From: Brachionus plicatilis
Lineage: Eukaryota > Rotifera > Eurotatoria > Ploima > Brachionidae
Direction: 5' to 3'
NCBI GenBank assembly: GCA_010279815.1
Contig: QEOQ01000212.1
Location: forward strand, 185,080 to 249,079
DNA: 64,000 bases
The notes beneath the pieces are model-generated. The model searched no databases. It had not been told where the DNA came from and was given only the letters and a program-made list of their open reading frames with translations. Every line of letters starts with the position of its first letter. Positions within the stretch are counted from its first letter, which is position 1. Positions 1-64,000 of this stretch are shown here, one piece after another. Position numbers and translations under genes: made by a program.

Positions 1-1952
1 GTGAAATTTTGTTTAATAATGGTAATTTTTAGTAAAAAAAAGTAAATTTTGTACCTATTTTAAAAAAGTAAATTTATAAACAATAAAACTTTTCTTATTT
101 GGTGTTTAAAGTTTCAAAATAGCGAGTTCAAAAACGGCAAATTAAAGTTTCAGATCAAATTTTAAGATCAAAACGATCGTAAAAAATTTTAAAACTTAAT
201 TTATCTAATGATTTTAATAAATTTTAAAGAAATAAATACTAAGTATTACTAGGCATGTAATGTAAAATTATGGTTCATTATCAAATTAACATCAAAATGG
301 TTGACCTTTAATTTACTTAATAAATGACTCAAATGGCAAAATGGCGGTCAAAGAATTCGAAAAATTTTTAACGAAAGGAAAATGACAAAATTATCTAAAT
401 CATTTAAAAAAGGTTTTTATTAGTTTTTATTTTCAATTTAATCTTTAAAAAATTACTAATATAAATTAAGGAAATTAAAGTGGTTTTAGAAAAAAATGGA
501 GATTGGTAGAATCATTGAATTATATTGAAATGTGTATAATTGAACACTTATTAATTTTGTGTTTTGTTTATTGTTTAAAATTTACTTTTTTAAAATTTGT
601 ACAAAATCTACTTTTTTTTACTTTTTTTTTTACTTTTTCACAGATCTTATGTTTTTATTTTATTAAATAAAATATGAAAAGTGCGCGATTACAAATATTT
701 TTTTTTATCTTCGCATTGGTTTTTAAAGACTTAATATTTTTTTTTCACCAAAAAATATACCATTAAACAAAATATATTTATTTCCTATAAAAAATCATCT
801 ATTAATTAAGTTCAATTTATCATTTAAATATATAAATGTTTATGTAAAAAATGTTGTTTTTTAAATTCTAAATTTTTTTTCTTTTTGTACCAGTCTTTTA
901 CCGCAGTTATTTTCGAAACCAATATTTTTGTAGCTAAAACAGATTTAAATCAGTTTAGTCTTAAATGCGGACAGCTACACAGTAAATTTAAAAACCGAAA
1001 AAAAATGTAAAATCAACGAAAAATAAAATCGTAAAAAAACGCCGAAGATGGTCATAATCTATGCAAATTTTTCGAAATAACTTGTTGAAAATTTTTCGCA
1101 AAGTAAAATTGACAATTTTACATAAAATGTAAGTGAAAATTTTACGAAAAATCTTAATGATTAATTTTAATGCATCTTATTTAGTTTTAGTTTTAGTTCA
1201 TTAGTTTAAAAAATTAAACTCAGTTTTTAAGTTGAATATGTTTTATAATCAGACTAGAATTTTTAGATTTTTAAAATAAAGACAAAATTAATTAAATTGA
1301 ATTGACAAGGCCAAAATATTTTAAAAAGTTCAAAATATTTTTAATTAGAATTAAATGAATAATATCCTCGCAAATTTTTAAACAGGGTAAAATTTTAATT
1401 TGAAGCATAGTTTAAGTAAAAACTCAAATTTTGAACTTTTGAATCAGATAAATTGGTAAAATTTAGAAAAAAGTTCTAATTAGTGATCTATCGGCTGATA
1501 AAATATCAAATCAAGTTAAATTTATTTTCTGAGAGCAATTTTCTGATTTTCGACTCAAAACTTCCGGCTTTCGGCAGTAAAATTCTTGTTATTAAAAAAA
1601 ATAATCTAAAATATACATATAAAAATTAATTAGCAAGATAAATTATTTAGAAAATAAGAATGTGAATATAAGCAGTAATTTAATATAATTAAGATGTATG
1701 TTTCATGAAAGGCTAAATATGAAGGATTAAAAAAAAAAAAAACGTTATAATTTTATTTCATATTGAAAAACGTCTTTTGAATTCTAACAGCCAATTAAAT
1801 CTTTTTGTTGAGTAAACACTTGCAAAGTACAAGATTGAAACCTAAAGAAAAGACTCTTCCCACTAATATAAATTTGACTGATTAGAAATCTATTATCAAA
1901 ATATATCCATAATCAATAAAAAATTGTGCGCAAGCCGTCCGAACAGCCCTGA

Positions 1953-2253
1953 TGGTCTGTTACCTAAATTATTTTTTAACATATTCAAAAAATTAATTTA
2001 TCAAAATAAAAATAAAAAAATTATGTTAATTTTTATCACTTTTTATTTTAGGTGAACACAATTTAATTTAGGTGATCACTTTTTATTTTAGGTGGACACA
2101 ATTTAATTTAGGTGATCATTTTGAAAAAAATTTTAATTAATTAGTACACATATTTTTGGTTCACCTAAAAAGTGAACACAACTGATCACCTATTTAGGTT
2201 GGGTAAGTTGGTTCACCTTTTATGTGAACCAGTGATCACATAACGCAATAGAC
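1953..2253. repeat. Repeat rich in GTGAACA and GATCAC words
   Basis: Two near-identical tandem copies of a unit reading roughly TTTATTTTAGGTGGACAC lie at 2040-2125. Inverted GTGAACA/GGTTCAC words follow up to 2240. The edges carry weak inverted GGTCT/AGACC words. A similar GGTCTAG-flanked element occurs at 47949-48189, so this may be a decayed member of a related MITE family. Boundaries are approximate. Confidence 0.35.
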
Positions 2254-2584
2254 CCTAAAAAAAATTCTCTAATTGCTTTAAAATAATTTAGTTAAAAATA
2301 TTGAATGTGAAAATAGATTTAATTTGCAATAATTTTTCGTAAATTATTTTTAAAATTTTTGGAAAAAAAATTAGGAAAAAAAATCGTAAATATTTCGAAA
2401 ATTATTAATAAATAATTTTACGAAAAAAACGAGTACTAAGAAAGCGTAAATATTTCGTAGATTTTGAATAAATAATTTTTCGAAAAAAAAAATCTGTAAA
2501 AAAATCGTAAAATTTACGAAAAAATAATTTTTTTACGTAAATTCTCGATAATTTTCGATAATGTATTTTACTGGGTACAATATA

Positions 2585-2937
2585 CAGTGGTGTTCCGGAT
2601 TTAGTAATTTACGACAATTTACGTAAAATGTTGGAAATTTACGTAAACTTACAAAAGTAAAAAATCGTAAATTTATCAGATTTCACGAAAAATTTGGCAA
2701 ATTTCCAACATTTTACGTAAATTAATGTAAAAAAAAATGTTCAAAAAATTAAAATGAAATAGAACGCCAAAAGTGCAATTTCATTTCAATGTCATTTCAT
2801 TTCACTCGAGTGCCAAATTATTTAAATTTTTTGGACATTTTTTTTTACATTAATTTACATAAATTTACAATATCTTACGTAAAATTTACTATTTTTTACG
2901 TAAATTATCGTAAATTACCAAATCCGTAACACCTCTG
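2585..2937. mobile_element. TA-flanked MITE with long inverted repeats
   Basis: The element starts CAGTGGTGTTCCGGATTT and ends with the near-perfect inverse ending CACCTCTG. It is flanked on both sides by TA (2583-2584 and 2938-2939). The inverted arms, rich in TTTACGTAAA, continue for well over 100 bp on each side. The CAGT terminus with TA target duplication is typical of Tc1/mariner-group elements. There is no transposase, so it is a non-autonomous miniature element. Confidence 0.75.
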
Positions 2938-3324
2938 TATTTGAAAAATTTTCCAAATAATTTCTTCTTTTATCAAATTTTTCCAATATTACTAGATGTA
3001 CAGGTGCTAAATTTCCATTAAGCTTTATTTAACTCTACCCTCTTTAAACATCTATTTTGCCGACACTGATTTCAAAGTGATCTTCAGCTTCCAGTTCGCC
3101 ACAAAATTCACTTCACATAGCACACTTTTACCAACAATTTAGAATTCAATTCAAAAGGAGCCTTATGGCACTCTTGCTCCTTTAGCCAAAAATTTAAAGC
3201 TATTGTTAACATTCATTTCTCTCTTTGCTAAACCAACAACATTGAACAACAACAAAAAAAAAGGAAAAATTTTTTAATAAATTTATTTTTATTCTGATTA
3301 TTAAAAATTATCGATTTGGTTGGA

Positions 3325-5652
3325 ATGGAATCCAATTTGGAAATGGGTAGCTTGCTTAGCTTATTGCATAATAATCATCCACTTTAATTTGCTTTCCAAG
3401 TAGACACACTTCTGGCCAGCGACGAGCTGAACACGTCAGATCGCCTGGAGCAGCTGGAACGAAAAGTGAGCGTGCAGAGCGACGAACTCACATGCTTAAA
3501 AAGCGCTCTGGCCGACTGCATCCGGCGCATCCAGCTGCTCGAGTCCAAGCCGGCCGCCAGTCCAGCGCCAGCTGCCCCTAGCAAAATTTCGCCCAAGTCC
3601 GTGCCTTTGGCAGTGAAAGCACGCTCAGAAAAGCGCCTCAGCCTGACGCCGTCCACTGCGCGTCTCTCACAGGCCAACTCGTCGACCCGTTCTTCGTCCA
3701 ACAGTCTAAACGAAGGCCACACTTCGCCGTCCATGGTGCTCAAGCTGCGCGGACGCTCTGTCAAACTCTACGCTCAAACCGAACACTTGGCCGATTCAGT
3801 GGGGGCGCCCGACGCCTCCCTAAGACTCGAGTGGGTCTACGGCTACCGAGGCAAGGACTGCCGGTCGAACATCTTTCTCCTGTCGACCGGCGAGCTGGTC
3901 TACTTCATTGCGTCCGTAGCTGTGCTGTACAACCCGGAAGAAAACAATCAAAGGTTTTATCTGGGCCACACAGATGACATCAAGTGTCTGTCGGTGCATC
4001 CAAATGGGGTCCACTGTGCCACCGGTCAGACAGCTGGCCACAACAAGAAAGACTCGCGGCCTCATGTCCGAATATGGGATGCCATCAATTTGACCACTCT
4101 GAAAGTGATTGGCTCCGAATTTCAGAGCTCGATTTCGTGTTTGAGCTTTTCGAAGGTGAATGGCGATGTGTTGGCTGTGGTTGATGATGGCAATGACAAA
4201 TTTTTGAGTCTGTGGCAGTGGGAAACAGGTCTGAAACTAGCGTCGACCAAGTGCTATTCTGATGCCGTGCTCAATTGTGAATTTCATCCGCTTGAAAAAA
4301 ATTTACTCTTCACATCGGGCAAACAGCATTTGTTCTATTGGACTTTTGATGGTGCTTTGTTGCACAAAAAGACCGCTGTTTTTGAGCCTGCTTCGAACAC
4401 TGTGATTCAAAATTCGGAGAGTACAAAAAATGCCAAATTAGAAAAGCCCAAATTTGTATTGTGCATGAGTTTTGATTCACGTGGTGATCTGATAACAGGA
4501 GATTCAGATGGCAATTTGATAGTTTGGTCGCACAAAGAAGCCAGAATGGTGCGCATTGTCAAAAAATTGAGCGACACAGGAATATTTACCATAAATATAA
4601 AAGACGACTGCCTGATTTACGCAGGCAAATCTAACAAAATAGTCGAACTAGACTCCAACTACCAATTGACTGGCAGAAGTCTAGAACTTGGCGAAAACTG
4701 CGGAGGCTGCAGATGCATTTTGTACCTGAACAAAAACATGGTCATTGTTGGAACAATGAAAAACTCGCTGTACGAGGCCAACTTAGGAGAATTTAATTTT
4801 AGTAAATGCTTGATCAGTTCTCATTGTGATGAAATATGGGGCCTTAGCAAAGGCAAAAATGCGAGCAGTTTTTTGACATGTGCAAATGATGGATTTTTGT
4901 CACTTTGGGACTCGATGTCTTTTGGCCAAGTGTGGTCCGTTGGCTTGCAAGATAGGCTCCATTGTGTGGACTCGCATCCGAGTCTTGATTTGGCAGCAGT
5001 CGGCTTCTCAAAGCCAAAATGGATTGTGTTCGACTTGATAGAGAGAAAAACAATTTACATGCAGTCAGAAGGCAGTGAGCAAATTGAAGTGATCAAGTAC
5101 TCTCCAAATGGGTGCTACCTGGCAGCGGGTAGTAGAGACAACAACATTTATGTTTACAGAGTAAGTGATAATGGACTGAGGTACAGTCGAATTGGCAAAT
5201 GCTCGGCCCACTCAAGTTTTGTCACTCATTTAGATTGGTCCAGCAATTGTGAATACCTGATGAGCAATTCGGGAGACTATGAAATATTGTTTTGGCGCGC
5301 AGAGACTTGTAGACAAGTTGTGGATGTGCAAGTGATCAGGGATGTTGAATGGGCGAGCAGGAATTGTGTGCTCTCAATGGAAACTGTGGGAATTTGGGAT
5401 AATGGATCGGATGGTACCGATATAAATTCTTGCTGTGAATCCAAGCGGGCCCAGCTTCTGGTGTCAGTAGATGATTTTGGAAAAGTGAATTTGTTCAAAT
5501 ATCCATGCTCAAGTGTTAAAGCGGGCCGCAAAGTATATGGCGGTCATAGTAGTCACGTGACCAATTGTAGGTTCATTAACAATGAGACAAGGCTTATCAC
5601 GACAGGAGGAAACGATATGGCTTTGTTTCAGTGGGAAATTTTGAATGACTAA
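3325..5652 (+). CDS. EML: EML-family microtubule-associated protein (HELP + WD40)
   Basis: Echinoderm microtubule-associated protein-like protein, which binds and stabilises microtubules. I model two exons, 3325-3346 and 3401-5652, joined by a 54-bp GT-AG intron, giving about 757 residues. The long frame has no ATG near its start, and the ATG at 3325 joins it in phase. In order the protein has an N-terminal coiled coil containing LKSALADCIRR, which resembles the EML trimerisation segment; a Ser/Pro-rich linker; a HELP motif from about residue 116 (VLKLRGRSVKLYAQ); and tandem WD repeats to the C-terminus, ending GGNDMALFQWE. That length is close to EML1-4. An AATAAA signal lies at 5677-5682. 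The first exon and start are inferred; the family call is secure. Its extreme 3' end is duplicated in inverted orientation near 31.6 kb. Confidence 0.92.
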
Positions 5653-5805
5653 AAGTTATTGTTTGTTCACCTTTTAAATAAAATTAATTAAATATTTCTA
5701 GTATTCTCTTTATTATTAAGTTTAATTTAGAATAAATTTTTTTAAGAAAATATGTTTTTTTTTTTTTTTAAATTTAGATTATTATTATTTGGATGAGAAA
5801 AAATT

Positions 5806-5822
5806 CGTCCCTAGGTGGATTC

Positions 5823-5858
<36 letters not shown>

Positions 5859-5879
5859 GGCCGATTGCGCCATAGAGAC
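5806..5879 (-). tRNA. tRNA-Asn (GTT)
   Basis: On the minus strand this 74-nt sequence folds as a standard cloverleaf. The acceptor arms are GTCTCTA and TAGGGAC with discriminator G, the anticodon loop is CTGTTAA (anticodon GTT), and the T loop is TTCGAAT within GGTGG/CCACC. It closely matches animal tRNA-Asn and has no intron. Two further copies lie at 30663-30736 and 31138-31211 and differ by one D-arm base (GGCCAGC here, GGCTAGC there). Confidence 0.95.
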
Positions 5880-6207
5880 TTGGTGAATTCTACAATTTTT
5901 TTTTTGAGTCAAGATATTTTTTAAGCCATTGAAAAATGCTTAATAAAATATTATCTAATAATAAAGGAGATGAATTTGTGTAAGGATAAAATCATTGTCA
6001 AAAAACCAAAGTTTCAAGGCAAAATTGATCAAATGTAAATTTCAAATAAATATTTTAAGTTTTAGATTAAAAAAAGGGTCTTTTTTATCAATTTTTTAGT
6101 AATAAATGAATAAAACTTTGTTGAATATAATTTTTTTTAATTATTAACTAGAAAAAAAATTATATGAATTGTCTAGTCCGAAAAAATAATAATGAAAATA
6201 ACAAATA

Positions 6208-6975
6208 CAGTAAAATTCCTCAAAATGAACATCCTCAAATGTGAACACCCCCGTAAGTGAACGCAAATTCTTTGCGACCGACCAAAATGAACCTTTTAAC
6301 ATGGGCCAAAATCCCTCTAATGTGAACATCCTCAAATGTGAACATTCGGTATGTGAACACTAAAAAATGGGAAAAAGTGAACAAAAAAAATGAAAACCAA
6401 AATTTATTTACTGTCATTTTCAATAATTTTTTTAATAATATTTACATAAAAGTATACAAAATACATATAAAATTAATTTTTAAAAAAATCTACAATTTTA
6501 GATTGCTTAATATTAGTTGAATCTAAGAAATTATTTTCGAATGTCGAGATTTATACATTTCAGTAATCTTATTTTTTTGTTTGAGAATTTTATTTACTGC
6601 ACCAAGCGATAAGTCGAATTCTTTTGCTAAACTACGCTGTGAACTTTTCGTGGATTCGGCTTTTAATAAAAGTTTATACTTATCTTCCAAAGTTAATTTT
6701 TGGTATTGAATTGGCTTTGAAGTAGACATTTTTGAAATTTATTTTTGAAATGATTTTTGTTTTATTATTCAATACAATTTTTATTTACATGCATTATCTG
6801 TGTGATTTAATTATTATTATAATTTAAAAATAAACTTAACATTTTTTTGGTTGAATGAAAATCTCGTAAATGTGAACTGTTCACTTTTACGAGATCGTCC
6901 TCAAATGTGAACACCCCCGTAAGTGAACAAAATTTGACCGCGACGGCCGGTGTTCACATTTGAGGGATTTTACTG
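6208..6975 (-). mobile_element. Internally deleted pogo/Tigger-like transposon
   Basis: Terminal inverted repeats CAGTAAAATTCCTCAAAATG and its near inverse, ending GAGGGATTTTACTG, flank 768 bp. TA is duplicated at 6206-6207 and 6976-6977. The subterminal regions are packed with GTGAACA/CCTCAAATGTG repeats. The only coding trace is a short HTH ORF on the minus strand; the DDE domain is gone. Termini, TA duplication and HTH type all point to the pogo branch of Tc1/mariner. Confidence 0.8.
6523..6729 (-). pseudogene. Pogo-like transposase N-terminal HTH fragment
   Basis: A 68-residue ORF reading LTLEDKYKLLLKAES, then RSLAKEFDLSLGAVNKILK. This is the psq/CENP-B N-terminal helix-turn-helix pattern of pogo/Tigger transposases. 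It stops before the second DNA-binding domain and the catalytic domain, so it is a remnant. It lies within TA-flanked inverted repeats that belong to the same element. Expression as a small DNA-binding protein is conceivable but unsupported. Confidence 0.75.
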
Positions 6976-7318
6976 TATAGAGAAAAGAAAAAAAAGAAAA
7001 CAAATTATAATTCTAAATCCAAATCCCAATGACTAAAGCTTTACACAGTGTTAAATACTAATGACTTGCTAAGCGCATGAGAGCATATTATTTCACTGAA
7101 ACTTTAGACATTTAAGTAGACTGGAGCCGGTGTTGAAGTTATTGAGAGAACTAAAACATAAAAAAAAATTAAATATTAATCAATAGTTTGAAATTTTGCA
7201 AAATTTTTTTTGCTGTAATCAAAATCGTTCAGTTAAAGCGATTGTTTGAGCAATAATTTGAACAACTCAATGTGGATTTTAAATTTGTTTTAAATTTTTC
7301 AAATAAAGATTTTAGAAG
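6976..7318. other. AT-rich spacer between transposons
   Basis: No ORF, RNA gene or clear repeat is visible here. The right end provides the GAAG flank (7315-7318) of the adjoining LTR element. Confidence 0.6.
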
Positions 7319-7488
7319 TTTAATAGCGTGCGCTATTAAATAAATTAAAGAGAGAGAGAGGGAGAGAAAAATAAAAGTTGGTTTATTCTCTAACTTCTTT
7401 ATTATATCAAATTAAAATAAAACAAAATATATATAAAGAAATCCAGCAAGGCCCCAGAAGGCCGGGGTCTACTGGAGGGGGTGTTACA
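7319..7488 (-). repeat. 3' LTR of the Gag-only element
   Basis: Direct repeat of 10603-10770. It contains a GAGAGAGAGAG tract, an AATAAA-like word on the coding strand and a GC-rich GGCCCCAGAAGGCCGGGG palindromic block. The inner end reads AATAGCGTGCGCTATT, itself an inverted repeat. Confidence 0.85.
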
Positions 7489-7523
7489 TTACTCCCTCGC
7501 CGTGGGAGAACGGCTCCCGACGT

Positions 7524-10388
7524 TCAGGGAGTAAAAATAACACAACACGAAGAGAACAAAATTTTTTTCTTTTTTTTTTTTTTACTCGGCTTTTTCTCAA
7601 CAAAATTGACATCTTTCTCCGAGCTGACGCTCATCTTTTTGCGCTCCGAGACTCTATCTTCACACACTCTCATTTTATCATCATCAACAAAACTCTGCAC
7701 GGCAGGGATAGTTGCGGACTGCTTTATTGCCCTGTTGTACGAGTCATTATTGGGCCTGGTCTGCGAGTACGGCTCGCTTCTAGACTCTGGCCAAGGCTCC
7801 ACTTGGCCAATTCTCTGGTCCATACTTTTCGACTTGTAATTCATTTGTTGCAGCAGCTTAACAAAAGGCTTGTCGTCGCCTCTATTGAACACAACGCTTT
7901 CTCTGGGCGTGGGAGTGGTGCTCGAGATTGGCTGGCTGTATATTTGAGCTGGAGTCTCGGTGCCGCCAATGGTCGATCTGTGGTGCCGAAAGCTGTTGTT
8001 CTTGCTCAACTGACTGCTTATGCTCATTTGGGACATGTTTGCCAGCCGGTGCTCCACCGACAGAGTTTTTGAACTGAACGGGGTTTGTCCCAGCGCCGGA
8101 TTGTGGTGCTCGTTTTCTGACGACACCGACAATGGCCTGTTGAAGTTGTTGCTGGATCTGAGACGGGCTCTGGACCGGCTGGTCGATGAAGTCGACCTGG
8201 CCCACTCGTGAACCCTATTTGCTTCAGTGTCACTGTCGCTAGTGTCCGTGGACATCTTTGTCTGCTTGAATCTGGCCATCTCTTCCAAATTGCCGGCCGC
8301 CATTTCTCTGTCCACTTCGCCCTCCTCTTCTGGTATGGTCAGCTTGGAAATTAAGTTGTCGCTCTGGCTCATTGATGGTCCACGCGACGAGCGTCGTGTG
8401 ACCGAATGGCTCAGCTGAATGGGAACGCGAATGCTTGGATTTGTTTCGTCCAAGTTCAACTGATCCTGGTCTTCCAAAATGTTGGACAATTGCAGGGGCG
8501 GAGAAGTGTTCAGGTCAACTGCCTCGTCCATTTGCTGCTCGTCTTCAATTATTAACTTGTACGTAGCAGCATTTACAGTCCCGATGTTTGCCGGCTCTTC
8601 CACCGTTCCGGAGTTATCACCTTCGAAATCGGGCACCTTTGTAAAGTTGCAAGTTAAAATGGTACCTGATTTTCTCTGTGACAGCGCGGACCTGATGCAT
8701 TCCAGATAGTCCTTTATGTCTGCCAGTTTAAAGTCTACGTCTAACCCGAGTAAACAGTCGTTTACCAGTTCATCCACTACAATTATTTCCACCTCACTCT
8801 CAAAACTTATCAATTTCACGGAACATTTTCCCTTTCCAATTACTTTGACAGGGCCACCCACACAAGTCTCCAAAGTTTCATCCAACGGTTCCAAGGCTGC
8901 ATCAGGTGTCTTACAATGATCCCAGATTCGCTTCGCTACTATTGTACTAACCGTCCCAGTGTCTAGTAGGAAACCCACTGGTTTGCTGTTCATTTCCAAA
9001 GTTCCCACGATACTTTTGTCAAACATTATCGGGTTGATAACTTGATTGGACAGGCTCTGCTCTGCTCTATTCTTATTACCCAGCATTGACAGTTTCATTT
9101 GGTTTTTTCTTGAATAGCAGTCAGCTATCAGATGACCTGGTTTACCACAGTTCAGGCATAATTTTCCATTTCCTTGTGAGATTGGTTGTTCAAATTGCTC
9201 TCGCATTTTCGGACTAGATTCATTCATCTGATTCTTCCTTAGGTAACAGTCCGCTCCCCAATGACCCTTTTTGCTGCAGAACAGACATACTTTTTCACCA
9301 TCCGGAGTGTTATGTAGGTCAATTTGGTCTGACCATTTAACATGCTTGTGGGTTCCTTGGTAAGCATTTTCCTGGTCTCCCATTTTTTCAGAGATGATCG
9401 GATTAGGTTGGTTTCTGTTCAAAATTTGTAGCCTGGCATATGTTTGAACCACTAAGTCATATGCTTCAGAGCAAGTTTGTGGATTCGAAACGTCAACTCG
9501 CCAAAATACTGCTTTTTCACTCAAACCAGTGATAAATCTTTCCTTCACCAAATAATCGTAGCGGCTCTGATCGAAATCACCCGTATAGACGAAAGCATTT
9601 CGTGCCAAAATCCACAGGTTGGTATAGAAATCTCGAAAATCCTCACCAGGGAGCTGTTTCCGATTGTAGAATTCGGCTACCGCATCTGTTTGGGAGGCCG
9701 GTTGCTGTCCAAACATTTTGACCATCTGTTTTTCCAATTCAAACATATCCACAGGTCCCTTAGGAACTCTGAATTCGAACCTACTCAGACAATTGTCGTC
9801 CAAAAAGGTTGCAACACAATTCCGCAGATCAGCATCTACTATCTTGTTGTTTTCAACAAATAATTTGAAACGATTCCACCACGTGCGAATATCCTGCTTC
9901 AGGGTAAAAATTGTCGGCTTAAAAGACCATTCTCTAGACGGCGCCGACTTCTTTGTTGTTTGGACTGCAATGGTTCGTTGTTCTTCGCCATTCTGGATGT
10001 CTCCTTTAGCCCTTGCCTCTGAATTTCTGTATGTGTCAAACAGTCCGGCATTTTTAAGAGGGTTAATTGGCGTGTCCCAACTTGCATCTCGCCTTCTATA
10101 TTTTGGGAAAACCACATTGTCTTCTGATGAGTCATTAAACAAAGGCTCCCTCCACGACTTCCCGAATGCATTGTGCGTTTTGATCGGCTCTAACAAAGAT
10201 TTTAACCCATGATGTTCCTGCTCAGAACTGCTGTACAAATTTCGGTTTGTATTAGGAAAAGAACGTCCCCGACTATTCCCACTGCAACCTATTTGATCAT
10301 CGTTTCGCCATTTGTTTGTTGGTTCGGATTTGATCGCTGACTTTTCCAAATAATCTTGGCGAACTTTTTCCGGAGTCCCGTTGAACAA
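7524..10388 (-). CDS. Gag-protease polyprotein of the non-autonomous LTR element
   Basis: Intact frame of about 954 codons. It lacks an in-frame ATG near its 5' end: the frame begins downstream of a TAA and the first candidate start is TTG, so initiation may rely on the overlapping upstream ORF or on frameshifting. Around residues 155-330 is a capsid-like region (WSFKPTIFTLKQDIRTWWNR). Two CCHC zinc knuckles follow (CLFCSKKGHWGADC and CLNCGKPGHLIADC), then a retroviral-type aspartic protease active site (FLLDTGTVSTIV). The last 350 or so residues are Ser/Thr-rich, disordered-looking and end in a lysine run; I recognise no reverse transcriptase in them. An open frame of this length implies recent activity or selection. 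Function: particle formation and polyprotein cleavage, inferred from the motifs. Confidence 0.85.
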   Translation of the reverse strand: MFNGTPEKVRQDYLEKSAIKSEPTNKWRNDDQIGCSGNSRGRSFPNTNRNLYSSSEQEHHGLKSLLEPIKTHNAFGKSWREPLFNDSSEDNVVFPKYRRRDASWDTPINPLKNAGLFDTYRNSEARAKGDIQNGEEQRTIAVQTTKKSAPSREWSFKPTIFTLKQDIRTWWNRFKLFVENNKIVDADLRNCVATFLDDNCLSRFEFRVPKGPVDMFELEKQMVKMFGQQPASQTDAVAEFYNRKQLPGEDFRDFYTNLWILARNAFVYTGDFDQSRYDYLVKERFITGLSEKAVFWRVDVSNPQTCSEAYDLVVQTYARLQILNRNQPNPIISEKMGDQENAYQGTHKHVKWSDQIDLHNTPDGEKVCLFCSKKGHWGADCYLRKNQMNESSPKMREQFEQPISQGNGKLCLNCGKPGHLIADCYSRKNQMKLSMLGNKNRAEQSLSNQVINPIMFDKSIVGTLEMNSKPVGFLLDTGTVSTIVAKRIWDHCKTPDAALEPLDETLETCVGGPVKVIGKGKCSVKLISFESEVEIIVVDELVNDCLLGLDVDFKLADIKDYLECIRSALSQRKSGTILTCNFTKVPDFEGDNSGTVEEPANIGTVNAATYKLIIEDEQQMDEAVDLNTSPPLQLSNILEDQDQLNLDETNPSIRVPIQLSHSVTRRSSRGPSMSQSDNLISKLTIPEEEGEVDREMAAGNLEEMARFKQTKMSTDTSDSDTEANRVHEWARSTSSTSRSRARLRSSNNFNRPLSVSSENEHHNPALGQTPFSSKTLSVEHRLANMSQMSISSQLSKNNSFRHHRSTIGGTETPAQIYSQPISSTTPTPRESVVFNRGDDKPFVKLLQQMNYKSKSMDQRIGQVEPWPESRSEPYSQTRPNNDSYNRAIKQSATIPAVQSFVDDDKMRVCEDRVSERKKMSVSSEKDVNFVEKKPSKKKKKKKILFSSCCVIFTP

Positions 10389-10552
10389 CTCATTTGTGTT
10401 GGTGTATTGAAAACCAGCATTTGAGTTTTATTCTGACCAGTCCAAAGGTTCATAATGACTTTAAAAGCACTAGCTACAACAATCATAGTTAAAGCTAGTA
10501 CAGCTATGCTAAAACACAGCTGTACGAACCAAAACACGTGTTCATTCAACAT
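10289..10552 (-). CDS. Small hydrophobic ORF overlapping the Gag start
   Basis: An 87-codon ORF with an ATG lies between the 5' LTR and the Gag-protease frame, overlapping the latter by about 100 bases in another frame. Residues about 6-35 are strongly hydrophobic (VQLCFSIAVLALTMIVVAS), like a signal anchor. The large Gag frame has no obvious ATG, so this ORF could supply the start through a frameshift, giving a membrane-anchored Gag. It could also be a chance ORF. Confidence 0.4.
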   Translation of the reverse strand: MLNEHVFWFVQLCFSIAVLALTMIVVASAFKVIMNLWTGQNKTQMLVFNTPTQMSCSTGLRKKFAKIIWKSQRSNPNQQTNGETMIK

Positions 10553-10602
10553 CGTGTACTTTTCTTTTCTTTTTTTTTTTTAAGCTTAACCGCTGCCACC
10601 AC

Positions 10603-10770
10603 TTTAATAGCGTGCGCTATTAAATATTTAAAAGAGAGAGAGGGAGAGAAAAATAAAAGTTGGTTTATTCTCAAACTTCTTTATTATATCAAATTAAAAT
10701 AAAACAAAATATATATAAAGAAATCCAGCAAGGCCCCAGAAGGCCGGGGTCTACTGGAGGGGGTGTTACA
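10603..10770 (-). repeat. 5' LTR of the Gag-only element
   Basis: Direct repeat of 7319-7488 with a few substitutions and small length differences in the GA tract. It is immediately followed on the coding strand by the candidate primer-binding sequence TGGTGGCAGCGGTTAAGC. Confidence 0.85.
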
Positions 10771-10964
10771 GAAGAATCAATTAAGGATCAACAAAAAAAA
10801 ATATTTGTTTGTTTTATTAAAGTTATTAAACAATTAATGGCTTATTAAAAAATTAGAAAAAAGCTTATTTCATTGTTTTTTATAGGAATTTAATTAAGTT
10901 GCCAATCTAAAATTAAATTTAACCAACCTGACAAAAAAATTTAAATTTCTCAATTTCTTGATAT

Positions 10965-11107
10965 TGTAGTATGTTGACGTGATCAGGCTTTAAATATTAC
11001 TTGTTATTTCAAAAGAGATGAAGTAGTTGTTATTTTCTAAACTTATTTTAAATAAAGTGTTTAACTAAATACTAAGTTTATTATTCACACACTCGGCCTG
11101 TACTACA
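10965..11107 (+). repeat. 5' LTR of the Ty3-like element
   Basis: 143 bp, TG...CA ends, with AATAAA in its second half (TTTAAATAAAGTG). It matches 28843-28985 except for about eight to ten substitutions, so the insertion is older than the Gag-only element. Confidence 0.92.
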
Positions 11108-11108
11108 T

Positions 11109-11126
11109 TGGTGGCAGCAGTTAAGC
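11109..11126 (+). other. Candidate primer-binding site
   Basis: TGGTGGCAGCAGTTAAGC lies one base after the 5' LTR, where a tRNA primer would anneal. The same 18 bases, with one difference, follow the 5' LTR of the Gag-only element. I could not match it confidently to a particular tRNA. Confidence 0.5.
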
Positions 11127-11218
11127 TATTAGATTGATTTCTAAAATAAAAATAAAACGTGGTATCAAGTGTGTTGAATAGTTGATTTTAGTGGTAAGCC
11201 GAAAGTAAAGTTTTTAAG

Positions 11219-11635
11219 ATGGTTGGAAAATCTAAATTGTTCAATGGAAGAAAAGAAAAAGCTTCTAGTTATTCATTGATTAAGTCGATTTTGAACAATA
11301 ACGAGGAGAATAGTATGGCACGAGATGTTTCAGTGAAGTCACTGAATAATTCATTGTTTCAATCTAGCTTATTTAGCAGTGAAAAGAAAGACGAGACACG
11401 CGATTTTTTGGAAAGATCGTTGAGTGATGTTTCAACGCGTGATTTTTTAAAATATAAAGCCAAAAGTTTGATTATAAATATGAGCGAAAAGATTGGAAAA
11501 TGGAAGAATATAATTTCATTCAACAATAAGAAAAATATTTCATTTAGCAATATTTGGAAACATCAAATTTTCCAGTTGGAGAATAAAGAAGCGGAAACAA
11601 CAAAGTGTTTGAAAGGAAAAAGCATAAGCCAATAG
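11219..11635 (+). CDS. Leader ORF of the Ty3-like element, unknown function
   Basis: A 138-codon ORF lies between the primer-binding site and Gag. It is lysine- and serine-rich and contains a repeated phrase, TRDFLERSLSDVSTRDFLKY. There is no zinc knuckle, protease or membrane segment. It ends nine bases before the Gag ATG at 11645. It could be an N-terminal Gag portion read separately, or an accessory protein; I do not recognise it. Confidence 0.5.
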   Translation: MVGKSKLFNGRKEKASSYSLIKSILNNNEENSMARDVSVKSLNNSLFQSSLFSSEKKDETRDFLERSLSDVSTRDFLKYKAKSLIINMSEKIGKWKNIISFNNKKNISFSNIWKHQIFQLENKEAETTKCLKGKSISQ

Positions 11636-11644
11636 AGATTTAAA

Positions 11645-12940
11645 ATGGCAAACCATAGCTTAAGAGCCCCATCGGTTTTTTCTTTGGATACAAATGTGGA
11701 TATATGGCTAGCAAGATTTGATAATTATCTAGAATTAAACAGAATTCTTGGAGAGTGAGATATGATAAATGTGTACGGATCTTTTTTAGATAATACAACG
11801 TTTAAATTGGTCGATAGTTTGATAAACGAACGGTCATATGATGAAGTTAAAACCAAATTTAGAGCTCTTTTTAGCAGACCAGAATCTTCTGCACATGTTT
11901 ACCTTCATACCTTTGTTGGAAGAGGCCAAGAGTTAAATGAAAGCCTAGTTCAGTATGCGGCGGTACTACAGGAATTAGGACGAAAAGCTTTTCCAGATTT
12001 AAATCTTAGGGAACTAGATATTTATCTTCGAGGTCAATTTCTAGCAGGAGTCCGAGACAGAGAAATGGCTAAAAGATTAGCTGTATTGTATCACGAAAAT
12101 TTAGAGATGTTGGTACTCAGAGCAAGAGAACACGAATGTTACCTTTTGGATTTAGTGGGATTAGAGAGCGAAGCAGAAATATGTTTAATCAAGGAACAGG
12201 AAGACATAAAACATGAAGGAGAAATCAGAAACTTAATTACACCAAAGCTAGAATCGAATATAATGTTTCAAAATCAGAATAAACAATATGAAAATTCACA
12301 AAACAACGTTGAGACAATAAGGAATAGCTATGATAATAGTTTTGTAAATGCTAACTTGTCAAATATGTCCAATTATTCAAAATTGCTAAATAATTCAAAC
12401 GATGGATCGTATCTTAATTCAACAAGTAGGAATTATATGCCAAATTATCCAGTTCAAAAACCAGCAATGAGATGCTTTTTGTGTAATCAGGAAGGACATA
12501 TTAAGAGGAATTGTACTAATGGGATTAGAAATATGAACAATCAATATTATCGATTGGGTTATGATAGCCAATATAGTTCATTGAATAGATCGACACCAAT
12601 GGCAACAATCAGAATTGATCAAAGAAACCAATTTTCTGCTAATACAAATAACATAAATGAAGAGTCAGATAATTACGACTTGAAATATGTTTTCGGGTAC
12701 TTAAATGGAGAAAAGATAGAATGTTTATTAGACACAGGAAGTGTAAAGACGTTAATTAGTCAAAATATCTGGAGAAAACTAGGATGTAAAGAATTACAAA
12801 AAACAAAAGGTTCATTTACGACTGCGAATGGTCAACCATTAAACGTTATTGGATCTTACACGACTTCTCTAAGAATTGGTACTAATGAATTGAAACTTTT
12901 GATGTTTTTGTGGCAGTGGACTTACAACATGATTGCTTAA
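11645..12940 (+). pseudogene. Gag-protease of the Ty3-like element, broken
   Basis: The frame starts at ATG 11645, is interrupted by an in-frame TGA at about 11756, and resumes to 12940. It shows a Ty3-type capsid region (about 11770-12180), a CCHC zinc knuckle CFLCNQEGHIKRNC and the aspartic protease signature CLLDTGSVKTLIS. The frame ends by a shift near 12905, because the natural continuation lies in the next frame (from 12910). The two defects make it inactive as written. Confidence 0.85.
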
Positions 12941-13923
12941 TTGGTCTCGACTATATGGGAAAAGTACAAGGAACTAGGGATAAACTTAAAGAAATTTATA
13001 GTTCTCTAGGTGGAGAAGAAGTAGTAAAAGACAGAAAAAACAAAGCAGTAAATCGAGTTGAATTTTCTAAAGAAGAACAAAAGAGAATAGATTCATTTTT
13101 ATCTGAAAACGAGGATATATTTGCTAAATTTATGAAAGAACTTGGTTGTTGTAATTTTACGATGAATCAGATCGACACACAAAGAAGTGAACCGATACGA
13201 GAGTCAGCCAGGAGAATTCCGCATCACTTAAAAATAGAAATTAAAAAACAATTAGATGAACTTGTGGAAACTAACATATTAGAACCAAGCAATTCAGATT
13301 TGGCTGCACCCCTTGTTCCTGTAAAAATGAAAAACCGCAAGATAAGATTATGTATTGATTACAGGCAACTTAATAAAGTAACAAAGAAAGGCAGCTATCC
13401 AATACAAGGTTGGATGAAACAACAGACAAATTTTTTGGAATCAGATGCTTCAGTACCCTGGATATGGCTAGTGGATACTATCAGATAAAATTGGACCCAA
13501 AAGATAAAGAAATAACGGCTATTACGACACCTTTTTGACTTTTCCATTTTACAAGGATGCCATTTGGATTGACAAACGCACCAGCAACTTTTCAGGGGAT
13601 GATTGATAAAGTTCTAAAGGATATTATTGGAAAATTTTGCTTAGTATACCTGGATGACATAATTGTTTTTTCTAAAACCGTGGACGATCATATCATTCAC
13701 CTTAATCAAAATAATCTTTGATAAATTGAAAGCTGCAACGTTAAAATTAAACAAAGAGAAATGCTTCTTTATGAAAGATGAAGTAATATATTTGGGACAT
13801 GTTATAAATCGAAATAGACTTTTGCCCTATGAAGACAAGGTTAAAGCAATTAAAAACTATAATAAACCTAAATCGGTCAAACAACTTCAGAGTTTTCTCG
13901 GGATCACAGTATTTTATCGGAAA
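12910..13923 (+). pseudogene. Reverse transcriptase of the Ty3-like element, broken
   Basis: Contains the end of protease, then the RT segments IRLCIDYRQLNKVT, LDMASGYYQIKL, RMPFGLTNAPATFQ and the catalytic YLDDI box, and ends with LGHVINRN and QLQSFLGI. The frame shifts near 13405 and 13705 and has a TGA near 13535, so no full protein is possible. The nested DNA transposon starts at 13924, in the RT-RNase H connection. The downstream part resumes at about 24758. Confidence 0.87.
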
Positions 13924-14161
13924 GAACTCTACCGATTTTTCGTACAAAATTGTGCCCCTGTTTAAAAAAATAAAAATAAGAAAAAAAAATTAAATTAAGT
14001 ATTTTCTAGTAGAATAAATGAAAAGTAAGTCCTTTCTAAAGGAATAAGTAAGTTTTAATTGATGGTTGGTCTTTAGTAAGCAAAAAATGGAAAAATCAAA
14101 ACTATCATAACATAATTTTAGTTTTATTTTGAATGTTTGGTAAAATGTTTTTTGGGATTAA

Positions 14162-14212
14162 TGCTTAATGGGATTTCACTAAAAACGGTTTTTAGTGAAA
14201 TCCCATTAAGCA
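14162..14212. repeat. 51-bp near-perfect palindrome
   Basis: Arms of 25 bases reading TGCTTAATGGGATTTCACTA and onward, around a single central G, with no mismatches that I can see. It lies about 240 bp inside the left end of the Spy-like element, just upstream of its first gene. It could form a cruciform, or be a transposase-binding site or bidirectional control element. Confidence 0.8.
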
Positions 14213-14263
14213 AAAAAAAATTATAAATTTTGAATTATTGGTTATTTCTATCCAACTATTATA

Positions 14264-14945
14264 ATGTTAAAAGAAATTTTTTTCAAAAGAATAAATGGTC
14301 AGAAAACAAGTCAAAATATTAAGTTTTTAAAATTTTTTTAATTTAATTAGGTGATCTCCAAAAGGCAAAAGTTTGGTGCATTTTACATGATGACATAATT
14401 GGTGTTACTTGGATGGAAAAAGAAAAGTGCTATATCAAATTCATTACGGCGAAAAGTGTTATACATAGTAAAAAATCATCATTGATTAGCACTTGGTTCC
14501 CAGCAAGTTTAGAAATAACTTGCATATTAAAAATATTTATTATTTTTTTTTTAATTTTATTAATATTGAATGGATTTATGAGCAAGTATGATAAGCTTGT
14601 AAGTGATTATCAAAAATGTTTGATTAAAAAGAAACAGGACATTTTTGACTTTATTTTTCAAATCGATTGCCAAAACAATGCCTCATTTTGGAATGTAATT
14701 TTGTCATTCAATTTAAAAATAAATTCTAATGTTTTTATCTATACAAGGCCTTTTTTGAAACGCTTTTGGATTTTGGTCATTATGTTTCTAGTTTTATTGG
14801 CAGAATAATCAATTCATTTATGTTTTCAACTTTTAGTGGACTTGGAATAATGGACTTTTTCAAATTAATGACTGGACTAGTGACAATTTTAGCTTCCTTA
14901 ATATTTTGTTTTTTTATTATAATATTTTCTGTAAATAAATATTAA
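14264..14945 (+). CDS. Two-pass membrane protein carried by the Spy-like element
   Basis: I model three exons, 14264-14297, 14351-14694 and 14748-14945, with two 53-bp GT-AG introns that keep the frame, giving 191 residues. A first hydrophobic segment lies in the middle (ILKIFIIFFLILLILNGFM) and a second at the C-terminus (TGLVTILASLIFCFFIIIF). Between them is a Lys- and Cys-containing stretch of about 100 residues. I recognise no family. Reading through the second intron would end the protein early and lose the second segment, so the splice is favoured. Its neighbours are other element-borne membrane proteins. The function is unknown. Confidence 0.6.
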
Positions 14946-15066
14946 AAAGAATTTGTAAAATGAACAGCAACATATTTTTTGTATTCAATTGTTTAATAAA
15001 TTAATTCATAATTTAATTTAAAAAATTCAAACGCAATAATAATTAATAAAAAATATTTAAAAAAAA

Positions 15067-15873
15067 TTATTTTTTTTGATTATATAAATATCGTTTTCGT
15101 GCAAACCATAAAACAATTTTTTTCTCAATTAACCCTGTTGACTTTGTCAACGTTTCCAATTGTTTCTTACTTGGATTCTGATTTTTCTGAAAAAAAAACT
15201 GGGATAAGATCAATTTTTGCTCAAGATTCATTGATTTGCTCTTTCCTCCTTTAGCTTTATTTTTCTCTTATATTTAAACCATTGATTTAATTGTTGGTAC
15301 GTGAAATTGCTTTCTTTTGCCAATTGCTTTTTTGTCTTTATATCTGGATATGGTTTTGCTGAGTTATTTAAAAATCAGTGCTCAAGTACGTAAGTTTTTT
15401 TTAAATAATTCTTCTTGAGTTTTTCTTTAGTTTTTAAAAGAAACAAGATTAAATTTAATCATTTATTTATTTTAATATTTGAAAAAATTACTGTTTTTTT
15501 TTCCTTTTACTAAATATTCCTGATTACTTTTTAGAGTTTTCCAACCTATTTCTGTAATAAAACATTTTTTATAAATATTTAATTTTCTGAAAAAAAGGGT
15601 TCCATTTTTTAAAGTTGATTGCGCAAAAAACATGCCACTTTTAGCGGTTAAAATTGATAAATTCCTTCCACTTGCGCATGCTTCTTTAAATACCTTTTTA
15701 TTCAATAAAATCGCTTTTTCTGCAGCCTTTAAACTTTTTTCACAAGAGAATCTAGTGATAAAATATCCCAATTTTAGAGTTTGTTGAGAGTGATAAAATC
15801 CAGCTCTTGTACATTTCCATGATAATTTACAGATTTGTTTCCCAAAAAATAAACATATTGCTAAATTCTTCAT
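15067..15873 (-). pseudogene. Double homeodomain-like gene carried by the Spy-like element
   Basis: On the minus strand an ATG ORF of 127 codons (15873-15492) joins by a 67-bp GT-AG intron to a segment at 15424-15228. That segment carries a homeodomain-like helix pattern, KPYPDIKTKKQLAKES then LNQWFKYKRK. An in-frame TGA falls where helix 1/2 should carry Trp. A second segment (15231-15067, other frame) has a full homeodomain-like unit: LEQKLILSQFF, NPSKKQLETLTKSTGL, IVLWFARKR, stop. Both keep the WF..(K)R core of helix 3 but lack the usual Asn51 (Tyr and Arg instead). The TGA and frame change suggest decay, or an unmodelled intron. The N-terminal 127 residues match nothing I know. Confidence 0.6.
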
Positions 15874-16493
15874 TATTAATTATCCCAATTCTCTAAAATT
15901 ATTTAATGTTAAAAAAATTAATAGAATTAAAGTTAAAAAAGAGTCGAATTTAAAAATTTTTATTTCATATTCAAATCTAAATAAAAATCTGAAATACTTT
16001 AATCGAATAAAAAAATTATTTCCATAAATTCTTCTATCAATTGTTCTCATTTATTCTTTAAATAAATACATAGAAATATTATATTTAATCCATCCAAACA
16101 ATATTTACTCCGCCTGATTCTTTTTTTAACCCACTAAATAAATATTTTCTACTGTTTTCAATTTTTTACCCCACTTCTAATTTTTTTAGCCCTGAATAAT
16201 TTATTTTTAAACCCATTTTTTTCTTAACAATTATATAGGACCAACTACAATTGTGTTGAACTTTGAAACCACAATTGCTTCCTCTTATCATAAAATATTT
16301 ACATTTAATACATTTAAATGTATTTTTTGCAATTTATTTTAATTATTTCAAACATTTTTATTGATTTTTTTGATAAATGACCTGGTAAATTTTTGCATAT
16401 CTATTAACTTCTTATACTATTTAAACAAATGGTTAAATATTTTTTCTCATTTTTCAAGGAAAAAATAATTTTTTAACTTTCATCGAACAAAAA
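15874..16493. other. AT-rich spacer between two divergent cargo genes
   Basis: No ORF is visible. It separates a minus-strand gene from a plus-strand gene, so it should hold two divergent promoters. The CAATTGTG/CACAATTG words near 16250 are the only symmetric motif noticed. Confidence 0.5.
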
Positions 16494-17335
16494 ATGAAGT
16501 TTTTCTTTCTTTTTTGTTATGTTTTCTTATTTGTAAATTGTGAATTGGAAAAAACACAATCAACAATTCGTTTCTTTAGGCAACGAAGAGAAGCACCAAA
16601 ACGCTCTTCTTTACATCATATTTCGGATCAAATTATTAAAGATTCTGAGCTTTTTTTTTGTTTTACATCAAAAGAATGTCAAAAAGTAGATGAGTTTTCG
16701 ATCGCTGAAAATTATACATATAACTGCTACGAGCTGTTTTTACCAATTAATTTCTACCCAAAAATCGAATTAGAGAAAAAAATTGCTGTGTTTGGGTTTA
16801 TTAAAAATGACGGAAGTGTATTAACTGAAAGTCAAAAATATACGGATTCTTGTAGAAAAATAATAAGGTAAATAAAAAGTGTTTAAATGTAAAAAATAAT
16901 ATTTTATTCTATAAGGTTTAACGTAAATGAAAAGTCAGTTCTTATTACAGTTGAAGATAATAAAATATATGCTGATAAAAGAAAAGCCAATTCTATAATA
17001 GGAAATGAGTTATTTTCTAATTCACACTATTTTTTATGGATTATTTTCAAACTTGACATTTATGATGAAGATGCTGATTCGATTGCTTATCTCCGAGCCA
17101 TAATGGTAAATATTTAAGACAATTTTATTAAAGAAATAATTTTGATATTTTTATTAAGGATTTTACGTTTTATTTAACATTTGGAAAGTATCTAATACTT
17201 TTTTGTATAGCCTCTGTAAAAGCATACAATGTTTATTGTAAACATGTAAAGAAACTAGCCAGAAATGAGAAATGTGATTCGGATGATGATGTTGCTGAAA
17301 AAAATAATAAGAAAGTGAAGAAAAAAATGAATTAA
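16494..17335 (+). CDS. Secreted single-pass membrane protein with furin-like site (Spy-like cargo)
   Basis: Three exons, 16494-16867, 16916-17105 and 17159-17335, with 48- and 53-bp GT-AG introns, give 246 residues. The N-terminus is a clear signal peptide (MKFFFLFCYVFLFVNC). The motif RFFRQRREAPKR follows and fits a furin R-x-R-R site. The ectodomain of about 160 residues has several Cys. A membrane segment near YLILFCIASVKAYNVYC precedes a charged, acidic-then-lysine-rich cytoplasmic tail. The layout resembles a type I receptor or an envelope-like glycoprotein, but I recognise no family. Exon phases agree exactly, which supports a real gene. Its tail exon is directly followed by the transposase. 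Confidence 0.65.
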
Positions 17336-17469
17336 AAATATTTTACTTCATTTTAACAAATGCTTAAACTTATTTGGTTGTTATTTTTAATTTTGTTTTA
17401 TTTGTAACTTTTTTCTAAATAAAAATATAAAAGTATTAATTAATCTTTAGATAACAATTAAATTTTAAA

Positions 17470-18697
17470 ATGCTACCTGAAAAATTAAAATGTAAAGGCA
17501 TGATAAAAACTGCTTTTTCTTCTCATAAACGATGTTTTATCTGCAGAGTGTCAAAACCTAAATGGCCTCTAAGAAGAGTTAAACGCGAAACAATAATTGA
17601 TTCATATTTGAGGCATCGAATATTTATTAAAGATCATGCAAGATGTTGTAGTTCACATTTGGATGAAAACTTTTTAATAAAGAATGATTTTTTCCCATTA
17701 ATATCTTATAAGCTTATAAAACCGAGTCGAAGTATTTCAATGATGTTGAACCTAATTCTTGAGCGAAAAATTGGTATATTCGATACTTTTAAAAACATTG
17801 ATCAGTTAAATGATGAAAATTGTATTAAAATTACGGGTTGGACTAAAGAACATTTTCTTAAATTTTCCAAATATGTAACTAGTATAAACGATACCAAAGG
17901 ACGTACAAAAGAACAATTGATAGCTCTTTATCGTTTTTGGCTGAGAAAAGCAACCGATCAGGCTTCATTAGCTATGTTATTTAATAGTTCAACAACTCAA
18001 AATCAGATTAGCCATTATTTAGAACAAATTAGATATGCTGTTTACAAGGATATTGTACCATTTTATTTAGGCTGTAGAAAAGGAAGAAAATTTTTTACTT
18101 CCCATAACAATGCAACAACTTGTGAACTATTTGATTTACAACATGACGAACTTGCAATTTTTGTTGACGGAACTTACTGCAGATGCGAAAAGAGCAAAAA
18201 TAATCAAGTCCAATACGATTGTAATAGTGGACAAAAAAAAGATTCTTTAATAAAGCCATTTTTAATATGCTGTGCTGATGGCTACATAATAGATTGCTAT
18301 GGCCCTTTTAAAGCGAATATGAATGACGCATCAATTCTTGACTACATTTTAGACACAGATGAAGAATTGCTAGGAATACTTGAACCGAAAAAAACATTTT
18401 TTTTTTTGGATAGAGGTGAAATTGTTAATTTTTGATTTAAATATCAATTATAAATTATTTTGTTTTAGGATTTAGAGATCTTTAAAAAGCTGTCAGATGT
18501 TTATAGCTTTAAACCACTGATGCCAACTTGTAAGCAATTAGAAGAATCATTATTTTCTAGTGATAAAAAAGAACAAAAACAGTTGACGGTTGTTCAAACA
18601 ATCAAGACCAGATTTGTGACTAAAGTAATATCTAAAATAACTTTTAGGAAAAAAAATCAGCTAATTTTTAAATTACAGTGTAGATTTATTATAGAAA
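17470..18697 (+). pseudogene. Transposase copy in unit A, 3' truncated
   Basis: Identical to the 5' part of the transposase at 19833: exon 17470-18423 and exon 18469-18624. The start of the next exon (18679) is cut at about 18697 by the internal deletion, just after the codons of the catalytic Glu region. It keeps the zinc-binding N-terminus, the HTH and the first two catalytic acidic positions, but lacks the SWIM and protease regions. It cannot encode a full protein. Confidence 0.8.
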
Positions 18698-19210
18698 CAA
18701 AACAAATTGTTTCTGATGAACCGGATTTTCTTGCAACATGTATCGGCAAGTCTTCAAACATATTATTTTGATTTGTCTAAAATCTTTATAAATTAATTTT
18801 TTTTTATTGAATATAAAATAAAAAAATACCTTGAATTTTTTTCCTTCATTGACATTTTTTTCTTTCCTTTCATTTTTTGAATATATCTGACAACACAAAA
18901 ACAAAATCAATGTGAAAGCTATTAAAGCTAAAAGTCCAATAATAACAAAAACTAGATAATCTGCTCTAATGAATGAAAATTCACATTCAACCTTTGTTTT
19001 TAAAATACTTGTTGCGAAACGAACACGACAGTTCGATAAATAATTTAAGCTTGGATTTAACATTGAAGTTGCAGTGGCAGTCTCTGTAGAAGACGCAATT
19101 GTATTCAAGGTAGTAGTCTCGTTGGTGGTCAGTGTGGTTGCTCTAGTTACACTCTGAGTGTAACTAGAATTCCTGATTGCTTTGAAATATTGTGATAAGC
19201 TTAAAGCCAT
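18697..19210 (-). pseudogene. Mucin-like membrane protein copy in unit A, 3' truncated
   Basis: Duplicate of the gene at 23000-23556. The first exon (from ATG 19210 to about 18830) is intact. The second exon is cut by the internal deletion, so the last residues differ from those of the complete copy. Confidence 0.7.
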
Positions 19211-19832
19211 TGCGTGGATTTGATTTAAGAAGTTTTTAAGTGAGATTTTTAAATGCTAAAATGCTTAGAAAATAAAGTCTCAATGAAATAAGCAAAATTG
19301 CAATTGCTATTTTTTAATTCATTTTGAAAATTTTTTTGATAAATGTTAAGTTAAATTCGCCACTTTTTTTACCATTTTTTTCCCGATCTGGAGACGACAA
19401 CTATTTTTTTTTTCAAATTAAATGGTTGAAAATAAAAAAGGAAAAAAAACCTATCAAAATTCGCTAAAATTAGGCATTTTACTAAAAATTTAAATGACAT
19501 AAAAGGGGGCATTTTTTCAATAGAAATACGGTAGAGTTCTTTATTGAAAACTATGCTAAAATAGCCCAACCCTTGTTTGCTTCATTTAAGAAAAATAAAA
19601 AGTTCGAAGAACATTTTGATGACAAATGTAGTAATGCCTTTGACCTTCTTAAAGATAAAATAACAAGTGAAAATTTTTTTATTTTTAAAATGAATTAAAA
19701 ATATTTTACTTCATTTTAACAAATGCTTAAACTTATTTGGTTGTTATTTTTAATTTTGTTTTATTTGTAACTTTTTTCTAAATAAAAATATAAAAGTATT
19801 AATTAATCTTTAGATAACAATTAAATTTTAAA

Positions 19833-22798
19833 ATGCTACCTGAAAAATTAAAATGTAAAGGCATGATAAAAACTGCTTTTTCTTCTCATAAACGATGTTT
19901 TATCTGCAGAGTGTCAAAACCTAAATGGCCTCTAAGAAGAGTTAAACGCGAAACAATAATTGATTCATATTTGAGGCATCGAATATTTATTAAAGATCAT
20001 GCAAGATGTTGTAGTTCACATTTGGATGAAAACTTTTTAATAAAGAATGATTTTTTCCCATTAATATCTTATAAGCTTATAAAACCGAGTCGAAGTATTT
20101 CAATGATGTTGAACCTAATTCTTGAGCGAAAAATTGGTATATTCGATACTTTTAAAAACATTGATCAGTTAAATGATGAAAATTGTATTAAAATTACGGG
20201 TTGGACTAAAGAACATTTTCTTAAATTTTCCAAATATGTAACTAGTATAAACGATACCAAAGGACGTACAAAAGAACAATTGATAGCTCTTTATCGTTTT
20301 TGGCTGAGAAAAGCAACCGATCAGGCTTCATTAGCTATGTTATTTAATAGTTCAACAACTCAAAATCAGATTAGCCATTATTTAGAACAAATTAGATATG
20401 CTGTTTACAAGGATATTGTACCATTTTATTTAGGCTGTAGAAAAGGAAGAAAATTTTTTACTTCCCATAACAATGCAACAACTTGTGAACTATTTGATTT
20501 ACAACATGACGAACTTGCAATTTTTGTTGACGGAACTTACTGCAGATGCGAAAAGAGCAAAAATAATCAAGTCCAATACGATTGTAATAGTGGACAAAAA
20601 AAAGATTCTTTAATAAAGCCATTTTTAATATGCTGTGCTGATGGCTACATAATAGATTGCTATGGCCCTTTTAAAGCGAATATGAATGACGCATCAATTC
20701 TTGACTACATTTTAGACACAGATGAAGAATTGCTAGGAATACTTGAACCGAAAAAAACATTTTTTTTTTTGGATAGAGGTGAAATTGTTAATTTTTGATT
20801 TAAATATCAATTATAAATTATTTTGTTTTAGGATTTAGAGATCTTTAAAAAGCTGTCAGATGTTTATAGCTTTAAACCACTGATGCCAACTTGTAAGCAA
20901 TTAGAAGAATCATTATTTTCTAGTGATAAAAAAGAACAAAAACAGTTGACGGTTGTTCAAACAATCAAGACCAGATTTGTGACTAAAGTAATATCTAAAA
21001 TAACTTTTAGGAAAAAAAATCAGCTAATTTTTAAATTACAGTGTAGATTTATTATAGAAACAGTAAATGGTAAATTAAAAAGACTAAAAGCTCTTGATAA
21101 CGTAAGGAATTCTGTGATAAATCATATACAAAAAGATTACAGAAACGCATGTGCAATGATAAATTTTTTTCACAAGCCATGTTATCCTGATGGTGAAAAT
21201 TCTAGATCAATTGCAAAGAGGATGAAAAAAAAAGCAAAGGAATACGAAAACGAACTAGAATACTTATTGAAAACACGATTGGACACAAAAGCAACAAAAG
21301 AATTAAAATTTTCTGAAATTGAAGACTTTCCTAGACTATCTAAAACAATAATTATTGAAAATATAATTTTTGGAACATATCAATATAATCAATGTCAAAG
21401 TTATTACGAAGATTTATTGAATAATGAAACATGCTATTTAATATCAGAAAAAAGTTATGAACCAAGAAAAAATGCCGAAAATACTAAAATAATTGCATTT
21501 GAAATAGCATCAAGGCATAAAAGAAGTGAAGTCAAAAAATTTACTAAAAAAAAAAAAAGTTTAAATTGTAAAAAACATTTTAAAAACACTTATAAAGTCT
21601 TTATTAAATATGTCCCGCTTCTAAATGAATGGAGGTCGATAAAAAGTAAATATTTTTCATTGAAATGTTATTTTTAATTTATTTATTAAATTATTTAATC
21701 TGAAGGCTATATTTGCAATTGTATGCCTGGAAGAAAAGTTGTTGGATGTTGTGTTCATGTCGCAACTGTTCTTTGCTTCTTGGCATTTGATAGGTTCCGA
21801 AATATTAGAATAAAAGGAAAACACCTCAAAAAAATATTTATTGATACCGAATCGAATGAAAAACCAAATGAACCAAAACATGTTCGTGTTGAAAGGAAAA
21901 AAAAAGGAAGATTTGTTGAAAGTATAAGTAAAGAAGTTGAAAATGAAAATGACAAAATGAATGAAAATATTTTTAATAATGTTTTTATGAATGAATATCA
22001 AGAAATTCCCTTTATTGAGCAATTTAAAAATCATGTACCTAAATGGGGAGCAAAAATAGTTTAAAACGGAATAAGCAATATAATTTTATCAAACACTTGT
22101 TCAATTGACTATTTCCTTCTCTCGTTATGGTGTGTTTATAAATTAAGAAAAGATTTTTTGTTAGAGTTACCAATTTTAGATTCAACTCAGAATTTGAAAG
22201 ATATTGTAAAATTAATTAATTTTTTAAAATGGGATAAAGCTCGGCAATTATGGATAGAAAACTTTATGAAACTTAGGGTAAAGCCAAAAGAAAACACAAT
22301 TTCGGTTTTCGGTTCTGAGGGTGAAAAAATAATTAAGCACTTAGTTTGTGTTCAAAACCATAAATTAATTCAAAAATGTCGTCAAAATTGCCAAAATAAT
22401 AAAAACGTAATTGTGCGATATAATGCGGAACTAATAATTTTCAAAAAAAAATGAACTTAATACATCTTGATTTTTGCTTTTCAGAAAGATGCAAGTTATG
22501 TCAAACTAAAATAGAATGTGATGTCGAATTTCATACAAATCCGAATTTTGTTTTTATTCAAGCAAGAGAATTTAATGTTTTTTTGAAAGATCTGCCAGTA
22601 GAAATTATCATTGATAAAAGGAGGTTCAAATTGTTAACAGCGACATATTCAAAGTCAGGACATTTTTGGGGAATATTCAATATCGAAGGAGAATTCTATC
22701 TCGTAAACGATTTAGAGCAGAGTGTGAAAAAATTAAATGACAGCCAAAAACAATCCTGTAATCATTCTATAAGTTCTACTTTATATTTTTTAGTATAG
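19833..22798 (+). pseudogene. Spy-like DDE transposase joined to SWIM-like and cysteine-protease-like regions
   Basis: Exons 19833-20786, 20832-20987, 21042-21645 and 21706 onward have 45-, 54- and 60-bp introns. Order: an N-terminal Cys/His zinc region (CFICRVSK, CCSSHL); an HTH of the DDE_Tnp_4-associated type (RTKEQLIALYRFWLRKATDQ); then catalytic D in IFVDGTYC, D in ANMNDAS, the DRGEID motif and E in CRFIIETVNGKLK. A SWIM-like CNC...GCCVH zinc motif follows at 21706. After an in-frame TAA (22062-22064) comes a protease-like region with NTCSID (Cys codon 22098), SGHFWG (His) and VNDLE. A nine-A run near 22443-22451 causes a frame change. The two breaks make it a pseudogene as assembled, though the homopolymer one could be a sequencing error. 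Role: cut-and-paste transposition. Confidence 0.78.
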
Positions 22799-22999
22799 TA
22801 AATAAAAAAATAAAATTAGAAAAAATTTTTAATGCAATTTTTTTGGAATATTTTGATTTTAAATAAACAATGGAAAAATAACATTTTTTTTAATTTACAC
22901 ATTTTCATTTTTAAATTTAATCACACAGGCGCTTAAAAACTTTAACAAACATAACCTGGTAACATTAATATTTAATAAGTTTTAATAAAAAAAAAACAA
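22799..22999. other. Short AT-rich gap between convergent cargo genes
   Basis: Nothing is seen beyond the end of the transposase frame on the left and the stop of the minus-strand gene on the right. AT runs here probably hold both polyadenylation sites. Confidence 0.5.
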
Positions 23000-23556
23000 T
23001 CAAAACAAAGCATTTTGGCCAAAACTTCCCAAAGCCTTTGATTCCAAACAAATTGTTTCTGATGAACCGGATTTTCTTGCAACATGTATCGGCAAGTCTT
23101 CAAACATATTATTTTGATTTGTCTAAAATCTTTATAAATTAATTTTTTTTTATTGAATATAAAATAAAAAAATACCTTGAATTTTTTTCCTTCATTGACA
23201 TTTTTTTCTTTCCTTTCATTTTTTGAATATATCTGACAACACAAAAACAAAATCAATGTGAAAGCTATTAAAGCTAAAAGTCCAATAATAACAAAAACTA
23301 GATAATCTGCTCTAATGAATGAAAATTCACATTCAACCTTTGTTTTTAAAATACTTGTTGCGAAACGAACACGACAGTTCGATAAATAATTTAAGCTTGG
23401 ATTTAACATTGAAGTTGCAGTGGCAGTCTCTGTAGAAGACGCAATTGTATTCAAGGTAGTAGTCTCGTTGGTGGTCAGTGTGGTTGCTCTAGTTACACTC
23501 TGAGTGTAACTAGAATTCCTGATTGCTTTGAAATATTGTGATAAGCTTAAAGCCAT
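23000..23556 (-). CDS. Mucin-like single-pass membrane protein (Spy-like cargo)
   Basis: On the minus strand, exons 23556-23176 and 23122-23000 are joined by a 53-bp GT-AG intron in phase 0, giving 167 residues. The N-terminal half is Thr/Ser-rich (TTLTTNETTTLNTIASSTE) and looks heavily O-glycosylated. A single membrane segment, VFVIIGLLALIAFTLILFLC, follows and then a basic juxtamembrane region and short tail. No cleavable signal peptide is obvious, so it may use the membrane segment as anchor. The family is not recognised. It is the last gene before the right terminus and faces the transposase. Its conserved splice and near-identical copy at 18697-19210 support a real gene. Confidence 0.6.
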
Positions 23557-24034
23557 TGCGTGGATTTGATTTAAGAAGTTTTTAAGTGAGATTTTTAAAT
23601 GCTAAAATGCTTAGAAAATAAAGTCTCAATGAAATAAGCAAAATTGCAATTGCTATTTTTTAATTCATTTTGAAAATTTTTTTGATAAATGTTAAGTTAA
23701 ATTCGCCACTTTTTTTACCATTTTTTTCCCGATCTGGAGACGACAACTATTTTTTTTTTTCAAATTAAATGGTTGAAAATAAAAAAGGAAAAAAAACCTA
23801 TCAAAATTCGCTAAAATTAGGCATTTTACTAAAAATTTAAATGACATAAAAGGGGGCATTTTTTCAATAGAAATACGGTAGAGTTCTTTATTGAAAACTA
23901 TGCTAAAATAGCCCAACCCTTGTTTGCTTCATTTAAGAAAAATAAAAAGTTCGAAGAACATTTTGATGACAAATGTAGTAATGCCTTTGACCTTCTTAAA
24001 GATAAAATAACAAGTGAAAATTTTTTTATTTTTA

Positions 24035-24757
24035 AAATGAATTAAAAATATTTTACTTCATTTTAACAAATGCTTAAACTTATTTGGTTGTTATTTTTAA
24101 TTTTGTTTTATTTGTAACTTTTTTCTAAATAAAAATATAAAAGTATTAATTAATCTTTAGATAACAATTAAATTTTAAAATGCTACCTGAAAAATTAAAA
24201 TGTAAAGGCATGATAAAAACTGCTTTTTCTTCTCATAAACGATGTTTTATCTGCAGAGTGTCAAAACCTAAATGGCCTCTAAGAAGAGTTAAACGCGAAA
24301 CAATAATTGATTCATATTTGAGGCATCGAATATTTATTAAAGATCATGCAAGATGTTGTAGTTCACATTTGGATGAAAACTTTTTAATAAAGAATGATTT
24401 TTTCCCATTAATATCTTATAAGCTTATAAAACCGAGTCGAAGTATTTCAATGATGTTGAACCTAATTCTTGAGCGAAAAATTGGTATATTCGATACTTTT
24501 AAAAACATTGATCAGTTAAATGATGAAAATTGTATTAAAATTACGGGTTGGACTAAAGAACATTTTCTTAAATTTTCCAAATATGTAACTAGTATAAACG
24601 ATACCAAAGGACGTACAAAAGAACAATTGATAGCTCTTTATCGTTTTTGGTTGAGAAAAGCAACCGATCAGGCTTCATTAGCTATGTTATTTAATAGTTC
24701 AACAACTCAAAATCAGATTAGCCATTATTTAGAACAAATTAGATATGCTGTTTACAA
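24035..24757 (+). repeat. Tandem unit C (truncated)
   Basis: Repeats the start of units A and B (from the 17327-equivalent position) and breaks off within the transposase at TTTACAA. It joins directly to Ty3 DNA (ATAGCCCAACCC), with only two or so bases of microhomology. It carries at least one substitution (TTGGTTGAG for TTGGCTGAG) relative to A and B. Confidence 0.85.
24180..24757 (+). pseudogene. Transposase copy in unit C, truncated
   Basis: First 192 codons of the transposase only: zinc region and HTH. It is cut before the catalytic residues by the junction with Ty3 sequence at about 24757. Confidence 0.8.
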
Positions 24758-27394
24758 ATAGCCCAACCCTTGTTTGCTTCATTTAAGAATAATAAAAAGT
24801 TCGAAGAACATTTTGATGACAAATGTAGTAATGCCTTTGACCTTCTTAAAGATAAAATAACAAGTGAAAATTTTCTTATTTTTCCGAATTTCGATGAAGT
24901 TTTCAAGCTGGAAACGGATGCAAGTGATGTTGGTATAGCAGGTGTACTCTCTCAAAAAAGAAATGGTGAATGGAAACCGATTGCATATTAGAGTAGACAG
25001 TTGACCTATGCAGAAAGAAATTATTCAACAACAGAAAAAGAAGCCTTAGCGATAGTGTGTGGTGTGGACCATTTTCGTATTTATCTTTATGGTCAAGTAT
25101 TTATTATTTGCACTGACCATCAACCTTTAAAATGGATGTTCAACATCAAAGAGCCTCAACCAAGATTCGCAAGATGGATTATGAAATTAAGTGAATATCA
25201 ATTTTAAATTGAATAAAAACCTGGAAAAAGAACGGGAACGCGGATGGTCTGTCGCGTTGGCCTAAAATAGAAGAAAGACCCGAAGAATTAAATGGCGAGG
25301 AAGATACGATAATTGAAAGCATCCCAAGTACTAATCTGATAGGCTTTCAGACAACCGATATAAATCCTCAGTTGCACGACAAGGAAATCGAAACAGTTTT
25401 AGGTTGGAAAGACGCATCGGAAAATAGACCGCATAATCAAAGTCTTAGTGGCGACCTCAGAACTTATTGGTTACAATGGGACAGATTAAGAGTGATAAAT
25501 GGCGTGTTGTATAGAATATGGAAAATATGTGGTAACCAGGTACGGTATCAGTTCCCTAGAACGATGAGAAAAGATATTCTAAGGCAAATGCATGATTCAG
25601 AATTAGGTGGACATTTTGGAATGACAACAACGGCCGGGAAGATCTAATCAAAATATTACTGGCCTGGACAGCATAAAGAAATAGATGATTACTTACGGAA
25701 TTGTATTAAGTGTCAAGAAGCTAAAAAAAATGGAATCCTGAAGAGGTCCTCTACAGCCCATCATTACTTCAAGACCATTTCAACTAGTTACTTGTGAAAT
25801 ATTGGGTCCACTTCCAGTAACAAAAGACGGTGTAAAATAATTAATAAACTTCATTTGTCACTTCACTAAATGGATTGAATTGTACAGCCTTAAAACATTA
25901 GAGGCAAATGAAGCATTCATAGGCAATTTGAAAAATTATTCAAATTTGAAAAATGTTTTTTCAACTTTGGATCAATTTGTATTTAACAATTCTCTCAATT
26001 ATTTCAACTATTCAACTATTCCAAATGTACATGAAATAAATAATTAAAGGGATTTTTATATTGATAAAAATTTAAAAAGTTGAAGAAAGTTATACATTTG
26101 GATAAGTTGAATAATTGAAATAATTGAAGGGGTTTTTATATTAATAAAAATTGAAAAAGTTAAAGAAAGTTGAAGAAAGTTGAATAACTGTAATAGTTGA
26201 ATAATTGAAATAATTGAAGGAGTTTTATGGATAAGAATTGAAAAAGTTGAGGAAAGTTCAAGAAAGAAATACAATTATTTGAATAATTGAAAAGTTGAAT
26301 AATAACAGTAAATTGCCCATTAGTCAAATGAAGTGGCAAAGTGCTTTTTGGACCTAGTTTGTAGACATGGTGTACCAGAGAGTTTCTTGTCAGATCAAGG
26401 AAGGAATTTTGTGTCAAACCTTTTTAGAGAAGTTTTAGAATTACTTGACGTTCATAAATTAAGAGCTTCTTCTTACCATCCACAATGTGACGGACAGACA
26501 GAAAGATTTAATAGAACGTTGATTTCAATGATGAAAGTTTTTATAAATGAAAATCAGGATAATTGGGATATCCTGTTGAACAAAATGGCTTTCGCTTACA
26601 GAACTGCTGTACACAGGACAACTGGACAAACCCCATTTGAATTAGTTTACGAAAGGAAACAGAAGTTTCCTATTGATTTGGTTTTTCCAAGTGAAAATGG
26701 TTCTGTTGTAATAAACTACTGTGATTATGTTAATGACCTAAAGGAAAGATTGATATCCTTATATGATATAGTTAAGAAGCATTCTGGCATGAAGATCGAT
26801 CGAATGAAAATAAACTATGATAGAAATGTAAAGCAGAAGAATTATTACATTGGTGATAAAGTCTGGCTATTGAACTCGGAGAAAAAGAAAGGGAAGAATC
26901 CTAAGCTATCTAAATCGTGGAAAGGACCTTATGAAGTGTTGGCTAAAATATCAGAACTTACCTAAAAAAATAAACAGATAAACGGAAAGAAGAAGCTGAT
27001 TGTGAACATAAAAAGAATTAAAAAATGCTTTATGCTAGCCGTCCAGCAAGAGGAAATTTCTCTGTCTCAAGAACAAAACATTACAATAAATGAAGATGGT
27101 AATGAAAACAACCTGGATTCTCCTCGTCTCCCTTCTTGTGATGCAGAAAATTATCATCATATTCCAGAAGACCTTTCGCCGATGTCTCAAGTCATGCCGG
27201 TTCGATCAGATTCTGAAGACCTAAGTCCATCAGAATGTAATCAGTTTGCAGAGTCTGAAAACAGGGCAGTGATTCTTCCGGACCTTAACAATAAAAATCT
27301 GCCTACAAAAAAAAGGAATGAGGAAGACCTAGGGAGATCTGTAGCACCAGTAAGTATCGAAGTAGAATACAACCATCAAGAAAAGTTAAAATGA
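24758..27394 (+). pseudogene. RNase H-integrase part of the Ty3-like polymerase, broken
   Basis: Continues the polymerase after the nested transposon. RNase H comes first (LETDASDVGIAGVLSQK, AERNYSTTEKEALAIV, CTDHQPLKW), then the H2C2 integrase zinc domain (HDSELGGHFG, CIKCQEAK) and the catalytic core (LSDQGRNFVS, HPQCDGQTERFNRTL), followed by a C-terminal basic region (VNIKRIKKCF) and an acidic tail to 27394. Stops occur near 24991, 25207 and 25645, and near 26963. The core is also split by a 411-bp insertion at 25914-26324. It is inactive. Confidence 0.87.
25914..26324. mobile_element. 411-bp MITE inserted in the integrase core
   Basis: The nine bases CAAATGAAG occur immediately on both sides (25905-25913 and 26325-26333). 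Removing the insert restores a continuous integrase frame. Ends share an imperfect inverted AGGCAATTT/AAATTGCCC. The interior holds three degenerate tandem copies of a unit of about 75 bp containing GAATAATTGAAATAATTGAA. The 8-9-bp duplication suggests a hAT-like origin. It has no coding capacity. Confidence 0.75.
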
Positions 27395-27910
27395 AATTTT
27401 CAAAGCTAAGTAAGCACGTTGAAAATAAGTAAAATGATTTAAAAATATAAGAATACATGCATAAAAAAAAAAAAAAAGTAGATTAAGCTTATAGAGTTGA
27501 AGGTTGTCTAGCGATTGCAAATTGAATAATCTAAAAAATAAAAAAAAATTTATCTAAAAAAAAAAAAAAACAAAAAAAATTATAAATTAAATAATGTTAA
27601 AAACAAAACAAAGAAGAAAAAAAATGGAACCAACTTCGTACAAAGTACCCGCGGAAAGCTTCGTAAAACAGACATTGAAGAGAAAAACTTGGCAATATAG
27701 TGAATAATTATTGGAGAAGTTCCTAAAGTTTTACGAAATTGTATTCACATTGGAAGCAATTTGATGGAGAAAGATGGAGTGATGGAAAGATGAAGTCCAA
27801 TATAGTGCTTTAGGAGGGTCATCAATTGGTTGGCATGGGACTAGAGATGGGGCTTAAAGGAAAGCAGCCTGGTCATGGTGGAAAAGGCTGTTTGAAGAAA
27901 GTGGTCGGAA
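27395..27910. other. Degenerate stretch between integrase and the zinc-finger ORF
   Basis: Begins AT-rich and then becomes more balanced from about 27620. A frame from ATG 27624 runs some 28 codons before a TAA, and later pieces stay open only briefly. It may be a decayed extension of the accessory region of the Ty3-like element. No family is recognised. Confidence 0.4.
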
Positions 27911-28564
27911 ATGGATCTTTTTAATCAAATCATAAAGAAGTTCGCCCCGGAAATGTTGGTCAGCGTGAAAAAGTGCACAATTTGAAATGAAGATATGGAA
28001 ATGAACATGGTTTGGCAGCACGTAAGATCTTGCGTAATCCGGGACAAATTAAGAAACTTTAAGGAAAGAATGGACCAAATGTTAATTACATGTGGGCTAT
28101 GCGAAAGAAGATATAAGGTGGACGATTATATTGTGCATCTATTGGATTGTCAGAAAAAAACTTGCGATAATTGTGGGGAGGAAATAAAGAAGGTTGAAGA
28201 AGCGCAACACCTCCTGACTTGTCGCCCGGCAGTTGTCCCTATATTTAGTTGCTCGCGTTGCAAAACGGGACTAACAGAGGATGAGTTCGCACAACATGTT
28301 GTTGAATTCATGGTCCCCCGTGAAAATTGCAGACTGTGCAAGGGAATAATTGGTCATAACAACAAATGTATGGCATGCCCGGTCTGTACAACCATCTCAA
28401 ATGTTGAGGATTGGTTAATTTTTTCGAATTGTGGTCATATGCTATGAGGAGACGATGAATGCTCCAGAAATTACATAGCACATTTTTCGACGAGAGCGGG
28501 AGGATTGGTATGCCACACCTGCAGGACGGAGATCAGGACATTGATGAAAATAAGGATGCCCTAG
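27911..28564 (+). pseudogene. Zinc-finger/RING accessory ORF of the Ty3-like element
   Basis: A frame of about 217 codons between integrase and the 3' LTR, with in-frame TGA at 27983-27985 and 28445-28447. It shows repeated C-x2-C...H-x3-C zinc fingers (CGLCERRYKVDDYIVHLLDC; CDNCGEEIKKVEEAQHLLTC; CSRCKTGLTEDEFAQHVVEF). A C-terminal RING-like set follows: CRLC, CPVC, NCGHML, then CHTCRTEI. Both TGA codons fall where the pattern expects Cys, so they look like point mutations in a once-intact gene. TRAF/RING-type proteins bind partners and often act in ubiquitin transfer. The position suggests an accessory gene captured by the retrotransposon; the function is inferred. Confidence 0.7.
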
Positions 28565-28829
28565 GAAGCAAGCTCGATGGAAATGAAGAAGTGAGAAACA
28601 GAGTTGAAATGGAAAGAAGAAAAAAAAAAAAATAAAACTAAATTATTATTTGAAAAAAAGAATTAAAAATGAAATTTTAAAACGTTTTTTGAAAATTTTG
28701 AAATTTATTTTAATTTTATTTTTTCAATTTGTTTTGAAAAATTATGAGCAAAATTAAATTAACTTTTTGTATTTTTTAAAAATTGTCTTTTTTTAAATAT
28801 TTGAGGAAATTGTGGACAATTTCCAATCT
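28565..28829. other. AT-rich 3' untranslated part of the Ty3-like element
   Basis: No coding signal. It links the accessory ORF to the polypurine tract and 3' LTR. Confidence 0.6.
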
Positions 28830-28842
28830 AAGGAGGGAGAAA
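28830..28842 (+). other. Polypurine tract of the Ty3-like element
   Basis: AAGGAGGGAGAA lies directly against the TG of the 3' LTR, the expected place and composition for plus-strand DNA priming. Confidence 0.75.
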
Positions 28843-28985
28843 TGTAGTATGGTGACGTGATCAAACTATAAATATTACTTGTTATTTAAAAAGAGATGAA
28901 GAAGTTGTTATTTTCTAAACTTATTTTAAATAAAGTGTTTAAATAAATACTAAGCTTATTATTCACACACTCGGCCTGTACTACA
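28843..28985 (+). repeat. 3' LTR of the Ty3-like element
   Basis: 143 bp, matching 10965-11107. It is followed by ATAT, the same four bases that precede the 5' LTR. Confidence 0.92.
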
Positions 28986-29049
28986 ATATAAAAGCCTTTA
29001 ATAATTTTTTTAGTATTCTCAGATTCACCAAAAACGAGATTCTGCAAAT

Positions 29050-30540
29050 AATCTTAAAGGCACACAATTTAAGAGTTTGAAAAAATATATAAATTTGGAA
29101 AATATTATCTTCTCCCAATTTATAGATAAAATTTCAACACAATTAGACCTTATTAACTCGAAAGAACTTCATTGTTTGAATTCAGTAGAAGAGAATTGGC
29201 GCTTTGTTAGTGACCATTTCCTATCAATTCTTGATTCAATAGCACCTCTTAAGAAACTCAACATCAATATAGATAATCAATTACCATGGTACGATGATGA
29301 ACTGGTTATTGTTAAATACTCACGTACCTTGGCATATAAAAAACAAAAAAATCAGGTTTAGATAGTGACAAAGAGCTTTTAGAATACTTTAAAAAGCAAT
29401 TTGAATATTTGAATAATGAGAAGCTTTGATGGCTTTGATGAATCAGCAATTGGTCTCTTGTCAAACTATTTTAATAGTCGAAGACAATATGTCAGAATTG
29501 ATGAGTATGTATTTGAACCAAGAATGGTGGAGCTAAGTGTACAGCAAGGAAGCGTTCTTGGTCCATTCCTTTTCCTAATTTATATCAACGACCTTGTCAT
29601 TGTTCTTAAAGACTTTAAAATTAAACTGTTTGCTGACGATACCACACTAATCAAATCAGGCAATGAAATCAATGAATTAATAACGTCTTTTATTGAAACT
29701 TCTAGTCAACTTCTCAACTCGTGTAAATTTAATAGAATCGATATTAATCGTTCCAAAACAAAAATAATGTTTGTGACAAACTAAAGAAAAGTTGATATAC
29801 CTTGCACTGTTGAGGTTAATGGCAATCTTGTTGAAGTTGCTGACAATTTCAAACTTCTAGGCGTAGTCATTGATAACCGACTAAATTTTTTACAACATGT
29901 CTCGGAATTAAGAACATCGATAAACAAACGAATACATTCAATTAATCGATTATTCTTCCTTGCTTATAAAGTAAGGCTTCAATTTTTTTAATCATTTATT
30001 TTACCATTTTTCGACTACTGTTCGTCTTATCAATCTATTTTCCAAAGAGTACAATTCAAAAGTTGGCAAATTAATAAAACTTTTGTCTATTCAAATTGTT
30101 AAATGTTTGATATTCAGTCTTAAAAAATGAAGATTTTAATCAATTGAATAATGAACTGAGCAAATATAACATTGAAAACTTTCAACACCAAATTATAAAG
30201 AGATTTTCTCGGTTTATTTATTAGATATTAAATTGTGAAAATTCACCAACTTGTTTAAAAATGGCTCTTATCTATAAAAGTACAAATCGGAATGTTTACT
30301 CATAGAGAAATAATAATAAATTTGTTGTGCCTTTTAAAGGTAAATTTAATGACTTCAAAGAAAAAACATTCGATTATTTTTATTCAAAATTTATTAATAA
30401 TTTTCTTCTAAATGATTTTAATTGTAATTATAATCTATTTTTTCATCGAATGAATAATAATATAAACTTAATTTTTATTAAATTTTGTAAGATTTTCGTT
30501 AACTTTGACATTTGTTATAAACAATTTTGTTATTATTGAC
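29050..30540 (+). pseudogene. Degenerate non-LTR (LINE) retrotransposon, 3' part
   Basis: Pieces of a LINE polymerase appear in several frames. A linker with LPWYDDELVI lies near 29290. The RT has VQQGSVLGPFLFLIYINDL and the catalytic FADDTTL (29416-29784). Past a TAA comes the typical C-terminal part with FKLLGVVIDNRLNF (29790-30000), then scattered pieces to 30540. Stops and frame changes are frequent. The endonuclease end is absent, so it is 5' truncated. The clade cannot be fixed by eye; the Jockey/CR1 group is plausible. Confidence 0.8.
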
Positions 30541-30639
30541 TTGTATTTTTATCTTAATCAAATTAATTTTTTTAACTCAATAAATGGGTTCATTCGGCTC
30601 AAAAGAGTTTGGCACTAGCCATTCGAATGAATTGAATAT

Positions 30640-30679
30640 ATATATTTGGAATAGAAAAAATTCGTCCCTAGGTGGATTC

Positions 30680-30716
<37 letters not shown>

Positions 30717-30932
30717 GCCGATTGCGCCATAGAGACTTGGTGAATTCTACAATTTTTTTTTTGAGTCAAGATATTTTTTAAGCCATTGAAAAATGCTTAA
30801 TAATCTAATTATAAAGGAGATGAATTTGTGTAAGGATAAAATCATTGTCAAAAAACCAAAGTTTCAAGGCAAAATTGATCAAATGTAAATTTCAAATAAA
30901 TATTTTAAGTTTTAGATTAAAAAAAGGGTCCA
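30640..30932 (+). repeat. Direct duplicate of the tRNA-Asn locus and its flank
   Basis: Matches 5795-6080 closely: the whole tRNA-Asn gene on the minus strand, then about 195 bp of identical flank ending at AAAAAAAGGGTC. One small deletion lies near 30800. Together with 31114-31706 it places two partial copies of the EML-tRNA junction head to head. Confidence 0.85.
30663..30736 (-). tRNA. tRNA-Asn (GTT), duplicate copy
   Basis: Same 74-nt cloverleaf as 5806-5879 on the minus strand, with one D-arm change (GGCTAGC). All stems are intact and the anticodon is GTT. Confidence 0.93.
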
Positions 30933-31137
30933 TTTTCAAAAACTAGAAAAGTGAAATAAATGGTCAAATTTTAATATTTCAATAATCAGTTTAAATGTTA
31001 TAAATGCGTGATTGATTGCACTGTAAATTTTGTAATTTTTAAAAAATAAATATAACATGACATGATGCGTATGTGTCAAAATCACCTTACAGATAAAAAA
31101 CCATCTGACCCAAAAAAAAAATTGTAGAATTCACCAA

Positions 31138-31157
31138 GTCTCTATGGCGCAATCGGC

Positions 31158-31194
<37 letters not shown>

Positions 31195-31211
31195 GAATCC
31201 ACCTAGGGACG
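31138..31211 (+). tRNA. tRNA-Asn (GTT), inverted duplicate copy
   Basis: Plus-strand copy with intact stems and anticodon GTT. It shares the D-arm variant GGCTAGC with 30663-30736, so those two are closer to each other than to the copy at 5806. Confidence 0.93.
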
Positions 31212-31290
31212 AATTTTTTCTCATCCAAATAAAAATAATCTAAATTTAAAAAAAAAAAAACATATTTTCTTAAAAAAATTTATTCTAAAT

Positions 31291-31594
31291 CAAGGGTTTT
31301 GTGAAATTCAGTAAAAAATGATAAAAAGAACAGAAAATAATGTAATTAAATTGAAAAACTTTTTTTCAAAATGTTTTAACTAAATTCTGTAAATGCGACT
31401 TAGTGCAACATTCAAAGTTGCATCAAATATCAAGGTTTGCTAAATTTGCAGAGTTTATCAGACTTTTACAATTGATGAAACTTTGAATGTTACACCATTA
31501 TGCATTCACATAATTAATTTTGAACTTTGAGAAAAAAAGTTATTTAAAATTTTTACACTTTGTTCTGTTCTTTTGTACTGAACTTCTCAAAACC
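31291..31594. mobile_element. Foldback MITE in the duplicated EML flank
   Basis: Inverted arms of over 100 bp start near GGTTTTGTGAAATTCAGTA and end with the inverse of GGTTTTGAGAAGTTCAGTA. AAAT occurs on both sides (31287-31290 and 31595-31598). The equivalent position in the parental EML flank (near 5735) lacks the insert, giving a natural empty site. It has no coding capacity. Confidence 0.75.
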
Positions 31595-31706
31595 AAATTA
31601 AACTTAAAAATAAAGAGAATACTGGAAATATTTAATTAATTTTATTTAAAAGGTGAACAAACTATAACTTTTAGTCATTCAAAATTTCCCACTGAAACGA
31701 TGCATA

Positions 31707-32965
31707 AATATATTTGCTGGCACCTTTTGGCTTTTAAGACCTTTTCCATTTTTACTACTAGTCACTGACTAGTTGAGTGACTTATTCTAATAAAAACTTT
31801 TTACTTTTTTTAATCTAAATTTTATTTTATTTAACTTTATTTTGATATTTAATTTTATATTATTTTATTTTATTTTATTTTTTAATTTTATATTTTATTC
31901 TAATGGCGCTATATCTCGGTTCAGATAAACAATCAAAATATAAATATCTTAAGGTGAAAAAAAATATAATATTATATTAAAAAAATCTATTTTTCTTTTT
32001 TTGTTGATTTTTGACCATTTTTGATGGTTTTTAAAAATAATTTACCGAAATCTACGTTAATTTTGGTCAAAAGAGTCAATAAAATTTTATTTTCTTCTAC
32101 TTTTTCAAAAAATTGAAAAAAAGTAATTTTTTCGTAGAATTTTTGAATAAATTTTTCTGTAATTATGAGAAATTTACGTTTAAAATCAGTCGGATCGCTG
32201 GATTAGATAAACACGAATTTTTTTCCAGATTTTTGATGCCTAAAATACGGATCCGGATTTTAAAATGTTAAGTTCCCAAAAAAATATTTATTTAAATTAC
32301 ATAATTTTTATAATAATTGGAACGAACAAAATTAAAAGAAATAATTAAAAAAATTAAATTCTGTAAACTTGAGTACGTTTTGAGTTAAAAAAAATTTTCT
32401 TTGTGAAAATAAAACACTTAAATTCAAAACACTCTTCCTCAAATACATTTTTATATTTTACAAAATCAACATTTAAAGCACCTTATGGAACATCTTCAGG
32501 CATTGTAAGCAACATATCCTCTTTTATTTTACAGCTGAATTCAAATTGTATTGATTTTAAATTGTCTTTTTCTATTTTTTTCAATCCCGGTCCGTGTTTT
32601 AGAATCATAGCCTAATCCGGAAAAGAATCCGTGTTAAAACCATTAAAACCGTTTTTTAAAAAACCATAGTTTACGTTAAATATGGTGAATTCACTGTAAT
32701 CTAGCAAAGTTCAAATTTCGATATTTTAGATGTTTTTGGGTTTAAGATCATTAAGAAAATATCCTAAAATTAAATATTTTTGCATTTTTTTCATATTGCC
32801 CCATATCCTTTTTAAATTAAAAAAAATTTCACTTTTTAAATAAATTAAAATAAATAAAAATTAATAAATAAATTATAATAAACTGGCTCGATTGCAAGTT
32901 GAATGCATTGAAAAAAGTGCATTCAAATATTTGAAATAGCATGCTCATTTTGCATTAATTTTGTT
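31707..32965. other. AT-rich intergenic region upstream of LTV1
   Basis: I find no supportable gene. It contains TTTTATTTTATTTTA runs near 31850 and TTTACG-type words near 32040-32170. The LTV1 promoter should lie near the right end, but no core motif is convincing. Confidence 0.6.
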
Positions 32966-34396
32966 ATGGGTGGTAAGAAAAAGCAGTTCATAAAAAAAGG
33001 CGAAGGCGTCAAGTTCCACTTGGTGCATCGGTCACAAAAAGACCCGCTCTACTTGGACGAAACGTTGGGCGAGAGGGTCTTGATGCCAGCAGATGAAGAT
33101 GTGGATGAAAAGCTGATCGAGTCAGTGAATGGCTTAAACTTGGCCAATGGTTCACAGACTGACCGCACTGAGCAGCGCTTCAAGCGCATTGAGGAACAGC
33201 ACAAATTTGGTGTCTACTACGATGATGACTATGACTATCTGCAGCATTTGCGCGACGCAGACCAAGAGGACCGCGTCAACTTGGAGCCAGAAATGATCAA
33301 AGTGGGCTCAGTGCTGATCAAAAATGAAGAGGAAGCAGAAAAGCCAAAACTACAATTGCCCTCATCTGTTTTTGCCAGCAAAGTAGAAGAAGATGTTGGC
33401 TACTTCAACCAAGCTGCCCCTGATCACGACCCCAAAATTGACTGGGACCCGGACATTGTAAAAATCCTTGACGAAGATGCCGATGTGGAATACACAGATG
33501 ATTTGGACGATGACTTTTTTCTCAAGGCAAACACTGAACTGGAGGCCCAGGGTCAAGAAGAGGATGATGATGAAGATGATGAAGAGGGCGAAGAAGACTA
33601 TGACAGCGATGATTTGGTCGAAGAAGAGTCAGAAAGTGTGCAGGACTTTGAGAGTAAATCTAGATTTTCAAATTATTCAATGACCAGTTCGGTGATTAGG
33701 CGCAACCAGGCGCTCAGTCATCTGGATGAGCATTTTGAGAAATTTTTCGCCCAGTATGACGAAGACCAAATTGGCGCGCTGGACACCGAGGACATAGATG
33801 GGTACAGAATTAATGATGACGTCATAGAAATGGCTTTGCAGGAGTTCAGCAAATATGTGGAGAAAAATAAGTACCAGACAGAAAAAGTGTCGAGAAAAAG
33901 TGAGCTAGGAGCTGTGGCCGAGGAGAATTCAGATGGTGAGAGTGTTGATGAACAAGATGAAAACAACAATGATTTTGACATGGTACATTTTTGCCATAAA
34001 AAAGACAAACAAGACAGATTTGATTGTGAGTCGATAATAAGCACTTATTCCAATTTGTACAATCATCCGTCGATGATATCGGAAAGGAGAGAGAAGATTG
34101 CGCTGTCGAAAAAAACCGGGCTACCTCTGGGCGTACTCGGCGAAAAGGCCAAAACACAAAAAGAGCTGGACAAGATAGACCATCGGATTACTCGGATATT
34201 GCCTGAAGTTCCCAAGAGGCACAGAGACGAGAGCAAAGAGGAGAAAAAGGCGCGCAAACAAGCCATCAAGGAGCATAGACGCGAAAGGCGAATTGAGAAA
34301 AAGGTCAACAAATTGGCTTTTAAGGAAGAAAAGAAAACTCAGGCCTGTCAAATTAAAACTTCGATGGACAACTCAAATATTGTTAAAATACCTTGA
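32966..34396 (+). CDS. LTV1: LTV1 ribosome biogenesis factor
   Basis: Single-exon gene of 476 codons, close to human LTV1 in length. LTV1 is a conserved assembly factor of the 40S ribosomal subunit that acts in late nuclear and cytoplasmic maturation and pre-40S export. The N-terminus KKKQFIKKGEGVKFHLVHRS and the block FGVYYDDDYDYLQHLRD are typical of the family. So are the PSSVFAS motif, an acidic middle (about residues 195-225), the HLDEHFEKFFAQYDEDQIG block and a lysine/arginine-rich C-terminus (residues about 400-460). AATAAA follows at 34408-34413. The base composition is clearly higher in GC than the surroundings, as in the other host genes. Confidence 0.93.
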   Translation: MGGKKKQFIKKGEGVKFHLVHRSQKDPLYLDETLGERVLMPADEDVDEKLIESVNGLNLANGSQTDRTEQRFKRIEEQHKFGVYYDDDYDYLQHLRDADQEDRVNLEPEMIKVGSVLIKNEEEAEKPKLQLPSSVFASKVEEDVGYFNQAAPDHDPKIDWDPDIVKILDEDADVEYTDDLDDDFFLKANTELEAQGQEEDDDEDDEEGEEDYDSDDLVEEESESVQDFESKSRFSNYSMTSSVIRRNQALSHLDEHFEKFFAQYDEDQIGALDTEDIDGYRINDDVIEMALQEFSKYVEKNKYQTEKVSRKSELGAVAEENSDGESVDEQDENNNDFDMVHFCHKKDKQDRFDCESIISTYSNLYNHPSMISERREKIALSKKTGLPLGVLGEKAKTQKELDKIDHRITRILPEVPKRHRDESKEEKKARKQAIKEHRRERRIEKKVNKLAFKEEKKTQACQIKTSMDNSNIVKIP

Positions 34397-37300
34397 TTTA
34401 ATTTGACAATAAAATATTAGAAAAAATTAAGAAAAAATATTTTTTTTATTATTTTCATCATCATCATAAAAAAAAAATAATTCAGCATTTTCATCAAAAT
34501 TTTTTTTGGCATTTTCTGGAATTTCAAATAGAAATTGAACATAATTCTATTTAAAAAACAAAAATTCCACCCTTTACAATTGGATTTCTCTCAAAATTTC
34601 GAAATCGAACAAAATTTATTCATTTTTAAATTAAAAATTGTAAAAAAAGGTGTAAAAAGTAAAAAAAAAAAGGAAATATAAACCTAATTACAATTTAATT
34701 ATTTTCAAAAAAAAATTGTTTTATTAATTTATTTTATTAATTTTTAGAACATTTTTAATTTTTAATTTTTATTTTTATTTTTTGAAAATAATTTAATTTT
34801 GATAAGGTTTACTTTCTTTTACTTATTTTCATCTTTTTTACATTTTTTTAATGACGAAAAATTGCGTAATTTTACGTTAAAATTTTCAACAGAAAATACC
34901 TTCTTTTTATTGAACAAAATTGAAAAAATTTCAAAATTCTTTGAAAATAAAAAAAACGATAATTTTTGGCCCTTTTAGGATAAAAAATTTTTTTCGAATT
35001 TTTCACATAAATTTCAAAATTTTCTTTTGTAAAATTGCATAAATTACTACTTTTTTACGAAAGTTTACGTAATTTACGGTTAAAATTACGAAAAGCATCA
35101 TGTTAAATCAATACTGTAGAACATATTTTAAAAAAATACAACCATAAAGTGCAACATACTTTTTTGCACCTTTTTTACCAAAAGTAAAATTTTTATTTTC
35201 CTTTTTATTTTTAACCTATTGTAGAGAGTGGAATTTTTTTTATGACAGAAAAGTTCCTAAAAATTGTCTTTTTCTGGAAAAAGCATAAAATTCTCTCAGA
35301 ATTTTGAAAATATCAATCTCTCACAATCAATTTTTTTATTTTACTGTTCCTTTTTCAAAAATAAAGAAAACCCAATAAAAGGATTTTTTTCTTCCATAGC
35401 GTCAGGTACGAAAAGACGGTAAGATAAAAATTTTCTGAGAAACAATATTTTACCTAATTTTAGGCCACTAATAATATTTTAAAAAAGCCGAGATTGGCTT
35501 CCTACTTTTTTAAGAAACAAAAAATTTTAAACAGGCATTAAATTTTTTTAATGCTACAAATAGGTTAAATGAAATATGCATAAAATGATGGAAATAATCA
35601 TTTTTAAGGCCAGACTTTTTAACCTGCATTAACCTGCAGACTTTCTAACTGAAAACCCAATTAGAATGTTAATACAATCGTTTTTAGTACATTTATTTGA
35701 CTGTTAAATTTTTTTCAAACATTCGGCATTCTAAATATCCGAATTTTGGTGCTTAATTTTTAATTAATTTTTCTTTGCTATGATTTAAGATATTAATCAA
35801 GCTTTGTATATTTTTGGAAGAGCATCAAATTCTCTTTAAAAATTAAAATAAATATTTTAATTTTAATTAATTTTTTTTATTATGATTTGCATTAATTTTA
35901 TGTTTTTAATATGATTTGGTAAGATAACATATTCTTACATCAAATAAAGTTTGTAAAAAAATTTAATTTTACCAAATCTGACGTAAAATTACGAATTTAG
36001 CTTAATTTTTTAGAAAATTAAGTTAAAATTCGTAATTTTATGGTTATGAAAAAGTGCGTTTTTGAACTCTTTTTGTTTTTTCTATGATTCTAAAAAATTT
36101 TAAAAAAAGAAAAAAATGAGTAAGAGTTTTTCACTAATTACATTTTTTTTTTTGTAATTTTACAAAATAAAATGCTAAAAAATGTAATATTGAATAATTT
36201 TTGGTATAAATTGTGATTTAAATTATTTTTTAACGAAATATTTATAATAATTTTCTAGAAAGTATTTTACATATTAAAACAAAAGAACTAGATATTGAAT
36301 GGCAAAACAATTCAATGATCTAAACTATTTATTTTCTATTTTAAAATATTTAAAATATTTTGTTTTTTTTAGGTTTTTAAGGATTGTATGTTCGTTTTAT
36401 GCCAGAGATTTAAAAAAAAAACGTTGAACAGGCTAAAAATACTGGAATTTTGTGCGAAAAATTTTTTTCTTTCTAGTTATATGATTTAATTTAAATTTAA
36501 AAAATTTCAGATTTTATTTTTTTATTTTATTTTTTAACTTAAGCTAAATTTTAATCAAAAATATTTTTTAGTTGTAAAATTTTTTTAATCGCATGGATTT
36601 TATTGAATTATAAAAAAAATTTCAAAATATTTTAGGGAGGTTTGTTTTTATCAAAAAAAAATTTTTTTATTTTTAATTATAGACATGGCTCAATAAATCT
36701 TATTTTCTAAAGTTAAATCTAATTTTAAAATAATTTTATTTAAAAAAATTTCTAGTTTAATTAAAATTAAAAAAATTTATTTCCACATCAATTTATGAGA
36801 AGGTTCAATTACAAACTTTAATCTTTCATTGACTTAGGATACATTTTTCCATCAAGTAAAAATGTATTTTACAAAGCAGGTTATTTTTATATGTATCAGT
36901 TGTTGAGCCAAAATGACACTAAATGGTCTGCATTTAGATGAGTCATATGATATTTTTAAGTATCATAGTTTTTCTTGAAAGCGTTAAATTATTTCAAAGA
37001 ATAAATTTTAAAGATTTAGAATTTTTTCTATGAAAGAAGAGGAATTTATTTCTCATCAATATAAATTCCATTAGACTATGAGAAAAAATTAATATTTAAA
37101 TTTTTATAATATATCTAAGTTAGATCAAAGATAATTTTATAAAGAATTTAAATTAATTTTAAAATCCTTCAAAAAAAAACTATGAGATTTTAGCATTATA
37201 ATATTTTTTGCACTGAATATTTAAAATGTCTTTTATTTCATTATTTATTTAGAAACAAAATTATTAAAAAAATTGCAAAACTTTTTTAATAATTAAAAAC

Positions 37301-37747
37301 CTGCCCTAATCTAATCTTGCACATTTTTCAATAAAAATAACTCTAGCACTTATCTTAATAAAATTAAAAATTTTTTTTAAAACTTTTTCCAATTAATCAA
37401 CTTTTCATTGCTTTTTGTTTCAAAATAAATACAGTACCAAGTTAGACTACCTCAAATCTGTGGTAAATGAGATAGAACATCACATTTATTAAAAAAATCA
37501 ACAGTAATCAGCTGATAATAAATTAAAAGCTACATAATTTTTTATAATTTTTTACATTATCCTCTCTGTGTGCCTGGAAAAAAAATTTTATTTTCAAATT
37601 GTTTTTTTCGCCCATTGCAAAAATTTTTCAACTTTCAAATTTTTAAATGCATACGACTTACAATCGAGGTATTTTATTATAATTTATTCACCAAGCAAAA
37701 AATATAGAATAAGGTAGATTTATGTGGTTTATTTTTTATTATAAAGA
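34397..37747. other. AT-rich intergenic region
   Basis: 3.3 kb with no coding or RNA signal that I can support. TTTACG/CGTAAA words cluster at 35030-35100 and 35970-36050. The stretch probably contains decayed repeats, but none with recognisable ends. Confidence 0.6.
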
Positions 37748-40700
37748 ATGAACGATAGTTTGTTCGGTTTTTCCATAGACGAGGTGAACTCGGAGCCAGA
37801 AAGGCTCAAAATAGTCCTCATCAACTATTCGTCCAATGTTAAATCCTATGCCAAATGGTTCGAAATAAATGAAATTGACAGAAATGAAGAAAAGTTTACT
37901 TTATACAAAGTTATCTACAGAGTAAAAAAATTTATTAGTTTTTTTATTAATAAAAATTTAAAATTTTTAATATTAAACTTTTAAAATTTTAATAATAAAT
38001 TTTTAAAATTTTATTATTCAAATTTTTCCAAGTTCTTGCCCAAAGATTTGAACGAGTCGGTCAAAGAAGTGGTTGTCTGGAAGCGATTCAGGGACTTTAA
38101 AGAGCTCTACGAATTCATGCACAACTACCATGTTAGCCTGCACCGCAAAGACAAATTTCCTGATTTTCCCAAGGCCAAATTTTTCAACAGATTTGACGAT
38201 CAGGTCATCTCAGAACGAAAAGAAGCTATCCTCCGTCTCCTCCAGTTTATAGGCTCACAGTCTCATTTGTACAGACATGAGAAGTTCATAGAATTTTTAT
38301 CAGTAGGAATTTAATGACGTGGATATTTTTTTTACTATTTTTGCCAAGGATGGAAAATTTTTTGACCATGCAAATTTAAATTTGGACAGAAGTATTTTGC
38401 GGCCAACACGGCTTGATGCCAGCTCTCCAATTGATCGCCTGAAAAACTTAAACTCTGAAATAAAAAATCATTTAAGCAATCGAAGCCAAGAGTCCAATTT
38501 TGTCGACGCCTATTTGGCCAAGACAGTAAAATTGATCGAGTTGGCAATTGAAAATGAAAATTCTGACTACCACTTGACCACCATAAAATTTTTGAACAAC
38601 TCTTCAAATATCTTGAGCGATTGTGTCAATGAATTGGAAAGATCAAATTTTTCTAGTACCAGACTGGTCTTTTTGAGATCAATAAATTCAAAATTAATAG
38701 ATGTGATTAGACTTTTGTCAGAAAAAAATCGACAAAATGAAGAGAGTAATAGGAAAAATGAAAGTTCGGAAAATTCAGCTGGTGGCAAGTTTTTGAACGA
38801 CTGGGTCGTGGACGACTTTAATTTGAAAAGTGACGATTTTAGCAATGAATTGTCATTTATTTCCGGAAATCTGTTCGATTTAAGCTTTAATTTTAAATTA
38901 TACCGCGTTCTCAATTACAATTGTTTTCTTCTTCAGACCAGATTTGGCCAAGCAAATGGTGAACAAAATAATAAATTCATTTTGAAGGTGAGTTAAATTT
39001 TATAATTAATTTTTTTTTAATTAAAATAGCTTAAAATTAAAAAAAAATTAGTTTTCTTGTTTTTTTAAAAAATAAGTTCTGTACAAGCAAAAGTCTTAGT
39101 CCAATATTTTTTTTTGAAAAATCGAAAATGTTTCGATGGTCTTATTTAATTTTTTTAATTTTAGAGGAATTTTTTTATAATTATCATAATCAATTTATCA
39201 AAATCTTCAAAAAATCACCAATATTAATTAAACATCATAAAATTGACAGTAAGTCAAAAATAGTAAAAGAAATGAAAGTTAAATAATTAAAAAAAAACTG
39301 ATATTTTTTCTTAAACATAAACTGTTTTATTTAAAATACCTTCTAAAAATAAGCATTTAATTTGGTATTGAAGTGAAACTTTCCTTATTTAAAAAATTAA
39401 AATTTTTCTTAACAAAAATATTGTCGATTAAATCTATATAGAATATCACAATTTTTTTAAACGATAAATACCTAACGGGAATGCCTTTTAATCTGCTATT
39501 TGAAAACATGGATGTTATCAGGCTTTTGAATCGCGAAAGTGTCAAATAAAAAAAATATTTTATCGGTTCCGCATATAAAAAGCACCGGTCTACATTTTCA
39601 ATAGAACTAATAATTTAAAATCACTTAATTACAATACAAACAAAAAATATAAATTATTTCTTACAAAATCTTCTAATTTTTTACATTATTCGTTTTAAAT
39701 TTTGTTAAAATTGTAGAAGCTTTTCTAAGAAAAATTTAAATTAAGTAATATTGTAAAAATTTGACAATTTTAAATTATTTTTAATTATTTGTAATTAGTT
39801 TTAAATTAGTAGAAAAAAATTTGTTGCAAAATTGCAACATTGGTTTAAAACCCATTAAATAAAATTATTTCAATTGATAAATTTTTAAAGAAATTTATTC
39901 GAATTTTTAAATTATTAAGGTTTTTTATAAATCTAGTTATAAAAAATATATAGTTATTCGTTATGAAATTTATAGAAACAGTTTCGTTCGGATTTAAAGC
40001 AAAGCATAACTTCACATTTTGAACATTTATATTGAGTTGTACTCTGACACAATTTACATCGATTTCTTTTATCTGCTAATATGATCCAGTGGCCTATGTT
40101 ATCATGCCTTATATCTTCACTAATTCTGGTTCTGTTGTAAGATCTAGGACCATTTATTGAATCATTTGTATCCGATTTCGGTCTACCTAATTTTGGTGCT
40201 TGAGTGATATCTTTACCAGCTCTCATTGGACTGAAGGAAATCATTAGAGTAAATTCTCTTAGACTATGTAAACTTTTTGCACCTGAATTCATTTGTTTAT
40301 ATATAATCCAACTGTTTGATACACATACACTAAACAAATAATAAATTATTCGTATGGAATATTTTTTACTACGTCTTTCTATATCCATATCTTCGATATC
40401 TGATCCATAGTCTGGGAAATCAGTGATAATTGGTGCTTTTCGTTTTCTAAGAACATTTTTATACGTTTCTGAGTGAAAAAAAAATTTTAACTAAAAATTT
40501 AGAAATGAAATAAAAATTTAAAAAAAATCAATAAAAAACCAAGTCTCTTTTTTTTTAATTTATTATTCATCATACTTATAAGTGATTAAAAAATTTTTTT
40601 TTGCTATTTAACAGTTACAGTTAATTAACTAGCCTAAGAAAAATTTGAAAAAATTTAATAATAAATTTTAACTTACTTTTGCAAGTTCAAAGTAGCTTAA

Positions 40701-43692
40701 CTTAAATAATTTTTATTTGGAAAAAAAATAAAATTAAACATGGTTGTGTTGAGTTTAGGAAATAAAAAAAAAAATTTTTGTATTTTTATAACTTTATTTA
40801 ATGAATTTAGGTCTGTTTTTATCGTGTGTTGCAATTTTTGTACATTGGTAGTTAAAGGGTTAACTTAAATTTTATACGTTTAAGTTTCAACTTAAATTAA
40901 CTTAAATTTAATTTAAAACATTTTATTACTAGAAATTTTTACTAAATTAATTAATTTTAATCTTTATTTTGCTGAAAGAAGGGTGTTCTACCTTCAAGCA
41001 GCTGACGTAAAGTCATTCAATTTTGTAAATAAATAAATAACTTAAATATTGTTTCATTCAAAAAATGACTGATGATTTATTAATTTAATTTTTTCATTTT
41101 TCGGTTATTTAATTCGATTAATGAATCCGATGTTGGCTACTGAATAAAAAAATTAAATTTTTAAAAATTCCTTTAACTTAATAAGTTATTTAAAAAAAAT
41201 TATTCCCCAACAACACCAATCTGTTCCAGCTTCTCATTCTACCAGGTTTTGATTATAAATCACACAATAAAAATAATAATAATTATTTAATTGAAGGAGA
41301 ACCTCAGGCCACACAGAATCGAACCAGGTCCTTCTTTTCAGCCGAGCAATTGAATTGGATTAATTTATAAACCATATAGAAATAATTGAATTTCCTCTGG
41401 AACATCTGTCAATTTTTACCAGACTTGTTCACATCTTGTCAATTTTTACCGAGAAAACAAGTCTGATTTTTACTCAAAGCTAGCATAGATGTAGAAGAGC
41501 TGAACATTGTGTATATTTCTATCAATTTATGTCACTGTCAATTTATAAAATGTTTTATTTTTACTTGGCAAATAATAAAATTCCAGAGAAAATAAATTGT
41601 ATAATCACACAATGCCGCCCGAGTGCTTTCTTTTGGGCATAGTTAAGAATTTATAAAGTGCTCTTTTGGCATGAGATGTTCTTTTTGAAAAGCTTAGTTC
41701 AAGTTTTGCTTGAAAAGTATTGGGAAGATTTTTCAATAAAAAATTTGATAAATTAAATTATTAATGAAGTGTTTTGTTTAATTTTTGTAAAATTAAAATT
41801 TTAACAAATTTCTTTATAAATGAAAATAAATTTTTGCGGAGAAAAAATTAAAACTTTGAAATAACTTTTGCTAATAACATTAAAAAGTAGTAATTTTAAT
41901 CTTTTTTCGAATTAATAAAATGCCTGGTAAAAGAAAAAAGGAAGATTTTATTGTTTACAAAATGACCATTTTACAAATTGACAGTGACATATAAAGCTTT
42001 CATTACATTTGAAAAAGTCATATTTTTTGAGGTAAATGTTTTTTTTTCCTCGAGCACAGATTTGGTCAAAAGACAATATATTTGTAGAGAAATTAAATTT
42101 CACATTTTCAAAATAATTAAAATTAAATTTTGATTTTCAAACTAAAAAATATTTTGAAGAAATTGAAAAAAAAATTATTCAATTTTTGATCAACTTGTTC
42201 TGTTCACTTAAAAAATTTTTCGTAAAATTTTATTTTTTAATGTTTTGAAAAGAAAAATTTTTTTTTCAATTTTTTTAAAAAACGAACAAAAATTATTTAA
42301 TTAAAATCAAAAATTATTTAAAATTCCGAAAATTTGTTATTTTCTTAAATTAAGTTATAGTTTTTGATACTACGAAAAACATTTAATTATTTTATTTTCT
42401 AACAAATAAAATTTAAAAAAAATTTTTTCATAGAGATTGGGAAAATCGAACAACCCCAAAGTGACCAAAAAATCCATAGTGCCTTTTGCAAACAAGATCC
42501 CTTACATGTGTCAGCTGCAAAAATATTACGAGTCCGATACAACAATATTCTTGCTCATCGAATACTTTGAACACGGCCTTTTGTACAATCACTTGCATTT
42601 TTTTCACCAAAACCCGGAGAACTTTTTCAAAGATTTAAAAAACATTAAAAAACTCACTCGCCAAGAATCAAACGAAACTATCCGCGAGAATTCACTACAC
42701 CGCCGCAATTCACTCTCAACCATCCACATAAGCTACTCCTCAAATCAGTTAGCTGGTCCAAAGCGCAGAACTCAGTCGGAAATGCATGAGCGCAAAACCA
42801 TCTACAGGCTGGAAAGTTTCAGCGAAAATCAGCTCACCGAAGTCAATTTGCCAGATTTTAAACTAAATGAAGTAACATCTTCCGAGTCAATTTCTTCATC
42901 TTCCTCATTGTCTGATACAGAGACCAAGACCGAGCCGGACAGTGTTGTTATTTCGGTAAAAAATGAAAATAAAAAAATGAGTAAAATCAAAGATTTTTTA
43001 AAACTAAAATCAGACAACAAGAAATCGGTCATTTTTTTCAAAGCTAATAATCTTGACCAGGACAATCAGAACCAAATATCAAAAAGTGACAGTCAAAGTA
43101 GCCATGATGAAAAAACAAATTCTTTATCTAGTTTGTACTCAAAGCAAGTTAAAGTTTGGCTAGCCCAGCTGATAATCGCAGTTAAAAATCTGCACAAAAT
43201 GGGACTTGTACTTAAAGACTTGAACTGGAGGAATCTTTTGCTGGACAAAAATGGAACACTTCTATTGACTTATTTTAGCAATTGGAATCTGGTGGAGAGA
43301 AAATTGAGCTCTAGCGCCTTGGATGAGATGTACGTGGCTCCGGAATTAAATGGACTGGTAAACTATGAAGTTAGTGAAGTGTGCGATTGGTGGTCTGTTG
43401 GTGTTATAGCTTATGAAATGTTAACGCTTAGAAAATTTACAGATATTCATTCTGTTAGTCAGATTTATGTCGAGAAGATAATTTTTGGTGAAAATTTTAA
43501 AAACAAAAAAGGACAATTTTTTATTAAACAAGTGAATTTTGAATTAAAAAAGATTTTTTTTTAAATCTTCCATTTTAGATGCTGAGACTTAATCCCAATG
43601 AAAGATTAAACATCGAACAAATTGAGTGTCATTCTTTTTTTAAAAATGTCGACTGGGTCAATTTAGAAAATTCGTTTTGGACCAAAAATTGA
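37748..43692 (+). CDS. RPS6KC1: RPS6KC1-like PX-domain pseudokinase
   Basis: Five exons, 37748-37921, 38033-38302, 38349-38987, 42434-43531 and 43579-43692; all phases agree, giving 764 residues. An N-terminal PX domain has VVVWKRFRDFKELY and the phosphoinositide-pocket stretch FPDFPKAKF. A Ser-rich middle follows, and then a protein-kinase fold starting YRVLNYNCFLLQTRF. The catalytic loop reads LKDLNWRNLLLD, so Asp and Asn remain, but the metal-binding DFG is replaced in LTYFSNW, exactly as I recall for RPS6KC1. CDWWSVGVIAYEMLT and the C-terminal FFKNVDWV match too. A pseudokinase linked to endosomal phosphoinositide and sphingosine-kinase biology is the family role. Intron 3 is 3446 bp and holds transposon debris; the others are 46-111 bp. 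Confidence 0.88.
39954..40480 (-). pseudogene. piggyBac-like transposase remnant
   Basis: A minus-strand ORF of 144 codons, extendable upstream through DFPDYGSDIED, an acidic piggyBac-like N-terminal stretch. The C-terminal part has RRSKKYSIRIIYYLF and SNSWIIYK, then GRPKSD, and the cysteine-rich tail CKLCQ...CSKCEVMLCF...CFYKFH. These match the end of piggyBac (DDE_Tnp_1_7) transposases. The catalytic core between them is missing. The terminus with TTAA at 40859-40863 belongs with it. Confidence 0.8.
40826..40863 (-). mobile_element. piggyBac-type terminus with TTAA
   Basis: On the minus strand the sequence reads TTAA then CCCTTTAACTACCAATGTAC, matching the piggyBac terminal repeat pattern and its TTAA target. 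The opposite terminus is not recognisable; a sequence with partial similarity (ACATTGGTTTAAAACCCATTAA) lies near 39837-39858 in the same orientation. Confidence 0.75.
41265..41385 (-). mobile_element. tRNA-derived SINE fragment
   Basis: On the minus strand a tRNA-like 3' half has GCTCGGCTGAAAAG and a good RNA polymerase III B box GGTTCGATTC (41316-41325). Next come GGCCTGAGGTTCTCC and a tail of ATT repeats (41269-41287). The A box is missing or lost, so it is 5' truncated or decayed. The ATT tail resembles those of the LINE ends at 53.6 and 60.1 kb. Confidence 0.55.
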
Positions 43693-43857
43693 ATTTTAGT
43701 CTTAGTTTTTAATTATATATTTTGTGTATAAATTTTAAAAAAATTTAATGATAAATTTTTTTTATAATTTTTCTTTAGTTTTAGAATCAAGTTCTGTTCA
43801 AAAGTCATTGATTTTTTGTTCAAAAAAAGTGATTTGACTTGTATAAAGTACTGCTTC

Positions 43858-44008
43858 GCCATGATTACTCATCAATAAAATGATTTTACGTAGATTATCG
43901 TTTATTTACGAAAATTTTTTCAATATTTCGGTTTTTTGTGCAACCAAAAAACATTCGAAAGTAAACGATTATTTACGTAAAATCATGTCACTGATAAGTC
44001 ATCATGGC
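43858..44008. mobile_element. 151-bp MITE with 50-bp inverted arms
   Basis: The left arm GCCATGATTACTCATCA...AAAATGATTTTACGTA and right arm TACGTAAAATCATG...TCATCATGGC are inverse of one another over about 50 bp, around a short AT-rich centre. The clean symmetric ends suggest a miniature element. No clear target duplication was found. Confidence 0.65.
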
Positions 44009-44430
44009 ATGCAAATTTTAGTAATATCTAGTAAAAAATAGTGAAATAACCTCATGAAAGATAATTTAAATACGTTTAAAGATTTCAAAAAAAGACAGAA
44101 TTTTGAATTTTGGAATAAAAAAAAGCAATTTTAAAATTTTTTTTTTAAATTTTAAAATGAAACAACTTTTTTACTATGTGTCTAAAACTTGTCTGCAAAG
44201 CACTAAATGTATTAGCAAAATCATTAAAATTAAATTTCAGAGTTATTGCAGAGACTAAATTAGGGTGATACAGAGTTTGTATCAGCTAATACATTTTGTA
44301 GAACAATTTACCGTATTCCCTCGTTCGATATTGCAGCCTCAGAAACCGAAACACAACTTTGACGCAGGCAATAAACACCATCTCGCCCATGTTAAAACAT
44401 TCTTAACTTACACCGCATGCGTCAAAGTTA

Positions 44431-44677
44431 TGATTCGAGTCTTCGCCCACTTTGAAAGTAAAGATATTTAATTTAATGAAGCATTAACAATAGAGTTTCT
44501 GACAAAAAAATAAAAATTATTTTTTTGAATTTTACATTTGACCCAGCGCTGTAAATTGAAAACAAAGAAAAATTAGAAAAATGATTATTTTATTTTTTAT
44601 TTTTTGGAAAAATCTCAAGCTTAAATGCCGAACTAAATTTAAAAATCTTTACTTTCAACGTGGGCCAAGACTCGAAT
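44431..44677. repeat. Inverted repeat with arms of about 38 bp
   Basis: The arm ATTCGAGTCTTCGCCCACTT at 44433 and its inverse AAGTGGG-like TACTTTCAACGTGGGCCAAG near 44650 match with a few mismatches. The neighbouring words AACTTTGACGCAGG (near 44357) and GCATGCGTCAAAGTT (near 44416) are also inverse of one another, so the whole patch is a decayed foldback sequence. Confidence 0.5.
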
Positions 44678-45038
44678 TAATTGATAAAAAAGAGATGATG
44701 AAAAAATGAATTGATAAAAAATTAATTTGTCAAAATAGGCGGATAAAGCCTCTTGAAGTGTTAATATTTTTTTAAGAAAAATAAAAAAGTGTAAATATAA
44801 AAAAATATTTGCCATTCAGTCCCAATTTTTTCCACAGATTTAACATTAAATCAAGTAAACTTTGAATAATAGATTCAATTAGAAATAAAATATCTATCCT
44901 TATGTTAGGAAACCAAAAAGTATTGTATAACTTTGTTATCTCATTCATGTTTTTAACATATTCGATTTTCTCTTAAATAAAAATTAAATTTTATATTTAA
45001 ATCTAGGGTATTATATTTTTTAAAAATAATATTAAAAA

Positions 45039-45634
45039 ATGATATTTAAATACATTTTTTATACAATTTTTATTTTCAATCGGTTTTTGATTTCATATTG
45101 TTTATTGACTCCTTTAGTTCCAAGTGAGTCTTATACATATCAATTGACTGTGGATCCAACAAGACCTCAATTAATTAATTTGTACTGGAAATTAATAAAC
45201 AGCGATGAAATTCAATTTGAGTTTCACTGCCAAACAACTGGCTATGCTGCTCTAGGACTCTCTCCAGATGGTAATATGCCAAATAGTGATATTGTAATAG
45301 GATGGATCGATTCAAATGGACCTCGGTTATTAGTAATTAAATTTTTTTTTTTTAAATAAAATTATTTATTTTTTAAAAGGACACATTTGCCACACGAAAA
45401 TCATCACCTCTAAAAGATGCCCAGCAGGATTGGACTATGCTCGAAGCTAGAGAAGTAAATGGATTCACACTTTTAAAATTAAAACGAAAGTTAAATACTG
45501 GAGATACCAACGATATAGCTATTACTAATAAACCTACGTTTTTAATTTTTGCTTGGAACAATCAAGATCCGATTTCAGAAAGTTGGATATACCATGGACC
45601 AAATAAATTGTCTATTTACACTACCTTACTATAA
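45039..45634 (+). CDS. Small secreted DOMON-domain protein
   Basis: Two exons, 45039-45332 and 45380-45634, with a 47-bp intron, give 182 residues. A hydrophobic N-terminus (YIFYTIFIFNRFLISYCLL) looks like a signal peptide. It is followed by one DOMON domain with the hallmarks QFEFHCQTTGYAALGLSPDG, NSDIVIGWID and, at the end, FAWNNQDP and YHGPNKLSIY. DOMON domains bind haem or sugars and occur in dopamine beta-hydroxylase-like monooxygenases. Here the copper monooxygenase domains are absent, so no enzyme activity is implied. An AATAAA overlaps the stop codon (45634-45639). It is a complete gene as modelled and stands alone. Confidence 0.8.
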
Positions 45635-45798
45635 ATAAAACAAATTTTTTGTTTATCATTTAATTTTAATTTTTTTAATTTGTCAGGCTCAAATGAAAGT
45701 CAAAATTTTAATTCAATCAATTAAAATTTTTTTTTTATTTTAGTCATTTTTAGATTGAATCTAAAAAAATTTTTATAAAAATAAAGTTCATGCTTTTA

Positions 45799-45931
45799 CA
45801 GTGTTTAAAGTTAAACTGTATATAATTGTAAAACTTACGTTACGTAATATTACGTAAGCTTACATTTTCTGATGTAAAATTATGTAAAATAACGTAATCT
45901 TACCCATTATATAGTTTAACTTTAAACACTG
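45799..45931. mobile_element. 133-bp palindromic MITE flanked by TA
   Basis: Termini CAGTGTTTAAAGTTAAACT and its exact inverse are flanked by TA at 45797-45798 and 45932-45933. The centre contains ACGTAATATTACGTAAGC and related ACGTAA words. The Tc1/mariner-type end and target, with no coding capacity, mark it as a miniature non-autonomous element. Confidence 0.85.
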
Positions 45932-46094
45932 TATGTTAACCTTAAAAAAATTTTTATTTCATCTGCAGGGGAAATCATTAAACAACCCTATAAATGGCTA
46001 GATACAACGACTCAATCTACGGTGTTAGACTATTTTTATCACTTAAATAAATTTTCTTTATAAAAATGCTACATGCATATAAAATTTTTATATA

Positions 46095-46158
46095 CAGTAC
46101 TGACAAGACAAGTGGAATTTACGTAAAATTACGTAAATTCCAATTGTCGTGTCTTAAC
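46095..46158. repeat. Short hairpin with TTTACGTAA core
   Basis: GACAAGACAAGTGGAATTTA and the near inverse TAAATTCCAATTGTCGTGTC face each other around ACGTAAAATTACG. The left side is preceded by TACAGTAC, similar to the TA-CAGT ends of the nearby MITE. Probably a related, decayed element. Confidence 0.6.
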
Positions 46159-46290
46159 TTATAACTCTCTCTGAAATAAGAATTATTTCTAAAATTAAAG
46201 TGGACCTTTTTTAGCTTATTCTAAGATCCTTGGTTTGGAAAGAGAATTTGTTGATAATTAAATTGAAAAATTTTTTATCTTTACAAGTCG

Positions 46291-46313
46291 CGGAGGGGAC
46301 TACGTCCCCTCCG
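46291..46313. repeat. GC-rich perfect hairpin
   Basis: CGGAGGGGA and TCCCCTCCG are perfect inverse copies separated by CTACG, with CACCTCCCC next to it. This is a GC island in a region of over 80% AT. Confidence 0.6.
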
Positions 46314-46680
46314 CACCTCCCCTGCTTTATTGGTTTATCGGGTTTTAGTAGAGTTATTTATGTTTTTTTTAAACTTTTTTATTTAATAGCTAGCACGAAG
46401 AATACAAAAGGATAAAGGTATTATTCTTTCCTTTGAGTTTTATTTTGCTATCGTAAAATTCAGATATAAATTTTGCCAATTTTGTTCCCGTAGTGGGTTT
46501 TTAGACTAAGAAATTACAAACGTTAGTAGGCCTTGAATTGAATTGAATTCTTCTAATAGTTTATGAATTTTTTCATATTAGCGGGTAGTTTTCATTTCTG
46601 AATTAATGTAAATATTTGTATTAAGCCCAGTTTCTAAAGCTGACAAAAAGTGTTCATTGCCCGAAATACTAGATTTTCTT
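46314..46680. other. AT-rich spacer
   Basis: No coding or RNA signal is seen between the GC-rich hairpin and the first large foldback element. Confidence 0.5.
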
Positions 46681-46681
46681 G

Positions 46682-47536
46682 CTGAAAAAAAATGTATTGG
46701 TATTTTTTCAATGCAAGTTTTTCTTTTTTAAAATTTTGCACTCAGAAATCGATTTCTTTATTGATCAAATATAGATATTCATCTTTAAACTTAAATAAAA
46801 GTGATAAACATAGAAATCGAAGTAAAGTTCTTTTTTTCAGTGCAAAATAAACATAATCCGACCATATGAAAAAGTCAATTCCCATCTAGGGATGTAACGG
46901 GTGGTGATTATTTTCGTTTGAATAGAGGATGAAGAGTGTTCGTCGTCGTTGCATCAACTGCAAATTCTGAGGAAAATAGTTTTTTTTCTAGACAAATTGT
47001 TTTACTCAAAATATATTCAAAAATTGAAATTTTTTTAAAAATGTAAATTTTCATACAAAAATTCCAATACAAAATTTAATTCTTATTAAATGAATGAATG
47101 GAGGAACTTTAAAGGTGAAACAGAAAATTTTCCGTTTAACAAAAAATACAAAGAATTATTTTATTTTTTTAATTGAATTTAGTGAAATTTAGTGAATGCT
47201 TCTTGTTTTTTATCCTCATTTGATAAAGCATAATCACCAAGATAAAAAACATCTCGTTCTAGGATTTTCTGTGATTCTCCTTTTCTGTTTCCTCTTTTAG
47301 AATATTTTCCAGCTCATTTTAAAATTTTTTTATCCCTAGAAAGTCCCATTTTTTTATACCGTTAAAGCCCGGTCGGGTCAATTAGACCTGGCAATCATTT
47401 TTTTGATTTTTTGGCCAAAAATAAGAACATGAACAAAGATGAATATTTATATTTGATCAATAAAGAAATCGATTTCTGAGGGCAAAATTTTAAAAAAGAA
47501 AAACTTGCATTGAAAAAATACCAATACATTTTTTTA
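46682..47536. mobile_element. Foldback element with inverted arms of about 100 bp
   Basis: 46682-46788 (AAAAAATGTATTGGTATTTT... to ...ATATTCATCTTT) is repeated almost perfectly in inverse at 47438-47536. The 650-bp interior shows no ORF but includes GTTAAAGCCCGGTCGGGTCA near 47363, a motif repeated in variant form near 48855 and 62750. It is probably a non-autonomous DNA element. Confidence 0.7.
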
Positions 47537-47626
47537 TGGACTTTTTTTTAATCTTTAAAGCCAAATCTTTAAATTTAAAGAATGATCTGAACTCATTTTT
47601 AACTTATTTTTTTAAAATTAATTTGG

Positions 47627-48570
47627 TTTAATTTTTTGTATTTGAATTACAAAATGTATCCAATGTTGAAATAACATTGAAAAAGTACGATATTTCATAA
47701 ATTTTTTTCAGTTTCAAAGAAAAAATAATTTTAAGTTAACATTGCAAACATGAAAAACTTTGTTTTTTTTATAAATTCTGACTTTGAGTTCGTGATATGA
47801 TGATCTTTAAGAAAATATTTGTAGTTTAAAAAACTATCTAAGATCTGTTTGGCATTTATTTAAAATTGAGCATTCAATACATTGCATCAAACGAACTTCA
47901 ATTATCACTAAAGTAAAAGTTTTTAAAGAAAAAAAAAAGAAGTTTATGGGTCTAGTCGGTTAGGTGAACAATGGTTCATCTATTACTGGAACAATTTTTG
48001 TTCTCAGGTTTTTTGAACCATTAGTTAACCTAAACTAAAAATTGTTCTCCTAATATTAAAGTTTTTCACCTAATTTGACATTTGATCACCTTTATATGAG
48101 CAACAAAATAGATGAACTTATAGTTCACAAAACCCAAGAACAATTGTTTGCATAAAAGGTAAACTATGGTTTATGTATCCGACTAGACCAAGTTTTTCAA
48201 CGATTGAATATTAAGAAAAAACCTAAATAAATATTTTATCTTTTTTTTCTTTTTAATTATTTTTTATATTATTATATCTTATTTAACTTTATTTTTAATT
48301 TTTTTGTTTTACATATTTTTATTCTGAAGGTTGGTAGAGGTACAGATAAATAAGTAAATTATTTAAAAGTAAAATAAAGAATTTTCAATATTTTTTTCAA
48401 ATTTCTAAATAATTCAGGAATTTACTATTCTATTAAAAAAAGAAATATGAGTGCTTAAAATTATTTTTTATTTGAAACTGAAAAAAATATTTGAACATCG
48501 CACTTTTTCAATGTTTGATTTCAACATTGGATACATTTTATAATTCAAACACAAAAAATTAAACCATTTC
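47627..48570. mobile_element. Second foldback element with a nested MITE
   Basis: The arm at 47627-47712 (TTGGTTTAATTTTTTGTATT...) reappears in inverse at 48474-48570 with few mismatches. A smaller element (47949-48189) lies inside. There is no coding capacity. Confidence 0.7.
47949..48189. mobile_element. 241-bp MITE with GGTCTAGTCGG ends
   Basis: GGTCTAGTCGG at the left and CCGACTAGACC at the right are exact inverse copies. The inside is built from inverted GTGAACAATGG/GGTTCAC-type words, like the repeat at 1953-2253. No target duplication is evident. Confidence 0.7.
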
Positions 48571-49528
48571 TTTTCTAATTTTGAATTTTTTCCAACAATT
48601 TTTTTTTAAATGTAATTGATTAACCGCCTAATAAAAGCTTAAATTTTTCAAATTCAAGACAATTTGTAAAGTTTATATTTGTTTTAAAATTAATAAAAAA
48701 TGGAGGAAGAGTGCAAACCTCATATAAAAATCCTTTAACATAGCGATTCGCAAATTTTTTTTTCCTATCTTTTTAACATGGAAAAAAAAAAAGAAATTTT
48801 ATTTATAGTATGTTAATAACAAAAATTTTTAGAATTACAGATTTTTTTAATATTATTAAAGCCCCATTTGGTCAATTTGCCCGGACAATCATTTCTTTGA
48901 TTTTTTTCTTTTAACATTTTCAAGCCAAATCTTTAAATTTAAAAAATGAAAAAACAATTTTCTTATTTCGGAGTGGTAAAAGCAACAATTTGTTTTTGCA
49001 TAGCATTGTGAAGTTTTGTTCAAAAAGTTCAAGAAAAAAGTTCGTAATTGTAATTTTTCGATGAATGATAAAAATTTGCTCCTGTAAAATATGTAACAAT
49101 GTGTAACAAAAGTTGTTACACCAGGTAGCCTTGAAAATAAATTCTGAAAGTTTTCTTTTAATTAATCATCGACTTTTAAAATAAATCAAATTTAAGACAA
49201 TTTATTTGTCTTTGTAAAAAAAGAAGTTTTATTTGCAATATTTTAAAATTTTTGTAAGTGTTTAATTTAAAATTTCGAAATTTTTATTACAAAACCAACT
49301 TAACATTCTTTCAGTTTTTTTGGTTAATTGAATTTTTTTTTATTTGAGAAAGTCCAGAGCAATTATAATTTGGCAACGAACTCAATGTAGTTCAAGACAC
49401 TTGAAAAATAATTAAAGTTAAAGCTTGAACAAAATTACAATTTTTTACCTAATCAATGTTTTTTTTTTAAGGAACTGTTTTTTTTTTAATAAAAATAGTT
49501 AAAAATATTTGTACGTAAAATTTTTGTC
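48571..49528. other. AT-rich spacer
   Basis: No gene or clear element. A GGTCAATTTGCCCGGACAATC motif near 48872 repeats the one inside the 46.7-kb foldback element. Confidence 0.5.
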
Positions 49529-49995
49529 ACCCTCCTATTTTTTCATCCGGGCTTGGGACCGGCATACGGCATAGTTATGACGGCGTCTTCCCCTAAGAAG
49601 CACGTGGGACGTTCATCATAAACAGCGCCACTCATCCGAGCACTTTTAATTTGGCTGCGAACTCGGCTACTATTTAGACTAGCTTGGAACCACAAACCAA
49701 GCGACATTCTCAATTTAGAAAGAGAGAATGCCTTAACTTTAAAGCTTCCAAAGTTACGGCTATCCAAAGAGGGTCAGCTGTAAAACAAGTTCTCGCTCTG
49801 CTAAGATTCTATACTGGATGATGGTCAAGCCAGCGGCACCCTCATACGACAAGACTAGGACAAAGACCCGTAGATCTATGTACCCGTAATACAGCTCTTC
49901 TTTAGACTCGTAGAAGACCACATAGTGTGGCTGCCACCACCCTCCTCTTTTCTCATCCTGGGCTTGGGACCGGCTTACGGCAGAGTTATGGTGGC
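49529..49995 (-). mobile_element. GC-richer interspersed repeat with direct terminal repeats
   Basis: Stands out by its balanced base composition. About 57 bp at the left (CACCCTCCTATTTTTTCATC, then GGGCTTGGGACCGGC...) recur at the right (49938-49995) in the same orientation with some ten differences. A minus-strand ORF of 74 codons (49767-49543) ends VITMPYAGPKPG. Read on the minus strand, GCCGGTCCCAAGCCC...GAGGAGGGTG resembles the end of LINE coding sequences in other animals. It may be a LINE-derived or other retroelement scrap; the class is uncertain. Confidence 0.5.
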
Positions 49996-51164
49996 TTATA
50001 ATGTATTTTTAACAAAAGCTTTATTTTTTAAAATTGATTGAAACCATAAATTATTGATTCAAGTTTGAACATTTATACCTCATTTCTAATTTTTTAAAAT
50101 TAAAAATACTATAATTTGCTCCACAACAATCATTAAAAAACTGAAAAGTATTTTTTAAATATAGTGGAGAACCCTTCTATATTAACCTAATTAATAACCG
50201 GTCAGATGGGTAAGTCAAAATCTTGGGGCAATTTAGATGATTAAATTTCAAATTTTCTCGTCATAATTTGCTTAAATTTAAAATTTTTACAAAATTGGTC
50301 ACCCGGTTAAGCCAAGTAACAATACTATAATGACTTGAATTTATGCGAATATTTTTTTTTTTCTATAAGTTTTTTTTTTACTGATATAATTAATATTGTT
50401 TATATTCCAGAGTTGTTTAAAAGTCACAAGTCTCAAATCAAGTCCAAGTCCAGGCTTTAAAATTTTTAATACTGAAGAAAAAATTTTTGCTAAAATTGCA
50501 ACAAAATTCTGATATATGGCAAATCTATTGCATTAGACAACCCAAGAGTATATAAATTTTTTGACATGAAGCCTGATCTAGCAAATTTAAAAAAAAAGTC
50601 TGGACTTGGACTTTTTTTGGGACTTTTAAACAGCTCTGTTATATTCTATAAAAAATGTTTTTTATTCTACATATTTTTTTTCATTAATCAAAAGATTTTT
50701 CTTTCTTTTTTAAAAACTAAAACTAAAAAAATCTTCAGCCAACTACAAAAGCCTATTTTGAATCTTTTTTACCCAGATCGAAAAAAAAATTTTGTTGACC
50801 TTTAATTTTTGTCATGGAAAAACTTATTCTAAGCTAAAAATGGTTGAAATTTTTTTTTCGAGAATTATTTTTTATTTTTTTAAATTAAAGGAAACATATT
50901 TGTCCAATTAATAGGGAATTTCACGATGCCATTTTTTTGTTTCTCATTTTTTAAACAAATATGGAAAACTTTTAATTTAAATTCTCATTTAAATTTAAAA
51001 ATAAAGAAAAAAAGTCTAAATTTTTACAAATATTTAAAAAGATTAAATTTTTAATTTGACTGTGCTTTTTTGTTTCTTTCTAAAATTCAAATTTTAATCA
51101 CAAAATTAAAACATACATTCTAATTTAAATTTTTGTTTCTAAATTAAAAAATAAAAATTTTAGA
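49996..51164. other. AT-rich spacer
   Basis: Nothing supportable is seen. The open frame near 50566 is low-complexity Lys/Phe and looks accidental. Confidence 0.55.
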
Positions 51165-51923
51165 ATGTCGCTTACAATAACATCTAAATCGTCCACATAG
51201 AAAACCGCCTTCGGGCTCTTCAGCTCAAGCAAAAGTCTTTCTCTAATTCCATCATTCCAAATACAAAACCAACCGGTGCTAATGAATCTAACTCATCGAA
51301 TCAACCAGGACAAATAACTCCAACAAATGGCAAATGTATCTACCTAAATAGTGGCCTAACTAATTGAGATATTTAGAACCGTGAGTAGCCGTAAATACGA
51401 CCCGGAAACAAAACGATGGAACTTTGCACTCACAAGCTACGATGATCTTTTACTGAAAGTGAAAACGCGTCTCAGCTCGGTAAAGATAGAACCATTGGAT
51501 AGAGTTGCGTCTTCCAAATCAACTATTGCTAAATTTCATTTAATCGACCGGACTCGTTTTGAAGTTCAAGCCGAATACAATCTGGAACTGCAGGAACTGT
51601 TCAAAACAATGACTACTAAGCGCTATGATCCTCAGACGAAAAAATGGTCTTTCGAACTAAAAGAATATCAAGATTTAGTGAAAAAAATTTTAAATAAATT
51701 TAAAAGTGGCGAAGTTCAGCTGGTTCCTTTGCCAAATGCACTGCATGATGTATTTCAAAATCAACTTAAAGGATTAAATTACCCCAAAATTGATCCTTCG
51801 ATTGATTTTGAACATATAAAAAAAAAAATTGACGCTGACATAGCTAAGAGTCTAATGCCTTTTCAGATTGAGGGTGTCAAATTTGCCACACAACAAAATG
51901 GACGATTGCTACTAGCTGTTTAA
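51165..51923 (+). pseudogene. SMARCAL1: SMARCAL1 5' fragment (HARP domains), truncated
   Basis: SMARCAL1 is an annealing helicase that restores stalled replication forks. An ATG at 51165 begins MSLT and is followed in another frame by IENRLRALQLKQK, the usual N-terminus. After stops near 51365 comes the main frame (51381-51923) with the end of a first HARP domain (RKYDPETKRWNFALTSYDDL) and a complete second one (RYDPQTKKWSFELKEYQDL). Next is the start of the SNF2 helicase, LMPFQIEGVKFATQQNGRLLLA. It ends just before the ATP-binding motif, and I find no helicase exons in the next 4 kb. The first HARP domain has lost its front half. It is therefore a decayed partial copy; the functional gene should be elsewhere. 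Confidence 0.82.
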
Positions 51924-53613
51924 ATATAAGAAAAATTATTTTAAGTAAAAAAGGTGCAACAAAGTATGTTGCACTCTGTTACATTATTTTTTTAAGTATA
52001 TTTTATTAACTTTAATTTTAATTCATCAAAAAAGGAACAATTTTTGTTCAATTTGTATTTGAATTTCACAATACCTATTAAATCGAGTATATATTAAATT
52101 CAGTTTTTATCGAAAAATTTTATATTTTCAAATTTTAATTCGAACATTTTAGAGGGTCAATTTTTATGTTTTCATTTTATTATTTATTTACAATTTATTA
52201 TTTAAATTTCTTTTTTAAATTTAATTGTTAATGCTAGATACAAATACTTTTGAAATAAAAAATTTCAAATAAACTTTACAAAAAATCAATTAATACATTT
52301 AAATATTAAAATCGATTTTCAATGGATTGAGAAATGTTTTTAAATTTTTTTTATTTTCTAAATCTACATTGCATCTAAAGCATGTTACATTACAATTATT
52401 TAAATTAAATCAAAGATTAATTATCATCATCAACTTCGAGATGCCTCGAATTGCTACTTGTAAAAATATGCATACTCGATTTCATACTAAGAAAAACACT
52501 TTACTTAAATCAATCTTGCCGAAAACTTGGTACACATTAGAAAAAAGTTGAACATAGATTAAAGACTGATTGAATAATCATTTAATTCCAAATTTTTTTA
52601 TTTAGGCGACTTAATTGTATATTTTAAAATCTAAAAAAGCCTTAGAAAAAGTCAACTGGACGGTCCCCGGTAGATTTGCCTCAGCAACGAGGTGAGATGA
52701 GCCTTCAGCAGACATAAAAAGACAAAACAAACGATTAATCAAAAAAACTGTGAACCAACTGAAAGGCCGCGAATACTTAATTTGGTTGACTCCTTGGACT
52801 CTGATTCAGATCTTAATTCGGACTCAGAAAGTGATTCTGATTATGAATAATATCGTTTTTTAATTTTATTTTAAATAGATAAAACCATTTTTTTTTATAA
52901 TTAATGTTAAACTTTTTGTAAATAAAAAATTTTCAAATATCAATTAAATAATTAAGAATATAATTTTTTAATAATCAAATAACAAATAAAAAAAATATCC
53001 GTTTCATCTAATGTTCGAGTGTTATTAAAGTTTTAAAAAAGCAATAATTTCATATAATTACCCATGGGCTTTAAAGACATGTCCTGCTTAATATCCCAAG
53101 GATATTACGCGAGAAAATACGGTACTTCTTTAAAAATCATGTCGTACCTTACTGAAATTCTAAGAGCTGGTTAAATTCAAGGAAGGTCAGGACAACTTTA
53201 TAAGAACATGTCAAAGCATATTCAACTCCTAGCTAATTAAAATTTAGCTTTTACTTTTATTTTTAATTTTTACCTTTTTTATCAATACCTATGTCTGTGC
53301 TGAGCCTATTTTAACATATTTTGAAAATCAAAATCAGAAAAAATAATCAAATTAGACTATTTGTTCTTAGTTATTTATTGAATTAAAAAATATTTTATTT
53401 AAAATATTTTATAAACAAACAAAGGTAGCTAGTTGAAATATATTGATATAATGCTGTCTTTAGTGAGTAACGCAAATTAAAATCACTAATACTCCTACTA
53501 AAATTTTTTTTAAAGAAAACTCTCTACGTGAAAAACAGGTGATTCATGATGTTTCGTAAAATTTTTAGACCAATGTTAAAATATCAAAGGATAATCAGAT
53601 ATGGCTATAATAT
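51924..53613. other. Spacer with unidentified coding-like scraps
   Basis: Mostly AT-rich. Around 52730-52850 a plus-strand frame ends with an acidic serine tail (DSDSDLNSDSESDSDYE, then TAA), and 52327-52551 has an open frame with IATCKNMHTRFHTKKN. They might be parts of one decayed gene or transposon, but I recognise no family. A patch at 53050-53220 has higher complexity and inverted AAGACATGTCCTG/AGAACATGTC words. Confidence 0.35.
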
Positions 53614-53830
53614 TAATAATAATAATGAGCTGCTACAAGTTTTAACTTGTTGTAGTATGAGTCGCACGACCATAATTTATCAGCTATCTTTAAATTTATG
53701 TCCCGTTAGAGTCCAAAAGATTTTTAAAATGATTTGTTGTCTTGGCTTCAACTGTTTGACTTGATAAGTTGTTCCAATTTGGTACAATACGAATATCAAT
53801 TTGGTTATAATTTTATATACTTAGTATCGA
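53614..53830 (-). mobile_element. LINE 3' end with ATT tail
   Basis: On the minus strand it ends in an ATT repeat tail (plus strand AATAATAATAAT near 53612-53625). Next inward are a small hairpin (ACAAGTTTTAACTTGT) and the words TAGTATGAGTC, ACGACC and AGCTATCTTTA, which recur in the same order at 60110-60190. It is a short 5'-truncated copy of the same LINE family. Confidence 0.55.
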
Positions 53831-54904
53831 GGTCTTCTAGTTTAATGTTTGGTGTCAAGTAAGTATACTTTTACCAATTTCAAGTCAAAAACACACCTGA
53901 TGCCCATTTGCGCTCGGTTTCTTCGACTTTGATTTATTTTTTGATAAAAAATTAAAAATATTCTTATTCTTAAAGAATTTAGGTATCCATTGAGCTAAAT
54001 ATCATAGTTGTCTGAATATTGGTTCAAAAGATATAGTCTAAATTTGGTCGAAATTTGCACTAGCATAAATTCATATAAGACAAATAAGTTTTTTATTTAT
54101 TAATTTTATCTGTAAATCTAGAAGTTTCTTGGCCAACAAAAAAATGGGCTAAACAAGTTTTGTGATTTAGAGGTCAGGTATTTTTAGATTTAAAAAAATG
54201 AGATAAATGGTTCTCCATAATTAAAAAACTGTTGCCCACAAACTTAAAACTTTCCACTACAAACCAAGAACTTTTTAACACAAATCACTACATAACACAA
54301 TTTTTTTGTGCCGAATTCTAAAAAAATTATTCTTACATGTTTAACCAAATAACTGGATAACACAATTTTTTAGTGGTGAAAAAAAATTTAATAAATTTGT
54401 TATGTAATTTTTTCAAAAAGTGTTTATAAAATTATATATAAAAAATTTAAATATTTAATTAATAAAATAATTAAATTAAAATCTATTCTAAGGAAAACCA
54501 ATTTCCAGCTAATTTTGGACGACCTTTTATAGGTTTATTAGCAAATTCGTCGGATTCTCATATAATATTGGCCCTGCATCATTCAATGAATTGTCATTGT
54601 TTTTTCCTTTTCGCTTTTTTTTTTTTGGATTTTAAAGTTCCAAAAATTCGTAAATTTTTTTTATCAGGTAAAATCATAAGCATTTTACTATCTAAAAATA
54701 TTTATATGCACTTCTATATAGATATTAAAAAAATTTTGCTTTGAAGATTTTTTTTTTGTTTAACAGTTTTGAAAATTTATGAAAAAATTTGTGGGGAAAA
54801 GTTTTTGATTTGTAGGTGACAGTTTTTTGTTTTTGGGGACTAGGTAGACCCTTAAAGATTTTAAATTAAAAAAAAATATTTACTCAAAATGATATGATGT
54901 AGCT
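53831..54904. other. AT-rich spacer
   Basis: No supportable gene is seen. Confidence 0.5.
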
Positions 54905-55358
54905 CTATAACCTGCATCCACACAGGTATCTCTGTGTATGATTATAGTAATTATTGGGACTTTGAAAATGAGATGGAAGCCTTAATTAAAAATATGTCTG
55001 AATGAAAAGATTTCATGGAAATTGGTAACTTGGATAACACTAAATGTCATTTAATTAATACACTTGCTTGTTTTTATGGGTTACTCCATGAGACATTTGA
55101 AAGGGATACAGAACAGTGTTATATGATAGTTTCAAAGGTGAGTTACATGCAAAAAAGCGATACAGATCGTGCCAAAACATCCAGCACTCTCATTAAGTTT
55201 TCAGCCGACGACTTGATTTACTATCCAAATGATGATAAAGTAATCGGTTAACCTTCTCCGAAAAAATGCAGTAGAAAGCCAAAGGTTACATCGAATAAGA
55301 AAGCTATTTCAAATGATAAAATACCATTAAAGAAATTTAATTTAAGAGATCGAAATTA
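54905..55358 (+). pseudogene. Unidentified decayed coding segment
   Basis: A plus-strand frame from about 54925 reads DFENEMEALIKNMSE, hits a TGA (about 55002), continues in the same frame with DFMEIGNLDNTKCHLINTL and SADDLIYYPNDDKV, meets TAA at about 55249, and then stays open as PSPKKCSRKPKV to 55358. The bias away from pure AT and the continuity through stops suggest an old coding sequence. I recognise no family. It could be a transposon gene. Confidence 0.4.
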
Positions 55359-55424
55359 GCTTTTCTAATTACTTAAAACATTTAATTAGCTTCGAATAAA
55401 TATTTTTTTTAAACTTTTAATTAA

Positions 55425-56145
55425 TTAGTCCGTCTATATTTATTCACAGTCCGTAAATTTTTCTAATAGGTCGTGTATTTATTTACCTGTCCGTAGATTT
55501 TTTATTTAAAAAAAAAATAAATTAAACTGTCCGTGAGTTTTACCCGGACAAAAATTAATGGACTATAGTCCGTGGAGGTATATTAGAACATAGAAAAAAA
55601 AATGTAGAATATTCTAAACATAGAAAAATCAAAATATTATAGAAAAAATAAAAAAAATATTCTAAAAGCACAAGCATCTCTATTTTTAAAAAAATTTATT
55701 TTTCAAGAATTGATTAAAAACAATAAAAATATTAAGCTCAATCAGAAAAAAATCAAAAAGTTGCTTCATAATACGAATCAAAAACAATCGAATTGCATAT
55801 TAATGGTATTGATTGTTTATTTTTAGATAATTAATTAATTATATCAATTTAAGAGTAAGATTTTGTAGTTTAAAATATTCTATTCTAAATTTTAAATTTC
55901 AAAATAATTGTCATTTAAATATTTTTTAAATTCTATATTTTATTTTTCTACATTTTGATATTTCTATATTGAATAAAATTCTATATTTTTTTTCTATATT
56001 TTTCATTCTTTAATTTTTTTTCGACATTTTGATATTTCTATATTGAATAAAATTTTATATTTTTTTTCTATATTTTTCATTCTTTATTTTTTTTTCTATA
56101 TTTTTTTTTTCTATGTTTTGATAGATCCCCATAGTCCGTAGACGT
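55425..56145. repeat. GTCCGT-bounded foldback region with tandem repeats
   Basis: The word GTCCGT recurs about every 30-40 bases between 55430 and 55575 and once more at about 56132 (TAGTCCGTAGACG). Between them, about 74-bp tandem copies containing TTTTGATATTTCTATATTG lie at 55950-56100. CATAGAAAAAAAAATG-type sequence at 55590 is inverse to the 56090-56125 end. The whole looks like a low-complexity foldback element. Confidence 0.5.
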
Positions 56146-56439
56146 GACAAGGCCCAAAATATGCTATGCATTTAATTTTTAAACAAGAAAAAGACAAAAA
56201 AGTTGCATAAAATATAAACTAATCTGGAATATTTTAAAACGAATTTAGTACTTTTTAAAATTTTGTATCGGCTTTATAATTCAAATTCTAAATTTTAATT
56301 AATTTGAACTTAAAAAGTTTAGTAAGCTTTTTTGTTGGTTCAGGTAATGAAAAAAAATTAAATAAATCGGAATATAAACTATTCTATAAAATTTTTATTT
56401 TTTATAGATAAGAAAAAAAAAAATTTTTTTTCCCAAATT

Positions 56440-58152
56440 CTAATTATTTGCCAGACTTGGTAGTTCGACTTCATCTCCAACCTTCTTTTTTATAAAATAC
56501 TTGTACAAAATAAACGAATCATCTACATTTTGCTTTAGGCCTCCAGTGGCAATGCTTATAATCAAGCCGGACAAAACGGTGACCAGAGTGCCCATTGGCG
56601 TGTACCACATATAAGAAATTGAGTAAAACTTGTTGAAACCGCTCAGATCACTGGTAATCACAGATTGATTTCGGGACAAAAAATCAAAATCACAAAACTC
56701 TGTGGTAACATTTAGCTTTGGATAGTAGGGTTTGGTAATGTAGGCTCCAAAACTAATCCACAGTCCGAAAAAAAAACCAATCATGCAGCCACACGCAGCT
56801 CCCACAGAATTGCTCGTTTTGAACATGCACCCAAGAACAAACAGGCCCAGAATCGGCGAATTCAGTGCTCCATTCAGACTTCCCGACACCTGTGAAAGAT
56901 TGCTTCCAAACGAGGAGATCATGAACGCGAACAAAGTGCTGACTGTGCCGCTGGCCACCACCAACATTTTGGTAGTGGTCAATTTTTTAGATTCGCTCAG
57001 ATTCTTAAAGTAAGAGAACGGCTTGAAATAGTCCTCCCAAAGCACTGATGAGATGCTGTTCAGACAAGAAGACGCCGAGCTCAATGAACTGCTAAATACA
57101 CATGAGAGGAAAAAGCCGGCAGCTCCTTGCACATTCCTGAAGCTTGTGATCACAAAATAGCCTACCAATTGGTTGGGATTGTCGATTTGCTGTGAAGCCA
57201 GGGGATCACAGCCGGCAAAGTTGGCGTACAAAATCAGCCCGGCAAAGCAGCAAAGAGACAGCATTATGAAGACGCCGGGAACGTTGAGGAGAAGTGCTCG
57301 TTGAGCGAGCTTTTTGGTGCGGGTGGCCTGGAAGCGCTGCAGCGACTGCTGGTCTGTCGAGTATGAATAGGAGAATGAGAGGAGAAAGCCAAAAAAAAGC
57401 GACCAGAATGTCTGACGCTTGAACGGGTCCGGATCAAAGTCGAACACGTTGAAGCGGCCGCCTGACGAATTTATTTGGAAAAAATTGCCAAAGCCGCCAA
57501 TGTCGTAGATGCCCTTGATCAATATTGACACCAGAAAGCCTACCATCACAATTACTTGGAAAAAATCTGTCCAAATTACTCCCTTGATTCCGCCAATTGC
57601 CGTGTACAAAGTGGCTATCACTCCGACCAGGGCTATTGAGTAGTTGTTGCTGAAGCTGGTGAAAAGACTGAGCGAAACTGCCGGTCCGAATATAAAAATG
57701 GACGAAGAGATGGAAGTTTTGACCAAATAGCACACAGTGCCGATGTATTTGACGTATTTGGAACCGAATCTGAGCTGCAGGTACTGGAAGACTGTGAATA
57801 TGCGGAGATGGGCAAAAAATGGACCGGTTGTGAAGGCACCAATTACTGGAGCAAAGATTCCCGAAAAGGCAGTGACCCAGTACTGGAGGCCGTATTGGTA
57901 GACTTCGGCTGGTACGCCGAGTATTCCTGTGGTCGAGAAAAAGGAGGCCAACAGCGAAAATGCCACTGGTACCGACTTCATGGACGAGCTGGCCGTGAAA
58001 TAGTCGGCCACGCTTTCCTTCAAAATCACTTTGTCTTTTGAGAAGTAGTTTTTTACCCTTTGCTTTAGGCCATGATAAAAGCCGATTAGGATTGATATGC
58101 CGAACACCAGAATCAGCACCAGATAGTCGACTATGCCAAGTTCATACTTCAT
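56440..58152 (-). CDS. SLC5-family sodium-coupled solute transporter
   Basis: Intact single-exon gene of 570 codons, ATG at 58152. Members of this sodium:solute symporter family (SLC5A5, A6, A8 and A12 group) take up iodide, vitamins or monocarboxylates across the plasma membrane using the sodium gradient. The N-terminal GIVDYLVLILVFGISILIGFYHG helix, the loop with ESVADYFTASSSMKSVPVAFSL, PAEVYQYGLQYW, IGGIKGVIWTDFFQ and SYSTDQQSLQRFQATRT are hallmark stretches. About 12-13 membrane segments are evident over the usual length. The substrate cannot be decided from sequence alone; closest in feel are SLC5A8/A12/A6. On the minus strand AATAAA lies at 56394-56399, some 40 bases past the stop. Confidence 0.9.
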   Translation of the reverse strand: MKYELGIVDYLVLILVFGISILIGFYHGLKQRVKNYFSKDKVILKESVADYFTASSSMKSVPVAFSLLASFFSTTGILGVPAEVYQYGLQYWVTAFSGIFAPVIGAFTTGPFFAHLRIFTVFQYLQLRFGSKYVKYIGTVCYLVKTSISSSIFIFGPAVSLSLFTSFSNNYSIALVGVIATLYTAIGGIKGVIWTDFFQVIVMVGFLVSILIKGIYDIGGFGNFFQINSSGGRFNVFDFDPDPFKRQTFWSLFFGFLLSFSYSYSTDQQSLQRFQATRTKKLAQRALLLNVPGVFIMLSLCCFAGLILYANFAGCDPLASQQIDNPNQLVGYFVITSFRNVQGAAGFFLSCVFSSSLSSASSCLNSISSVLWEDYFKPFSYFKNLSESKKLTTTKMLVVASGTVSTLFAFMISSFGSNLSQVSGSLNGALNSPILGLFVLGCMFKTSNSVGAACGCMIGFFFGLWISFGAYITKPYYPKLNVTTEFCDFDFLSRNQSVITSDLSGFNKFYSISYMWYTPMGTLVTVLSGLIISIATGGLKQNVDDSFILYKYFIKKKVGDEVELPSLANN

Positions 58153-60104
58153 TTTGAATTTAGAAAATAAATTTTAAAATTTTAAATTTAAAAATTGAAA
58201 AATTTATATAACTGATCGTAGTGTAACTTATCTATTTAAATTTAACATTTAAATTTTTTTTTTAAATCTTAGAGTAAATAAAAAACATTAGCTGAAAATT
58301 TTTTATCATAAGCAAATTAATAATATTTCATGATTAAAATTTTTAAGTTAGACCAAATTTTCTAAAGCATTCAAAACTCCGAGGCAAATCACATAACTTA
58401 CACTAAGAGTGTTATGTAAAGAAAAATTATTCCAAGCTAAAAAAAATTTGTTATATAACTTGAATAATAAATGTAAACAAAAGAAAACAATCAGAAATTA
58501 GATAACACCGGTAATTGTCTTTTATTAGTTGATTTTAAATTTAATTGATATTTTTTTAAATTTGAGCTCATATTATTACACTCTCTTTTCGCAATGTTGC
58601 TTCAAATTTTAAATGTTAAAGTTATGCAAAAATGAATGGTTTTTTTAAGATGAAAAAATAATCTTTTGTTTAAGTTAGATTGTTTAAATGCCTGAAATAA
58701 AACAGCTCAAAATTTTATTCAAACATCAATTTCAGTTTTTTGAATTGAATAAAAGACCAAAAACATGTTTTATTTTGCAAACATGTCTAGTAATAAAAAT
58801 TAATTATCTTTTAACTTTAAAGCCCAATAAAAATATAATCGAAAGTCTCATGAAAAAAATAAAATCTTAATAGCCAAAAAAATTTTCTTTATTTATTTAC
58901 AATTTAAATTTGATAACTAAAATAGAATATTTAAATTTAAATTGATCGAAAAAGTCTTCCAAATTAGACTTATTTTGAAATTTCTATTTAGAGTGAGACT
59001 ATTTTAATTGTGTCCTCAAAAATTTAATTGTTCGTTGTTAAAAACGAAAAAAAAACTTAGCAAAATTAACAATTTTTAAACTTGAAAAATAAATTATTAA
59101 AACTTTTGAAAATTCTATAAAATCAAAAAATACATTTAAAATCTTTTGAGTGCTTTTTTAAATCTGAAATTTGTTCAAAAATTTTACATTATTCTAAAGA
59201 AGATAAAAACTTTAGTGGATAAAATCTTTAAATTCCTGAATTAAAAAAGCCCCAATCTTTTAGGTGGTAAAAAAAATAAAATTAGGAACAAATTATATCT
59301 AATTCTATCCGTCAGTTACTAGAACAATTTTACTGAGCATTGCGAAAAACCAGTTACAACTGGAACTTCTAGAATTATTCTGTTCTTCTCAAGAGAATAT
59401 CATAAATCAAATTTTTCAATGACTTGATAATAATTTTTCTTTATATTTGCATTTATAGAATTTTTTAAAATTAATTCGGCGTTCGGAATTAATATAATTA
59501 AAATCGATATTTTTTAATTTGACATTTTTCTCCAATTAGTTATTTAGTTCTAATTCTAAATCAAGATTAAATTATTGAAAAAAACTCTTTATAATTTTAA
59601 TTGTGTAAATAGTTTATTGTATGTAAAATCTCGGTAAAAACTCATTATATGTGAATATTTATATAACTTTTTATGAAATCAAGCGTAATTTTTGCAAAAT
59701 AAATAATAATCAGATATCAGCTTTGGTGACATCATCTTTCTGTAAAATTTTAACATTAAGATTTTCTAAATATTAAAGCGAGAAATAATTAAAATTTTAG
59801 AATTTTATTTTCTAATTTTTCTTCTCTAATAAGTAAAAAAAGACACACTCTGAATAGAATTTTCAAAATAATTTGAATTAACAATAATTCGATTAATAAC
59901 TCCACAATCGATTGTGCTGTAAACTGTAAATTCTGCGATGGAATTAAATTGCTTAGCTAAAATATTTGATGAAATTATTTTTGTTACTAAAAGAACTTTT
60001 TAAATCACTAAAAAAAATTTACTCTATAAAAATACTACATGAATTTAAAATAAATTTTTTATTTTACACAGACATTTTTTTATAAATTTATTAAGCTAAA
60101 GTTA
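58153..60104. other. AT-rich spacer
   Basis: No gene is supported. It should contain the promoter of the minus-strand transporter near its left end. A CATAACTTACACTAAGAGTG hairpin-like word lies near 58390. Confidence 0.55.
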
Positions 60105-60850
60105 AATTAATAATAATAATAATGCGACCACAAGTTTTTACTCATTATAAGTATGAGTCAGATGACCGTACTTTTTAAGCTATCTTTAGCTTTTTCCTAA
60201 GTATCTTTTGGATAGTTCCAATCTTGTTTTTTAGCCGACATTTTTCAAACTTGGTATCAATTTAGTTTCACTACATTGTAGTTTTTCGAGCAACTCTATC
60301 TCTTTCTTCTTGCTTGGGTTCCAGACCGGTGTAGTAAGATGGGGTCTTACGTATGTTGTGTAAAGCATTCTGAAAGTAGTTACATTCCAAAAAGTGAATT
60401 TTCTTTTGGGCATAGCAAGTATAGCATTAGCTTTAGACACATTTGACTGACATGATTATTCCATTTAAGGTAATCCGATAAAATGACCCCAAGGTCTCGT
60501 TCACTCTTAGCGTATGTTAGTTAATGTAATGAACCGTGTCAATGTTGATTGAAATTGAAAATTGAATATTACTTGAAGTAAATTTACGCTTGGATATTTC
60601 CATTAATTTCCATTTTTCACAATTGCCAAAAAGCCTTACCAAAAAGGATATATGACAGACTTTATCAAATACCTTAGCCAAGTATAAAAAACATAAAATT
60701 GTACCAAAGCCACGATTCAATGACTGTGTAATGATATCAAGAGTTCTTAGCAAACTAGTGATGCATGACTTGTTTTTCACAAAACCATGTTGATCTTTTG
60801 ATATAAAATCCAGTCGTATTAAATATCTCATCATCTCATTACGAATAATC
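60105..60850 (-). pseudogene. Decayed LINE fragment with ATT tail
   Basis: On the minus strand, from 60834, a reverse-transcriptase piece reads DFISKDQHGFVKNKSCITSL, then LAKVFDKVCH, the usual LINE RT palm entry. A deletion removes the catalytic core. The C-terminal part at 60440-60231 follows, with FRMLYTTYVRPH and VWNPSKKKEIELLEKLQ. An ATT-type tail (plus strand AATAATAATAAT at about 60109-60121) closes the 3' end. It is inactive and internally deleted. It is the same family as the end at 53614-53830. Confidence 0.75.
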
Positions 60851-63253
60851 TTTTCCGTAATTTTACAAGGAAGTGTATAATTTTACAAGTTAATGACACT
60901 GGTCTTTAATTAGACGGGTCTAATTTACAACTTTTTTTTATTTAATTAGTGATAAAAAATTATGGACTATATTTGGTAGTTTTTTGAATTTGAAATTTGA
61001 TCAAAAATTTTTATTTGTCTTTTTTAGCAAGAAATAATTACAATTTTGAGACAAAATAAAAAAATGGAATTTTGAAAATAATTTTAATAAAAAAAATTAC
61101 GATCAATTTGTTGAATTTTTTTATTTTGGTTCTGCAATTAAAATTAAGAAAAAAATATTTATTAGGCTTTAAAAATGTTCAAATTAATCAAAAGAGCAAA
61201 TTTATTAAACAAGCTTTATTATTTTGAGTCAAAAAATATATCTTTATATAGTAGTAGCGATCTGTTCAGTTAATTTTTGAAAATATTCAATATTTTTTTA
61301 GTAATTCTTATTCGTCCTGTTTTGCAGAGGCATTGAAAAATCTCCTTCTCCGGTTACTCTTCATATGAATTAAACAACATCATCAAAATATTTAAAATAT
61401 CAGTGATTTTTTTTTCAAAAATTTCTAACTTTACCCAGTGGGTTTACATGATGTGAAAAAGATAGGAAGTAAGATACTAATTTATTAATAAAATGAAAAA
61501 ATAACCTTCATCGTTTTTTATTTGGGTGTTTGTAGGCATTTAAAAGATATTTCGCTTTTTTTTAAGAAATTAAATTATGATATTTTGTTCAGTCATTTAA
61601 TTATTAATTATGTGTGATATTTTGATTTTTTTAAGAATTTAAAAGTAAGCAAAATGTTTAGGAAATAAACTTGAAAGATAACTGAAATTCAAAAATCGTT
61701 TCTTATTATTAAAGAAATCCAAGAATGAAACAAGTCAGCTAATTACTTTTGATTTTGATTTCATTTTTTTTCTGAAAAACTTTAGCTCAGTAAGAAAACA
61801 AATAAAAAAATTCCTTAAAAAAATATGAAAATATATAAATTTTGATCGTTCAAAAATTTAAAACTTCATTAATAAAGAATGACTTAAGCAAACTATTATG
61901 TTCGATTAAAGATTTAAAAAAATTTAAAGACAATTCAAAGATTCATTTTTAAAGGCTTTGAGGAATATACTTCTGGTGGTGAGAAGTTATTTAATCTGAC
62001 TCAGTTAGATTTAAAAAAAAAACATTTTTTTTATTAAATGACAAATCAAATCTTTAGAACTTTTATATCTTTTATATCTTTCGAACTTTCAGTAAAAATT
62101 TTAAAAATTTTTTTATTTTAATTAAATTTTATAAACTAAACCAAAGCTAAAATTAAAAAAAATGAAACTAATTGTTGTTTATTTGAATATCTAACTTTAA
62201 ATTTTTTTTTTCAAATATCGATCAAAAAACATCAAAAATTATTTAGCAGGCATTGTCATTTCATAGTCAAAAATTTCTTTGATAAAAAATTTTATTAAAA
62301 ATAAAAAAAAAAAAGAAAAAAATTTTATTTAAAAATTAAAAAAAAAACAAATTTTTTTTTAAATAATAAATTAATAAATTAAATTAAATTTTTATTTTTT
62401 TACCTTTTTTTTGGCAGCCCGTATATTTTTGAAAAAAAAAATTTTAAAGTCTTTGGTTAAATAGTTGTTAACAACCATTTAATTTTTTTATTTTTTCATT
62501 TTTATTCAAATGCTAAAACGAAGAGCTGACCACTCAATCAAAACTGCGAGAAAAACTTACTCTTTTTTAAAATTAAAATAATAAATATTAGTGATTAGAT
62601 AATTGTACATTTTTCATCAAATTGTGAAGAAATCTTGAAATTATTTTTTTGTTTTTTAAATTTAAAGATTTGGCTTTTAAAATAAAAAAATTTAATTCCA
62701 TCTGACTTTTTTTGAGCGAAATTTTGACCAAACAAATAACATGATTGCTGGGTCAAATTTAGGCGATCACAATCGGACTTTAAGGGTAAAAAAAACTCGG
62801 GCTTTCTAGTGTTAAATTACAATTGACTAAAATTGTTATCAAGACTTCATAAACTTTTGATTGGAAAAACAAAGCTGCAAAAAATTTAGAATTATTTTAA
62901 ATTCGATTCGAAATCTTCAATACTTACACCTTTTTCCTTGTTGACTGATTGACTATAAAAGTATCGAAATTCTTTCAATCTCACTAGGTATTTAGCCTGG
63001 ATATGTTAATATTCTAAATTAAAAAAAGGTTTCAAAGTTTAAATTAATATTATAAATTAGAAAAATCAAAGAAGTAAAAAAACGCAATAAGATAATAGAG
63101 GATATTAAATTTTTTATTTCCTCTCAGAAATGAGTCTTTGAAAGATTGGTTGATGTCGTTTTCTAAGTATTTAAATGACTTAACAGTCACGTTTTAAATT
63201 ATTTACTGCTAAAATCTTAGAAAATAAAAACTTCATTTTACATTGTTGAAAAA
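60851..63253. other. AT-rich spacer upstream of the PAN/WD40 gene
   Basis: No gene is supported. The motif TTTGACCCAGC/GGGTCAAATT near 62750 repeats the GGGTCAATT motif of 47.4 and 48.9 kb in inverse. A TATAAAA word lies at 62954-62960, about 300 bases before the start codon of the next gene, too far for a simple core promoter unless the 5' leader is long. Confidence 0.5.
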
Positions 63254-64000
63254 ATGATTTTGGCAATTTTAAATGTATTTATATTCATAAAGCCAGGTTT
63301 ATATGGTGAGAAAATCGAAGTTAATTTTAAAATGTTTAATGAACAAGAAATGATTTTAACTGGCGAAAATCACAATGAAGTTAAAGTGTTTGCAACTAAA
63401 AATCAATTTTTATGTGCATCTGAATGCTCGAAATTGAATGATTGCAATACTGCAATGCTAAAGGACAGTATTTGTACAATTTTTAGAGATTGTTTAATTA
63501 ATGAAAATAGAAAAAGCAGAGTAAATTCGTTTATATTTGAAAAAAAAGAGAAATGCACAAGAAAAAATTCAAATTTAACAAGTAAATAAATTTGAAATTT
63601 GAAAAAAAATTAATGCTATTAAATTTTTAGTCAAAGCGACATTCGTTGGTCACTCAAGTTGGGTTTACTCACTTGCAGTTCTACAAAATGGTGATTTGGC
63701 AAGTGGATCTGCTGATAAAACAATTAAAATATGGAATCCAAATAGTGGAACTTTAAAAATGAATTTGTGTGGTCATTTAGATCAAGTTGTATCACTTACA
63801 GTTCTTCAAAATGGTGATTTGGCAAGTGGATCACGGGATAATTCAACTAAAATTTGGAATACAATTGATGGAAGTGAAAAAATAGTATTGAATGGTCATT
63901 CAGGTGCTGTTTTGACACTAGCAGTTCTACAAAATGGTGATTTGGCAAGTGGATCTGCTGATAAAACAATTAAAATATGGAATCCAAATAGTGGAACTTT
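63254..64000 (+). CDS. Secreted PAN/apple-type plus WD40-repeat protein, partial
   Basis: Exon 1 (63254-63581) encodes a signal peptide (MILAILNVFIFIKPGLYG) and a Cys-containing module with FLCASECSKLNDCNTAMLKD, the PAN/apple pattern. A 49-bp GT-AG intron (63582-63630) leads in phase to exon 2, which encodes WD40 repeats (FVGHSSWVYSLAVLQNGDLA, SGSADKTIKIW) and runs off the window at 64000. Three repeats are visible. The first and third are almost identical in DNA, and the phrase LQNGDLASGS recurs in each, so the array has been expanded or homogenised recently. WD40 propellers are usually intracellular, so a signal peptide and PAN module in front is unusual. The function is unknown; a lectin-like or adhesive secreted role is possible. 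Confidence 0.75.

Follow-up and report, generated by a model that had tools for sequence, protein, structure and literature searches.

The stretch of Brachionus plicatilis DNA analyzed here (the window; 64,000 nucleotides) contains a DNA transposon at positions 13924–23886 on the forward strand. When its partial internal duplications are collapsed at the duplication breakpoints (13924–18699 plus 21063–23886), the element measures 7,600 bp, in agreement with a preliminary description of a cargo-carrying DNA transposon of about 7.6 kb; its termini, flanks, and empty sites confirm it as an element. The termini read GAACTCTACCG...CGGTAGAGTTC, at 13924 and 23886, with the left terminal inverted repeat (GAACTCTACCG...TGCCCC) spanning 13924–13964 on the forward strand and the right one spanning 23845–23886 on the reverse strand; a second copy of the latter (19498–19539) gives an extra right end at 19539. 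The outside flanks are AAA on the left and TTT on the right, and the host of the insertion is a Ty3-type retrotransposon, split between the two. The joined flanks match seven genomic places over their full length at 94–96%, and the two of these that were read as sequence (L055 and L056) are empty sites showing AAATTT, with zero duplicated bases. AAA/TTT insertion without target-site duplication was observed for all five insertions whose two ends could be located; for the one in the window, the empty site was read in two copies of the host sequence.

Five distinct genes were found in the element, encoding a transposase (TP), a double-homeodomain protein (HD), and three membrane proteins (TM2, SP, and MU). 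Six genes had been modelled previously; TP and MU are indeed partly duplicated, but the distinct genes number five. TM2 (14347–14945, forward strand), recognized from open reading frames and hydropathy, has two hydrophobic stretches and two exons separated by an intron at 14695–14747, the start exon being provisional. SP (16494–17335, forward) has a signal peptide and a furin-like motif (RQRR) and spans the membrane once; its three exons are separated by introns at 16868–16915 and 17106–17158. MU (22972–23556, reverse) is a Ser/Thr-rich single-pass membrane protein, with a partial second copy at 18689–19210. HD (15065–15879, reverse), transcribed away from SP and separated from it by about 600 bp, had been described as a homeodomain-like gene; it contains not one but two homeodomains, a TALE-type first one (PF05920) and a second one (PF00046). 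Both lie within a single open frame in the copies on C29 and C130, whereas the frame between them is broken in C94 and in the window copy, which differs from that of C29 by one stop and one frame-breaking length difference. Seven distant homeodomain matches were also found.

The transposase gene (19833–22798, forward; introns at 20779–20831 and 21646–21705) is also broken in the window, with two frame-breaking length differences and one stop relative to the C29 copy. Its product comprises a THAP-like C2CH finger, a DDE core, a SWIM-like motif, and a C-terminal peptidase similar to ubiquitin-specific proteases (USPs); the THAP-like and SWIM-like labels are presumptive, since they follow known signatures and patterns of residues and neither part gave a domain match. 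PF13359 (DDE_Tnp_4) was detected on the window transposase at an E value of 0.0011, below the Pfam cut-off, and appears in the precomputed annotation of some among the 120 homologues listed. A peptidase of the USP (C19) fold would be marked by a Cys box and a His box together with the cysteines of a zinc finger. The domain model, built from five sequences, has a mean pLDDT of 55, and Foldseek TM-scores normalized by query length are 0.24–0.35; because both measures are low, resemblance to USPs by fold is considered likely rather than proven. The protease of the earlier transposase-protease label is this domain, which resembles ubiquitin-specific proteases. No solved structure matched the SWIM/USP-like exon by sequence, and the transposase alignment picked out no relative among the viral contigs scanned.

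The five introns measure 48, 53, 53, 53, and 60 bp. In-phase introns of 48–53 bp had been described for several cargo genes; the term "in phase" is only partly right, since just two of the five lengths, 48 and 60 bp, are divisible by three. Matching sites were found in C130 for three of the five (the TM2 intron, SP intron 2, and the first transposase intron), with no C130 match for SP intron 1 or transposase intron 2 within the ranges scanned. By eye, the C130 acceptor at SP intron 1 appears altered.

The duplications consist of a right-end duplicate together with 147 bp of host sequence (18700–19686, forward), an additional, truncated copy of the transposase gene's 5′ part (17470–18699, forward), and a third partial copy of this 5′ part beyond the right terminus (24034–24755, forward). 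Exact repeats within the window reach 1,376 bp—the kind of feature that would be expected if the arrangement were an assembly artefact. However, the copies on C29, C55, and C130, all other contigs, carry the genes without the window duplications, and SP relatives are found in other assemblies, so that an artefactual origin is extremely unlikely. A duplication artefact was rejected on the grounds that copies on other contigs are free of the duplications, and an artefact could at most cover the duplications only. Single passenger proteins were also seen in B. plicatilis.

The two damaged copies, on C29 and C55, match the window element at 97–99% and hold four and five of its genes, respectively: in C55, remains of all five persist but the left end is missing, and in C29 both ends are present but an internal deletion took SP and part of the transposase. 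C130, by comparison, is a diverged full-length element, with a transposase 69% identical to that of the window; it has the same kind of termini, and its five genes are those of the window, arranged and oriented alike. Hence, the gene set that the preliminary description had proposed to seek between the same termini in this genome does recur there in full, and the rotifer elements measure 7.6–7.9 kb. At least one defect was found in each of C29, C55, and C130, and the window copy is broken. The set recurs partially at C91, C94, C74, C72, C39, and C29:1037k, with TM2 homologues in C130 and C72, and in C94 by eye and alignment. By score, MU was not found in C94 or C74, nor TM2 in C74, and no termini were located for C94, C74, C91, C72, or C29:1037k.

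This recurrence bears on an alternative reading, in which a Spy-like element of one gene picked up host genes by accident in this lineage and the passengers have no role in it. Gene capture is known in other DNA transposons, and the genome does contain a single-gene relative without cargo (C3 and C19; 3,658–3,659 bp), which has the same transposase architecture as the window element; its two copies are 99.1% identical over 3,685 columns, with an open frame of 1,055 aa in C3. Nevertheless, all five genes are found in order in C130 and part of them at the six further places, and capture by chance in one copy is contradicted by the C130 gene set. The maintenance of the same set in so distant an element makes the passengers look like working parts rather than accidental cargo. 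Furthermore, no host-gene-like copy of SP or TM2 was found among the places examined (those other than C125 and a TM2 match at C72:280k). An SP match has a transposase match within 5 kb at 9 of 11 places; as for the other two, C39 has TM2 and MU remnants, and C125:105716 is a weak SP match. The pattern of cargo-less copies with cargo standing separately, named beforehand as evidence against a cargo-carrying element, was therefore not what was found, and the cargo-less C3 and C19, although they exist, are separated from the SP-bearing rows of the transposase tree by a supported branch. This tree was built solely from sequences of this genome and database homologues.

Chance capture is further opposed by the pattern of substitution. 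Pairwise dN/dS ratios between close copies (0.1 to 1.7) are uninformative because changes are few and frame-broken stretches inflate the counts, so families were compared with each other in their place. Here, dS exceeds dN in all 13 gene segments compared, indicating that the passengers were selected as proteins. Overall, chance capture is considered very improbable.

SP, TM2, and MU gave no Pfam family at cut-off (SP and TM2 also by alignment), and their roles are for this reason predicted from anatomy; weak Pfam rows for TM2 (Nairovirus_Gn at an E value of 2 and two others) were taken as chance. The small membrane proteins could in principle be envelope or fusion proteins for cell-to-cell transfer, left by a virus-like element that either shrank to a transposon or merged with one. 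With respect to SP, glycoprotein B of the herpesvirus type, a class III fusogen, recurs among the structure matches (12 of 24 rows in one search), at non-significant E values of 0.43–8.6; the best match (E value of 0.018, also non-significant) is an uncharacterized entomopoxvirus protein, and all Z scores are below 5. As the structure model is poor (mean pLDDT of 43.7), these matches serve as a lead only. In addition, no glycoprotein B match was found by sequence in PDB or Pfam, the RQRR motif is not found in SP of C94 and C74, and neither capsid nor polymerase was matched among the ten window ORFs scanned. Such a viral origin is thus quite unlikely.

Spy elements are among the closest known systems. 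Intact ones are described, in PMC4482050 and PMC11304231, as 1,165–5,910 bp long, with one ORF (one or two in the discussion) of about 700 aa, and as occurring in Arthropoda, Cnidaria, and Mollusca, consistent with the earlier statement that they are simple single-gene elements. The rotifer element shares with Spy the AAA/TTT insertion without target-site duplication, the terminal inverted repeats, and a DDE transposase whose N-terminal part would bind DNA, but differs in its size of 7.6–7.9 kb, five genes, USP-like tail, and rotifer host. ISL2EU elements likewise belong to the PHIS (PIF/Harbinger-ISL2EU-Spy) superfamily and have a THAP domain in the transposase and a further gene beside it; however, their 2-bp AT target duplication is absent at the empty site of the rotifer element, and their second protein, the YqaJ nuclease, is unmatched among ten window ORFs at E values up to 1. 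Similarly, the 3-bp TWA target duplication of PIF/Harbinger is absent, and its Myb/SANT second protein is unmatched among the ten ORFs. Maverick/Polinton elements are larger and contain capsid and polymerase genes, some with envelope-like fusogens; the likeness is that a membrane protein carried by the transposon may help it move between hosts.

Fusions of transposases with proteases that act on ubiquitin or SUMO are described in PMC2836005: Ginger1 carries Ulp1/OTU, and Peptidase C19 occurs in a transposase_11 protein of Trichomonas. The rotifer protein would resemble these in joining a DDE transposase to a probable C-terminal de-ubiquitinating-type cysteine protease, of the same peptidase family in the Trichomonas case; the Ginger transposase differs, and the fusions are not known to have homeodomain or membrane-protein passengers. 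Fungal DNA transposons with TET/JBP (PMC12730594) have one accessory enzyme, acquired by several lineages and thought to serve the transposon itself; the rotifer element, by contrast, has a fixed set of four passengers. No literature joining Spy transposons with rotifers was found, and titles and abstract openings on homeodomain, Harbinger, USP/peptidase C19, and Maverick-fusogen transposons yielded no comparable element. As judged from these descriptions, the five-gene AAA/TTT-inserting element may be new, although an IS5-like transposon of a bdelloid rotifer, reportedly described by Gladyshev and Arkhipova in 2009 and cited in PMC2836005, stands outside the comparison.

Taken together, the brachionid locus is very probably a cut-and-paste DNA transposon of the PHIS kind with several genes, five in number, that were co-inherited and selected as proteins. 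The zinc finger of the transposase would bind the terminal repeats, and the DDE core would perform cutting and joining; the USP-like tail may act on the transposase, or on repair factors at the site of the break, by stripping off ubiquitin or a similar tag. HD could set the time and place of expression of the element's own genes. The best guess for SP, TM2, and MU is a role at the cell surface, in which they might aid passage between cells or hosts, or alter the host cell to the advantage of the element. A more specific proposal—a capsid-free transmission kit, in which the homeodomain protein is a timing switch and the three membrane proteins act at the surface, one of them perhaps as a reduced fusion protein like glycoprotein B—is distinctly improbable. 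The passengers may instead act inside the host, with HD and the membrane proteins redirecting cell fate or signaling and raising egg transmission without leaving the host; TALE-type homeodomain proteins are a developmental kind of regulator, SP, TM2, and MU are small proteins with one or two passes, and the unmatched capsid also fits. This alternative is regarded as unlikely.

Cut-and-paste DNA transposons are commonly regarded as parasites of one or two genes. An element that stably keeps five, among them a transcription factor of developmental type and three membrane proteins, suggests that a transposon can hold a whole program under selection. It provides a concrete system for asking what use a transposon has for proteins at the cell surface and by what route DNA transposons move between cells and between species. 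With it, the range of AAA/TTT-inserting elements comes to include rotifers, which are culturable and testable hosts. The capsid-free transmission kit, if true, would be a mobile element intermediate between transposon and virus. The element also contains, near its left end, an internal inverted repeat (14162–14212) of 25 bp, fully complementary and with a 1-base loop, which is present in the C29 and C55 copies too.

A DNA transposon occupies window positions 13924-23886, with the termini GAACTCTACCG...CGGTAGAGTTC, and had been proposed in the preliminary description to be a multi-gene, cargo-carrying element of about 7.6 kb once its duplications are collapsed. The observation was right and the interpretation is supported, with corrections. 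The collapsed length is 7,600 bp, and the multi-gene content stands, with five distinct genes found instead of six. Judged by its sequence, the element is a known kind of transposon in passenger-bearing form—that is, with genes accompanying that of the transposase (TP). As far as the searches show, this passenger-bearing element is undescribed, the published IS5-like rotifer transposon lying outside the comparison. TM2 contains one intron and encodes two hydrophobic stretches; HD, on the opposite strand, encodes a double-homeodomain protein; SP encodes a signal peptide, an RQRR furin-like motif, and a single membrane span; and MU, also on the opposite strand, encodes a single membrane span and a Ser/Thr-rich outer part (35% Ser/Thr across 65 residues in the close copy on contig C29). 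The window HD is damaged by one stop and one frame break, and TP by two frame breaks and one stop; in the C29 copy, both homeodomains lie in an open frame (133 aa) and the third TP exon is open (366 aa). The first homeodomain is of the TALE type (PF05920: 3e-14 in C29, 7.4e-13 in the diverged full-length relative on C130, and 4.3e-12 in C94), and a PF00046 match marks the second in C29 and C130; the C94 copy has it in a different frame. Among solved structures, PBX1 and TGIF2LX head the lists for HD, with DUX4 lower.

The element is flanked by AAA and TTT and lies inside the pol gene of a retrotransposon (window 11759-13923 and 23887-26965), labeled Ty3-type from its ORFs. When the genome to which the window belongs (102.9 Mb, 173 contigs) was searched, the joined flanks matched seven other places at full length and 94-96%. 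AAATTT is unbroken at both empty sites read as sequence (two of the seven matches), and therefore no bases were duplicated on insertion. Inside the element, the full copy is preceded by a shortened 5′ portion of the transposase gene, an additional right end, and 147 bp derived from the host, and a third transposase piece sits beyond the right end. The repeats at window 17324-24883 resemble a tandem triplication of a unit running from the transposase 5′ part to the right end plus host sequence, with units 1 and 3 carrying different internal deletions; the pattern looks like either a real event or an assembly effect. Separately, a fully complementary 25-bp inverted repeat with a 1-base loop (window 14162-14212) lies about 240 bp inside the left end and is common to the C29 and C55 copies, with no further place among the genome matches listed.

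The two close copies are 97-99% identical to the window element per aligned block, and both are damaged: C29:1011486-1017101 keeps both ends, with SP and part of TP removed by internal deletion, and C55:933142-940228 retains remnants of five genes, with the left end lost. The same gene set between termini of the same kind was found again in this genome in the full-length C130 element (7,922 bp; AAA and TTT outside; 56-bp terminal repeats, 73% complementary). Its five genes follow one another as in the window element, each in the corresponding orientation, with protein identities of 29-69% depending on the segment, and it likewise carries frame defects. Partial gene sets occur on C94 (its TM2 recognized by eye and alignment), C74, C91, C72, and at C29:1037k; C39:809501-813000 holds a derivative that has undergone internal deletion and retains TM2, MU, and a portion of SP; and on C15, MU adjoins a transposase end. 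At C74:313915, an "open frame" of 6,302 aa is explained at least in part by its running into a stretch read as N.

Searches for SP, TM2, and the homeodomain scored the best candidates only, so that all counts are lower bounds. SP matched at least 11 places (15 rows), with a transposase match within 5 kb in at least nine and none within 5 kb for C39 and C125; TM2 matched at least seven, with such a match in at least five and none within that distance for C39 and C72:280k. At least seven homeodomain rows of 23-40% identity, located elsewhere, may be host homeobox genes. The transposase core has 182 homologues at E up to 0.001 in a public protein collection, and nearly all of the 120 listed come from short contigs and have either no name or the label "hypothetical"; the group is diverse and almost undescribed. 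Where the protein lists give a species for a relative, it is Brachionus calyciflorus or B. plicatilis, which points to a brachionid rotifer as the probable host.

Single-gene relatives, with terminal repeats and AAA and TTT outside, were found at C19:240281-243938 and C3:2684912-2688570 (3,658-3,659 bp, 99.1% identical), and no passengers were detected within 10-kb stretches. The C3 copy looks young, and a single uninterrupted 1,055-aa frame spans its DDE, SWIM-like, and ubiquitin-specific-protease-like parts. In a transposase-core tree of 24 rows (a 25th was too short), a branch supported at 99/98 separates seven SP-bearing rows from seven without SP, absence being less certain in five of the latter, whose fetched flanks span only about 1.5 kb; of the ten unlabeled rows, one comes from this genome and the other nine are database proteins that lack context. 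A single gain of the passengers would fit this tree, labeled by SP presence alone, without being proven by it.

The literature searched, which covered few subscription papers, held nothing relevant on rotifer Spy or transposon-borne homeodomain genes. In the portions of the published accounts consulted, insertion at AAATTT without target duplication is the defining mark of Spy, and AT duplications together with THAP and YqaJ define ISL2EU (PMC4482050); a survey of 182 Spy transposons in 172 species gives intact lengths of 1,165-5,910 bp, one ORF, and hosts in Arthropoda, Cnidaria, and Mollusca (PMC11304231). Excerpts of other reports describe Ginger transposases bearing Ulp1 or OTU, a Trichomonas transposase_11 protein bearing Peptidase C19 (PMC2836005), and fungal transposons with TET/JBP genes (PMC12730594).

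Among close copies, dN/dS gave no clear signal. When the window or C29 copy was compared with C130, dS exceeded dN in each of the 13 segments, which together represent the five genes (dN 0.22-0.61; dS 1.0 to saturation), TM2 and the first exon of HD showing the smallest margins. Such a pattern would be expected if every passenger had functioned as a protein during the element's movement.
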